The position numbers and the translations under genes are program-made. From positions 2,480,001 to 2,544,000 of the forward strand of contig CP114117.1 of assembly GCA_029959195.1 (NCBI GenBank): a stretch of DNA of 64,000 bases, in the 5' to 3' direction. The stretch comes from Dictyophora rubrovolvata (Eukaryota > Basidiomycota > Agaricomycetes > Phallales > Phallaceae). Positions 1 to 64,000 of the stretch are shown piece by piece (within the stretch, counting starts at the first letter, position 1; every line of letters starts with the position of its first letter). The notes beneath the pieces are model-generated. The model saw nothing but the letters and a program-made list of their open reading frames with translations, was not told where the DNA came from and searched no databases.

Positions 1-396
1 AGACCACAGTACACAGCACATTGCACAGGTTAAAGGGTTGATGATGCGCCGGGAGGGTGTTTGAGGGAGAGCTGCCACCTGGATGTCGGTTTGGTGGACT
101 GTAGGAGCCTCAACACTGATTTGGGTCGATAACGTGATTCCGGGAGGTGCAGGGGGAATTCCCTGTTTAATGATGGTTTTTAATGCACTAATGCTTTTAA
201 TAAATCAAATAGTTTTCAGCATAGATACAGATTATATGCAGTATAATTCACACTTACCCAGTTGGTTCTTGACCCTCGGTGAGAATAGCTTGTTGAAGGT
301 CTTCTACTGTCTTTTCTCTACTATTTTAGAAGTGGCAACAGTGCCTGAAGGTGGTGCACTGGGTTGGCTTCGAGTGGAACGAGGTTGACGAGGCAT
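1..396 (-). CDS. possible partial gene at left edge, function unknown
   Basis: An ATG at 396 on the minus strand opens a Pro/Ser/Thr/Arg-rich N-terminus (begins MPRQPRSTRSQPSAPP). After a frame change or intron, the text reads TVEDLQQAILTEGQEPTG up to a good GTAAGT donor near 253. Past an acceptor near 165 it continues as GIPPAPPGITLS and runs off the left edge. The composition suggests a low-complexity N-terminus, possibly of a Gag-like or regulatory protein, but I recognise no domain. The exon structure is a guess. Confidence 0.25.
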
Positions 397-955
397 GGTT
401 GTTGTGGAAAGCTCAACGGGGCGTTTGACCAAGACTCCAAACTATGTCTCACTGTAGTATATCGAACTTCACTGTTTTTCACTGGAACACAATATTTTTT
501 TCTTAAGTCCGGACAACCCGAGCCTGAGGATGTGGACTAAAATTGGATTGTATTTATTATTAATTTGCATTTAAAATCATTATTTATCATCGATTTCCAA
601 TAATGGCCATCGCTGGCCATCACTGGACACTGGGTCCGTCAGTAGATATTAACGTACTCCAGTAATTTTTGTATTCTAGCAGTTGTCTGTCTGCATTTGG
701 TGCCGATATATTCTGACCTGTATTTCTTTTTAAATCCGACCCTTGCCGTGATGGCCGATGTTCACTAATTATTAGTACTCGCGGTTCGGAGTCCTTGAAG
801 TGCATGATTAGTCTGAATGTTTTATTATTATTTGAATGTGACTTGATTGTTGTAACAGATGTGTAATGTGCAACAGATAATTTCGCACAATATTCGTTAA
901 ATAAATCGAATTAGAATAAAGCTATTCAACTGTGAGTGTGTTTCAAGTGTGTCAA
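397..955. other. gap without recognised gene
   Basis: This is AT-rich sequence between a possible left-edge gene and the 3' end of an F-box gene. I see no conserved protein, tRNA or repeat in it. Confidence 0.5.
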
Positions 956-2341
956 TCAAATGAGTATGCGCTTACATTCTTCATCCACGACAATCTCTAT
1001 ATTCAGCTGTCCGTCCGTTTCGGAGCATAGAGCTTGCAAAGCCTCCTTGTCGTCGGGTGACATGAATTTGCAGTTGATAAATTTTGCACAAGTCAGCTTT
1101 CCACCATTCAAAGTAGATCTGTTCCATAAAATTTCGCGTATCATCTTGTAATCGACAATATGAAAAGATGTGTTTCGTATAATGACAGACGAGAGTTGGG
1201 GGAAAAGCATAAACTCTGAATCCGAGTCGCTTCCTTCAACCCTTTCCAAAAGCGGCCAATGCGCTAATGGGAGAAGATGAAACGTTAGTTGTTCGATTTC
1301 TTTGAAACGCATGAAACACTGGAGCTCTGAATCATTATCAGCAACTTCGTTCCAACTGCCCAAGCCCAAAGAACGCAAAGGTGGCGTCCCTCCTTTCGTA
1401 AGAAGCTGGACAACTTGCGACAATGGGGGCCCCATTCTGACAATTATGGACAGTTTTTCGATACATGGTAGATGTAAAGATCGGAGAACTTCAGTGTACC
1501 GGGTTCCTATGAATGCGAAGCTTAATTCTTTGAGACTGGGCAGAAGAACTGATGAAGGAAATTTGAGCACGGGAGGTTCGAGTGCATAGGTGTCATATAT
1601 GCAGAATTCAAAAGTTGTCAGGTTGCATGCTTGACACAAAAATGACAAGTCAGTGACCTGGGCGACGTCCGTTATGTATAAGCCTGTCAATGTTTTGAGA
1701 GACTCGGGTATTAGGGATGAAATAGATATCATGGAAAGGATTGTTCGGCTTGTGTTAAGGTCTAGATCTTCGAGATTTGGAGCAATGATGCAATTGGATA
1801 GGCATTTTGTAAATTCCTGTTGCGATAGTTGTGAAGGTATGTCGAAACCACTGACATCAAGGTGTTTGAGAAGCGGGGCGTAGAGGTGACGAGAACCGCC
1901 CTGGGCGGCGGTGGCAGTGAGTCGGTTGAAGATGATATAAGGGAATAGTGAAGAGAAATGACCTCTCAGAGCCGAAACGCGATGAAGGTTATCAAGCACT
2001 CGATCAACAAATTCTTCATATCGGTGTGCGGGAGTCAGCTTGGGATGTTTAGGGGATGGTAAGATTATCGTCAGAGGCAAATTTCCCGATTTTTCCAGAA
2101 ATAAGTCAAAAATAAAGATAGGACCTCCTTTGAATTTACGTCCCAAGCAGACGAGTTGCCATAGACTTGGGGTAAGATAGGCTATTTCGCGCCATCGCCG
2201 ACATACTTGCAGGAAGAGTAATGGACCGACTTTGGGAGAGATTGGATCTGTTTCTGAAGGGAGACAGTGTATGAATACTTGGCTAAGAAGTTCCGATGGG
2301 AGTTCAGAGAAAACGTCGATGCTGTTCGACTTTAGTTCCAT
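956..2341 (-). CDS. F-box protein (intronless, 461 aa)
   Basis: A single uninterrupted 461-residue frame. Residues about 11-62 (SELPSELLSQVFIHCLP, then a Leu-rich stretch and the QVCRRWREIAYLTPSLWQ end) match the F-box-like motif of the large basidiomycete F-box families. F-box proteins bind Skp1 and recruit substrates to SCF ubiquitin ligases. The rest is Leu-rich with irregular repeats (for example LEDLDLNTS, SLKTLTGLYITD, LPSLKELSFAF), typical of the substrate-binding half. The start is chosen because the F-box follows it directly. The substrate is unknown. No introns are needed, which is common in this expanded family. Confidence 0.85.
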   Translation of the reverse strand: MELKSNSIDVFSELPSELLSQVFIHCLPSETDPISPKVGPLLFLQVCRRWREIAYLTPSLWQLVCLGRKFKGGPIFIFDLFLEKSGNLPLTIILPSPKHPKLTPAHRYEEFVDRVLDNLHRVSALRGHFSSLFPYIIFNRLTATAAQGGSRHLYAPLLKHLDVSGFDIPSQLSQQEFTKCLSNCIIAPNLEDLDLNTSRTILSMISISSLIPESLKTLTGLYITDVAQVTDLSFLCQACNLTTFEFCIYDTYALEPPVLKFPSSVLLPSLKELSFAFIGTRYTEVLRSLHLPCIEKLSIIVRMGPPLSQVVQLLTKGGTPPLRSLGLGSWNEVADNDSELQCFMRFKEIEQLTFHLLPLAHWPLLERVEGSDSDSEFMLFPQLSSVIIRNTSFHIVDYKMIREILWNRSTLNGGKLTCAKFINCKFMSPDDKEALQALCSETDGQLNIEIVVDEECKRILI

Positions 2342-2970
2342 GGGTGGTGAGGCAACGTCACGGGCTTTGTTTGCGTTTATTTGTACGCGTTGACGCAGTA
2401 CTCAAATCCTACAACATCTTGATACTATTAGGAGGAAATGTTAGTGGATATTATTGAAAGGGATGACGTTTTGTCTTGCGAATTAACTCAGTTTGTAAAA
2501 AGGAATATAACGCGGAACTCAAGGCTGTTGGTCCATGCCTATGCCCTGAGCGACTAGACTTAAATTGACCACGTATCGACTTTTCTTGTAATTATCCTGT
2601 GGATTTGCAAACTTGAATTGAGTCTCAAGTCTTTGAATATAATCCGAGAAGTGTCCGAAGTGATTACACCTGAAGACCTGCAGTAACCCATGAATTCAAG
2701 ATGCGACTGAACTGTCCGGGCCTCAGGCCTCAGGCTCCAATGGCGCATGTTTATAGCTAGTAACGCGGGTTTATCTATCGATTGCCAGTGGCCTTCAATG
2801 TTCCGGTGCGGTTTAAGTTTGATTTAAGTACGAGAAAATTGCGAGAAAACCATTGTGTGACGCACGTGACATCCAAAGGTACCCCACTGACATGCACCAC
2901 ATTTGTATTCAGTAGCGATTGAGCTGGGAAAAGTGGATCTTCCTCGTGTTTCGGATTATGGATTTGGGTT
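2342..2970. other. intergenic gap between divergent genes
   Basis: This lies between the starts of the F-box gene (-) and the DUF2235 gene (+), so it should contain both promoters. I see no clear TATA box or repeat. Confidence 0.4.
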
Positions 2971-4781
2971 ATGAGACAGCCTAGCTGCACAACTTTTTCC
3001 GCCATGGAATTACCACCATCTGCAACCATCCCACCAAACCATGCACAGCGCACAGTTGTCCTATGTTTCGACGGGACGCAAAACCAGATCTCTAACCATG
3101 TATGTTATCTATTTCTGCATTCAAAAAAGCTGTATAGATCACCAATGTCTCCTATTTTTTTTCTGTCTCTGATAGCTCTCCAATGTCGCAAGGTTGTTCT
3201 CCCTTCTCGAACGAGGAGACCCAATGCGACAGTTGGTGTACTATCAAACAGGCATTGGCACATACACTTCGTCTAGCTTGACAAAAGGACCTGTGTTGTC
3301 GAGAATTTCAAAGACACTTGATTCCATGTTTGCCCATTCTATTGCAGGGCACGTTCAAGGTAAGTTACACCTGTGTTCTCAATAATAATTGGTGATTTCT
3401 GAAAGGTTATTTCATAGAGGGTTACCGTTATCTCATGGATAATTGTGCGTTTAAGTGAAGCTGGGTAACTTACATGTTCGGAACTTATCATCATAACAAT
3501 TAGATCTCGCTGGTGATCGCATCTGTATATTTGGATTCTCCCGAGGCGCATATACAGCTCGAGCACTTACTGCCATGCTCCAGAAAGTCGGTCTGCTGCA
3601 GCGGGGAAACCATCGACACGTGAGCACCAGGGCGAGTACCACATACTACGCAAACCTAAAACTTCACTTGCATTATCAGATCCCATATGCATGGGAAGCG
3701 TATACTCTAACGTCGGAAGTGGGATGGAGGCGCGCTGGAGACTTCAAAAGATTCTTCGGGATGGAGGTAGACATAGAGTTTGTCGGTGTATGGTATGTCT
3801 GCGTTTCAATCACGCTTGTACTTTGGATACGTGATTCATTATCATAACTCCTTCCAGGGACTCCGTGGGCTCTTTAGGCTTGAACCGTTTTTTGCCTTTC
3901 ACCACAAGTAATACCACGATCAAGACAGTTCGTCACGCGCTGGCATTAGATGAGAGGAGGGCACGCTTCAAGGCTAATGTGTGGGGTGTGCGTGCGTCTG
4001 CTCAAGACAAGTCTTTTGAGAGAACAGAGTCTGCGAGGAAAGAGATGCCAGACCAGCAAGACGACGATAGTAGACTCGTTGCCTTGGAACGCATGTGTAT
4101 CCTCACTTCAAAACAACAGATTCAGACGAATGTTTTAGAAGTATGGTTTGCTGGATGTCACTCTGGTGGGTGGTAGCAACACGACTCCTTGTCTGGCAAA
4201 GCAAACGTATCACGTCTGCACAGATGTTGGCGGAGGAAACACATCTACATCTGCTAGGCATGCCTTATCCAGAATTACACTTCGATGGATGGTACGCCAA
4301 TACTTTGTTGCGAACACAGGTATAATGTTCAAAGAACATGCTCTACGTGAGATTGGACTGGATCCCACTACATATGTTGTATCCTGTGGTTCTTCCCCGG
4401 CTTCCTCCCGTAACCAGCGTTGCCGATAAAGATGGCGTTCTGTCAGAAGAGGAGGAGGATCTGTTGGATTTAAGATACGAGATTACTGACGAACTGCGGA
4501 AAAACCCACTCTGGTGGATTTTGGAGATCCTACCGTCGAGGTATAGGTATCAAGAGGTGGATGGCATCTGGAGAAAGAAAATCAAGTAAGTTCTGTCGAA
4601 TGCCGAAGAAATGTATCATTCTTAAAAAAAATAAAATAGAATGAACCTCGGAGGGCCCCGAGAAGTGACTGGTCAAGTCACCCATGGATTACTTGCACAT
4701 AGAACCGTCAAACAGAAGGCAGAGAGTTCGCGATACATTCCAAAAGCTCATCTGAGAGTTGGTTCTATGTGGGTTGACTGA
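2971..4781 (+). CDS. DUF2235 domain protein (Tle1-type alpha/beta hydrolase), apparent frameshift
   Basis: Exons I can place: 2971-3099, 3176-3359, 3406-3444, 3504-3619, 3680-3792, 3858-4165, 4224 to about 4590, then a last exon from about 4640 to the stop at 4781. Motifs appear in the family order: VVLCFDGTQNQ near the N-terminus, the nucleophile elbow GFSRGAYTARAL, EFVGVWDSVGSLG, and EVWFAGCHSDVGGG with catalytic-type Asp and His. The family includes phospholipase effectors of the Tle1 type in bacteria; the role in fungi is unknown. The start could also be the Met at 3004. Between GLDPTT and LYPVVLPRLPP (about 4367-4380) the frame changes without room for an intron, so the gene is frameshifted here or the base calls are wrong. 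The downstream frame stays well conserved to the end. Confidence 0.8.
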
Positions 4782-5306
4782 TAACGTGGCGCCACATATA
4801 GAATCCTTCATTGTGTCAAAAGTGACATGCGGCTGATTGCTTCGTGCAAAGCAAAGACAATAGTTGGATCAAGGTTTTGGGTGCCTACCAAGAGAAGTTG
4901 TTGAATTGAGTTTGTACTTTTTTTATAGTTTCACACGTTGTATTCCCCTATCTATTGAATAACGATTTTCTGTTGACTAAATAATTCAAGAGTCCCGCAC
5001 CGAGATAATCATCCGTCGACCTGCACGGGCCAGCTCTAGCGTCGCCGCGTCGTTGGCAGAGATCCCGCTGGTTGTGGACACGGATAGGATTCTTCAATCA
5101 CGCGCTAACCGACTGGCATAAGAAACCTTGGCGGTCAGTTGACGTCCGGTTCAATAAGTAGTCTCTAGGTAGCAATGAGACCTTGAGGCCTTGAAGCCTG
5201 GAGGACGATCGAGACGAATGTGTCTCGCTCCTGACCACTCTACGCGAAAAATATTACGATAGCATTATTGCATAGTCCTGCAGATAGTGGTTAAACAATG
5301 TTAGAA
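4782..5306. other. convergent intergenic gap
   Basis: This separates the 3' ends of the DUF2235 gene and the FAD monooxygenase. It is somewhat GC-richer near 5000-5220. No gene or RNA is recognised. Confidence 0.4.
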
Positions 5307-7086
5307 TCATATATTAACATCTCCCAGAACAGGAGATAGACGATCTAAGCTGCCTTTCAGCATCGATAAAGCAAGCTCGGCGTCTTGTTCCGGGGTGCTT
5401 GTCCATATCCAGTCCCATTGCTTGGAAATACATGCAGCCAATTCTGGGTAATCGTTCCCCGGTGGACCATTAAACTCGTATAAACGTCCCGCATCTCGAG
5501 ATCCCTGCAAAACAAGGGAGGCTAGTGGCTTCCGAATTTGTTCGTAAGCTTTTAGTGCCTCCGGAAGCGTTTCAAGGGTAGTCAGAGAACTTCCGAGTAA
5601 TTCAGAGAGGATATATGCGTCCTATTAGGAAAATTTTGTTCAGAGAAATGGAACAGTCCAGAATTACGGATGCATTTTACTTCAATGGCTTGACCGGCAC
5701 CAGCACCTTGGTGAGGTGTCATTGCATGTGCCTAAATATCTAAGATGAACGCAAATGTATGAAAATTGGATTAGACGTACAGCATCTCCGAGAAGAGCGA
5801 CATGACTGTCAACATATGCTGGGAGAGGTTGCAATTGATGTATGGCCCACCGTGTCGGAGACTGTATACACTAGAACAACATAGAATGCTTAACATGGAT
5901 AAAATTAACGAAGACGAACTTACTCGTAACATATTCTCAACTTCAGGCTCCCAAAGGCTATAACAGTCTAATAATTCCTTTTGTGGCACTTCGGTAACCC
6001 ATTCACCATCGTAGAGTGTTCCCTCCTTCGACGGGTCGGAAGCAAAAGTTACGACATTGACTACACTTCCTTGCGAAATAGAATAACTAACAACATGCTA
6101 TCATAAGCATTCAGTTATCTTTCTTGATTGAAATAAACTCAAATAAACAAACAAACTTTATTCTTACCACAGTACTAGAGGAATAGATTATCGATTTTGT
6201 GTAATCACAAGAAGGCCACGGGACTGACCATCATCGGTGAATGTATGGTCCTGTGAGGGTTTCCCTCGACATCTCTAGGCATATTTTCTACCGGTATCAA
6301 ACCTCTGTAGGCGATAGTCCCGCTAAAAACTGGCTCAATTGCGTCTAGAAACGCGGTTTTGCCCGTCTTTGTAGCAAGATTTCGATACATTTCAGCTCGG
6401 ACCACAGATTTAATACCATCACATCCAATAAGAACATCACAAGTTGCAACGGAATTGTCTTGGAATTGTAATTGGATTGGTCCCTTCGGTGTTTCCTGCG
6501 TGTAGGACAGGACGCGTTTGTGAAAGTGAGCCACGTTTTTGGGAAGACATTTTATAAAGATGTCAAGAAATTCAGCTCGATGAAATCGGATACAGCCGTC
6601 TAGAAATGATTTCATTTAAGGGGATCAAATGACTTATGCATTATGGAGCGTTGAAACATACAGGGCATCTCAGCTAAAAGAAATCGAAAGCCTTCTGTGG
6701 GTTGATCGGATCGTCTAAAATCAAATCCAATTCCTGATGGAAGTGTGCTCATGAGTTAGAAATTGGCTAATTGAAATAGAGAAAGACATTACCAAAGACA
6801 GCACTAGGCGGTGCATGAGCAATTTTCGATGCTTCCCTATCGAGGTCTAACAGCTGGAGAATTCGCCATGTTTTTGCCCAGATCATTACACCAGCTCCGA
6901 TTTCTTTAAATTGAGCAGCAGCTTCATACACATCCACTTTGATATCGGAAAAGCGAGATAAAGCAACCGCGAAGCAAAGTCCTCCAATGCCTCCGCCGCT
7001 GCCAATTCCCAGTCATTAATTTTACATTTCAACATGAAAAGAGCGGAAAAGACTCACCATATTGCTACTCGGAACTTGTGACTCAT
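5307..7086 (-). CDS. FAD-dependent monooxygenase (salicylate hydroxylase-like)
   Basis: A multi-exon gene. Exon 1 (7086-7058) encodes MSHKFRVAI and splices over a 59 nt intron to give the Rossmann motif RVAICGGGIGGL. Next come KVDVYEAAAQFKEIGAGVMIW, the conserved IGCDGIKSVVR segment and, near 5800-5660, the FAD ribityl motif LLGDA plus AHAMTPHQGAGAGQAIE. This is the class A flavoprotein hydroxylase pattern (FAD_binding_3), which uses NAD(P)H and O2 on small aromatic substrates. The C-terminus ends RLSPVLGDVNI. All three flavin motifs are present, so the gene looks functional. The substrate cannot be told from sequence. No secretion signal is seen, so a cytosolic enzyme is inferred. Confidence 0.85.
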
Positions 7087-7465
7087 GTAAGATAGTTAAG
7101 GAAAGATCGCCTAAAAGACAACCCATGATATTATGGGAATTCGTTGCTCATTTGCCGTTGGCCGCATCTGAAGGCGCTTCTTCAGTAACTTTCACGTCAC
7201 ATGTCACCGGCACCGGTTCACCCAGTACTTGCCAGTGCTTCCTTTGTAAAGGCAGAATGCGATGCATTGATTTTCAGTTTCATAGGTCGTGAAGAGCTTG
7301 TTAAAGTATAAAATTTTGCTTCAAACTCTTTTGCTTTCAACATCACACATTTTTGCTCAACTATCTTACCTTCAGCCATTTTGTCTTTTGACGTGTCTTT
7401 AGTAGGTGTACCTGGTGGTACCATCCCTGCCCATCTTCAGATCAGCAAAGCGCTTTGCACCATAT

Positions 7466-7732
7466 TTAACTCAGACGACTTTGCACTAGCTCATTCTCAA
7501 AGTGGAAGTCTGGATCTTTACCCCGCCGAGTCGGGAAAGGAAGCTTCCAAAGAACAGTGGGCCTATTCAACGAATTCATCAAGTACACTTGCGGAATGCG
7601 ACCTGGGATTGCTAAGTAGATGCGAACAGCACTATCCAATGGAAGACCAAAGTCTCTAATGTTAAGATAAAATCCAATAATGAACTTGATCTTCACTTCA
7701 AGCTCGCCGATGGGACGATTGAAAATCTTCAT
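7466..7732 (-). CDS. orphan reading frame, unrecognised
   Basis: An 88-codon frame with coding-like composition (starts MKIFNRPIGELEVKIKF) lies in the 1.3 kb between the monooxygenase and uS13m. It may be an exon of a larger or decayed minus-strand gene covering about 7220-7975, because neighbouring minus-strand frames are also open. I recognise no domain and could not build a spliced product. The rest of 7087-8405 holds nothing I can support. Confidence 0.22.
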   Translation of the reverse strand: MKIFNRPIGELEVKIKFIIGFYLNIRDFGLPLDSAVRIYLAIPGRIPQVYLMNSLNRPTVLWKLPFPTRRGKDPDFHFENELVQSRLS

Positions 7733-8405
7733 CTTTTTCTTGTACAGCGACCCGGATTGGGTTTAGCGATTCGTAACTACCCTGTCTTCACCGCGTGAAA
7801 CATACACATATTCGTCAGTTTGGGGAGGGCCGGCCCCGAGTCTAAGAGGAAGATGGCTGCCAATAGACTTTGTTCTAACATAGAATATCATGGTACCTCT
7901 GCACGACATACTACTGCACAATTGGGGCATGATTATATATATCAGGCCATTACATTGGATTAAAGGAAAGCCCAATTGATTCGGATTGAATTTCGGAGAG
8001 AATTATGTGCACTAGTAGTATTCTACTTGACAGATGTTTTCGGAAGGACAAACTTGAACAATTTGTTTGAACGGTGGATTAGGGAGCAGGAGATTTCATG
8101 CTGTGAAAATAATACTTACTCATATGTGCTCGGCGAGTCAGAGAATGAGTACACGTTCATAGCGATGCTTTTCTTTTGGGAACCTGCAGAACCCTCAGAA
8201 CCATCAGCCTGTCGGCCTAACGGGCTTGCCACCTAAACCATACTGTGGATCCCAACCTCCGAAAGATAAAAACAGTGTTGGACAGACTCCTGCCATTCGT
8301 CAATTCGTCCGTGGTAAGTTTTGGACCCGGACGTCTGTTACTAACTTCGTGGCATGAGTGTGACATGGTACTGTCACGCTCAAGAAAAGTTAGCAAGAGA
8401 CTGGA

Positions 8406-8948
8406 ATGGTGCATATTCTGGGTGTTCCACTTCCGGAATCCAAATACACTAAGGTATACTTCAACTACGTTTATGGCTCGCAGATCTCAAAATTTATTTT
8501 CCAGGATGCCTTGACACTTTTCTACGGAATCGGTCGGCATACCGCTGCACGACTATGTGCCCGTTTCCAAATCCATAACCGTTCTCGCGTCCGTGATTTA
8601 ACGAATAACCAAATAACCCAAATAACATCGCTTCTCTCATCTCCATCAACAACACCCATAATTCCTACGTTTCGTCTTGCACCGCCAGATTTCCGTCCTC
8701 CGGTTGTAGCGCCTGCTCTTCAAGAGCTTTCGCAGCGTCAGAAACAAGGTTTGAAGAAAGAACCTCTGAAGGAGCTCAAGATTGAAACAGAACTGAGGAG
8801 AGAAGTACGCGAGAACATTGCCCATCATCGTATAATTGGAACATACGTTGGCAAACGACATGCGATGAATCTACCCGTCCGTGGACAGAGGACGAAGTCG
8901 AACTCTCGTACAGCTAGAAAACTTAACAGGATCGAACGGAGAGGTTGA
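8406..8948 (+). CDS. mitochondrial ribosomal protein uS13m
   Basis: Exons 8406-8453 and 8505-8948 give 163 residues. After [16 protein letters not shown] the protein reads [20 protein letters not shown], then the S13 helical part. The C-terminus ([18 protein letters not shown] followed by [16 protein letters not shown]) is the signature rRNA-binding tail of bacterial-type S13, as in yeast Sws2. It belongs to the small subunit of the mitoribosome, at the head near the P site. The 51 nt between the exons has GT and AG ends and no stop in frame, so an unspliced reading also stays open (180 aa). The join fits the family better because it places FYGIG directly after the short N-terminal strand. 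A central insertion rich in Pro and Gln (about residues 80-120) is longer than in bacterial S13. Confidence 0.9.
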
Positions 8949-10540
8949 AAAAGCGCTTCTCAACGTTGCGAGCAAAACTGCTTGTTATATCTATGTACCC
9001 TAACTAATTGCAATCTGTGACATGGGCCACGACGTCCGTTCAATCATAATAACAATGCAAAATGACAACGGAACGAAACACGGGGTCACTGGTTATGGTG
9101 AAGTCCTGTCCAATTAGTGTTTCTCCTCACGGGTTCCTTGTATGGGACCATATATGTTAACTTGGTTCGACTTTATCTTATTAAATCAAATCTTCAACTT
9201 CTTTGGATGTCGCTTGCATGAATTCGCCTTCTGTTTTGCGCAACATTGATACAAAAGACTTTTCAGAGGCTATCGTCATGCGCATGCCACGTGAGCAGGA
9301 TCTGGCGATATGAGTTCAGGAAGTGTTGGCCGTCGGACAAAATCCGTTTGAATATCAATGTTCAGTGTATAAAATATTTCCATAAACCACATTCAACTCA
9401 AAAATCGAAGTTTTCTATCAAAAGTTAGGGAGACCTATTTGTCTCTTTAAGAAAAGGCACGTTATCCTACGTTATCCTTACCTTTTTGACACTATAAATG
9501 ACTCGGATTGCAACGGTGACCAGCGATCAGTGACCCTTCAAGCCAATTTAACCACAGATCAATGTCAAAGGTTGGAACAAGGAATATAATACTTTTTATT
9601 GTGAGTTCTCGATATATCACTATCTTATATTGTGTCCTAATTGATTTCAAGAGCGATGAACGCTGAATTGTCAGCTGCGCGAGCGTGGTACTAACTGCTC
9701 TTGAGTCTCGATTCTAATGTGTCTGTACTAGATGACCTGCTCGACACCTTTCACCTAGTATATTCTCGATGCCAACTCTTTGTGATGTATAGGCCGCGGC
9801 ACACATCATGACATTACTCCAGTCACGGTATTTTCCTGTAGATTCTAATTTCCTGCCATTTTCCATCCATCCTGATTTTATGTGAACACTTATAAACGTC
9901 AAGTTATGATACGGACGAGCGTGTAATGGCGCGGGCGCTGTTGAGCTTCACATGTTGCCGAAGCCTTGGTGGTACGCTTTATACCGATACTTGAATTACT
10001 CTTCCAGCGGTGGTGATACTTCCGATTCTTCCACCGCATACGTGGCCCCTTCGCATCAGTCTGATATCGGTACGCAAAGTCCCAAAAAGTCAATATATAA
10101 CGTCATCGTTAAACACACATAGAATCACTATCTTTTGTTCTAAAAGCCAATATCTCACTACCAACGAGGACTCATCGGCCCCTTTCTCAAGATTCATTAT
10201 CGACCGATGTATGTTTACTTCTGAGTAACTCGAAATATTGCTGATCAAAATTCTCGCAAACAGAACCCAAACTCACAGAAGTGGCAATTAACACCTGTGA
10301 CTGTGCAACCGGGTCAACCAGGAATTGAGGTCAAGAGCCTACCGTATTCGGAATTTCAATGGCAAAAATCTCCTCACGATGCCTAGCGAAAAATCCACTG
10401 GGGGACACTAACGTATATATTGGATACCAACATGAAACAGCCGATCAAATCGTTTCATACCAGCGTGTACGCTTTTTACTTAGGCTGATCGCATCGAACT
10501 CATGACCGGGTTGTCTAGTGGACCGTAACCTTGCAGTCTT
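8949..10540. other. gap without recognised gene
   Basis: About 1.6 kb, AT-rich, with only short open frames and no conserved motif. It separates uS13m from the transposon island. Confidence 0.4.
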
Positions 10541-10544
10541 CCGG

Positions 10545-10680
10545 CGTTTACACCATTCAAAACACTGGCACCAACACATATCTTGGCTGCGACACCACTA
10601 GTGCTATCGTAGGTGATGGTTTAGTTGGATTGTCAACGGTCTTCAAATGGAATCTTCAAAGTGTTGGAGGCTGTGCCTGG
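10545..10680 (+). pseudogene. beta-trefoil (ricin-B lectin-like) gene fragment
   Basis: The plus strand reads VYTIQNTGTNTYLGCDTTS, which resembles the first strand pair of fungal ricin-B-type beta-trefoil lectins (typical wording YTIxNxxTGTYLG). The stretch ends near a copia element that begins at 10740, and nothing homologous resumes after that element at 17903. It is best read as a fragment of an older gene. The family call rests on one short motif. Confidence 0.35.
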
Positions 10681-10739
10681 TCGTAAGTAGTAGGCCGTGC
10701 TTTCGACGTTTTTAACGTAGTAATAACCATCGTATGATG

Positions 10740-10958
10740 TGTTAGAATCCGGCGCACTAAGCGCCAGTATCACGCCCTACACGCGTAGTACAAGCGCGTC
10801 ACCTCTCCCCTAGTCGTCGTTACCGACCACTAGGGAAGAGGTGAGTAAACCACATCGATACAATAACATAGCGTACTTACACACCTGTAGACTAATTAAC
10901 TTACAGGTAATACTAGTCGTCGTTACCGACCACTAGGGAAGAGACTAATTAACTTACA
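10740..10958 (+). repeat. 5' LTR of Copia-1 with internal direct repeat
   Basis: This 219 bp LTR starts TGTTAGAATC and ends ACTTACA, next to GGTTATGGGCCC. It contains a 94 bp segment (10740-10833), a 79 bp segment (10834-10912), then a second direct copy of about 31 bp (CTAGTCGTCGTTACCGACCA and onward) before the end. Confidence 0.85.
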
Positions 10959-10975
10959 GGTTATGGGCCCCGAAC
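10959..10975 (+). promoter_or_regulatory. primer-binding site, half-tRNA iMet type
   Basis: GGTTATGGGCCC directly follows the LTR. It is complementary to the anticodon-stem region of eukaryotic initiator tRNA-Met (CUGGGCCCAUAACC). Drosophila copia is known to prime from a cleaved half of this tRNA at the same sequence. The young element in this window has the same site at 23366. Confidence 0.75.
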
Positions 10976-13623
10976 TGCACCTCTAACACATGTAGAACCC
11001 CAAAGAATCTGTATAAGTAAAGATCAGTATACGAGAACAAATCCATCCCATCACCATGTCCACTCCTGTCCCAACCACATCATCCTCTATCAACACACCA
11101 AGATCGGACACTACTGTCAAACTCAGAGACATCGAAAAACTGACTGATGGAAAATGGATCAGTTGGTCGCGAAGCATGAGCATGTGCTTGCAGGCACAAG
11201 GTCTGCGAAAGTACATCGATGGCACCTACAGCATGCCCAGCAATGAGAGAGAACACTTGAGATGGCTCGACATGAACGACAAGATTGTCGGAGCCCTGGG
11301 AATGGTAGTCGATACACCAATGCAATGCGAACTCAGAAGAATCACCAATGCAAAGCAAGCATGGGACCTCCTGGAGGAGAAATTCAATGCGAAGACTCTT
11401 CCAATGAAGCTGGAGCACATGCAGACCACGCTTTGAAGTCGGTTCTCGAGAGGCACCTCTGTGATGCAGACTAAGATGGAAATAGAAGATGCGCTTGATG
11501 CTATCTTTGAGGATGGCAATGGCCCTACTCAGGATGAATGGTTAACAATCCTTGTCATGAATGCGCTAAGTGATGAAGACTATGAGTGGTTAAAGAAAGA
11601 CTTACTGTCATTTATAACCAACTCAAGCATCCGAGTCTCAATCAAGGACATCATGACCCGAATTGAGGCAGATGAGCGCAAATACAAGATAAGCCAAGGC
11701 GAATCAGCTATGGCAGCCTGTACAAAGAAGCATGGAAAAAAATCCGATATCGTATGCCACAATTGCAACAAGTGAGGACACATCAAAGCACAGTGCTGGG
11801 CAAAAGGTGGAGGCGCAGAAGGACAGGGTCCCAAAAAGAAGGGAGGACAACAAGCAGCTGCTGCTCAAGAGCAGGAGAGTGGATCTGAAGCCGCCGCAGT
11901 CTCCCGGGAAGACGAATGCCTGTCTGAATGGTCATGTGCAGCAATCGATGAACATGCAGCCGCCACCATAGAACTAACCCAACCAGCACCGATATTCCAC
12001 CTGGACTCTGCAGCAACGAGCCACTGCAGCCCTTTCAAATCCGACTTCACAAACCTAACCCAAATCGAACCCAAGAACGTTCGTGGTGTGAGTGGCCACA
12101 CAATCAAAGCAACAGTTCATGGGACCATCAACCTAACCTGTGAATTGGGCGAGAAGCTTACGCTGAAAAATGTCTTGTACACACCAGAAGCTGAACTAAG
12201 ACTGATATCTATCGGAAAGTTATGCGATGAGGGACATTCTGTATCTTTCAACTCAGAAGGATGCAAGGTGGGGAAGGAAAAAGGGAGAGTGGTGGCCACT
12301 GGAAAGAGACAAGGAGGAAGGCTGTACGCGCTGTCAACCCGGAAACCCCCCTGCTACGAAGAAGCACATGTTGCCGGCCACTCCGACTCCTATGAGATGT
12401 GGCACAGACGATTAGGCCACGTTGGATATGATGCCATTAAGAAAATGGCGAAGGATAAAATGGCTTCCGGTATGAGCATCAATACTTCTTCGAGAATTCC
12501 CAAATGCCAATATTGTATCCTGGGAAAACAGATGAAAGAACCACGGCCTAGAATCCGAAGAGGCAAGCGTGCCAAACAGAGACTGGAGAAAGTTCATTTA
12601 GACATAGCGGGTCTGGCTTCAGTAACGAGTTCAGGAGGTGCTAGATATATACTTAATATCATTGATGATCACACGAGAATGACATGGACCTACCTCTTAA
12701 AAGGGAAAGATGATGCCAAGAATGCTTTCCATGAATGGAAACCGTTGGTGGAACATGAGTCGGGTCGTAAACTGAAGTGCATCCGGACTGACAATGGTGG
12801 CGAATTCTGTGCGAAAACCTTCGAATCAAGACTAAAACGGGAAGGTGTCAGACATGAGGTTACGGCACCACACAGTTCATACCAGAACAGACTAGTGGAA
12901 CGCACACACCGCACCATAATGAGCCGTGCCAGAACCATGCGGATAAGTGCTGGCCTGCCAAAACGGCTGTGGGGTGAGTGTGTCCTCACAGCAACATACC
13001 TAAAGAACCGTACACCAACCAAGGCCCTAAAAGGCATGACCCCATATGAAGCATGGCACAAATCAAAGCCCGATGTCTCATACCTCTGTGCATTCAGTTC
13101 ACAGGCGTTTGTCCTCTTGCAGAATGGCACTAAAATTGGCGAACAGTCAAAGGAGCATACACTAGTCGGGTACTCCCAGAACTCAAAAGCATATAGATGC
13201 TATGACAAAACGACTGGACATGTGCATGTCTCAAGAAATGTAAGATTTATTGAGACGGGTGATGAGATTAAAATACATGAAAATGTATATCAAAACCTGA
13301 CGCCAACACAAGCCGAACATCCAAGGGGAGTTGAATTCATAGAGATCCCGACTGACTATGCTACATACCCTCAACCAGCTCCTGAGATCAACGCTGTACC
13401 GGAAGTACAACTTGGCGAACACCGCATGGAAGCCCCAGAAGAGGCTCAAGGAGAACAACCACAGATACCTGAGCAAAGGGGTGAGCCAGAAGAAGTACAG
13501 GGGCAAGAAGCGAACCTACGCCGGTCTACAAGACAGACCTGACCTACTGCAGCAGCTAGGGGACTACCACACATTTCTAGAGTACAACAAGCGGTACAAG
13601 AGGCTGGAGAACCGGAGAACCGG

Positions 13624-15906
13624 TGTCGCGCACCAAAATCTTCCTAATAAGGAAACGTTCTGATTTTTGGTTCAAAGCGGAGTGTCAAACTACCAAAAAC
13701 TTAACCGATACACCACAGCCTCTTGAAATCAAAACCCTTACAAAAAAAAAAAAAAAAAAAAAAATGGCCGCATTTTCATTTCACTATACATCATCAATCT
13801 CTTTGCCCATTCCAGCATCTCCCACCGAGTCATTACCCCCCTCCGACGATGAATCTATATCACCTTTTCGTTTTTCGCCTTCCAGTCCAAGGACGTACGA
13901 TTTGGATCTGCATACGACTCTTTATATCTATAGTTCCCAATATGCGAGTCTCGACATCGACGAAGAAACGTACCTCCCGAAGTTCCCTCCACCTCTTATT
14001 ATTTGTCAATGCAGAAGTTTGGATTTGGTTCACCCCGGTCTCATGTTTGGAGAAAAGGTTTATATCGAGAAACAATTAGACTGGTTTACAATTATCAACG
14101 TTTATTCTACACCCGAATCAGCCATTAAAGACTCATATTGGATTTGGTTAGTGACACAAGAAGGGTTCGAATTTACATTCCTGGTTCTAGATGTGCCAAG
14201 TCGTTGGGTTGTCATGAAAAACATAAAAACGCAAAAACATAGCCCATATAGACCAGCCAATCTTGTTCCTGTAGATCCTCAAATGTCTCGTTTTTCACCC
14301 CATTCGCCAGAACCAATATCTCTCCCCTCTTCTCCATCCAAACGATCCTTCCGAAAGATCCGACGTATTTGCTCAAACCTTCTTGGACGAAATTAGGACA
14401 AAAGGCTTGATTAGGATAAGCGATTAGATTTGTATTTCATCTCCTTCTTTCTTTTTGGACATTTCATTAGCGCTTAAAAATTTTTGGTTAACTCATATCA
14501 TCATGTCGGACAATAATGATACTCCTACTTCCCCTATTCCCTTTTTTCAACTCCCTTTCTTCCCTTTTGAATATCGTTCTTCTCTCAGATTCGGACCCAA
14601 CCCTAATTTCCTCTCACGACTTTGGGTTTACAATACTCTTGTTTCTGAAATTGATGTCAACCCCTCCACAATGCTTCCGATTACTCCACAGCCACTAATG
14701 GAGATTACTATTCCTTATGACGATCTGGAGATAGGATATCCATGAGCTTTAACCCTGTACGAACGAACCAATGTCAATGTCATGGACGAATCGTATGAGT
14801 TTGTCGAGTTCCTTTCAACAAATCGTCAAGAAGAATCAATCTGGAGACTGGTCTTTCGTCATCAATTTCGAAGTTATACTCAATTCTTATTCATAGACGC
14901 ACCCCTATCTGCCATCCCATCCCCTCCCGACTACTCTGTTGGAAATCAAACCCTCCCTTCCTATTCCAATCTCCAATCCAATCTCGTTCAAGATCTGGTA
15001 TTGTTAAGCGTTGCCATAGCTATTATTATTGCGCCACAGCCACGAAGAAGAAGATCTCGTCAACAAGAACCAGATCAGTAAGAAGTTTGGGATGGTAAGA
15101 TTATAGTTTTGGGTAAGAGGTAGCGCGAGAAGTGCCAGATGGTGATTTTGGTAAAGCTATGCTGGGAATCCGGTTTCATTGTTTTCTTTTGATCTCTTTT
15201 TGTTTCTCTTTTGTTTCTCTTTTGTTTCAACATATTTCTCCTATTCCCCCTAACCACATATGCGATTCCCCTTTTTCTGTAATTGTATCCTCCATCGTTT
15301 TCTCCGTTTTCTTTTGTTTCTTTGTTCTCTTTTTGTTTCCTTTTGTTATCATGGCGAATGATGAGTGATCATTCTGCTTTCCTTTATATTTCCAAATGGT
15401 ATATATACTGCATGTAAATACATGTAACAGCAGCAATCTACCGGAACGGTTGTCTCAAGTTTAGTTCAGTTTAAGTCAAGTTCAAGTCAAGTTTCGTCTC
15501 TAGTCTATTTCTACGCTCACGTCTATTTCTTTGGATTACTCTGAGTGAGGCCTCGGAGTATAAACTCAACGATTCGTATTGTCGTTGAAGCCTTACTAAC
15601 TTTAAAACAGATTATCATCGCTGTATTATCGACGGCGTATTGACTCACCATTTTATCGCAACTCACATTTATCGTCCCCCTCACACACACACGATCTTAG
15701 GATCATCATTTTTTTTGTTGTTGTTGGTTTTATATCGACGCACACACACTCACTAAATATCATATTATTCCCCCACCCTCCTCCTTACGAAATCAGCACC
15801 AGGACCCGCTCCACGGAGACTAGACGGCCTCAAACAAAATATCTTCGTAGTTTTTCCGATTGTACATATAGCTACGACATTTAGCTATTATCTTCGGATC
15901 GTTACA
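13624..15906 (+). mobile_element. 2.3 kb LTR-like element nested inside Copia-1
   Basis: The insertion begins TGTCGCGCACC and ends GATCGTTACA, with ccgg on both outer sides (13620-13623 and 15907-15910) as a likely 4 bp target duplication. Copia coding resumes right after it. It has no reverse transcriptase. The last 500 bp look like an LTR promoter end (TATATATACTGC near 15400, then a pyrimidine-rich leader). Two Pro-rich frames of unknown function lie inside, at 13764-14396 (starts MAAFSFHYTSSISLP) and 14513-14745 (starts MSDNNDTPTSPIPFF), the first directly after a 23 bp A-run. It could be a very long solo LTR or a non-autonomous element. Its family is unknown. Confidence 0.7.
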
Positions 15907-17635
15907 CCGGATCCGACAAGAAAGGAACAGATGGCCACAAGAAGATCGGATGGCAGCAGCTGAAGATGAAGCGGGTGAATGGATGCCGTTACTGGAAGAA
16001 GAAGATGATGACTGGTGCTTCTATAGTTCAGAAAACGAACCAGCAACCTGGACAGAAGCCAAATCATCAATAGATGCGGAAAAATGGAAGGTGGCATACC
16101 TAGACGAGATGAACTCCCTACACAAACACTAAGTCTGGACATTGATCCCATGCAATCAGGTCCCTGCGGGAAGACGCATCATCAAGTCAAAACCTTGCTT
16201 CACTGTAAAGCGGAACGAAAAGGGAGAAATTACCCGATACAAAGCAAGGGTAGTCGCCCGAGGCTACACTCAAGTCCAAGGAGTAGACTACAAGGAGACA
16301 TTCGCATCAGTCTCTCGGATGGAGTCCCTGAGGACCATACTACACATAGCCACCACAAATGACTGGGAAATCCACCAAATGGATGTCAAGACCACATTCC
16401 TTCACGGTACCCTAGATGAAGACATCTACATGGAGCAACCAGATGGGATGGAGGAGCCAGGAAAGGAAGACTGGGTGGCGAAACTTGACAAGTCCCTGTA
16501 TGGCCTAAAACAAGCAGGGAGGATGTGGATGCAGAAACTCCACCGAAGTATGACAGCGGAAGGTTTTGAACGATCCACAGCCGACCACAGCCTCTACCTA
16601 AGAAAGACCGAGATGGGACAGACAATGGCGTCCGTACATGTAGATGACATGGCCATCGTGGGCACCACAGAGTCCGAAATCGAATGAGTGAGACGGGACC
16701 TGTCAAAACACTTTGAATTGATCGATGAAGGGCCCGTTAAGTGGCAATTGGGCATCGCGATCAAGAGAGACAGACCTACAAAGATAATCACCCTATCCCA
16801 GGAAGCCTATATCGAGGAAGTGGTAAGACACTTCAAACTGGAAGAAGCCTACCCAACTTCCACGCCACTCGACCCGCATGTCACCCTGTCGAAGGAAATG
16901 TCACCAAAAATACCCGAGGAGCAGGTGAAGATGGAGAGCATACCTTATCAAGAGGCCATAGGTGCACTAATGTACATCGCGGTCAGTACCCGACCTGACA
17001 TTATGTTTGCAGTCCAATGACTGACCAGATTCTACGAAAACCCTGGTCAAGCGCACTGGACTGCGGCCCAATGTGTAATCAAATACCTAAAAGGAACGAA
17101 AAGGCACCATTTAGTACTGGGTGGGAAAGAACACATCAAGCTCACCGGATACACTGACTCAGACTGGGCCTCCGATAAGGATGATCGGAAATCAACGGGT
17201 GGCTACATCTTCACACTGGGGTCAGGAGCAATATCCTGGAGGTTGAAGAAACATGAGATCGTATCCACATCCTCGACGGAAGCTGAATACATCTTGGCCG
17301 ACTATGCCGTGAAAGAGGCTGTATGGCTCAGAAGTCTGCTAAAAGACCTCGGGTATGAACAGAAATCAGCTACCAGAGTGTACTATGACAACATGGGGGC
17401 AATATCACTCACAAAGAACCCAGCTTATCACTCCAGAACAAAACACATCGACGTAAAATACCATTATCTACGCAAAAAAGTGGAGGATGGATCCGCTGAA
17501 TTTCAGTACATCCCGACGTCAAAAATGCTAGCAGATGGGTTAACTAAAGCCATACCCGGCCCCAAACACAAGGAACTCACTAGAGAAATGGGTGTGATCG
17601 AGCAATGATCACCGCAGGTGATCATTGAGGGGGTG

Positions 17636-17902
17636 TGTTAGAATCCGGCACACTAAGCGCCAGTATCACGCCCTACACGCATAGTACAAGCACGTCACCT
17701 CTCCCCTAGTCGTTGTTACCGACCACTAGTATTACCTGTAAGTTAATTAGTCTACAGGTGTGTAAGTACGCTATGTTATTGTATCGATGTGGTTTACTCA
17801 CCTCTTCCCTAGTGGTCGGTAACAACGACTAGGGGAGAGGTGACGCGCTTGTACTACGCGTATAGGGCGTGATACTGGCACTTAGTGTGCTGGATTCTAA
17901 CA
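17636..17902 (+). repeat. palindromic 3' end of Copia-1
   Basis: The first 94 bp (17636-17729) match the start of the 5' LTR. The following 173 bp (17730-17902) are the reverse complement of the first 173 bp of the LTR, so the end is a 94 bp imperfect inverted repeat around a 79 bp core. That core is identical, over all 79 bases, to the reverse complement of 10834-10912. The element therefore ends TTCTAACA instead of the expected ACTTACA. Confidence 0.9.
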
Positions 17903-18075
17903 CGAATTTCCACTAGTCTCGAGAGATGTGGATTGAATATGCTATAGTCGCAGGTCGATTTCAGTTCCAGTCAGGCCTATTGACAAGGGATGTCTCGTTC
18001 CTAGCCTTAACACCATGTATTTTTTGAAAGAGGGAACCATTTCCTTTGATAGGTGCGAGAACTTGGAGCAGGTGT

Positions 18076-18147
18076 GCCATGGCAAAACTTCGAAAGGGTC
18101 ACTCTGTGCCAGCCATGGCAAAACTTCGAAAGAATCACTCTGTGGGA
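18076..18147 (+). repeat. two-copy 36 bp tandem repeat
   Basis: Two adjacent copies of a 36 bp unit that starts GCCATGGCAAAACTTCGAAAG and differs at a few bases. It lies in unassigned sequence just outside Copia-1. Confidence 0.8.
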
Positions 18148-18579
18148 ATTCCAATCCGTCAAACATTGACCATAACCAGGTTGTGCGGCGCTCCTGTGGG
18201 AGTTTCCTTCAATGTGCAATTGGGCTCGTGGTGGCATGGCACTCCATAACAGGAATACGCTGATGATAATGTTGCCCGTGAGAAAATACCGGCAAGCACT
18301 GGTGTTGACAGCTGTCAACTAATAGTCTGACAATGACCAAGCAAAAATCAAGATTAGGTAGATGCTCGGATTGAAGTCCCGGGCTTCAGAACCTGACCGT
18401 CCTTGAAATTTTAATGTTAGCCTTGTGTAAATTAACCCTTTAGATACATTATTCTAAAGACTTAGATGGCAAGCATCGTATTATTGCACTTGTGTGTGAC
18501 TCCAAGTAAGATGCGAGCTCTCTGCCTTATGAATCTGAAAGTTAAATAAACTTTTTTGTGTAATATGTTTGGCAGCTAG

Positions 18580-18985
18580 TGTCAGGGTACGCTAGCGTCG
18601 TCCCCTTATTTTTCTACATTTATCTTCGGTTCTGGTCTATTTTATTTATTTCCATATTTCTTGTATTCTATCCCATCTCTTGCATTTCCCTCTCCTTCTG
18701 TATTCCCATTTTTCCTTCAACGGGCGCTGAGCGCCCGTTCTCATCAGAGCCATGGCCTAGGCCCCGGCTAAAAGTCCGGGACCGGCACATATCCGCACCC
18801 AGTCCATGAACCGAAGGCTGCATGTGGCCTTCGCCGTTTTTCATAGTATATAGTTAGTAGCCCTAGAGGAGGGATCCCTAAGTTTGTTCTCTTAGGATCC
18901 CCTCCCTCTAGGTGAGTTAGTATTATTCCTAGAATATATCTTGCTTAGGATCCCCTCCCTCTAGTCTGAGAGAGTAGCCCTGACA
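18580..18985. mobile_element. solo LTR (406 bp) with perfect target duplication
   Basis: The element starts TGTCAGGGTACG and ends GTAGCCCTGACA, an 8 bp inverted terminal match (TGTCAGGG / CCCTGACA). It is flanked on both sides by gctag (18575-18579 and 18986-18990). Inside are a near-perfect GC-rich palindrome around 18719-18740 (CGGGCGCTGAGCGCCCG) and a hairpin around 18861-18904 whose right arm is repeated at 18951-18971. No coding part remains. The TG...CA ends and 5 bp duplication fit an LTR retrotransposon reduced to one LTR. Confidence 0.8.
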
Positions 18986-19248
18986 GCTAGTCTACATAAA
19001 GTAAAAATATCCACTACTCTGTATTTCCCCACAAGAAGCATATATGGGTGACTGGAAAAGGCTAGATTCAAGCCATGGAGGTTAGATGTATTTATACAAA
19101 GAAGTAGATGGCATGCAGTAGCCCACCGAGGTCTTTCTCTTTAGGTGAATTTCAAGGATTTGATGTTAATGATCGCATTGTCATTGAGTGAGCACCTATA
19201 GATAGAGTGTGTTTGTAAGCGGCACTTGTCTTTATGAACCACTGCGTA

Positions 19249-19449
19249 TTAATACCATGCTTTGGCTGTGGTGTTGAAGCCAGGGCCTTTACTGAGCATG
19301 AACATCCTCGCATAGTCCCGGTCAAGCATAACTGTTTTGGCTGTGTTTGGCCTCAGGGTTACGGTGCTGAGTGACACCCCCGATCTGTATGTGACTTTGA
19401 CAATAGCCTTTACGTCTTGGTTATTGATCCAGACAGCGACTTTAGTCAT
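19249..19449 (-). CDS. small orphan protein (66 aa), TATA-driven
   Basis: The frame MTKVAVWINNQDVKAIVK... ends GFNTTAKAWY. The start at 19449 is preferred over upstream in-frame Mets because a TATA box lies about 50 nt upstream. The sequence is rich in alternating Val/Thr/Ile, suggesting beta strands. It has no signal peptide and no membrane segment. I do not recognise a family. It sits alone between a solo LTR and short repeats, so it could be a small effector-like protein or a chance frame. Confidence 0.4.
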   Translation of the reverse strand: MTKVAVWINNQDVKAIVKVTYRSGVSLSTVTLRPNTAKTVMLDRDYARMFMLSKGPGFNTTAKAWY

Positions 19450-19497
19450 GGTAGTAGATGATGTATAGCAAGAGGTTTTTAGAGTGTGTAGTATATG

Positions 19498-19506
19498 TTT
19501 TATATA
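19498..19506 (-). promoter_or_regulatory. TATA box for the 66-aa gene
   Basis: TATATAAAA on the minus strand lies about 50 nt before the ATG at 19449, which leaves a short leader typical of fungal TATA promoters. Confidence 0.45.
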
Positions 19507-19788
19507 GTGCAAATCAAGTAATGCTTCTGTGGTAATAACAGACACTGCTATAGTCAGCAGATCATTCAACGCCATTCCTGGCTCACTGGTCGGAAGTTGG
19601 CTTGTCCATGGATGTCAATCATCGCCCCGTACCGTGACTACTCTTTGCCACTGGTTCCCACTATATACCATTCGATACGTACAGCTTTTGCAAATCGGAA
19701 GATTTGCTCTGTCCGAGACACCAGCCTAACTATATTCTCCCACAAATTCTCAGAGCCTGGGTTACCAGCTTAGTAGAGCTTTCTCCTG

Positions 19789-20370
19789 TGTACAGCTGTC
19801 ATGCATGCTGGTGATCTTTCCTGTACAGCTGTCATGCTTAGAGGTGTTCTTGCATGTACAGCTGTCATTCCTAAGGACGTTCTGGCAATGTTGTGGCAAT
19901 AGACCACTCAAGAATATAATACCGGATCTCATTGTTCTCGAAGTAGCATCTAGTTGCAACTCTGAGGCATCTGTTGGGTCAAGCTCCAAGCGCATGTGTG
20001 TTCGTGGCACTTAAGCATCAGACTAATAAGATAACCCAGAACCCAAGTTAAAGACGAGGAACTACACTCGTCTGCCAGACATATTTATTTACAGGAGTAA
20101 CTATCTCTAACCAATAGTACTACGGGGTGTTATTTAGCAATAGAAAGGAAGGCAGTGAGCACACGGTCAACTAACTAGTAAGGAAGAGAGGGGGAACGTG
20201 TAGTGTGTGGAGTTTGACAGCATATACAGCTATCATTCTTGAAGGTATTCTGGCACTGTTCTGGCACTGTTCTGGGTATTCTTTGGCTCACGTAAGAAGA
20301 TAATACCGGAACCAATGTTTCTCGGACTAGTGTCTAGTACTTGCAACTGTGGGGCACTTGTCAGGTTAAC
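19789..20370. repeat. short dispersed repeats (TGTACAGCTGTCAT family)
   Basis: Three copies of TGTACAGCTGTCAT lie at about 19789, 19822 and 19855, and a weaker one (ATACAGCTATCAT) lies at about 20223. The sequence after the last copy in each cluster is also similar: GATAATACCGGA with nearby CTAGT..TTGCAACT near 19915-19965, and ATAATACCGGA with TTGCAACT near 20300-20350. A segment of about 150 bp has therefore been duplicated within 450 bp. No coding meaning is evident. Confidence 0.6.
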
Positions 20371-20454
20371 CTTCAGCATATATAAGTACGAGACCTGGAA
20401 GACTAATGGTAGAGATAACAGGCCTTCATTGAGCTTGAGTCACCACCGAATTCC

Positions 20455-21622
20455 ATGTCTGCTGCTGATAAAACCTGCAAGGTCAGTTGAACAGTATCTT
20501 ATTTCGAATTCGACCGCTTACTTTATTTTCTTGTTTCAGTTTTGCCACAAGAGTCCTCGTTATACAGGTGTGAATGGACAAGTCACCTCATTGTACTGCA
20601 GCAATGTTTGTGCAAAGAGAGCAGGCGCACCCCTGCCTAATCCTGACAGCCTCGTGAAGAGGTCCAAAAACTTGGACCTCCCTCAACTCTTAGCTCAAGA
20701 AGCCCAACTCGAGAAAGCTAAGGACGACCCTGTTGAACCACAGTCAATAATTTCACTGGTAAAGAGTGGCCTTTGGAAAGTTAGTGAAAAGTTGTAACCC
20801 ATTCCGAGCACGCAACTGAGGTAAAAATTAGATAGAGAGCAAGGAAGGAATAACGGATGTCTTACTTACCCGGAAATACAACAACGAGGAGTGAGTCCAG
20901 TCGTTGAAAGTGACTTTCTTGCTTCGTCAGTAGCGTTGAACATTTCATATAGAATCCGTGTTAATTTCAATATGGCTGAGTTAGACCCATTTGAACCTGA
21001 CGAAGATTCAGATGATGAAGGTGACACCAACAATCAAGATAGTTTGGCTTCTCAAGGAAATGAGGAGGAGGAGTCCGATGACGAAGTCGCACTGGAGCCC
21101 ATTGAGTGCCGCATATCTATTGCCAAAGTACTTTGGCATTCTAAAGACATGTTTGAATTACTCACTCGGAAAAAATGTTTGACTAGCCTCGTGAAGGCGC
21201 ACTCCTCATCGACAGTTATGCATGGACAAATAAACTCAGTATTTTAAAGATCTCTTACATCAAGGATGCTAGACTTGTCAACAAGGATTCCGCAGAAGCA
21301 GAGAGAAAAATACTTGCTTCCGGCGTTGGTCCTGAGGTATTCAAACCAACTGCTGATCCAAGTACAAAGTCTTAATACTAAAATTCTTTAATTTGAAAGT
21401 CTGCCAAAGCGTATCAAGGAAGAATTCGAAAAGTATCTTGAGGACCGCGAAATTGATGGTACTTTGGCGCAGGCCATAAACGAGTTCATCGAATATAAGA
21501 CGCAAAAGGTATGTATGTCATATCCGCGGTGAAATCTCGACCAGTTATGCTAACAATGATCACCCGCTTATCAGGAGGCGCTGGGATGGTTTGAAGCTGT
21601 CGGGGCCTTCGTTGCAGCATGA
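20455..21622 (+). CDS. p32/Mam33-like mitochondrial acidic protein with N-terminal Cys module
   Basis: Exons: 20455-20481, 20540-20779, 20832-20890, 20953-21127, 21187 to about 21336-21368, about 21400/21410-21508, 21575-21622. Residues 1-35 hold a C-x2-C-x17-C-x3-C pattern (CKFCHKSPRY ... YCSNVCAK) instead of a clear mitochondrial presequence. The rest follows the p32/C1QBP/Mam33 order: a helix, DVLLTRKYNNEEIRVNFN, an acidic loop (DEDSDDE, EEEESDDE), PIECRISIAK, GALLIDSYAW, ISYIKDARL, and the C-terminal helices EEFEKYLEDREIDG and EALGWFEAVGAFVAA. Mam33 is a trimeric acidic matrix protein linked to mitochondrial translation and respiration. The fifth intron is ambiguous: 73 nt (21337-21409) and 31 nt (21369-21399) versions both keep frame. 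If the second intron is retained, translation stops at 20797 and gives a 94-aa protein with only the Cys module. Confidence 0.75.
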
Positions 21623-23159
21623 TGAAGGGGGGTATACGTCAAACGCAACACTGGAAGTTGAAATTCGATCCGCACGCTATCTTCCCTGTTTTATTCATGT
21701 ATTTGTCATTACGTTCAAGTTTTAGCTTTGGTAGTCGTTGCCTTATTACTTGCAAAGGTTTATCGATAACGAATAAACGAAGCCGCTTTTCATATCTCTC
21801 TGTAAATATAGCGGTAAACAGAACAAAGATTTAGTTGGGTAATCTGTAGGAGTGATCTCAGATGCCGCATTTGTGGGTATTTTAAGAAAGCAGCAGTTGA
21901 TAGTGCTGCTGCAGGGAGACTAACAATTAATCTCTGGACAAGTAGGTGCCCATATTTCTTGATGTAGCGTTAGCGTGGATGGAACTTCATTCGTTCTACA
22001 TAGCCCCTATGAACCATCGAACATGGTAGGAGGTCAGAATCGTTCTGTAGTAGCGTCGGGAGTTTGTGAGACGATTGTTAAACTCCCGCAGATTCAAGAT
22101 AAGATGAATGTTCACACTGAAATCCTGCTAAATCTCGACTAAGTCAGAGTCGTTATATATATTCCCCTGGATATCGTTGATCTCACATCTAGTCCATCCC
22201 ATTCGGATCGGCCGGATGAAGTTAAGACGGAGCAATTTATAGCTATAAATGCTGCATCGTTATCTGATAGGCCGCTATTAGGATTGAGGGAATGTTCGAA
22301 CAGGTGAGTGAAGCGAGGTAGAAGTATTCTACATCGCATAGAAAATCTATAGGATAGTCAATGATAGGATTGTCAGTAAGGACACCTCAGCGTGACTGTA
22401 ATATGAAGATTTGATTCTCTCTAGGCTGGAAGAAATTCTAGCATCCACTTTCCCTGACAAGGAACGATGAAGTAACTTCCCATTCGACCAAAGAGGTGAG
22501 AGCATACCCAATCTGCAGGTTTACCAGAGTTCACAGAGTCGAAGCTTATCTCTCAGCTCGAACTGACCTTGCGCTGGGATGACCATGCATTTTTGAGATT
22601 ATCGAGCGATCCCGCACACTGTTATATCATGGTTGAAGATTGAGAAAAAGGAACCTAGCACATAAAAGGACCCACCGACGACAAGACGATGATTTGCAGG
22701 TCAATCAGTTTGTAGTGAAAAAAAATCGGGAATATGCAATATCACAAAAACTAAGTAAAGCATCGTTTCCAAACTATGTTTAGAGCCTGAACAACCTTAT
22801 TGCCTTCCTTTCCAGCCAAGTCGCTCTATCCTGTCCCCGCCTGATATTGGTGGCCGCAATGCAGATTGTCCTAATCCTATATTAGACGCTGCTGAAAAAA
22901 GCCTAAAAAAGCCTAGTCGTCCTTAAGCGTCTTTTCCCACTGTCCCCAGGTAGCCCGAAAAAAACGGCGCCGGCCTCAATAGGAAATTAACGGGGGTGGC
23001 CAGGGGTGGCCTCCCAATGGGCAAACTTACGATGTCATTGCGGGAATCGCCACGGCTCTCCGCCCTCGCCCTGCAATTGTCAGCCCCATACACTGAAAAC
23101 GCTCATTTGTGGTTAACCAATACACTATTGGATCGAAAGCGGGTTTGTTTTTCTCCTTG
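21623..23159. other. gap without recognised gene
   Basis: About 1.5 kb with no conserved frame. The last 300 bp before the young copia element are GC-richer (GGGGGTGGCCAGGGGTGGCC near 22994), but I can assign nothing there. Confidence 0.4.
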
Positions 23160-23164
23160 CAGCG

Positions 23165-23365
23165 TGTTGGTATCGGAGTCGCCGGCTAACAGTCAAATTA
23201 ATATTGCGTCGTCGCCGACGACGCATTAGTTAAGTCTTAGTAAAATATTATAAATCCCGGTAGTTAGTTTTTACCTTTTTCATATTTATAATTTTGTATA
23301 TAAAGCTCTATATTTCGAGCACTAAATAACAAGTTCTATCTAAACCATAACTGCTAGTTGCGACA
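23165..23365 (+). repeat. 5' LTR of Copia-2
   Basis: A 201 bp LTR, TGTTGGTATC...GTTGCGACA, with a TATATAAAG promoter element near 23297. It includes an inverted pair GCGTCGTCGCCGACGACGC near the start. Confidence 0.95.
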
Positions 23366-26300
23366 GGTTATGGGCCCTGAGCCCTACTAAAATTAAAAGA
23401 ACTTCACCTCGTATTCGCGTCTTCTTGAACTCTTAATCTACCCCTTACTATTTTCTATCTACCGGCATTATGTCAACTAATGACCATGCTTATAGAATCG
23501 AGCCGCTTAAAGGCAAAAGCAACTTCCCGGTATGGAAGATCAAGATGCAAGATATTCTAACCGACCTCGGCCTATTTGATTATGCCATGAGAAGGTTAGT
23601 CAGGCCGGATGATGCAACTGCAATGGCATGGGACACGAATGATCGAAAAGCGCTCACGGCCATACGGCTACGCGTTTCCGATCCAATCATCACTCACATT
23701 CGCGTGGCATCAACTTCTGCTGCTGCATGGGCACTTTTGATTAGAAGATTTGAGCCCAAAGGAGTATCTGCCGTGGTTGCGATCCGGCGGAAGCTATTAT
23801 TAGCGCGTTGGGACGAAGGGACCGACATCTCCGAATTTATTAATACCATGCTCAAATTTAAGGACCAATTGGCGGTCCTCGGCAAACCGCTAGCCAATGA
23901 CGAATTTTCGTTATTAATTCTTACTGCATTAGGCGAATCATGGGATTCTTTTATTAATACTATTAAGGACTCCGAGTTGGCAGATTCCGAATCGATTATT
24001 AATCGCATCATCGAAATAAAGAATCGCAAAGCGTCAACTACTGCCAACACGGCATTACCAGCCAAATCTGGTAAAAAGGGTAAATCCAAATATAACCCTC
24101 ATGTCACTTGTCACCATTGCGGCAAGAAAGGACATATCAAGCCGGAATGCTGAGCCCTTAAATCCCAAAAGGAGAACTCCGCTAATATAGCTGAAGATAA
24201 TTTCGCGTTCATGGTAACGGGAGCAGATTCAATCGCCCTGCCGGCATTGAAACCGACAGACTGGCTCGCAGACTCTGGAGCAGCTTCCCACATGGTCAGG
24301 GACCGCAATTTATTCCATTCTTATTCAGGAACCCCCGGCGCGGTCGTTAACGGCATCGGCAGTACGCCATGCCTCGGCAAAGGAAGCATTGTGCTTACCT
24401 TTCATCACAATAATAAACCAACAACAGTCACACTCAGGGACGTATTACATGTGCCGAGCCTTCCTTACCAATTAATCTCCATATCGAGATTCACCTCGGT
24501 TAACCCGAGCCATCAAGTCGTTTTTATCAAAAACAACGTCTATTTTAAACGCAGCCAATCAACATTTGCGGCCGGATCACAGGCCGGACGCTTATATAAC
24601 ATGAATGTTACCCCTGTATTGCCGACCCCAAAAACTGATATTGCCTTATTTGGAACAACAAAACGTCGCACATGGGATGACTGGCATAGGATAATGGGAC
24701 ATATCAATTTTAAGTCACTTAAAACTCTAATCAGAATGTCTACAGGCATGGAGGTTGACAATCCTGATAAGGAAATGTCACAATGCGAAGCTTGCATCCA
24801 AGCCAAACAACATGTAGAGCCCTATCCTAAGGACTCCCATATTAAGGCCAATGCTATTGGCAACTTGGTCTGCGCCGACGTTTGGGGACCGGCAAGAACG
24901 ACTGCACTTGGCGGACACCACTATTTCGTCTCATTCACAGACGTTTTTACTCGTTGGTCGCTTCTCTATTTAATTAAAGACCGGACGGAGGTCCGATCCC
25001 AATTCAAGCACTTTGAAGCGCTTATCGATACCCAATATGGGAAGAAGATCAAAGCATTCCGCGTTGACAATGCAAAAGAATTCACAGAGGATCGCGAATT
25101 CATTAATTACCTAAAGGAGCGCGGAATCAAACTCGAAACGACGGCTCCACATTCATCTGCCCAAAATGGGATAGCCGAACGTTTAAACAGGACGATAGTC
25201 GAGAATGCCAAGGCGATGATTTTTGAGAAAAAATTATCTAAGCAATTGTGGGGTGAAGCGGTACTCTATGCTAATTATCTCAAGAACAGATCACCCACAA
25301 GAGCCCTCGACGGCAAAACGCCAGAAGAAGCCATCACGGGGAAAAAGCCAAATTTAGAACGGCTCCAAGAATTCGGTTCAGAAATTTATGTGCTGGACCA
25401 ATCCACCAATCGTGACAAGCTGGACCCAAAGTCCAGACCTTTCATTTTCACTGGCTTCTCTGACCAATCACGCGCGCATCGCTATTTTAATTCCGCTTCT
25501 CGCCAAATTAATACCTCGCGTAACGTTATATTTTTAGATAACAAAGTTGAGGAAGACCGGAGTATTCCTATTAGTCTACAGGAATCAGCTACAATAGAAG
25601 CAGCAACCGACGTTCCGGCGCCGGCTGAGGGGGAGAGTATGACACAATCCACCCAAGCGCCCGTCACTCCAGCTACTCCAAATATAGTCACACCCTCGAC
25701 TCCATCACAAATCCCTCGGTTACGCGAGAAACAGCCAATCAACTATCGCCAATTAAATAATCCAGCATCACGATCCGTACCAAACTGGCGGGACGCGCAC
25801 TTAGCCGAAGAAGAAACGCCATCAATTCCCCTATTGGACGATGACGATCTAATCGCGCTTCTCAGCGCTGATTCAGAACCGATCAATTTAGCCGAAGCCA
25901 AAACGCGCGATGATTGGCCAGAATGGCAAAAAGCGATGATAGAGGAGCTTACCACTCTGGAGGCCAAAGGAACCTATGTGAAAGCAACCTTACCTGATGA
26001 TAGGAAGGCCATAGACTCTAAATGGGTCTACAAAATTAAAAAGAATATGGAGGGAGCTATAGCTAAGTACAAAGCTAGACTAGTGGCCAAGGGATTTTCC
26101 CAAGTTCCCGGCGTCGATTATGAGCTCACACAAGCGCCCGCGCTAAGATTAGAATCACTCCGCGTCGTGCTATCTATAGCCGCACATTACGATCTAGAGC
26201 TCCATGGCATTGACGTCAAAGGCGCTTACCTAAACGGCTACCTCGATAAAGAAATCTATATGAATCAACCACCTGGTTTCGGTGACGGATCAAAAAACGT

Positions 26301-27420
26301 TTTATTACTCAAGAAATCCTTATATGGACTTAAACAGTCCGGACGCGCTTGGCGAACGGAACTCGACAAAGCCTTCACTAATATTGGCTTTGCAAGGACC
26401 AACGCGGACCACTCTATTTTTACCCGATCAAATGATCTCGGCATCACCATCATCGCCGTCCATATTGATGATATGGCAATCGCCGCGTCAGCCATTCATT
26501 TGATATCACAGACGAAAAAGGAAATTTCGTCGCATTTCGAAATCAGACTTAGGTGAATTAAAGCAGATAGTTCGACTGGAGATACACCGGGACAGGGGGA
26601 GAAAAAGTATTTTTCTTTCTCAAAAACAATTTATTAACAAAATTATCGAGAGGATGGGTCTACAAGACGCAAACCCATCTCCTACTCCGGTGGACACTCA
26701 CTCCAAACTCCAACCGATGGACCTTGCACTCGACCCAGAAATCGAGCCACATCAATATCAAATGGCTATAGGATCGCTTATGTACGCGTCACTAGGCACA
26801 CGGCCCGACATTACCTACGCGGTACAGCACCTCAGCCAATTTTCATCACGGCCCTCCAAAGCTCATTGGACAGCCGTTAAACGCGTTTTCCGGTACCTTA
26901 AAGGCACATTAAACGCCGGAATTACTCTTGGATCGACCAATCAGCTCACACTAGAAGGTTTTTGCGACGCTGATTGGGGCGCAAATTTAGCGGACCGGCG
27001 CTCTATTACCGGCTATATTTTTAGATTAGGCGGACCAATCAGCTGGTCATCAAAGAAACAGCCAACCGTCGCTTTATCAAGCATGGAGGCTGAATACATG
27101 GCTATTGGCCATGCAACCCGCGAAGCCATTTGGCTTAGGTCACTAATTTCCGAATTAGGTTTATCTATCGCGGAACCAACGGAAATCAATGTAGATAATC
27201 AAGCCGCGATTTCATTTGCTAACGACGAGACACTTCACTCGCGCACCAAACACATCGACATCCGGCATCATTTCTGCCGAGAGAAAGTTAATTCAGGCGA
27301 AATTCGAACCAATTATATTTCAACAAATGAAAACACCGCCGACTTATTCACCAAGCCGATGAATGCGCCGAGGCACGCCGACTTATGCAAACTCGCCGGC
27401 ATGCTCTCGTCGAGGGGGAG

Positions 27421-27621
27421 TGTTGGTATCGGAGTCGCCGGCTAACAGTCAAATTAATATTGCGTCGTCGCCGACGACGCATTAGTTAAGTCTTAGTAAA
27501 ATATTATAAATCCCGGTAGTTAGTTTTTACCTTTTTCATATTTATAATTTTGTATATAAAGCTCTATATTTCGAGCACTAAATAACAAGTTCTATCTAAA
27601 CCATAACCGCTAGTTGCGACA
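27421..27621 (+). repeat. 3' LTR of Copia-2
   Basis: 201 bp, identical to the 5' LTR except for one C/T difference near the 3' end. Its own TATATAAA (about 27553-27560) points toward the sulfotransferase-like gene that starts 186 bp beyond the LTR. Confidence 0.95.
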
Positions 27622-27806
27622 CAGCGGGTGAATGAATAAAAGGGCTAAGTAATATTACGTTGGTGCCACCTCAGGAACAACAATATGCCGTCCGGACATA
27701 GATGGCGTATTACCGTGCCGTATTCTTTATATACTTCCTTTTCTGGCCGAGACTGTAAACTTGGCCTCGTTACAAACCGTATCCTTGAGTCTTCCCAGAC
27801 CACCAA

Positions 27807-28726
27807 ATGACTTCAAAACAAAAGGTGATATGTCTAGGGTTGGGTCGAACAGGTGTACGTTACACTTCCTCCATCATTATTCTTTTTGATTTATTTATAC
27901 GCAGACCACGAGTTTAATGACTGCTTTGGATTATTTGGGTTTCGGCCCATGTTATCATATGAAGTCGATCATTCACAAGGAGGATCCAAACGAGATTAAG
28001 GCATGGTACAATTTGGGTCAAGGCAGGCATTGTCGAGTCGATACAATCCCGGAACCCTACTTAATTCACGATTACAGGCTCGGCGAATCTTGATGACATG
28101 CGGGAGCTTCTAAAGAACTACAATTCTGTCTTAGACTATCCTGCGGTAGTTCATTACGAGAAATTATACGAAGCTTATCCTGATGCCAAATTTATATTAG
28201 TGCGTTTAACAGCCGATATTATTTTCTTTGATGAGCGCAGTGTCAATATTTATCTTAACAACGCAGACGACGAGGGACCCCGCCAAATGGGAAATCAGCA
28301 TGAAAGCTACCATTATGCAGGCCTCGAAGAAGTTTAAAGAACATGCTAATCTGAATCCGTTTTTCAGAGAGATGATTAAATGGCTTGATATAGAAATGGC
28401 AGGTATGTCCGATCTTCATACCAACATTTGCTGAGGTATATATTCCTGGGAAGGTCGTTATCATCAAAACAGGTTGCCTACAGATGCGCAAGGAGAAATT
28501 CTTCGTCATAATCAGCGAGTGAAAGACATTATTCCTACCGAGAGATTACTGGTGTATGAGGTCAGTCAAGGATGGGAGCCTTTGGTTGAATTCCTCGGAG
28601 TGTACGCTGTTTCTTGTTGTCATATGAATCTAAACTAAGTGTTATCTCAAATTCAGGGACAAACCGGACATCCCGTTTCCTCATGTGAATGACACTGCTG
28701 AATTTGTGAATAATGTTTTGACATGA
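27807..28726 (+). CDS. sulfotransferase-like P-loop protein (Sulfotransfer_4 type)
   Basis: Exons: 27807-27854, 27905-28016, 28078-28199, 28267-28402, 28436-28601, 28657-28726. The start MTSKQKVICLGLGRTG joins TTSLMTALDYLGFG and makes the 5'-phosphosulfate (PAPS) loop GRTGTTS. Later motifs are DYPAVVHYEKLYEAYPDAKF, FILTTRDPAKWE and a C-terminal RLLVYEVSQGWEPLVEFLGV, all in the order of the fungal Sulfotransfer_4 family (often misnamed NAD-dependent epimerases). The substrate is unknown. Between exons 4 and 5 only 33 nt separate the conserved parts. They have GT-AG ends and contain an in-frame TGA, so this is either an unusually short intron or a nonsense change. Five other joins keep the frame perfectly. 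Confidence 0.8.
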
Positions 28727-29337
28727 TTCGCAAGACGGGCAGGCTCGCAGTGATTCTTAAGCACAGTAGAAGTCTTCAGTGTATGCCCGAAAGTCGTGTT
28801 AAACCTAATTTGCGTAATCGCGTGCAATACTAGTGTAGTGAACTTGAATAGAGCATCAGAAGTGTAAGGGTGTCGCTACTGAAATGCTGCAGAAGTAATC
28901 CCTGGCAATATTTTCATGTTCAAGACAGCGGTGTCTACTTGCGACGATGGATGCAGCGACTTATCGACGGTAAAATTCGTCAAGTACGGTCTCATCGTCC
29001 CTTTCATGAGCAGCCTCTTGAAGAAGGTCGTGCATTGCAGTTTGATGATCTGCTGCCGATGATTCAAGCACCTCACGAAAATCGAGCCTTGAGTAAGACA
29101 TATTTAAAGCAAGCATTATCGTGTTAGATTCGAGATTTAAAAACCATCAAAGGCTCAGAACTTGGACGAATTATGCTAAAGTCGACACCTCACTTTCAAG
29201 TTAGTTTTTTCGAAAATAGTATTATGCAAAAATCCATAAAATCAACACCATCATTATTACTTAATATCGGTCAGTTGTACTTTTGAGTCTCTTCATTGAT
29301 GATATATTATCCGGTCAATGAACACGAGGCTCCAATT
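28727..29337. other. gap without recognised gene
   Basis: Open frames on both strands at about 28870-29127 overlap each other and match no family I know. Probably intergenic. Confidence 0.35.
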
Positions 29338-30989
29338 CTAGGTGTCTGAATTGTCACGCGGCTCCGAATAAATGCTAGTGGAAGAACACTCCGTGTCCAT
29401 ATCCCCAAATTCGTCGATAACGCTATTCCTAATGTCACGTATTCTCGCATCGAATCTCGACATTGAAGCAGTAACTAAATCATCGGTAATGTTTTTATGG
29501 CGCCGTCGAAGCTGGAGAAGAAATCTGCAGACGATTATTGTGGAGAGTCTAGTGGAGTGAATAAAGTTAGTGAATTCATTTGAAAGCCCAAACATACGCG
29601 AATTCGATATTGACTTCCACGCCACCTAGCCTAAACTGAAGACAGAAATTAGCGCTTTTAATTGATTTGGAGCATAATGGTACATTGTGAGTCACATACT
29701 CTGGACAGCTGCGGGGTATCATTTAATTTACATGATGGCAAAGCACTTAAAAGTGAAAGACTCACATTCAGACTAATAGCTTGCTCCACGCCGAAAAGAA
29801 GGATCGTCCTGATTGAGTTATTTATATATGGGTCATCAAATCTTGGAAGTAATTTTACATACGCAAACCGAAGAACACCTGACCACATGCAATATAAGCC
29901 GGCGAGTAAGATTTTGTTGGTTTTACGGGACTTACTCTGACGTAGACAAAGTGTTCCGAGCGATAGCCTATCTGTCTCACTTTTTGATGATTTTTCAAGG
30001 CAGTATACTCCCCATACTTTAGATGCTGTCACAATCAGAACTCCAGTTTCAAAGAGGACGGTAAAGATGTTGGAGGAAAGATCTGAGAGCTTTAAGTCAG
30101 AAGCTCTGCAGATGGACGGAAGTGAGAAAATGTACTTAGACTGAGAATAATGAGGGAAAAACATAAGTTGTAAAAGACACGGGGATATGCTTACTAGTTG
30201 TAAGCCTGTGCTTTTGGACCCGAAAATCCCTGACTGCACGACCAAGCTAAAACGGCTTCCTGCATATCTGTGTAGTCTTGTAAATACTATCGGACAGTAT
30301 GCATTACGAACCGTGATTTGGATGAATTGAATCAGAACAAGAAAGATCGCTAGAATAATCATTACAAATTTCCAATCAGGAGCGACAGCATATGCTCTTC
30401 CCAAGGACAATCCTGACCAATGGATTAAATATCATGGAAAAGAAACAGGAACCGAACCACTCACCTTGTGTACCCAGCAGATATAATAATAAAGTGAGAT
30501 TTGCGGTGAAATTCAGCGCGGTGCATTGTCTGATGGCCCAGGATCATGCCACAGGATATTTGAGAAGAAAGTAAATTACTGACTAAATTATAATTATCAG
30601 TAATCGCTAAAGTGTACGGACACCTCGATATTTACCAATAAAGTTATGGTTTCCGCAACGTCAATGGCAAAAAGAAGTGTTAAATTACACAGCAGACCAT
30701 ATCGAGCTGAGACATATAACAATGTACCCAGTCGGATTGGTTGGTTCCATATAAAATCGATTTCATCGGGGAGCGTCAGGATGGTGTCGTAGGCAAGGAG
30801 ACCTGGAGGACGAAATGAGTTTGAACAATAAAGCAGATTGTGGTCATTCGTTCGTACACAATCCGGTCCAGGTGAGATAGTTTGCTACGAGCCTGATAAA
30901 CCTGTATCAGTTTACGGACGCCACCTTCAGTGAAACACCCACCCATCTGAGATAAATTGAATTTCTGCAGCGACGCTACTATTCGACAT
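29338..30989 (-). CDS. DUF6533-type multi-pass membrane protein
   Basis: Exon 1 starts at 30989 (MSNSSVAAEIQFISD). A second short exon encodes FIRLVANYLTWTGL and joins LLAYDTILTLPDEIDFIW, the DUF6533 signature. Hydrophobic helices follow (GTLLYVSARYGLLCNLTLLF; AIRQCTALNFTANLTLLLYL; WKFVMIILAIFLVLIQFIQI; LSSNIFTVLFETGVLIVTAS), giving about seven membrane spans. The C-terminal exon reads STIIVCRFLLQLRRRH and ends in a Ser/Asp-rich cytosolic tail. The family is very common in Agaricomycetes and uncharacterised; a receptor-like role is only a guess. Several introns between 30900 and 29600 are needed and I have not fixed each boundary. Confidence 0.7.
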
Positions 30990-33598
30990 TTTCGAGATAC
31001 ACGTCCGTTCGGTTAGCTCTCTAGACAAGATATAGGTTTTGGGGAAAGAAGGAGAAAAAACTTACCGTTCATTTCTCAAGTAATTTATATAGAATCACTT
31101 CATATCATAATACTTGATTGACGACATCACATCGGATTTTCTATTCATGGTGTTGTTTGTTCAATCGCATTGAATTAAGCGTAAAGAGAAATTTTACCGC
31201 CGGCCCAGAAGCTATGTAACCGCCGAATCGGAGCTGAGGCTTCTTGGTTCTGACCGAGTTACTCTATGACTCGAGTTCAGATGATCATACTTGTAATAAT
31301 CCGCGAATGATAGCAAGTCTTTATTTGCTATCGAATTTGCTCATATGTATGTATGCATCCGATTGATGACCATAACATATGTATCAGCTCTTGAGTTTGA
31401 AATAAGATCCGGCGATGTTGCAATTGCCATAAACTTTCCTATGAAACGATCATTCAGTTGCGAAGTGCAGATACGAAAAAGAAGTTTGGAGTAAATGTTT
31501 GTTTACCTTGTGTATTGGGCTTTGCTCGCGGGGGCCGGAATTGGTATATGCGTAGGGCATCTCCCCTAAGGTCCAGTGTTCTTCCGAGACTGAGTTTGTT
31601 AATCATGATGGTGATGATCACTGGAGTTTTCGCCCCACAAGTACATGACTGTTTAGGGGCAGATGAAAATCTTCAGATTGTGGAGCCTTTTGACAGATCT
31701 TGATGTGAAATAACGATGAAAAAAGCTGAGCACACGTACATGCAATTAGCACCTCATGTTAAATGTATAATTGATCCTGATTTGGAGCTAGAGGAACTCG
31801 CGGCGCATCGCTAGAAGAGCAGGGATAGTTTTTGCATGTGCCGGCGTCAGCGGCACCCCACGCGGTCCGGAGTACTCGTGACTTAACGATACATAAAATG
31901 GGTGTTCAATAGTTCGCCACAAAGACATTCACTTAATTCATTCTGACCGCAAAGCGAAACTCCCAAAAGAGCGGCATCTTCGGCCTTATCTTGCGCTTCT
32001 TGAGAAGTTTCAACTTCCTCGGAGAATTGCTGATGCAAGTCGAGAAGGACTTCACTCTTGTTCATAGTTGACAGCGCTGGGCCTACGTCCTAGTGAGCAA
32101 CTGGGGGCGCAATGACGGGCATATGGTTATGAGTGTTGAACGTCAAATGCTGAAGCGCCAGTGAATGATCCGTACGCATCAAGTTTGCGCACGCGTGGTG
32201 TTATTATGTTCTGAACACCTCCATCAGATTATGTCCGCGCTTCTATTATCCATCTCCTGATTCATCTTCATCTAGCTGTATTTTTGGATAGCGTTGATCG
32301 TGCGACGCGTATGGTCAACGCACTAATGCCAGACAAAATGAGATCAATGTGTTAAGCAGTGATTCTTTCTGACCGAGTTCCTGTCTATTCCTGTGCTATT
32401 CGAAAGTATCATGATTCATCAAGTACAATCTCGTCACCCTCGAGTCAGTGACACATACTTGAAGAAGGTTGCCTGTGTAACGATTCCATAGTTCAACACA
32501 TGAAAGTTGAGCTTGATAGTGTGGATATTATTTAAAAGAGAAACAGTAGCTCGTCCGACAGCGCCCCTTTTTTAGATGAGCGGTCTGTCAATCATTGGCA
32601 GTTGCGAGGCTCGCGCGTACAGCAAAAATGAAAAAAGTCCAAACTCCAACGTGGGCAAGTAGTTTTGTCACGAACGTTACATGCTGTCACATTCCAACCT
32701 GTACTTCCAAACACCGTCGGTTGTGCTCATCTTGACCGTCTATGCAAAACCCGCCGTAGCCCGGGCGCTGTCTATCCAGAACAAGTCAAATATCTTTCTA
32801 CACTTCGACATCCCCCATAATTATTTCCCCCTTCAATTTCCTCTGAAGCTACCAAGAAGCTACACCACTGTCCCAGCTTCCCGCTCCCTGTCAGCGCTCG
32901 CGCAATAACTGTCCTGCTTCTCTTTTGAGAACTTTCATTGTTGAAAACATCTCTGCAGTCGCGATTGCGGTTTAAAAGAGTAAGCCCGGCACAATATGGC
33001 ACTTGGGTCTTAGCGCCGGGATCAATGTTTTGAAAATGTATCAATGCCCAACGTTTTGTGCGTGAACTCGATTCGCGGAACATATAAAAATACATATGGT
33101 AAGCTTTGCATTGACGACCATGTCCCACCAGTTGTTGAGATATACACGGAGTAAACCAACAAGGTAATCGAAAATCGACTACAAGTATTTCATCGGCCAA
33201 ACTGACTCAGCTCCGCATCCAACAAGCACAAACATACATAATAGTAATTTCAATCCTTACCATAGCATAGCAAAACTCAGCACCACATTTGGTCAAAAGT
33301 CCGGTCTCTCCCAGTCCGCTTTGGGTGATGACCATCTTCACATGGCACACTGGTAGTAATAGGTACACATATACTTTGAACTTTAGCCTGCCGGTCTTAC
33401 TGATCAGTTTAGATTTGTGGAGCCCCAAATCGCAGCCTCAACAAATAAAATTTAACAAGCTGTACCGGCCTTTTGGCCGATCGTTCACCTTGTGAGCTTG
33501 CAATAACCAAATTTGTGAGCGAACAGCTTTCCGGACGTCCAATTCAAGCTCGGGCGTCCACCGGTGATTGCTGTTCTTCACTGGGTAAAAAAAACACG
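30990..33598. other. 2.6 kb gap, one small frame of doubtful status
   Basis: I find no conserved protein. A minus-strand frame at 31883-32065 (starts MNKSEVLLDLHQQFSEEVE, 60 aa) has coding-like composition and an acidic helical character, but no known relative and no visible promoter. A longer minus frame at 32772-33200 looks like chance. Confidence 0.3.
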
Positions 33599-34493
33599 AT
33601 GAAAGGGTCTATGAAGCCGGTCGTATACAAACTAACCACGAAGATGCCTATAACTCGTCATCCCCAGTATTATTTTGAAGAAGGGATAATTTTCTGTGTA
33701 AGGCGTTTCGAGCATCAAACCGAGCGCTTCCTCGAGCTGAACAGGTTTTACATAGGTCGAAAACACACATTTCAAAGTCCCACGAAGAAAACTTTGTCTA
33801 CTCTCCTCGATTTTTGACGATCTTTTCACATTACCCGCAAGTCCAATGACTGAGGGTGTCTCGGATGAACGTCCCATTCGTTTGGAAGGAGTATCAACTA
33901 TCGATTTCGAAAGGCTGTTGACGTATCTATATCCTTTGCAAGTGTCAATTTCAAACTTCCCCACAGAGAACCGTTCATTTTGACTCACAAGATTTGACGC
34001 AACACAGGACAACAGAATACACCCAATTCACAAAGGAATGGACTTTTGACTACTGGCACTCAATCCTCAAAGTCGCACATCAATACATGATGGAATCTAC
34101 CTGCTCTCAAGTAATTCAAATCCTAGATAAAATGTCCTTCCCGGATCCTTTAACCGTGATCCAATGCGGACTCAAATTTGATCATCCTCCTTGGGTTCGA
34201 CAAGGCTATGGTGAATTAGTTATGCGTCGGCATCCGTTAAGCGTTGAAGAAGCGGAGCTGCTGGGCTCCGAAAATGCTGTTCGGTGTGCGGCTGCTAGAG
34301 AGACTTATCAGACTGATAAAGGGAGTAGTATGTCTGAGTTTTTTTCTTCTTCTTATTTTTCTGCGTTTTGCCTTCGAGTGTGCTCAGTTCTTGCTTCGCA
34401 GACATCCACTGGGCTTTGGACAAGTGGTTCACGGGAATAAACAAGCTCCCACCCGATTCGTGGTCTAGTGAATGCGATATATACTTCTATTGA
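33599..34493 (+). CDS. BTB/POZ domain protein
   Basis: Exons 33599-33697, 33756-33943, 34008-34327 and 34402-34493 give 232 residues. The protein opens MPITRHPQYYFEEGIIFC and joins VENTHFKVPRRKLCLLSSIF and DDLFTLPASP, the basidiomycete BTB pattern (a strand carrying VENTLFKVPR, then a helix). LEGVSTIDFERLLTYLYPLQ and EWTFDYWHSILKVAHQYMME follow, then the family-typical LSVEEAELLGSENAVRCAAARE and a short final exon ending IHWALDKWFTG... . BTB domains mediate dimerisation and Cullin-3 binding. The partner is unknown. The second intron donor (GT at 33944) is chosen because it alone keeps the frame. Confidence 0.8.
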
Positions 34494-35713
34494 AATGAAC
34501 CTTGGTTAGGACTTATTACACAGCTGGCATTTACCTTGCCCGATGTTCAGGGTTTACGCATATATTATTTATTTATTTTCTATTTAGGTAATGAACGCCA
34601 AGCGGCAGGCATTTGATTAGTAGTCATGGACATGTGCCAGAGAAGCTGGATTTATGAAAATACATAATAATAGGTATATTTACAACATCTTGCAAATTCA
34701 GGTTGGAGGTGTCATGGCGTGATATTGCGTGTCTGACGTCAGACTGCGTGCGAATATGTCCGAGTATCATGTCCTATGATCGTTTTTTCTAACGTATTGT
34801 GCTAGATGATGTTGAACCTGTAAAGTGTGTCGGGATAAAATTTTCTCTCTGGCTTTTGCTTTAAGAAAGAAATGCAGTTTTGACCCGAACGTTACTCCCA
34901 AGTCTACCATGAGCCCTCATGAGCTACATCCTAGTGAGTGCTCCAGATCTGATCTTAGTTCCCGATAACGGGTTGCAGCAGCATACTGCTGACACTAGGG
35001 AATTTCAGTGGGGGCAGTGAAACGAAACGGTTGTCGAAATGGACGTGCAGCGGGTGTGTTCAGAGTTAAAATAGGATAGGTGTATTTACGAGGCACATCC
35101 GACATCTCGAAAACAATGAAACGTGAAACGGCCGACTCTAATGGGCGCGGCGTGACCTCGGAGTGACTGGACTAAAAGACGCCCATCAGATGATGATCGC
35201 GACCAACATTCCATATGCCCGTGAGCTATACATATGTTACATGTACACTGCCATGGTTCTCGCCAGTCAGCCATTCAAGCTTCAAGGCCTAATTATAACT
35301 CTTTTGGCCACATGATCAGGGGCAAAAGACGCGTACATTGTGCAATCTGAATACTCGGGCCAAATTAAGAAGCAGACTAGGAAATTCTTGCTTATCTCAG
35401 GGGAGAGGAAAGTCACCGAATGAATCAAGTTTCAAATATCTAAGAAATCAAATGTAGATAGAAACTGACCTCTATACATAATCTATGTCAAATATGTCAG
35501 ACTAGTGTTCCATGGACTCGGGCTCAGGTTGAGCTGGGCTCGGCTAGTACGGCGGCGACAGGCCCTCTAAGCCAATCATGAATCCATCAACATCTGCATC
35601 GTGTGCCAGTGCAAGCTCTTCTTCGTTTCTTCCTCTCTTCCTATCTCTCTTTTTCTTTCTTTTAACTACCCAACAGCAGCCTGAGATTCCCCCACTCTTC
35701 CTCTGAGCCTCAA
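34494..35713. other. gap without recognised gene
   Basis: About 1.2 kb between the BTB gene and ligase ACS1. A pyrimidine-rich stretch (35610-35700) lies just before the ACS1 start and probably belongs to its promoter or leader. Confidence 0.4.
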
Positions 35714-38344
35714 ATGGACCCCGAAGCCATGTATCCAGCAATGAACGTACAGTACGTCAAAAAAAAACACACCATCCAAAAGTATAGTAACCTGTTATTT
35801 CTCTCCAGCTCGTTCCTATTCTCGAATCCATTCCACGACTCTCCAGCAAACAAGCACTACAACCTCCCATCGCTTCCCAAAACTCCGGACTCCCGCATCT
35901 ACTGCGAAGACCCCTACGCCCACCTCTCCCTCTCCTTCTCCCGCCTCCGCTCCGAATCACTTCGTCTCGCCCAAGGAATACACGACACCTTCGGCCAACC
36001 AACATACCACACCTCATTCGGCTCAACCTCTGTCTCCGGCCCAGTCGTTCTCATCCAACTCCCCAACTCCGCCGTCCTCCCAGTTCTCATTTCGGGTTTT
36101 CTCGCAGCGGGGTGGGCAGTATCCACTGCTAATCCCGCCAATACTGCCACTGAGCTTGCTCATTTTATTGAGCTCTGTCAGCCTCGCGTTGTGATCACTC
36201 AGCCTGGTGCACTTGGCGAGAAAGCCGTTTCGGAAGCGTGTCGGATCGCTAAATGTGACGATGATGGCGTTGAGATTTTTGTCGTCGATGTTAATAGCGA
36301 TTGGAAGGATGTTCCGTTGATGAATGGTAACGGTGTGGAGAAGGACGGCAAGAAGTACGGTAGGTTCTGGACTGTACTTTTGGCCGATAAGGAATTTGTT
36401 GTCCCGCCCATGGTAAGTCTGAACCGACAGTTTTTGGGATTACAACGCGATTTTCACGATGATTGGAATAGACTGTGGAAGAAGCCAATACCAGAATTGC
36501 ATTCATTTTGTGGACATCAGGTAGGGAATTCCGACTCGTTACCCTAAATATATATCTCATACAACTTTATTACAGGAACCACCGGAAAATCCAAAGGCGC
36601 AATGCTAAGCCACCGAGCTATCATTACCGGTACTGTACTCGTCAGAGCCTCCAATCCTAAATTCTTGGAACATGAGGTTAATCTGAGTTCTCTATCTTTC
36701 CTCCATTCTACTGTGTCTGATGTTTGATCATGAACTAGAAATGGATCGGGCTTGCACCACACACGCACGTATACGCTTTATTCAACCAAATTCTGATCGT
36801 ATGTTCCTATAATAACTTCGAACGTATTCCTTTCTGATCCCCTTTTCACCCAGGGAATTCCAATCGGCGCAACAATAGTCGTCCAACGAAAGGTCCGTAT
36901 GCCCCCCCCAAAAAAGGAAATTAAACCCCTCATCTCATGTTTGAAACAACAGTTTGACGTCAAACAATACCTCTCCAACGTTGCTCGTCATAAGATCACG
37001 TTACTGCATATAATACCCCCTATAGCCGTAGCCATCTCCAGCACCGATCTAGTGCACCAACCCGAATACAGCTTATCAAGCGTCAAAGGGATTATATCTG
37101 CTGGTGCTCCCATTCCTCCTGACTTAGTCAGGAGAGTACGAGATTTAACGGGTGTAATTATAAAGTCAATGTAAGTGTCCCCGAGAGCTGACCTGATTTT
37201 TTTGTCTAAAATTTTGGGGGTAGATATGGTATGACGGAGTTAGGCCCAATAACATATGTTAAAGATCAGACCTGGGAAGAACTTCAGGGCAGTTTGGGAA
37301 GTGCAGGTTTGCCCATTCCTCCCGTTGAAATCAGCATCGTACCCATGGATGGACTGAATTCAGCTGAAACCGGTAAGAAGTGATTTATCACATCCTTCAT
37401 GTTCACGCGCGCAAATACTCAAACCCCAAACCCTCTCTTCTTTTCTTCTTTTCTTCACAGCGAGTGGAGAAATAGTTGTACGATCTCCTTCCGTGATGTT
37501 GGGATACATTAAGAATCCTGAAGCCACGAAGGAAATGCTCCGCTCTGATGGAGCTCGTACCGGTGATCTCGGGTATTTGGACGAGAAAGGGTACTTGCAA
37601 AGTGCGTGTGTGTGATTGCTGATTTTCAATTACTATTCACTAATTTCTTGCGCCCAATTTTTTTTTTTTAAAAAGTTACTGGGAGATTGAAGGAGCTTGT
37701 TAAGGTGCGGGTTTTTTTTTTATATGTTGATATAGAAATTGATTTCAAATTATTCTTTTTATAGTACAAAGGGTACGTGCATATTCAACTCAACTCGATA
37801 TTTCTCACACCGACACCACCTCAGATACCAAGTCTCCCCTACAGAGCTGGAAGCCATAATCTCGGACATACCCGAAATCAAAGATGTGGCGGTAGGATCG
37901 ATCTACTCTGAGTCACAAGCAACAGAATTACCTATGGCATACGTCGTCCCGCTAACAAATGATCTTCTTCGTATTGTATCAGCTAACGCACGATCGCAAG
38001 CTGAAGGACGTGCGCTCGTCGCGGGCAACAAAGGAGTGGGCGGAGTATACACTCACACGCCCTCTTCTTTACTCCCGCTCGAGTCTCTCGCCGAAAAGAT
38101 CGAGAGACTTGTCGAAGAGAAATGCATCTATTATAAGCGGCTCAGGGGTGGAATCATGTTTGTTCCCGAGTTGCCCAAATCTCCCAGGTGCGTGCGTGAT
38201 TGTTTAAACAAATTAAAGTCCTTCAAGGGGTTTTGAACCATCAATTGATAATCACTCCGCAGTGGGAAAGTCGTCCGTTTGGCGTTGAAGGATTTGCAGG
38301 GTGTGTTTGTAGACGGCTATACAAACAGGCAAGCTAAACTATAA
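35714..38344 (+). CDS. AMP-forming acyl-CoA ligase (4-coumarate-CoA ligase-like), ACS1, with AKL end
   Basis: Exons: 35714-35751, 35809-36412, 36472-36520, 36576-36676, 36739-36798, 36854-36892, 36953-37170, 37224-37372, 37461-37601, 37676-37704, 37765-37772, 37825-38187, 38263-38344. Motifs in ANL-superfamily order: [20 protein letters not shown] (P-loop), [44 protein letters not shown] and [12 protein letters not shown] with the catalytic Lys. The enzyme adenylates a carboxylic acid and transfers it to CoA; the substrate is unknown. Exon 11 is only 8 nt and completes the invariant KYKG. The protein ends NRQAKL, a canonical peroxisomal PTS1. A GC-AG intron (38329-38414) would instead skip this end and add 61 residues, mostly Gln-rich, to a stop at 38598. 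Confidence 0.88.
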
Positions 38345-38532
38345 TTAATTTAAATGAGCCACATAGAGTAAACTTTTATTTTTTATTATTATTGTTGTTG
38401 TTGTTATATTACAGTAAACGCCAACGACAACAGCTACTACAGGAACGACAACAACAACTACAGGAACAACAACAGCTCCAACAGCGGCAGCGGCGTAACT
38501 CGCACCCGTCAAGCTGGCCCAACCTATCCAAA

Positions 38533-40330
38533 CTACCCCCAAAAGTTGCCCCAGCTTGTCAAGTTGTCATCGAGATCAACGATGTTCTTGTTGGATGAAG
38601 GAAGAGCGGGCAAACCTTTCATTACAGTCGTTTTGAAAACCATGTACGTCGTCGTTCCACCTCTATCGAAACGTAAAAGAGAACGTTTACCTTCTATAGA
38701 GCCCGTCGTGTATTTCAAAGTTGGGATTTGTGTTACGAGTTGGTGGATGAGTTTCTTTGCTATGGGTTGTCCCACGTCGAGGTCGTCGAAGAGGGAGAGG
38801 AGTTGTGTGAGGGGTGGGGAGTGGGACAAAAGGACTTTTACGGTGTTTTCAATCTGGGCAGATTATATAGGTTGTATTATATTGAATTAAAAGGGAATTA
38901 ATATTATTTTTAGAGGCGGGGCTGCGGGCTTAAATATTAATGACTCACCCAAGAAAGCAATTGCATTCCCTCGCCAAGGAGTTCTATCCTCAACTTTGTG
39001 ATCTTCGGTGCGCTCCGCAGCACGGTTTCGATATATTTGGCCTGGCTCATGTGCATGACCAGAGTGCAGCTGTCGAGGTTCGACATTGCTGAAATAGCTT
39101 GTACAATATTCCCGTGGAAGCGCGTTGAAAAGTGGGTGAGCTGGCGGGTGAGAGAGGCCGGGAGGTGGAGGGGGACAAGTTCATGTCCGTGCGTTTCGGG
39201 GCTAGTTTGCAACACTCGGACATTGGGGCACAGGCCCTCCTCTGTTGGAAAACACGTGGCTAGTTGAGTCCATACCGGGAGATACAGGTGTTCAAGAGAA
39301 GGGTGACGTTTGAGAAATGAGGTGAAGAACGTGCGTTTGCCAGAGTCCGTGCGCAGGTCGTCCAAGTCTATAGCATTCAAGTCTAATGTGTCCTCCTCGG
39401 TGGCAGGGTTGAAAAAAAGTTCTACTTGGCTGCCCAGCTCGAGGTGGCGCAGGTTCGGCCATGTACTGTGTTCGAGGGTTCTGAAGATGTTGACCGGGAG
39501 GTGGAGCGCTAGGTTTGTTAGATTTGGTGTACGTAAAATCAGCATCGCTGTGATGTCGGTGAAGTTTCGGGTAGGCAGGGTCGAGCGTATGATTAAATGT
39601 GTGAGGTGAGTGTAGTCCAGATCCAGGAACTGATATAATGAGGGTGGATCGATGAGCATGTACTAAAAGCTTAACTCACAAGAGATGTTGGAAGCTCTTG
39701 ATACGGGTCATGTCGGTTGACGTTGTACACAACCGTCATTTTTTTGAGAACAGGTTGGGTCGCCACGAGTCCCTCGACGATTTGGTTTAGATACTTGTCA
39801 GAACACAACTGGACTTCAAAGGACACAAGATTAGGCAGATATTGTATCGTATTCAACGCGTTTTGAATATGATCACTGGTGGAAACACTGTCGCTGTGAG
39901 CACTCTGCCTCAATTCATGCGTTTTGGGAACGCTCCATGTTATTTTACACGCTTTGGGTACACGGATTATCTTGCAGTTATTTCTGATCGCCCTATCTGC
40001 TTTGTTCCATCGCTGTTCGAGTTCGTAGATCGGGCTGGTTGATCTAGAGTCAATGTAACGTGAAGATGATTCGAAAAGGGACAGATTCGCGACGAGTTGT
40101 TTAGTTGAAGAAAGCAGAGATGGGCCGGACAAATGTTCCCAAACATCTTGATATCCACGCGGATCGTTGAGAGTGCAGGATATGGAAAGGTACTCTATGT
40201 ACGGTCTGACAATATCGTGCAAGAGGCGTGTTGTAAGTGCGAAACTGAGCAGGTCAGCGTAGTCTTCGATGTAGAAAGCTATTTGACAGATAAGTTCTGT
40301 TGGGAGAGATATCAGGGTTGACATGGACAT
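38533..40330 (-). CDS. F-box protein with Leu-rich C-terminal half
   Basis: Exon 1 starts at 40330 (MSMSTLISLPTELICQIAFY, an F-box opening) and ends near 39680 (QELPTSL). A 50 nt intron leads to exon 2 (FLDLDYTHLTHLIIRSTL...), which ends near 38950 (GEGMQLLSW). An intron of about 90 nt leads to exon 3 (IENTVKVLLSHSPPLTQLL) and the stop at 38533. The C-terminal part has repeated Leu-rich segments typical of substrate-binding regions. It is a second, unrelated-looking F-box gene beside the one at 956-2341. It lies tail-to-tail with ACS1 and would overlap the long form of that gene by 66 nt. Confidence 0.8.
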
Positions 40331-40681
40331 GGGTTGACTTCAGGTTAAGTTGTACAGCGTAACAACTCGAACCCGATTTAAAGTGATATTTGAACTCCGC
40401 TGAGAGCCTTTTTTTTTGCAGATCTGTCCTTTTCGTAAATCTGCTTCCGGAAGCTCAAGCGCTCAACAATGTTTGAGGTCAGGTTGAAATAATTCTCGGG
40501 AATCGCATAACAGTTGAGCACCACAGACTGGAAAAGCGTATTTTGTGGTCAATCAAGCACTGGCATTCATAGATTTGCCTAGGGGATAAAATAGTACAAT
40601 GATAGAGATAGATTGTCTAACAGCTTCCGACGCAGATGAACCGCCGTGTCTAAAACCCAAAGCTTACAAGATCCATATTCC

Positions 40682-42980
40682 TCAAAGCTTTCCTTTCGGT
40701 CCGGCGGAGAACGACTCCTTCTTTGCCAATTCTCTCAGGTCTTTCCGCAAGATCTTCCCAGCAGCACTGCCAAAATAAATAAATAAAAATCAACACACAT
40801 AACTACACTTGTTCCCACCTTTTGGGTATAGCATCTATAACAACAACCCCACCACGAAGATATTTATGTCGCGCTACCTTACTTTGAATCCAGGTCTGAA
40901 CTTGTTTGCCAAAAGCTTCTTTATCCGCTTGTGTTTTCAGAGATGCTGCCCCTTCGCGTGGAACGACATACGCGCTAGAGTATGCACAAAATTAAAAATA
41001 AGCTTGAAGGGAGATTTCGTCATTCAAGTTTAAAAGACTTACCGAGGGAGTTCAGTTGCTTCTACATCCGAGTATATGCCAATTACCCCCGCATCCAAAA
41101 CATTCGGGTGCGTAAGGAGTAGGCCTTCTAATTCGGCAGGAGATACTAAACATAATTGTTAGTTTTAGGCATTGCTCAAAAAAATATATATTAAATATGT
41201 ACTAGCCTTGAAATCCCTGCATAAAGAATAATTGCCAGATGTTGTCAAACACTATTTATGTATGTATTGACTAACCTTGTATTTTATCAACTCTTTCATC
41301 CGATCAACGATGAAGAAATATCCATCCTTATCGACATATGCCGTATCTCCAGTCTTAAACCACCTATCTGGGGTTATAGCTTCGCGGGTGGCTTTCGGGT
41401 CATTTAGATACCCCTATCATGCATACATAACCAGAACATACAATTCAAAAAACAACGCTCAACGCTCTTGAGGGAACCATACCTTCATCAAATTAGGACC
41501 CCTAAACCACATCTCCCCTTCTTCACCCACTGCTGCGTCACTTCCATCCTCCAACACAATGCGGGCTTCCATATTGGAAAGCAGAGCGCCGATGCTTCCA
41601 GCTCGAGTCAGCCATTCTTCCGCTTTAAGTATTGCGCAAGCTGGGCTAGTTTCGGTTAGCCCCCACGCTATGATGAGAACTTTAATTCTCCAAAAGAAGA
41701 AGAAGAAAAAAAAGCAAAGATTTTCACCTTGGGTGATTTGAACATGTACTCCTTGCTTTTTCAAGCGTGCGCTAGCCGCTAGTATGAGGTCTTTACCGAG
41801 AGGTGCCGCAGCAGAAATTAAGACTTCCAGACTTTTTAGATTATATTTTTCTACGACTATGTCATGAAAAAGAGCTGTCAGTTTACTGGCAATATGATTT
41901 TGCAATGATTGATTGGGTTTATCCTTACCCGGGTGGTTTGCAAGAACAATCAACATTGGTGGAACGACAGAAATGACAGTCACTTTATACCGTTCTATAT
42001 TGGCGCAGAAATCTTCGGGAGTGAACTGTGACATTATGAATAGAGGGCATGAAACCACGATGGGTAGCAGAATTCCCGCTACCAAACCGTAGATATGGAA
42101 CTAGGAAATAATATTGGCATTCCGGCAAAAGGAATCCAACGAACAAAGGAGCGAAAAAACCCACGAATGGTAAGACTGCTATGACACGTTTATTTATATT
42201 GACATAGCCAGATCTATGTCTAATGCCGATAAGAACTCCTACAATGTTAAAATGCGTCAACTGGGTAGAGTTAAAATTATACAAAGCCCACAGAGAAAAT
42301 CATCACAGACCTCTACACCTTTAGATCTCGACGTTGTTCCAGAGGAATAACATAGTAATATCGTCTCGTGGGCGGCTTCGCCATTGAACGGTTCTTCCTT
42401 CTCTAACTGTCCGTTGCCGAGGAAGTCATCAAGACGGCGCCACTGTCCCTTGATGCCAGTAAAGGATGCGGAAGCCCCAACGAGGATGATGCGCTTTTTT
42501 ATTTCAGGTTCATCCGCTTTTGTGATTTTCAATGCTTCTATTGCAGTTTCTAACAAGTGTGGATGGACGAAAATGTAATACGCTCCGCTATCCTAGAAAA
42601 ATCATCAGCCCGTGTTGAGAAAACTGATTCAAGTCCCTTACCTGCAATTGGTATAACAACTCGGAAGGAGTATACATACTATTAACAGTGGTAATACGAA
42701 CACCAGCTGCAATCGCGCCCAACAGCACAATAGGCCAAAGAACGGAATTCATAGAAAAGAAAGCGATAGTGTCTCCCCGTTTCAAAGACAAAGTGTTTCT
42801 GAGAGACCACCCCAGTTGTAAAGCCGACGTTCTAACATCATTTCTTGTGAATTTTTGACCTGTAGCAGCGTCGGTGAGAGCTAAATTCTTGGGATCAAAT
42901 TCTCCGGAGAATATGTAGGAAAAAATTGAACACTGAGGCGGGTCGACTTTCGGGTCTGTTGAACGATAGATTCGCACCAT
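40682..42980 (-). CDS. AMP-forming acyl-CoA ligase ACS2
   Basis: Exon 1 (42980-42642, 339 nt, [17 protein letters not shown]...) has exactly the length of exon 1 in ACS3. Motifs: [16 protein letters not shown] (P-loop), [36 protein letters not shown] + GFQ + VSPAELE and [20 protein letters not shown] with the catalytic Lys. The class activates aromatic or medium/long carboxylic acids to CoA esters. The GFQ exon is 10 nt (41207-41216 on the minus strand) and is followed by a GC donor (AAG|GCTAGT). The C-terminus ends PKGKL, near the PTS1 pattern but not canonical. It is a close paralogue of ACS3. Intermediate exon ends were not all fixed. Confidence 0.88.
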
Positions 42981-43329
42981 TACGTTTTAGGGTGGGTTGC
43001 GTTCAGCTGTGACCTTCTCCGGAGCCTAAAGGCCGAATCTAGCCCAGATTATAGCACGGCGTCGTATTGCCGAGAAGAGAATGTGGTGAACATTTTCCAA
43101 GTTCACAAATGGGGATCGTCAAGTATTAATTATTAAATATCAATCACCTGCTTTCAATCCAAACATTCATAGCTGAGTCTTACTGTCCAGATCTAAGGAA
43201 ACGTTCCTCCTCGACGATGACGTCATCAGTCTTAGTAACATCGATTTAAAAAAAAGTATTCTACAGGAACCTGGGAATGCGTATGAAGAAGGGAATAGTT
43301 GTGAATAAGATACATTGCGGTTATGTACT

Positions 43330-44320
43330 TCATTTGCCCATCTTACGTCTCTCAGCCCGTTGCAGCTGTAGGGAACTATTAGTAAGGACAGCTCAAGGCT
43401 TAATGAGTCAGATATAACACATACCCGCCGCCGTTTCTTGTATCTATTGAAACATCATCAATAAGACGTCTAGGAACAATAGCTGAATGCACCTACTTGT
43501 GCTTACTCATCTTCTTTCGTCTCTTTCTCTTCGTGCTATCCAACGTCATCTCCTCTTCTACACATCCAGCCACAGATGGCAAACTGACACGCTCTCCCAA
43601 CCGTTGTTGAGCTAAGATACTTTCCATATCGCCCAACCGAGCCAATGTATCATCCCAATTGACAGCGCCTCCCAGTCTGTTGATAGCCAAAGCACGAGCG
43701 AGTTGCCTGGCTGCATCGGCATCAGCGTCAGCACCGGATTCCTCCATTTGTGACTGAAGCCGCTGTTCAATATTGTTCAATATAGATTCCGGATCTGTAC
43801 CGCTGAAGAGTCCCATGTCATTCGAGGAGGTTTCGTGTGCTTCGAATAGGTTTGAGGTGGGAAGGAAGAGATTGAAAAGGGGCCGGTGAACAGAGAAGAA
43901 TTGGTGCAGTGGGTATGTCTGAGCCGTGAATGATGGATGAAAAGGGACAGGTGGGGTAACAGACTCGACTGGAGGTGCTGCACTTGGAGACAGGGGCATC
44001 GCTTTCTTTGCTGGCGGGGACTGGATATCCTCTGCAGGCTGAGACAGCGGTGATGAAGAAGTCAAAACATTTCCATCCGCAGTGCCTGTCGAGGATGAGT
44101 TATTTGTCGATCCCGAAGCTGAAGCTGAAGGAGATGATGATGACGATGACGATGTTTGTTCATCTGCGTTTCGTTTCGTACGGTGATTGGTGGCAACGAC
44201 TTTGGGAGGTTTGGCTGAATTGAAATATCGACCACCGCCGGGTTTAGAGGAAAATACCGAGTAAAATCGTCGAGATGTGCTCAAAGACGTTGGACGAAGG
44301 AAACGTCCCAGGGCAGCCAT
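43330..44320 (-). CDS. mitochondrial ribosomal protein mS38 (Cox24/AURKAIP1 family)
   Basis: The start at 44320 (MAALGRFLRPTSLSTSRRFYSVF) gives an Arg/Ser-rich, acid-free mitochondrial presequence; the upstream in-frame Met at 44398 does not. A long Ser/Pro-rich middle follows. The first exon ends STKRKRRKKMSKHK, and two short downstream exons add YKKRRR and LQRAERRKMGK, ending at 43330. The basic RRKKMxKHKxKKRRR tail is the diagnostic mS38/Cox24 motif, which binds rRNA in the mitoribosomal small subunit; in yeast Cox24 is also tied to COX1 mRNA processing. It shares a 98 bp promoter region with the Tim17-like gene. Confidence 0.88.
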
Positions 44321-44418
44321 GAAGTGGCAGGAAAAAAGAAATGAGTGATTGACAGAGGAGGCAATGTCGGAGTTATAAAAATACTTTGACACCACCACTG
44401 CCTCCGCCTTCCTTTTGG
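44321..44418. promoter_or_regulatory. 98 bp bidirectional promoter region
   Basis: This is all the DNA between the start codons of mS38 (-) and the Tim17-like gene (+), so both promoters and leaders must lie here or within the genes. No TATA box is evident on either strand, consistent with housekeeping expression. Confidence 0.6.
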
Positions 44419-45290
44419 ATGGACCAGTACTATGTTTTGGACCCGGAATCTCCTAAAACATTTTTAAAAGGTGTATTTGTAACCTGCAAGTCCGTTACGG
44501 TTTACTTGGAAATGTTCTTTTCTTGACCAATTCTCTTCCGTAGCTGCGCTGGGGAGCTTATCGGGAGTTATACAAGCCATACGCACAAGAAAGTCAATAT
44601 TTGTACTTGCGTCGCAGGCTGGAATTAATAGTGGACTGGTCGGGTTGTCATTTTTTGGTAATATATATAATTGGGCTGTGTTCTCCTATTAATTTGTTTA
44701 AGGTCTTAGAGAATATGTAATTTCTCCGGTACTGACGTCGAGCTTATCAGGGTCCATTTACGCCCGGAGACGAGAGGCAATACAAGCTCTCAAATTGAAG
44801 AAACCGTATGATAGAGGTCCTATATCATTAACAGCCCTGAGGTCGAATAATGTTCTCGATACGGCTTTGTCAGGAGCCATAGCGGGTGCATCTTTCAACG
44901 TTTCTCGACGTACATCTTAATCCATCCTAATCAACCCTCAAATGCTGACATCAATGCATAGGTGGGATATCCGGGCTGATTCCCGGTTTTTTCACTATGG
45001 GGCTTACTTGTACGTTAGTACAAGTTGTATGGAACGAGCTTCAGGTCACTCGGATCAAGATTGTATCTCGGGCGCAAGGCATTGAAAATCCGTTTGGACA
45101 AGCATCATCAAGAGACGAGCGATCGACGTCGGAGAAAATTTTAGATAGCTTAAGTTGGATATTCCCTATAAAACGGTTATCCGACGAAGAGTATTTGAAA
45201 AGACTGAGAGCTCAGCGCGAGCATGTTTTAAAGCGTATAGGAGAACTTGAAGAAAAAGCAAAATCAGATACCAGTAATACAGCTAACTAG
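44419..45290 (+). CDS. Tim17/Tim22/Tim23-like membrane protein
   Basis: Exons 44419-44470, 44544-44657, 44712-44909 and 44962-45290, all in frame. The protein begins MDQYYVLDPESPKTFLK. It has glycine-spaced hydrophobic segments (ALGSLSGVIQAI; VLASQAGINSGLVGLSFF; DTALSGAIAGASFN; GISGLIPGFFTMGLTCTLVQ) resembling the Tim17 family of mitochondrial and peroxisomal membrane proteins. The C-terminus is a charged coiled coil (RLRAQREHVLKRIGELEEK). The family call rests on the glycine-zipper pattern and general layout, so it is tentative. Sharing a promoter with a mitoribosomal gene supports a mitochondrial role. Confidence 0.65.
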
Positions 45291-45339
45291 TACGATTATA
45301 TTCAAGAAGAAAAGTATTATAACGGACATGAATGTACAA

Positions 45340-46702
45340 GAGTTTTGACACCCCCTTCTCCACTCAAATTCAGGAGTTGCGAGTAACACAAACTCTCATA
45401 TGAAAGCATTTCATCTACGCATACCGAATCGCCCAGTCCATCCGTGGAAAGTACAGTAGACTCAGAGGCTGAGCACTGTCTTGAAAGGTTGCGGTTGAGA
45501 AGAAAGGAAAAAAGACATCGCGAGAAGCTTATATAATCGGAATGTGGCGTTACGTAATCAGCGTCGACCGCTCATGAATTCCGCCCCTCATCTGCCAGCG
45601 TATATGAGTTCATCAAACTCGGAGCCAATTTTGTTGGAAATTCATACGCCTGAAACTTCGACTGCTATCCAGCATTCATGTCGGTTCTAGCGTGCTTCTG
45701 ATCGCCATCTTATTGCCATAGTTCTGACTAAACTTACTACAGTAACCGAGGAGAACCTAAATGTGCTGTTTCGAAAATTAAGCAAAAAGGGATTGGTTAA
45801 TCCATTTTCGATTGGTCCTAATTGTCTCAAGTACGAATATAATAATTTAATGTGGAATTTGGACGATGGTATTACCCCCTTATCACTCGCAGTCCTGTCC
45901 AAGCATTTCTAGCAACCTTTCTTCTAGATTCAGATTATACTATTTTTGTATTGCGACACCAACAGTTACAAAGGGCGTCTCCTGTTCCTATCACTCCCAG
46001 TCTTCACCTGAGGCATCCCTCTCGGGCTCTTCCAACTCCCACTGAGTACAGGAACCCGGCGTTTTACCTTTTTCAACCTAGCAGGGCACTATTAGCACCC
46101 CCCTCTGCAAATGGCCCAGGAACAGCACGCTCGTCATCAGGTGCCTCATCTGTCAAATCAAGAAAATCAAAGCTAGGAAACCAATTAGACTCGACGGATC
46201 TTCCGGCTCATAGAAAAACGTTTATGGACTTTCAAGCCTCGAATGGGATACGCACTGTTGTGGGTTCTATAGGCCCTGTGGAAAATGTCAGAATGCTTTT
46301 GAAGAATGGGTATCGTCACGTTTATATGTCGAGGAGATTTGCTGTTAAGCATGGTTTTGTTCCTGCGGATGCGCAGCCTGGATCGTATGGCTACAGCGGC
46401 TTAGTCAAGTACGCAAATCTCTAAAATAATAATACATAAAACTGACACTTTTGTTTGTATCTTTACTTAGTATCGGAAAATGGCCGTTGACCGTCGGACA
46501 TACGAAAACGTTGCATTCGGTATATCTTTCCGAAGAAACGCACTTCGATGTGGTTCTGGGACGTTCTTTTATGGAGAAGCGAGGTATCAAAACAGATCCA
46601 CTTGACATGACAAATGTCGTCTGTCTTGATACTGGGGAAAAGCTCGAGTGCGAGATCGTTGTGATTCGGGATGGGAAGGGAGAAATTGTCACTGTAACTT
46701 GA
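45340..46702 (+). CDS. retropepsin-like protein gene (possibly retroelement-derived), structure uncertain
   Basis: The best-supported part is a two-exon C-terminus, from about 45960 to 46408 and 46471-46702. It reads FMDFQASNGIRTVVGSIGPV, then GYRHVYMSRRFAVKHGFVP, then THFDVVLGRSFMEKRGIKT and a Glu/Lys-rich end. The HFDVVLGRSFME text resembles the flap/LGxDF region of retropepsin-like domains found in many basidiomycete proteins. Coding-like sequence upstream (45400-45900, for example LLEIHTPETSTAIQHS and LFRKLSKKGLVNPFSIG) suggests earlier exons. Whether the gene is intact, and whether it is a host gene or an old retroelement part, cannot be decided here. Confidence 0.5.
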
Positions 46703-48150
46703 TCATTCTGAGTCCTGCTTTGAATCCTGTCTGGTGATTTTTTTCAGCTTGGTTTCAATTTACGGATATTGAAAATTCAACTTATTTTATTTATTTCTTG
46801 TTTTCAGCATATGTATTGCGTTTTGTAACTATAAGGCTTTTTTTAGCCGTAAATACTCTCCGCTAAACGAAGTGAGGAAATAACGTCGACAATCTTCAAA
46901 TGTAAAGTAATCCTTGAATAGACTCAATTGTAAGCTCCAATCGTACGAGTGCAACGGTTGACACTGGTCCAGCGGAAGAAGCAAATCCTGTTAGTCTCTA
47001 CTACTAGAAGGATGCCGAATCAACCCCCACGCTTGTTTTATCACAAAATTGGCGAGAGTTGGTATGAACTATCGGTGGTTCAGACACACCCAATAACCAG
47101 GCCCCAGGGCAAAATATCCAATCTAGATACGACGCCCATTCTCCCCCTCCGGAGTCTAACATCGTTTCTGTTTGAGTAGATGTATCTGTGATCGGCTTAC
47201 GCAGCGTTACTAGTCTAATTCTAGACTACTTTGCTGATGAAGACTTGGAGTTTGAGCTCACTGATCAGGAGAAAAAAGGACATTGCTACTGACCTACGGA
47301 GGCTAACAGGAGCAATGTAGGACCCATGCAGACGTTATATAAAGAGGGACTTCGCTATAATAGTGTGTGTTTTTTCCTGAAGGCCGCACCGTATTTCCGT
47401 GGGCTCTAAACCTTACGAGATGTTTCTGATTTGCTTCTGATAACAATGACAGATCATTCACGTAATCACATAGCATTTGGAATTCATGCCAGGACCGTGT
47501 CGGCTTATCCCAGCCTTGGAAAAATACATTTTCCTTAACCCAGTATGAGTCCGTATGACTTCTTAAGTCCGTATCACCTGATTACGGCGTCGGTACCGGA
47601 CCGAGCGAGTCTAGGCTGTTCTGGTGCTTATCTTGAGGCCTGGCCTACGAGATTCGAACTATCACAAGAATGGTGAATTCGGAGCGCGGACATAAAGATG
47701 CAGATAACATACTCACGCCAGAATACCAGAGTGTTTATGACTCATGCCAAGGTTTAATTTTAGCAGGTATACAGAAACCTCTTTGGTTCGTAAATTAAGC
47801 AAGGTTTCTGGGGGGAATGTCTAGTCATATGGCTCCAGGCTTCTGGAGAATTAAATTTTTTACTCAGACACTCATATTATCCGGTTATGAACCCGGCCTA
47901 TCGTGTCAACTTTAGTACCGGTGGCGCAGGACGGATATAATGTAGGCCTTTCGGCACTTGCAGGTCGCAATCCGAGCCTTCCGAGATGAGAGCGCTGCCA
48001 AAGTCTGGTTGAATATTTCTATTCAATTGGAAGAAGTTTGACCGATCTACATCACCCAGAACAACGTTATTGAAGGCATAGTTTGGCAACATTTTGGGGT
48101 ACTGTGACATGTGTAACAGATCGTGACAAAATTTCAACCTCTCCGCAACC
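46703..48150. other. gap without recognised gene
   Basis: About 1.4 kb. Short coding-like pieces near 46940-47290 (for example ILDYFADEDLEFELTDQEKK) could be a decayed gene, but no consistent frame or family appears. Confidence 0.35.
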
Positions 48151-49507
48151 ATGTCAAGTTCGCAGATGGAACATCGTCGGCAAGCCGAGCTTGAAAAACA
48201 GCGAAAAAAGGCACAGGTGCATATGGGATTTTTTTTCAAGGATGATAAGCTTTATGTAATTCTCTACCAGGAAGAATATGAACGCCAGAAAGCCGCGCTT
48301 ATAGCAGAGACTGAGAAGGCTCGTCCCTCTACGAATCGCTTTGTTGGTCAAACAGCTACTGTGGAGGACAGCCTTAAACAATCTACTGTTGGTTTAGTAC
48401 ATTTGGAGGAGTTCCAACAGCGTAGGGAAGAAATTGAGGAAGCTAGAGCTCGCGAAGCGGCACGAACGGATGAATTGAAGTAAGTTTTGAATGTTGAAAC
48501 ATCACGAAGGAATAGTTGGTAAAGTTTATGAGATATATTTAGAGAGGAGAAGAAACTTAAAAAACGGAAAAAGCTTTCTAAGACCAAGTTGTCGTTCGCG
48601 GATGACGCCGTAGATGGAGAGGAAGATGTCGCCACTGATGAACAAGGTATAGGCTCTTATTCAAATATCACCTATCAATCTTTGCCAAAGTTATATGACA
48701 CAGTACCAGCCAAAAAGCCCAAGTTTGGCAAAAACCCATCTGTTGACACTTCATTTCTACCGGACCGGGATCGGGAGGAACAAGAGCGTCGAGAAAGAGA
48801 AGAGTTAAGGAAGGAATGGTTGCGAAAACAAGAAGAATTCAAGAACGAAGATATTGAGATCACTTATTCGTTTTGGGATGGTAGCGGTCACCGGAAAAGT
48901 ATCGTGGTCAGTTGGTCTTAATGCTTGAACTTGTTTTTCTCCCTCGCTTATCTGGTCAGCACTTTATTGCGTCAATAATATAAACAGTGCAAAAAGGGAG
49001 ACACCATTGGCACCTTTTTGGAAAAATGTCGGTCTCAATTCCCAGAATTACGAGGCGTAAGCGCGGACAACCTTATGTACATCAAAGTTCGTAAAACAGA
49101 TGTCTACCAACCCTTCATTATCTAAACGATCGATGTTGACAGGAGGACCTAATCATACCCCAGGTTCATTTTACTATTAGGTTTTGAATTGCCAGTGGCT
49201 GATGCTTCTTCAGCATTACACATTCTATTCACTGATTGTGTCGAAGGCCCGTGGCAAGTCGGGCCCATTGTTTAACTTCGATGTTCACGACGATGTCCGA
49301 TTATTGGCAGATGCTACTGTAGAGAAAAATGAGAGTCATGCTGGCAAAGTTGTCGAGCGAAGCTGGTATAACCGAAACAAGCATATATTTCCGGCCTCGA
49401 GATGGGAGGTGAGCGTAAGTGCATGGATGTTGACATACTCTTATTGATGTTCTCGTCTGGAGATTTTTGACCCGGAGAAAAGTTATGGCAAGTATACTAT
49501 CGCTTAG
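48151..49507 (+). CDS. XAP5/FAM50 family nuclear protein
   Basis: Exons 48151-48216, 48271-48479, 48543-48906, 48988-49086, 49143-49163, 49214-49408 and 49463-49507, all joins in frame. The N-terminal half is a charged coiled coil ([32 protein letters not shown]). The C-terminal half is the XAP5 domain: [69 protein letters not shown] and [17 protein letters not shown], ending [15 protein letters not shown]50/XAP5 proteins associate with the spliceosome and chromatin in other eukaryotes. The first intron (54 nt) has no stop in frame, so retention would insert 18 residues. Exon 5 is only 21 nt. Confidence 0.95.
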
Positions 49508-50626
49508 TGTTGGGCTATGTATAGCCTTTTCGGAATAAAACGCATTCACCCAAAAAAAGGTCTGTGGTGTCTTCTGGGACCCCGTGACTCTTGGCAATTC
49601 AACTGGCTTTGACCCGACGTTTGAGCCAGAAGCACACATGCTATTCTTGAAAGATTGCGCCAAAACTCAATCATTTGTCGATTGAATTAGAAAGCCGTGA
49701 CACGCTGAAAATATCCCTTGAACCGTCTACTTTCAGAAATAGGTCCCAGTCTGCCATGTTTTTATTGGACCCTTCATTCACGTCTCCGACATTATCGCGT
49801 TATGTATTGATTTCTCAAATAAAGCGATGTAGCGGCAGACAAGTCTTGCTTAAGCGCATTCCTCATAAGCGGCACGATACGGAGAGTCGGGGACGATGAG
49901 AGGCTAGTGCCGTTGCTCTTTTCTAAAATTGCTCCAAAGTTCTAACTGCTCTCCGTAACAGCATTTGCAAACACCGTGTAATGTACGGGGTTGACATCTT
50001 ACAGATTGTATATATTCTCGACAACTTATTATTGGGGTATATCAAAGATGGCGATTGGTGACTAGTGACTGTTGATTCAATCAGCTAGACAGACGATTGT
50101 ATTGAGAGGGTTTAACCAGACATGTGAGTGAATGATCAGCTTACGACTTTTGGCAATCGATTGCAGTACTTTACTAGTAAGCGGGACCCGGCAAAGTGAA
50201 TCGCACATAATTGCCGGTTTGACCGCTGACACGAGGCTTAGGAAGTGTCAGTCGGCGTTCCTAACCGTGCGAAATACCGATGGAAAGCATCAAGTGGCTT
50301 GGGCCTTGGCACATGTTCAGCTTAGCAGATGAAGGCAAAGGCACTCTACAACGTACATGATCAGTTTCAAGGACCAGTCTTCAGGACTCATCAAGGTACC
50401 TTGCTTAGCCCAATCCTTTCAAACGGTGCACACAGCAAATCAACGTGGGTAGTATGGGTAAATATGTAGGTGTTGGGAAAACCGTGGATCTTTTCCCGAA
50501 TCTAATCACATTTCCGTTAAATAGCTTATCGGAAAGCCCGAATGCCGATACTGTCACTAAGCGACTTCTCACCTTGCTTACGTTTCCTAATCATGTCCTT
50601 TTTCACCTCGTTCCGCTCGTCATGGC
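49508..50626. other. gap without recognised gene
   Basis: About 1.1 kb upstream of the peroxidase gene. A frame at 49675-49899 shows no family. It probably contains the XAP5 terminator and the peroxidase promoter. Confidence 0.4.
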
Positions 50627-50636
50627 TATATATAAA
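50627..50636 (+). promoter_or_regulatory. TATA box of the heme-thiolate peroxidase gene
   Basis: TATATATAAA lies about 90 bp before the ATG at 50725, a normal distance for a fungal TATA promoter, and suggests regulated expression. Confidence 0.55.
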
Positions 50637-50724
50637 GCACGGAGAATTCTGTCAATACGGTCCAGCATTTCCTGTCTAAACTCAACTGCCTTCTCTTCAA
50701 ACACCATTTACATCCAATTCGATC

Positions 50725-51676
50725 ATGTCTTTAACTGGCGATGAACGACGTGCGTCCTTATCTGACGCAACAACTACAGCTGCCTCATCCCCAATCGAAC
50801 CGACATTCAAATGCCCATTCGCCTCAAGAAGGCAACAAAGCGAAACCTCATCATACTACCTAATTGATGAGGATCCAGCTGACCCTCACTGTTATCGTCG
50901 TCCAACAGAAAAGGACGTACGAGGACCATGTCCTGCTTTGAACACCCTTGCCAACCATGGTTATCTGTACGTTTCTTCACTGTCGTTCGGCATGGTGTCA
51001 TTGACTTATTGGGTCTTTTACATCGTTTAGTCCAAGGGACGGGAAGAACCTAACACCCAAAGTGCTCATGAATGCCCTTCAACACCCCAATACCTATCAT
51101 TGCACAGCACCCTTAGCACGAGTCTTAGTTTGGGGTGGATTTCTTCTACTCCGGCAAAATGGAAAAATTCCAAAGTCAATTTCATTATTCGACATCGCTC
51201 TTCATAATCGAATTGAACACAACGCTTCTGTCGTGCACCGCAATACGCCTGACGGAGAGAAGTACGCCCCCATTGACGTCGATGTCAATCTGTTGGAGCA
51301 TTTTCTAGAAGAAGACTGGATGACAATTGAAAGAATTGCCCGCCGACGTGTGGAGCTGGAGGTCGCTTCGCCATTAGATGGAGTACATTCCGAGATTGCG
51401 CGAGGCGAATGGTCCTTGGTATTGGGCATTTTCGGCAAGGCCAATAAAGGCAGAATTAACTCGGACATTTTGAATGTCTGGCTGCAGGAAAACCGATTTG
51501 TAACGGGCTGGAAGCCATCACATCGTCAAAGTCTCATTCATACTGTCGCAACCTCATTTAAGATTCGTGGAAGAATGAACAAAGTCCGACCGCAGTATAT
51601 GAAAACCAATAACGAAACCCAAAAGGATTCTCACATTCAGGAGGCACTGGAGGGTGAAATAAATGAAAAAGCATAG
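50725..51676 (+). CDS. heme-thiolate peroxidase (chloroperoxidase/unspecific peroxygenase family), no signal peptide
   Basis: Exons 50725-50966 and 51031-51676 give 295 residues. RGPCPALNTLANHGYLPRDG holds the PCP motif whose Cys is the axial heme ligand, and the intron splits this motif right after HGY. ALHNRIEHNASVVHR is the second motif, with the acid-base Glu; the usual EHD is EHN here. The C-terminal half carries the EEDWMTIERIARRRVE and GEWSLVLGIFGKAN helices. Enzymes of this class use H2O2 for oxygen insertion or halogenation. The N-terminus (MSLTGDERRASLSDATTT) is polar with no signal peptide, so an intracellular enzyme is inferred, unlike the secreted peroxygenases. Confidence 0.88.
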
Positions 51677-51908
51677 CGCGCTCAGGGTACATCATAACAT
51701 GCATGATATATGTCATTCCATATATTCTATTTTTTGTATAACAATAGTCCTCATTCAAAAGTAGTAGACCTGTTTTATAGTAATATAATTTATTTGTGAT
51801 ATGCTATTCTGGTAATGAATTGAATTGACATGGAATTGGCGCGAAAAGTGAGTCGCTCCACCTTGACAGTTGTGTGTAATCTGAAACATGCATGCACAAT
51901 ACAAATGT
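51677..51908. terminator. shared 3' region of convergent peroxidase and OGG1 genes
   Basis: This 232 bp AT-rich stretch separates the two stop codons and must hold both polyadenylation regions. Confidence 0.4.
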
Positions 51909-53402
51909 CTACGCTGAAACTGGCTCTACCTCCGATGGAAGTTGTGGCTGTAATACCGTCCGACGACGTTGTTTCACACGTTCTGCCAAGCTCGAGTCTG
52001 CCGGGACCACAGGCGAAGCCTGAGCACGTTTTCGCTTGGAAGGGTTAGGACATGTCTTTTGCACATTGTCTGTATGATCATACGATGTGGGATCCTCTAG
52101 GTTAGACACGGACTTGGGCTTGCGTTTGCGGGGTTTTTCAGGCGATATGGATGGTTCTGGAGTGAGCAGGCCCGCGCTTTGCAAAACGGCGCCCGGTTTT
52201 TCTAATCCGAACTCGGAAAAAGCTTTGAGATCTGATGTAAATAAAACCTAAGGTGATATGGTATGAGAAGATCTTGCAACGTTAAATGCAGAGCCTTTTA
52301 CCGATTGTGCCCATCCAGCATACGGACCCCAAACAGTCAACAATTTTGCTTGCACTTCATCGTATATTTTGGGTGACATTGTTACTTTAGCACTAGAGCT
52401 TGCTCCACGTAAGCGTAATCCATAATGTTTTACCCCGATTTGGTAAACATGCGTGTCGACCGGTACTACGTCGTGCTAGTATAATCATTGTCAAATAAGC
52501 CACACAACATAAGAAGAAAAGCCTACTTTATCAAGACTCATAAGTAAAACACAGTCGGCGACTTTTCGTCCTACTCCGACAAACTTTAACAAAGCCTCTC
52601 TCGCTTCAACCGTCGTCTTGCTTCGCAAATCATGCAAATACAACTCTGGGCTCGATGTAGAACTTGCATTCTCGTTTTTTTGTAGCTCTAGAAGCATCTG
52701 GGCTGTTCGTTGAATATATTCGGCTCTGTATCCAAAGCCTAAAGAGCGCAGTTTCGTCGGCGTTTCTGGACTTGCCAGTGCTGATGGTGAAGGAAACGGA
52801 TAGTAAGATGACGATTTACCATCTGGAGTGGATTGGGATAGAATAGGCGATGAAAAATTTGTGCAAAGAGCTTGAACCATGTTGGTGATTCGCGATATAT
52901 GATTGTTCTGTGAGCAAATAAACCTTCAAGGGGTTGGAGGTCAGGTCTAGGAATCTGAAAACTATATGTAAGATGCTTACGACATCAAACATTCCCATGG
53001 GTCTTGTCGTAATATTCGAATGCCGGAAAAGCGATCCCTAATTCTTCTGAAAACAGGATCGCGAATACTCCAATTATCGTATAGGTCTAATAAATTGACA
53101 CCGAGCTGAAAGTAGTCGCGTAACCAAACAACTATTTCTTCATCTTTGTGAGTAGATTCAGCACAGTCTGGATTGGGGTACAGTCCTCGATAGAATAACG
53201 TATCCGGTGCTTGCCGCAGACACACAACACGGTCTTTCAGCGTAAAGCGGTATTCAACGGCGGGTTTCAGTTCCGTCGGACAAGGGTCGGCTACAGGAGT
53301 AGCTGTCCATCTAAATGACTGACCACATTTAAGAACTGCAGACAAAGATAACTGCACGACCGGCAGAGGAAGTGCTCGAAAACCGTGTGGTGGGAGTGCC
53401 AT
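51909..53402 (-). CDS. OGG1: 8-oxoguanine DNA glycosylase
   Basis: Exon 1 (53402 to about 52977) starts [20 protein letters not shown] and includes [13 protein letters not shown] and [20 protein letters not shown]. The next exon adds [36 protein letters not shown] and the helix-hairpin-helix [19 protein letters not shown] with the catalytic Lys. The following exon gives [14 protein letters not shown] with the catalytic Asp. OGG1 removes oxidised guanine paired with C in base-excision repair. A C-terminal extension rich in Pro, Ser and Lys/Arg ([26 protein letters not shown]) probably carries nuclear localisation signals. It is head-to-head with a decayed dioxygenase copy 109 bp away. Confidence 0.93.
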
Positions 53403-53511
53403 AGTAAAGCTCGGAGGAGACGCGTTAAGTCACGCGTCACGAGTTACGAATATATGTATGTCACACGACAGTCATGCGACAGTAACTCATGCCACGGGAG
53501 TTAATTCAGGA

Positions 53512-54074
53512 ATGCTTCTTTCTCATCCCTTGAATTTTGGTAAATGGCTTTCAGAAAAATCCGATCTACTGAAACCTCCGGTAAACAATTTCTGTCTTTA
53601 CTCTGGTGATGACTTCATCATTATGGCCGTTGGCGGCCCAAACGAACGGACTGGGGTGACCATGTTTTTTCAAAACTTTCTGTGAGGAATTCAACCCCAA
53701 ATACAGGAATGGTTCTACCAACACAAGGGCGAAATACTTTTACGCGTGGTCGATGGCGAAGAGTTCAGGGATATTCGTATCAACGAGGGAGACATGCTTT
53801 TGCTTCCTGGTGCGTGCTGATACGATTGGGATTGTAGTGGAACGTAAACGTCCTGCTACATCAATAGGTTCGTTTCCGCCGTCTATAACTTTTCCTCCTT
53901 AAATAATACATCAATGTGCATGATAGATAGATTAAGATGGTATTGTCGGTCAGGAAAGCACAAGACACCCGTCATAATCTGCGAGGAGGCTTCCATTGTG
54001 AGGATCTGGGCACGCAGCTCAAGCCCTTGATCAATAATTGGATCAGCAACAGAAATGTAGTCAATGTGGAGTGA
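53512..54074 (+). pseudogene. 3-hydroxyanthranilate 3,4-dioxygenase pseudogene
   Basis: The start matches the enzyme well: [39 protein letters not shown], then [20 protein letters not shown] and EGDMLLLPG. The cupin fold normally binds Fe(II) through two His and one Glu. The segment after NERT that should carry the first His is frame-shifted. The PHNPVRF segment after LLLPG, with the second His, is missing, and reading resumes at [18 protein letters not shown] last exon (DRLRWYCRSGKHKTPVIICE) is frame-shifted before a family-like end FHCEDLGTQLKPLINNWI. With at least three lesions the copy should be inactive. The functional enzyme belongs to the kynurenine route to NAD. Confidence 0.8.
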
Positions 54075-54432
54075 TAGCTGACGCTAAGTAGGGATATTAT
54101 GTAGTATGTATCATTGTAAGTCTTTCTTTTCGTTATGCGTTGTCCATGGACCATACCAGAATCTAAACCATTAGAGATCGTTTTTCAAGCTGTTGCAATA
54201 TTAGATTTTCACACTCCTGTCCTCTATTTTGTTATCCACTTCAACTTAATATCCTGCGAACTCAAGACAGCCAAGTCTGTGTTGTCTGTCTGCCTAGGAT
54301 TGGTTTGACAAAAGGCGTTTTTTCTATTAGTGGACCGGATCTCGGAACCGTCACGGTCAGCAGTCGCCGGTCACCTGACCACGACTTGAGGATATTTCTC
54401 TCACTTCTTCAACAGAAACTCACTAAAGCCAA

Positions 54433-56696
54433 ATGGTCCGTATTTATCGTTCAACAGATCCCCAGGTTGGCATTCCGCGACGTTCCATCTATACCCACGT
54501 CTTTTCTGAAGGATATGACCTAAAGAAACCAGCGTATATTGACGCAGCCACAGGTCAAGCGTTGACAAGGAAGGATGTTCGAGATCTCACCCTACAATTT
54601 GCCTGGTCTATCAGACATACCTTGTCACAAAAACGCGGCGATACTATGGCTTTGTTCTCCATGAACTCGATTGTGTGGCCTTTAGTCCTGCTGGGGGGTA
54701 TTGCAGCCGGTCTTCGCGTTACCACGATCAATAGCTCGTATACCCCTACAGAATTACTGCATCAATTACAGGTGAAGCCACTGTGATTGCATGTCACCGG
54801 TAGTTAGAAATGATCTTCTTTCAGGACAGTGGCGCCTATTATATTTTTACCCATCCGAGTCTATTGAATAATGCCGTGGAGACTCTCAAATTGATGAAAG
54901 TGAATGATGTTGATATCAGAAAGCGTATCATTCTCGCTGGACCTCCCTCTTCGTATTCTGGCATTGAAAAAGGCTGGCTTCACTTTGCTGAGCTTCTCGG
55001 TAAAGGGCAGCTTGAAAAGGAAGAACCGTTTGATGACGAAGCTACGAACGAAACTGTCCTTCTGTGTTACTCGTCCGGAACAACATCCAAGTCGAAGGGC
55101 GTAGAGGTTTGAATTAGATTTCAATCACTTGGAGTTGTCAAAATTGATCCGGTTCACATTACAGTTAACACACCGTAACGTTATGGGGGTTATGTGTGGA
55201 GTCAGACATAGATTCAAATATGTCAACGCACATGGAGCCGTTATGCTTAGCGTTTTACCCTTTGTAAGTTTGACTCTGAGCCCAAGTACTGTATTAATGA
55301 AAGTTTGAATTGATAGTATCATATCTACGGCTTGGTAAAACTTGTCCTTGTGCCCTTTTTATCTGGATGTCCGCAAGTAATTATGTCACATTTCAATCCC
55401 GAAGATTTTTGCGCAAACATAGAACGATATAAAGTGACTGTTGCTCTCATCGTTCCGCCAATTTTAGTTGTTCTTGCAAATCATCCTGGTAAGGGAAATT
55501 GCTTAAAGCTAAGCAATCAACAGTTTAAATTATATTTCTGAATAGCACCCGACAAATATGATATGCGATCTTTGAAAATCCTTTTTTCCGGTGCAGCACC
55601 TCTGAAGAAGGATCTTATTCTGGCAGTTAGGGCCCGTATGGAGAAACAAGGCACAGATATCCGATTCCCTCAAGGTGGTTATATTCGTCTTGTACCCAGT
55701 GATTATTGACTTCAAAAATTCATTGTGTAGGGTGGGGACTTACTGAGACCAGCCCGACTTGCACGATGCAAATGCCCGAAGATTGGCTCCTGAAGGCGGG
55801 AAGTATTGGTGGACTACTAGCCAATGTTGAAGCTCGAATCGTTTTAGAGGATGGAACCGATGCACCTGAGGGTGAAGCGGGGGAGATATGGATCAGAGGT
55901 CCTATTGTTATGAAGGTATGCTGATTTGTATCGTGGATTTCCGAAGTGACCTGCAAGTTTTGCTTTTTGATGCATAGGGATACCTGAACAATCCGTCTGC
56001 TACTCGTGAAGCCATCACACCGGACGGGTGGTTCAAAACAGGGGATGTAGCAATCGTAGACAACGATGGCTATTTCACTATTGTTGACAGAAAAAAAGAG
56101 CTGATAAAATATAAGGTACGGTTAATATTCGTGCATCAGTAAAATATCAAATCATGACCAGTGCTTGTTTCCAGGGATTCCAAGGTAAAATGACAGTCTC
56201 TTTTCTTTTTCTGTGAAGATTGAAAGAGGAACGTTTCAGTTCCTCCCGCGGACTTGGAAGGTATACTCCTAACCCACCCTAAAATTGTGGACGCAGGCGT
56301 TATCGGTGTATGGTCAGACAAAGAAGCCACTGAGTTTCCCCGGTAGGACTTTCGACGATAATCATGAAACTCTCGGACTCATCAACCTGTTTCAGTGCAT
56401 ACGTCGTTCCAAGAGGTGGCATAGCGTCCTTGAAGACGTCAGCCGAAAAAGAGGCGTTCGGTCGTGAAGTGCAGAGCTGGATTCAAGACAAGGTGGCACG
56501 ACATAAATATCTTCGCGGTGGAGTCGTTGTAGTAGATTCAATACCTAAAAGGTTTGTGGGATAATCGTTTTTTCAGAATTTTACACCGTTTTTCTCATTT
56601 TACTTTTGAAGTTTGGCGGGAAAGATTTTACGGAAGGAGTTAAGAGAGTTGGTTAAAAAAGAATTGCAAGTTACTGGCTCGAGGGTGAAACTATGA
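54433..56696 (+). CDS. AMP-forming acyl-CoA ligase ACS3
   Basis: Eleven exons, all joined in frame: 54433-54771, 54825-55106, 55165-55263, 55317-55488, 55546-55674, 55731-55915, 55978-56115, 56174-56183, 56240-56342, 56396-56551, 56612-56696 (565 aa). Motifs: [16 protein letters not shown] (P-loop), [55 protein letters not shown] + GFQ, and [17 protein letters not shown] with the catalytic Lys. It converts an unknown carboxylic acid to its CoA ester. Exon 8 (GGATTCCAAG) is 10 nt. The protein ends SRVKL, a weak PTS1-like end. The N-terminus [10 protein letters not shown] matches ACS2, so the two are duplicates lying in opposite orientation. Confidence 0.93.
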
Positions 56697-57398
56697 AGAA
56701 AGGCATGACATCCATAGTAGAAGATTACGATTCACACATTATATCTTAAGGCATAGTTCACACAAAGTCTCCAATCGTTCATGACGAACACCACTTGTGC
56801 CACTAGATTATGTATATCCGTTTCCAGAATGCTTGAGGTTGGACTTGAAGGTCCCTACCATTGCATCCTAACTTAATACGTGTCAGAAACCACAAATATG
56901 GTTTACAGTCAAGAGCCCATCCAGTGTGAGAATGATGAATATGACCCCTCAAGCTGCAAATGTTAATGGTGATCGCAAGTAACCTTTAGAACGATCCGGA
57001 CTTGTTGCATAAATTCCCGTTATCCGAATCAACTCAAATTTTTGAAGGGAAAAATTAATTATAACCATTATCTATTATCCGCTCAGCAAAGAGAACAGAC
57101 TATTCTTGGCAACAGGCTGGTCCTGAATTGGCCATCTGGATAGATGCGGGAGGCTTGGTATAGCTTTTCACATCACAATCATCTAATTGCCATAAAATTG
57201 TTTTTTTCGATATTCATTTCACAGCTACACGATATGAACTATTTACTTAATTAATACAAATTTGCAACTTGAGCTGCAACGAAACGCCTCCGGCCTAAAC
57301 GGCCCCAAGGAAGCACTACTGAAGAAGGCAAACTGAACTAAACCAAAAGAAACACAGGTACAGCATATATTGCACAAATTCGACCAAAGCAAAATTGA
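56697..57398. other. convergent intergenic gap
   Basis: This 700 bp AT-rich stretch between the 3' ends of ACS3 and LHP1 contains no recognised gene. Confidence 0.45.
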
Positions 57399-59131
57399 TT
57401 ACGATTCGTCGGTTTTTGCTTTTTTAGTTATATGAATAATCGGAACACTTGGACCTTTATTGCTAGGACCGTCGTCGTCCGGTTCCACGCCGCGTTTACG
57501 CTTTTCACCACCCTGTGAGTTATTTTTCGTCTCACCGTTCCGTCCATTACGTGCACCTCCCTTGTGACCTCCGCGACCGCCTCCACGACCGCCTCTACCA
57601 CCTTTTCCTCCGCGCCCTCCTCGACCACTTTTTCTATCACGACTTCCTTCGCCGGACACTATCCGTTGAGCGGCGGTTTGAGCACGCTCAATTTGGAAGG
57701 CCTTCTCCATCTCCTCTGAATGTGTAGTGTTTTAATCGCAAATGAGTGAAACCAACAGCAACGAAGGACGAACCATCTAAAATATCCCAGGAAACTTCTT
57801 GACTGTTTATAGTTTTGAGGTGTTCACGAACAAATGAAATATCTTCTTCAGTAAGACACTTGTCGAATCCTACTAAACCGAAATCGTCTCCACGCGAATA
57901 TTTAATATATGGCGGTCTTTCAAATCTATCCTTCAAAGGGGCCTGCAGAAGGTAACCGGGAAATATTTTTCGTTCAGAAAGGTCTTAAAAGAAAACAGCA
58001 AACAATTAAATACCTTCACTTCCGCAAATCTAACGTCTCCATCACAACCCGTGAATTTGAGGGATGCACCCTTGACATAAGGAATTTCGGATTCATCCAC
58101 GCTCCCACCATCCTCTTCTTTCACTTTGAGTCGAGTACCCATAAATTCCAGATAAATCTCAGGCTTCTCTTCTTTTGAGGGCTTAGCAGTTTTGTTTTTG
58201 CTGTTCTTGTCCATGTTGAACGCGTTAAAGCCTTTACGAGAGCCTGTTCGATTAATTTGTGCCGCTGCACCTGTGAGGCCTTTTTCTTTAATCTTCATTT
58301 CGCAATAGGCTTCTTTCGACATTGTTAGCAGTTCTTCACCGTTCCATTGAGGTTTCGGGTCGGCCTCCAAGAATTTTTTCACCGAATCCATGTTGGAGTA
58401 CTCACAAAAAACGGAGCCCTGATTGATTTTTTTAAATTTATACTTGGAGTATTCTGAATAAAGTTATGAGATTATTAACTTTACCTTGAAAGCTCTGGTG
58501 TGATCTACGCGACGCATCCGAATAGCGTTGACTGCGCCCCATTGGGAGAAGAATTTTTCAATCTCGTCTTGCAACGTTGGAGTCTCGTCACCGAAACCTT
58601 TCTGTTAGGACTCGTCATGTTGGAAATCTCGATGAAAGATTTTGAGCAAACTTACAGCATAAACGCTACGCTCTAACAGGGATTCCGGCTCTTTAATCTC
58701 ATCGGGTCGTCGAACCTTGGTACCAGATGGGTCAACTTCTACAAGTTTGGATCTCTCGCGAAGGACATTTGCTATCCAAGGTACGCCTTTGGGCTGAAAT
58801 TGACGCATTCGTTTGAAAGAAGCGATAGTCGCAAGTGGTATCCAATGCTCCGCGTTGGCAGAATGTAGCGTCCATAGAAACTTATCATACGGTAAATTGG
58901 AATCAGCGAAATAGAATTCCACTAAATCGCAAGAGATCGTGAAAAAGCGTCTTTGCAAGATGACGGAAATGTCAACGGACCTTGTTTAAGAACTTTTGCT
59001 GCGACTCCCTCTTCGCTCATCTCCTCATTTGAGTCATTTACCACGGTTTCTGTGGTCGCAACAACCGCGGATGCATCCAAATCAATAGTTTCCGGCACAA
59101 TCTCGACGCTCTCGGTAGTTGGTGTGGCCAT
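57399..59131 (-). CDS. LHP1: La protein (RNA 3'-end chaperone) with RGG-rich tail
   Basis: Exon 1 (MATPTTESVEIVPETIDLD...) ends AKVLKQ and joins VEFYFADSNLPYDKFLWTL, the La motif opening. IPLATIASFKRMRQF and the end of the La motif follow. The next exons carry RRM1 (VYAVKGFG... GSVFCEYSNMDSVKKFLE), then a second RRM-like part (FTGCDGDVRFAEVK; SWDILDEEMEKAF). The C-terminus is a long Gly/Arg tract (GRGGRGGKGGRGGRGGG) and a basic stretch. La proteins bind UUU-OH ends of RNA polymerase III transcripts and aid tRNA maturation. Start codon and splice sites fit well. The RGG tail is longer than in yeast Lhp1 and may add RNA binding. Confidence 0.9.
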
Positions 59132-59273
59132 GGAGAAGATGAAAAAGACAGGAAGCCAGCGTCTTCAACTTGACTGGTCAGAATTCTGTGTTGAGACTAA
59201 AGGCGCTTAGCACATATTCCCACGCAAGTTTACGTATTACGTCAGTCCGTTCGGAAGTAAAATGTTTTTTTGT

Positions 59274-60597
59274 CTACTCGACTTCCTGCAGAGTTTCCAA
59301 TGTTGTAGATATAACTATTCCTTTACCCTCAGCTGTTATTCCTCCAACCCAGATATCCGAGCCGTTGATAGCGAGCACGTTTGTTTTTGAGATTCCCTGA
59401 AGAGCGTGAGATGAAAATCGCTGTCTCAGCTTTCCTTCTAAAACCTCAAACAAGGTCAGACTCCCTAGCAAGGACAATGTCACCAGTTGATTGGAGTCAA
59501 TGAAAGCACTGGAATCGTAGCGGTTAGCTCAGTTTTTGAAAAGAAGAGAAGCGCGAACATTCCAACGATAGGTCCATCAGCAGCTTGACAATAACTTGCG
59601 CTATCTCCCCGAAGTCCATCCCATTTCCGCCGTTTCTTTCTGTGGGATAGAGTCTTGTCTCCACCAAACCCAACCCATATCCTCCCGTCAGCTAAGCCAC
59701 ATGCAATGACATCGTTGGGAGAGATAGATAAACATTGGATGAAGGGTGGTGATAAGGCAATCTGGGATGATGGTTCGGTGGGACTTTCTAACAGCTCAAG
59801 TCAGATAAGTGGAAGATACAAATAAATATCCTCTTACCGATTTTGAAGGATGACAGGATAGTGCCGAGGTGAAAATCGTAGTGAAAGATGTTAAAGTCAT
59901 ACCCGGCCGATACCACTAAAGGCAACATCTGACATCGGCTTTATATGGATAAGCGAGGGATACTAACATTCACGAGGACGATGGGATATAAAAGATACAT
60001 TCATGCAAAGCTTTATTGAAGGTCGTCTTAGCTTTTCGTCGTATATTAAAGCCGACATAGCTCACGCTTGAATGACAAGTTTTCATTATGGTTCTTTCTT
60101 TCGTTTGCAAGTTTATAGTCCCAACGACTCCGGAATCAAGAGTGTAAGCCAAATGAGATTTATTGATGGTAATCTAGTCACAATAAATTGAGATCACGGG
60201 CTATAGTTTAGGGGCAGACCTGGTTAAGAACATCATCAGCTTCTTCAGTAAGGCGAATTTCGACTGTGGCGTCCTTTCTCTCCGATATCAAATTGGCCGA
60301 GGCATAATCGAAGCAAAGAATCTTCGAGAAGATAATCAGCAAGAAGCTAAATTAAACCATCCCCTAACGTACGTGTTGTCCGCATGCAGTCCACAAAAAG
60401 GGCAACGTTGAACTTGAGTCTCGTGAAAATGCTACAGAAGAAATCTCAGAGCCGAGACTTTTTATGGCCTTCCATACTTTTGAATATGGCTTTTGATATA
60501 CCCTAACGCTGCCATCCTCTGTTGCAACGGCCAGATACTCTGCAGAAGAAGAAAAGGCAACCACGACAACAGGGTAGGGAAGCGCCAGTTCTCCCAT
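59274..60597 (-). CDS. WD40-repeat protein (WDR53-like, tentative)
   Basis: Exon 1 starts at 60597 with MGELALPYPVVVVAFSSSAE, YLAVATEDGSVRVYQ and SEISSVAFSRD, the first blades of a WD40 propeller. Later exons carry ILCFDYASANLI, LAYTLDSGVVGTINL, VVSAGYDFNIFHYDFHLG, IACGLADGRIWVGFGGDK with a basic RKKRRKWDGL loop, and LAINGSDIWVGGITAEGKG near the end. About six blades are visible. The basic insert after a blade and the overall order suggest relation to WDR53-type proteins, but this is a weak call; a general WD40 scaffold is safe. It is in tandem with LHP1, 142 bp away. Confidence 0.7.
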
Positions 60598-60769
60598 GCC
60601 TGAAGTGCGTGCGTGTCACACGGTTTGTCACTAGCGTTCCTTTACACTGCAACCATTGCGATCATGATGCATTCTACGATTTCTATTTAGAACATAGAAC
60701 ATCGTATGACCTGGCATCTCATACTTGAAGTTAAATCGGTTTTCTTAGTATAAGGTTTCGATGCCTCTT

Positions 60770-61020
60770 TGGTTCTACTTTTTGACCTCGGGCCTTCAAC
60801 TTGTGTACTGGTAGGAAAGTTACTGTACCGACGGATGGTCTAAAATATCTGGCCCTTTTCAATCATATTTATTTCTACGGGTATTTCAAGATATCTCACT
60901 CTTTCAGATTTCCATTTACGTGTAGATTTCATGACTCAAAGAAGCTTTCAGGTCTTTCATCGATTATCATAACCGTGCTCTTAGATACTGGTGTTTTATT
61001 CATAGCATAAGTTTGGTATT
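60770..61020 (+). pseudogene. decayed fragment of a DUF6533-type membrane protein
   Basis: The text SGLQLVYW near 60790 and KLSGLSSIIITVLLDTGVLF near 60945 resembles STGLQLVS and LKLSDLSSNIFTVLFETGVL of the membrane protein at 29338-30989, in the same order. The parts between are shortened and stops follow, so this is a remnant. A frame at 61260-61565 (starts MSRLSMIRVVTNMMSDESDQ) may be its former cytosolic tail. Confidence 0.5.
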
Positions 61021-62029
61021 GCCAATTACTTCGTTTTTTAAACTCACATTCCTCTTCAATTCCTCTTACGTATCAGGATACCCGGGCCTGGGCCATGCCG
61101 CGTGACTTCGGCCGAACGCGATCGTCGTCGGTCGACAACGCGTCGCGGTGTCTTGCGAGAGCTTGAATTCAGAGTCCGTACTGCTGACCTCAAAGGAAAA
61201 TAACGGACAAAATATTATTTTCTTTTTACCATCGCCCATTCAGTCCAGATTTAAGGCCATTGTCCAGGTTGTCCATGATTCGAGTTGTAACAAATATGAT
61301 GAGCGATGAAAGTGACCAATTAACATATTCGTCTTCTGAAGGCATGTCTTCAAACACCCGATTTTCTAATTCCATGCCTCTTAAAAACGATTCACATTCA
61401 GGTCCCAGGCTCTCCGCAACAAAGGAAAGAGCTTTTATTGAAGGCCCGGAGGTAGACCCTCACTTTATAGAGAACTTCTTCATCACTCTTGAGACTAATC
61501 CGAGCGTGGAGGATAACTCAATCATGCAGTTGTCGAGTTATCTCATCAGCGGTAGCTATGTATGACCAAGTTATCAAAGTCTTTAACAAATCGCCTAATC
61601 CGTCTGCCACAATCCGTCTTATACACCGCTCCACTTCATGTGCTCTCACACCCAAGGACTTTCAACAAAAAATCGGCAACAAACTCGTTGTATTGCGCAT
61701 GCCCTTGTCTAGACCGATCATCAACTGGTTACTGCAATATTAACCCTCCGTTTACCATGTAATGAGCGAAAGTCTTGCGCGCAGGGATTACAATTCACAC
61801 ATTTCAGCGTCGCGGGAGCTCGTCTGAAATCCATATAAAATTAGTAGCCGAAACTTTTTTCCTTACTCTCGATGCATTGAATTATGAATATTAGAATGCA
61901 TTGAGAAAATAAAAACTCGTGCGCTAGTGAAGTTTATTATAAAACCACTGTTCCGTCATTCGTTTTAGTGGCAGGGTTACCGTGGAAAAAGGCCGACGAC
62001 CGTTACGTCTACTCGACACCCAGTCCCCA
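61021..62029. other. gap, GC-rich patch and short frames
   Basis: It contains a CpG-rich patch at 61081-61160 and short frames at 61260-61565 and 61562-61762 of unknown status. No conserved protein was found. Confidence 0.35.
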
Positions 62030-63415
62030 ATGGAATACCCCCATTCTCTGGACTATCAGCCACGCTTTGAATTTGATCTGGCAGTGACCGAGCTAGTCTG
62101 GAGGGATCATTATTGCTTTTTATTACAACGCGGGTATCAGCTTAGACCCCGATACAAACCAGGATGGCAGGGTTCTTGGTTAACGAATGGAAAGGACGTA
62201 GTAGATTGCGAAGACTTCGTTGTCATAGGCGCTGTATGTACGCTCTACACGATCTATATTAGTGTCTTTGACTACAGCAGAGTCATGTCTTGGATGCGAA
62301 ACGGGTCTCGGACGGTGTCAAAGTTGTGCTCAAGCGAGTTTATACTGATCGAGAAGAAATACCCATAGGTCTCTATCTATCGTCGACCTCCCTTCGTTCA
62401 GATCCTAAAAATCATTGTGTTCCCATTCTTGATGTTGTTCCAATGCCTAATAACGATGCTTTCGCCTTCATTGTAATGCCTTTGTTGAGGCATTTCAATC
62501 ATCCGTTTTTTCAGCGAAAGATTGAATGCTTTGAGGCATTCTATCAGATGTTAGAGGTGATTCTGATTTGTCCCATCTTTTTCTCGATGCTTATCATATT
62601 ACTGCAGGGAATAGAGTTCATGCATGAGCATAATGTCGCTCATAGGTAAACTGTTAAAAGCTCCGCACAAATATTGTTAATCTCATGCTTAGAGATGCCT
62701 GTTTGCTCAACTTTTATATGGATGCTACAAAATTAATTCCGAAGGGATTCCATTTTGCTAATAATTTCACATCTGACGGAGTCCATTACATATTCCGTTA
62801 CAAATCTCGAAAGGCCGTTAGACCGGTTAAGTATTACTGGATTGATTTTGACCTTTCTACCAGATTTCCCAGGTTCGAGAAACGACATTTAGTAGTTGGG
62901 AAATTTAGTCAGGAAAAGGACGTCCCAGAATTGTCACGAGATATACCGTATGATCCATTTAAGGTCGATATATTCCAAGTGGGCAAGACTATCAAGCGTG
63001 TTTGCGATGTAAGTGGGACCTTCGGTTTATCACTCACGGGTTGAATTCAAGTTACTACATATAGGATTATGAAGGACTCGAAATTTTTCAGCCTTTCACT
63101 GGTTATCTCACCCAACATGATCCGAAGCTTCGCCCTACTGCCTTAGAAGCATTGTTGGAACTCGAACGACTGATGAAAAGTCTGGATCGTGGAAAGCTCA
63201 ATGGTTACGTTATTCACCGTACATATGGCTTTAAATCGGGAAGACAGCGAAGCCGGCTGAGAAGGAAAAAGATATCTGCTTGGCAAGCACACTCTTATCA
63301 ATACTTTTTATACAGATATTTATTTGGGTGGTATGCTCACAGGAAAAAGCGCAATTTGGGAAGCATTTTAAGTTGGATAAATAACAAGAAGAACAACGAG
63401 AGATCACTGGTGTAG
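62030..63415 (+). CDS. basidiomycete protein kinase-like protein
   Basis: The gene starts at the ATG at 62030 (MEYPHSLDYQPRFEFDLAVT). LVWRDHYCFLLQRGYQLRPR and GWQGSW follow, a lead-in typical of a kinase-like family widespread in Agaricomycetes. Then come VLDAKRVSDGVKVVLKRVYT with the ATP-site Lys, NHCVPILDVVP, FIVMPLLRHFNHP, and GIEFMHEHNVAHR spliced to DACLLNFYMD, which makes HRD plus the conserved Asn. The DFG position reads IDFDLS. The last exon (about 63064-63415) has HDPKLRPTALEALLELERLM, then a basic tail (RQRSRLRRKK). The third Gly of DFG is Asp, so catalytic activity is doubtful. Introns lie near 62230-62282, 62557-62608, 62647-62691 and 63010-63063. Confidence 0.75.
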
Positions 63416-64000
63416 CTTTATGATTTGTCTTTGCATACGCATTAGCTTTTAACCAGCTTTATTTCATAACCATTGACTGTCTCATAAAAACCTGCATCTC
63501 TAGAAAGAACGTTTTGGTCTCAGGGCTCAATTGCTGAGTCGTTTGAGGCGCTGAGAGAATAGGACTTCTGCTTTGTAAGTGCAAGTTCGATCTCAGTGCG
63601 TTTCAGATAGAAATTACGATTATATGACTTCAAGTTGAAGAAGGGCCAGACTGACAATCTATTTGCAAGACTTGAAATCAAAAGCGGAAAAATATCGAGT
63701 CACTTGACAATTGAATAACAGCAATTTGTATAAGTAGTCAACACGACGCTAATTACAAAATTTCGGGAAGAAAAAGAGAGATGGCATAAGGTGAGACATG
63801 AACGTCGTTACTGCATTTGTTTCTATATTATATCTTCAGACTTCGAAGTTACTCTCTCATAGATATCAAAATTTGACCTTCAAAAAGAGTGGTAATAATT
63901 CTGGGCCAGTTTATGTGCCAAGTTTCTTGTCACTCAAGTTCTTACCCTTCTATGTCTGCGGTGTTTGTTGACCTAGTTTCGTTAGAATTCCGGCTCATAC
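63416..64000. other. right-edge gap
   Basis: AT-rich sequence after the kinase-like gene. I see no gene, RNA or repeat. Confidence 0.4.

What the first reader, a model, noticed from the sequence alone, without database searches (positions are those of the whole stretch)
35714..38598. Possible splice switch between a peroxisomal and a Gln-rich end in ligase ACS1
The unspliced reading ends NRQAKL, and AKL is a canonical PTS1. The base before it lies in ACAG|GCAAGC, the classic context of a GC donor, and an acceptor (TATTACAG) at 38414 joins in frame to a 61-residue Gln-rich tail ending at 38598. Splicing would remove AKL. Switching of peroxisomal targeting by alternative splicing is documented for glycolytic enzymes in fungi such as Ustilago maydis. 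That both forms are made here is inference.
Basis: partly seen in the sequence, partly recalled or inferred. Interest (0 to 1): 0.75.

Follow-up and report, generated by a model that had tools for sequence, protein, structure and literature searches.

The report
Ordinary peroxisomal ligase; splice switch doubtful
A mushroom CoA ligase gene ends, like its sister genes, in a normal peroxisome address tag; the proposed alternative glutamine-rich ending reads repeat DNA and the back of a neighbouring gene, so a real switch is unlikely but not excluded.

Summary
The letters are as described. ACS1 (35714-38344, +) is a 4CL-like CoA ligase of 626 aa ending in AKL. CAG|GCAAGC at 38329 and TTACAG at 38414 join in frame to 61 residues ending at 38598. 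AKL is the family's own kind of end: five other ligase genes of this genome end GKL, VKL, AKL, PKL and AKL, 20-26 residues after the conserved Lys; one readable end differed (VEQ). The tail looks non-coding: its Gln part is a 21-nt repeat in three copies, its last 66 nt are antisense to the coding end of a convergent F-box-like gene, and no relative was found in the genome. Against my reading, the splice sites are respectable: the acceptor is strong, the GC pair scores inside the range of 24 hand-modelled introns, and such a GC case is rare in a control (1 of 5,410). But a stronger GT donor at 38301 competes for the same acceptor and gives a different, mostly antisense tail. No RNA reads were available. 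Chromosome lengths point to Dictyophora rubrovolvata. Verdict: ordinary PTS1 ligase; selected switch about 7%.

The parts
35714..38344 (+). ACS1, 4CL-like acyl-CoA ligase: 13 exons, 12 GT-AG introns of 52-88 nt (hand model), 626 aa
   Evidence: Exon joining; Pfam AMP-binding 3.6e-62 and AMP-binding_C 1.7e-7; best solved relative 4-coumarate--CoA ligase 2, 4.5e-62
38263..38344 (+). Last exon: Gly-Lys segment and C-terminal AKL, stop TAA 38342-38344
   Evidence: aligned with five paralogue ends
38333..38341 (+). AKL codons (canonical PTS1)
   Evidence: consensus [SAC][KRM][LM] as printed in PMC8140964
38329..38414 (+). Proposed GC-AG intron, 86 nt (hypothetical; no evidence of use)
   Evidence: Donor 1.7 bits (24 modelled donors 2.3-10.2), 6.4 without the +2 base (modelled 3.0-9.0); acceptor 7.9 (modelled -0.6 to 8.7); branch site weak. 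Sum 9.6; modelled sums 3.6-17.6
38301..38414 (+). Competing candidate GT-AG intron, 114 nt, same acceptor, stronger donor AGG|GTGTGT (hypothetical)
   Evidence: Sum 15.8, opens 157 codons in another frame; longer than any of the 24 modelled introns (50-95 nt)
38415..38598 (+). Proposed Gln-rich tail (probably non-coding)
   Evidence: 21-nt repeat x3 at 38423-38484; only itself found in own genome; no Pfam family over its cut-off
38533..40330 (-). Convergent F-box-like gene, 3 exons, 550 aa; its coding end overlaps the last 66 nt of the proposed tail in antisense
   Evidence: Exon joining; Pfam F-box-like 0.0025, 18.0 bits, below the cut-off of 24.3
40682..42980 (-). ACS2, paralogue ending PKGKL
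   Evidence: Start and stop read; C-terminus; not fully modelled
54433..56696 (+). ACS3, paralogue ending SRVKL, 10 GT-AG introns (hand model)
   Evidence: Exon joining

Best explanation
ACS1 is an ordinary 4CL-like acyl/aryl-CoA ligase whose normal protein ends in the PTS1 tripeptide AKL and is imported into peroxisomes (import is inferred from the tag and the family, not shown). The CAG|GCAAGC word comes from the codons for Arg-Gln-Ala just before the stop. The downstream acceptor and open frame lie in a T-rich and CAA/CAG-repeat stretch between two convergent genes and in the antisense of the F-box-like gene's last codons. Little or no transcript is spliced there and no functional tail isoform is made.
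For: Five paralogue C-termini end -KL, 20-26 residues after the conserved Lys. The tail is a three-copy 21-nt repeat plus antisense F-box-like codons, with no relative found in the genome. Open tails of 61 or more codons occur at 9-14% of positions, and with lax donors 3 of 6 ligase gene ends show extensions of 50 or more codons. The same acceptor has a stronger GT donor that gives a different tail of 157 codons running over the antisense of the F-box-like exon, so open tails are cheap here. All 24 hand-modelled introns are GT-AG (partly by construction, as GT was sought).
Against: The splice signals are better than at the five paralogue ends (best sums 8.7, 6.1, 4.0, 1.5, 1.0 against 9.6 for the GC pair and 15.8 for the GT pair). 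In the reversed window 1 of 5,410 positions has a GC pair of this score with 50 or more codons and 0 of 5,410 reach 15.8 with 50 or more codons. The GC donor word is rare (3 in 128,000; 0 of 91 and 0 of 350 frame ends). GC-AG introns do occur in mushrooms (1.85% in Ganoderma lingzhi, PMC11590231). Codon bias did not separate tail from coding sequence. The F-box call is below Pfam's cut-off.
Confidence: 0.7

Rival explanations
1. The acceptor at 38414 is used at a low level, from the GC donor 38329 or more likely from the GT donor 38301, as splicing noise in the 3' region with no selected function for the resulting proteins.
For: Strong acceptor after a T-rich tract; GT pair sum 15.8, GC pair 9.6, modelled introns 3.6-17.6; GC-AG introns exist in mushrooms (PMC11590231).
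Against: GC at +2; GT version 114 nt, longer than any of 24 modelled introns; weak branch site, although 14 of 24 modelled introns also lack a full YTRAY.
Confidence: 0.22
2. Regulated alternative splicing swaps the AKL peroxisomal end for a Gln-rich, non-peroxisomal end, giving two locations for one ligase.
For: In-frame junction that replaces RQAKL; plausible splice sites; known fungal cases of splicing-controlled PTS1 (PMC3798809).
Against: Tail is repeat plus antisense coding sequence with no relative found; competing stronger GT donor; precedent of opposite polarity in U. maydis.
Confidence: 0.07
3. The spliced form is the main one and AKL is a retained-intron artefact.
For: Only the presence of the splice words.
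Against: The AKL end matches the ends of five paralogues.
Confidence: 0.01

Closest known systems
Fungal hydroxycinnamate/fatty acyl-CoA ligases with PTS1, e.g. HcsA of Aspergillus niger (PTS1 AKL) and FatB of A. nidulans (PMC8140964, passages)
   Same: CoA ligase with a C-terminal PTS1; HcsA has the same tripeptide AKL
   Different: That paper found no HcsA homologue in most basidiomycetes it analysed; ACS1 was not compared with HcsA by sequence here
Plant 4-coumarate--CoA ligases and beetle luciferases
   Same: Related by sequence, E down to 4.5e-62
   Different: ACS1 has extra residues between query positions 521 and 569 that the 4CL alignment skips; substrate untested
GAPDH of Ustilago maydis and PGK of A. 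nidulans, PTS1 by alternative splicing (PMC3798809 section 5)
   Same: C-terminus decided by splicing would be the same kind of control
   Different: In U. maydis the alternatively spliced form is the extended peroxisomal one; here splicing would remove the signal, and there is no RNA evidence
Malate dehydrogenase of Yarrowia lipolytica (PMC3798809 section 5)
   Same: Two splice forms of which only one has a working PTS1
   Different: Intron size differs by four nucleotides there; here a whole intron would be kept or removed

Membership tests
Adenylate-forming 4CL-like ligase (AMP-binding PF00501 / AMP-binding_C PF13193) | Pfam domain scores over the curated cut-off | tested here: met
   210.8 bits (cut-off 29.9) and 32.5 bits (cut-off 24.5)
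Adenylate-forming 4CL-like ligase (AMP-binding PF00501 / AMP-binding_C PF13193) | C-terminal PKSPSGK lysine segment | tested here: met
   Present and aligned with 4CL and paralogues; its catalytic role is recalled
PTS1 peroxisomal protein | C-terminal [SAC][KRM][LM] | tested here: met
   AKL; consensus as printed in PMC8140964
PTS1 peroxisomal protein | Import into peroxisomes via Pex5 | not testable with these tools
   Needs microscopy or fractionation
Splicing-controlled PTS1 enzymes (U. maydis GAPDH type) | Both transcript forms exist | not testable with these tools
   No RNA reads held; SRR23948425 is named in PMC10411574
Splicing-controlled PTS1 enzymes (U. maydis GAPDH type) | Alternative C-terminus conserved in related genes | tested here: inconclusive
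   Paralogues of the same genome only. No relative of the tail found. At five paralogue ends the best donor-acceptor sum is 8.7 (ACS3, AGG|GTGAAA over its VKL codons, 39-codon extension) and 6.1 or less in the other four.

The most novel reading that the evidence does not exclude
A young acceptor born from a repeat in the 3' region, fed by a GC donor at 38329 or a GT donor at 38301, lets the mushroom replace AKL by a new tail and so keep part of a peroxisomal CoA ligase outside the peroxisome, the reverse of the known U. maydis case, with the tail overlapping an antisense F-box-like coding end.
Probability: 0.07. Interest if true: 0.5.

Novelty: new member of a known kind. Interest (0 to 1): 0.15.

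Why it matters
If the switch were real it would show a removable PTS1 on a dedicated peroxisomal enzyme and a recently born C-terminus. As it stands the locus mainly documents -KL ends, canonical AKL in three of six genes, in 4CL-like and related ligases of a stinkhorn mushroom.

Tried and rejected
Codon-bias test: trained on ACS1, ACS3 and F-box exons 1-2, it scored the tail -0.08 (about the median of 341 open 61-codon ends) and F-box exon 3 +0.17 on its own strand, but ACS1 (+0.07), ACS3 (+0.01), F-box exons 1-2 (-0.04) and the last ACS1 exon (-0.20), scored without themselves in training, were hardly better or worse, so the test does not discriminate and I do not lean on it.

Branch-site test: the candidate has only a 4-of-5 match (TAAAC, 42 nt from the end), but 14 of 24 modelled introns also lack a full YTRAY; inconclusive.

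RNA hairpin around the acceptor: a TTG/CAA stem encloses the acceptor, but the fold is not better than shuffles (z -1.03, 29 of 200 as good); rejected as evidence.

GT-donor control (16 of 91 frame ends with donor, acceptor and 50 or more codons) is contaminated by real exon ends and was not used; on the reversed window replaced it. In the window as it stands one search gave 213 of 5,410 (any donor), 2 of 5,410 (GC) and 8 of 5,410 (15.8 or more), real introns and this locus not excluded.

F-box exon 3 has one weak possible relative in the genome (E 0.085), not significant; its coding status rests on the open frame, the fitting GT-AG introns and the F-box-like N-terminus, itself under Pfam's cut-off.

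The tail search in the genome scored one candidate only, the tail itself, so weak or low-complexity relatives could be missed.

Paper searches for PTS1/AKL coumarate-CoA ligase in fungi, splicing-controlled acyl-CoA synthetase, and PTS1 basidiomycete adenylate-forming ligase returned 0 papers each; these were narrow word searches and show no absence in print. The bacterial-type promoter/terminator scan does not apply to a fungus. I did not scan viral contigs or genome contigs: by their descriptions they hold viral, bacterial and archaeal sequence.

Full report
What is there. ACS1 starts at 35714 and, after removal of 12 GT-AG introns of 52-88 nt, encodes 626 aa ending NRQAKL, stop TAA at 38342-38344. 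Pfam finds AMP-binding (3.6e-62) and AMP-binding_C (1.7e-7); the best solved relatives are plant 4-coumarate--CoA ligases (4.5e-62), followed by luciferases.

Where it comes from. The held genome G000 has 28,239,528 bases in 11 contigs. Contigs C2, C5, C6 and C9 have exactly the lengths printed for chromosomes 2, 5, 6 and 9 of Dictyophora rubrovolvata (3,149,261; 2,754,995; 2,711,256; 1,936,385). C1 and C3 are longer than the printed figures by 100 and 200 bases, C4 and C8 shorter by about 1.1 and 1.2 kb; C7, C10 and C11 were not compared, as no locus from them was listed. I take the window to be chromosome 1 of this stinkhorn (order Phallales). This is an inference from lengths, not from a named record.

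The AKL end is the family's own kind of end. I scanned the middle part of 20 loci (the 19 plus L003) for a Gly/Ser/Ala-Lys segment running to a stop. Five gave -KL ends: ACS1 itself (L035), L027 (PKAKL; the best-scoring other gene, 30% identical over 353 positions), L037 (= ACS2, PKGKL), L022 (RPKL) and L024 (SKAKL). One readable end differed (L021, KVEQ). L019 appears to run into an intron. Other hits in L021, L024, L026 and L032 were in other frames or places and are taken as noise; the remaining loci gave nothing by this crude motif. ACS3 in the window, modelled by hand, ends SRVKL. An alignment of six ends, with L021 and L019 left out, has Gly, Lys and the final Lys-Leu invariant; since -KL ends were what I chose, the invariance of KL is partly by selection. 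Three of the six are canonical AKL; GKL, PKL and VKL fall outside the consensus [SAC][KRM][LM] printed in PMC8140964 (passages). The same paper lists PTS1 AKL for the CoA ligase HcsA of Aspergillus niger. So peroxisomal targeting of ACS1 by AKL is the plain reading; import itself was not shown.

The tail does not look like coding sequence. Of its 61 residues 15 are Gln (counted by eye), 14 of them in the first 28, which come largely from three copies of a 21-nt unit at 38423-38484 (second and third copies 90% and 81% identical to the first). Its last 66 nt (38533-38598) are antisense to the last codons of a convergent gene, 40330-38533, 550 aa in three exons, with an F-box-like N-terminus at E 0.0025, under Pfam's cut-off. 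AATAAA words on that gene's strand lie at 38375-38380 and 38382-38387 (78 in the window against 62 expected, so weak evidence), so the proposed tail would sit in that gene's 3' UTR and coding end. Only the tail itself was found in the genome at E up to 10, and no Pfam match passed a cut-off (one sub-threshold hit at E 0.62).

How surprising is the arrangement? An acceptor 45-120 nt downstream with an open frame of 61 or more codons: 1,582 (CAG) or 2,495 (CAG or TAG) of 17,800 sampled positions, real coding sequence included. With any GT or GC in the last 42 nt as donor, 3 of 6 ligase gene ends (ACS1, L027, L024) reach extensions of 50 or more codons. The donor is the rare part: AGGCAAG 3 times in 128,000 positions, and 0 of 91 (0 of 350 for frames of 60 or more codons) frame ends have AGGC[AG]AG in their last 30 nt. 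By my arithmetic from these figures and the 9,725 genes of PMC10411574, about 7 genes of the genome would carry such a word in their last 30 nt by chance and 0.6 to 1 would also have the tail; for this window of about 19 genes the same sum is 0.1-0.2% (for 19 genes and 0.013). So the case is unremarkable per genome but a small-chance event per window, softened by the many kinds of oddity a reader may pick.

Splice-site strength, told against my reading. With a matrix from 24 hand-modelled introns the GC pair sums to 9.6 bits (modelled introns 3.6-17.6). Its acceptor alone has 7.9 (modelled -0.6 to 8.7); its donor has 1.7, below all 24 modelled donors (2.3-10.2) because of the C at +2, and mid-range without that base. 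At the five paralogue ends the best sums are 8.7 (ACS3), 6.1 (L027), 4.0 (L024), 1.5 (L022) and 1.0 (ACS2). In the reversed window any donor with this sum and 50 or more codons occurs at 143 of 5,410 positions, a GC donor at 1 of 5,410. One search showed a better partner for the acceptor: AGG|GTGTGT at 38301, sum 15.8 (0 of 5,410 reversed positions reach this with 50 or more codons), a 114-nt intron that opens 157 codons in another frame, across the antisense of the F-box-like exon. If 38414 is used at all, the GT donor is the likelier partner, and the product would be an Asn-rich tail (read), not the Gln-rich one. It would also lose AKL.

What is known of GC-AG introns: 1.85% of introns in Ganoderma lingzhi, where overlapping transcripts in opposite directions are also common (PMC11590231, abstract and other passages). 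A passage of PMC7072748 gives 98.7% for fungi, which I read as the GT-AG share (the start of the sentence was not shown). All 24 introns modelled in ACS1 (12), ACS3 (10) and the F-box-like gene (2) are GT-AG, partly because I looked for GT.

The precedent. A review (PMC3798809, section 5 read) says that U. maydis makes a C-terminally extended peroxisomal GAPDH from an alternatively spliced transcript, that A. nidulans makes its peroxisomal PGK by differential splicing, and that Yarrowia malate dehydrogenase has two splice forms of which one has a working PTS1. In U. maydis GAPDH splicing provides the signal; the proposed case would remove it.

Odds. In the checking round I lowered the best explanation from 0.80 to 0.70, raised splicing noise from 0.14 to 0.22 and the selected switch from 0.05 to 0.07, because searches showed stronger splice signals at this gene end than I had allowed for.

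Verdict. Observation correct; the AKL end is a real and ordinary PTS1; a selected switch is unlikely, some noise splicing is possible, and RNA-seq data named in the genome paper could settle it.

Noticed in passing
38301-38414 (+): A GT donor (AGG|GTGTGT) stronger than the proposed GC donor pairs with the same acceptor and opens 157 codons in another frame, mostly antisense to the F-box-like exon.
   Followed up: partly
40682-42980 (-) and 54433-56696 (+): Two further 4CL-like ligase genes (ACS2, ACS3), both starting [10 protein letters not shown], lie in the same 64 kb as ACS1 and end GKL and VKL, near-PTS1 variants outside the strict consensus.
   Followed up: partly
56685-56756 (+), end of ACS3: A GT donor-like word (AGG|GTGAAA) lies over the VKL codons of ACS3 with an acceptor 72 nt on and a 39-codon extension, a weaker look-alike of the ACS1 arrangement.
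   Followed up: partly
ACS1 protein residues about 522-568 (within 37825-38187): Extra residues in the C-terminal domain that the alignment to plant 4CL skips; by eye ACS3 has a shorter stretch there.
   Followed up: no
53500-54080 (+): Reading frames recall a cupin-type 3-hydroxyanthranilate 3,4-dioxygenase just upstream of ACS3 (recalled from the letters, not searched).
   Followed up: no
G000 C8:2067592-2080670 (L004, L005, L007, L008, L026, L028-L030): Four AMP-binding matches in tandem, each with an AMP-binding_C match, within about 13 kb elsewhere in the genome.
   Followed up: no
38392-38474: A TTG run and a CAA run face each other around the proposed acceptor and can pair as RNA, but the region does not fold better than shuffled sequence.
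   Followed up: yes
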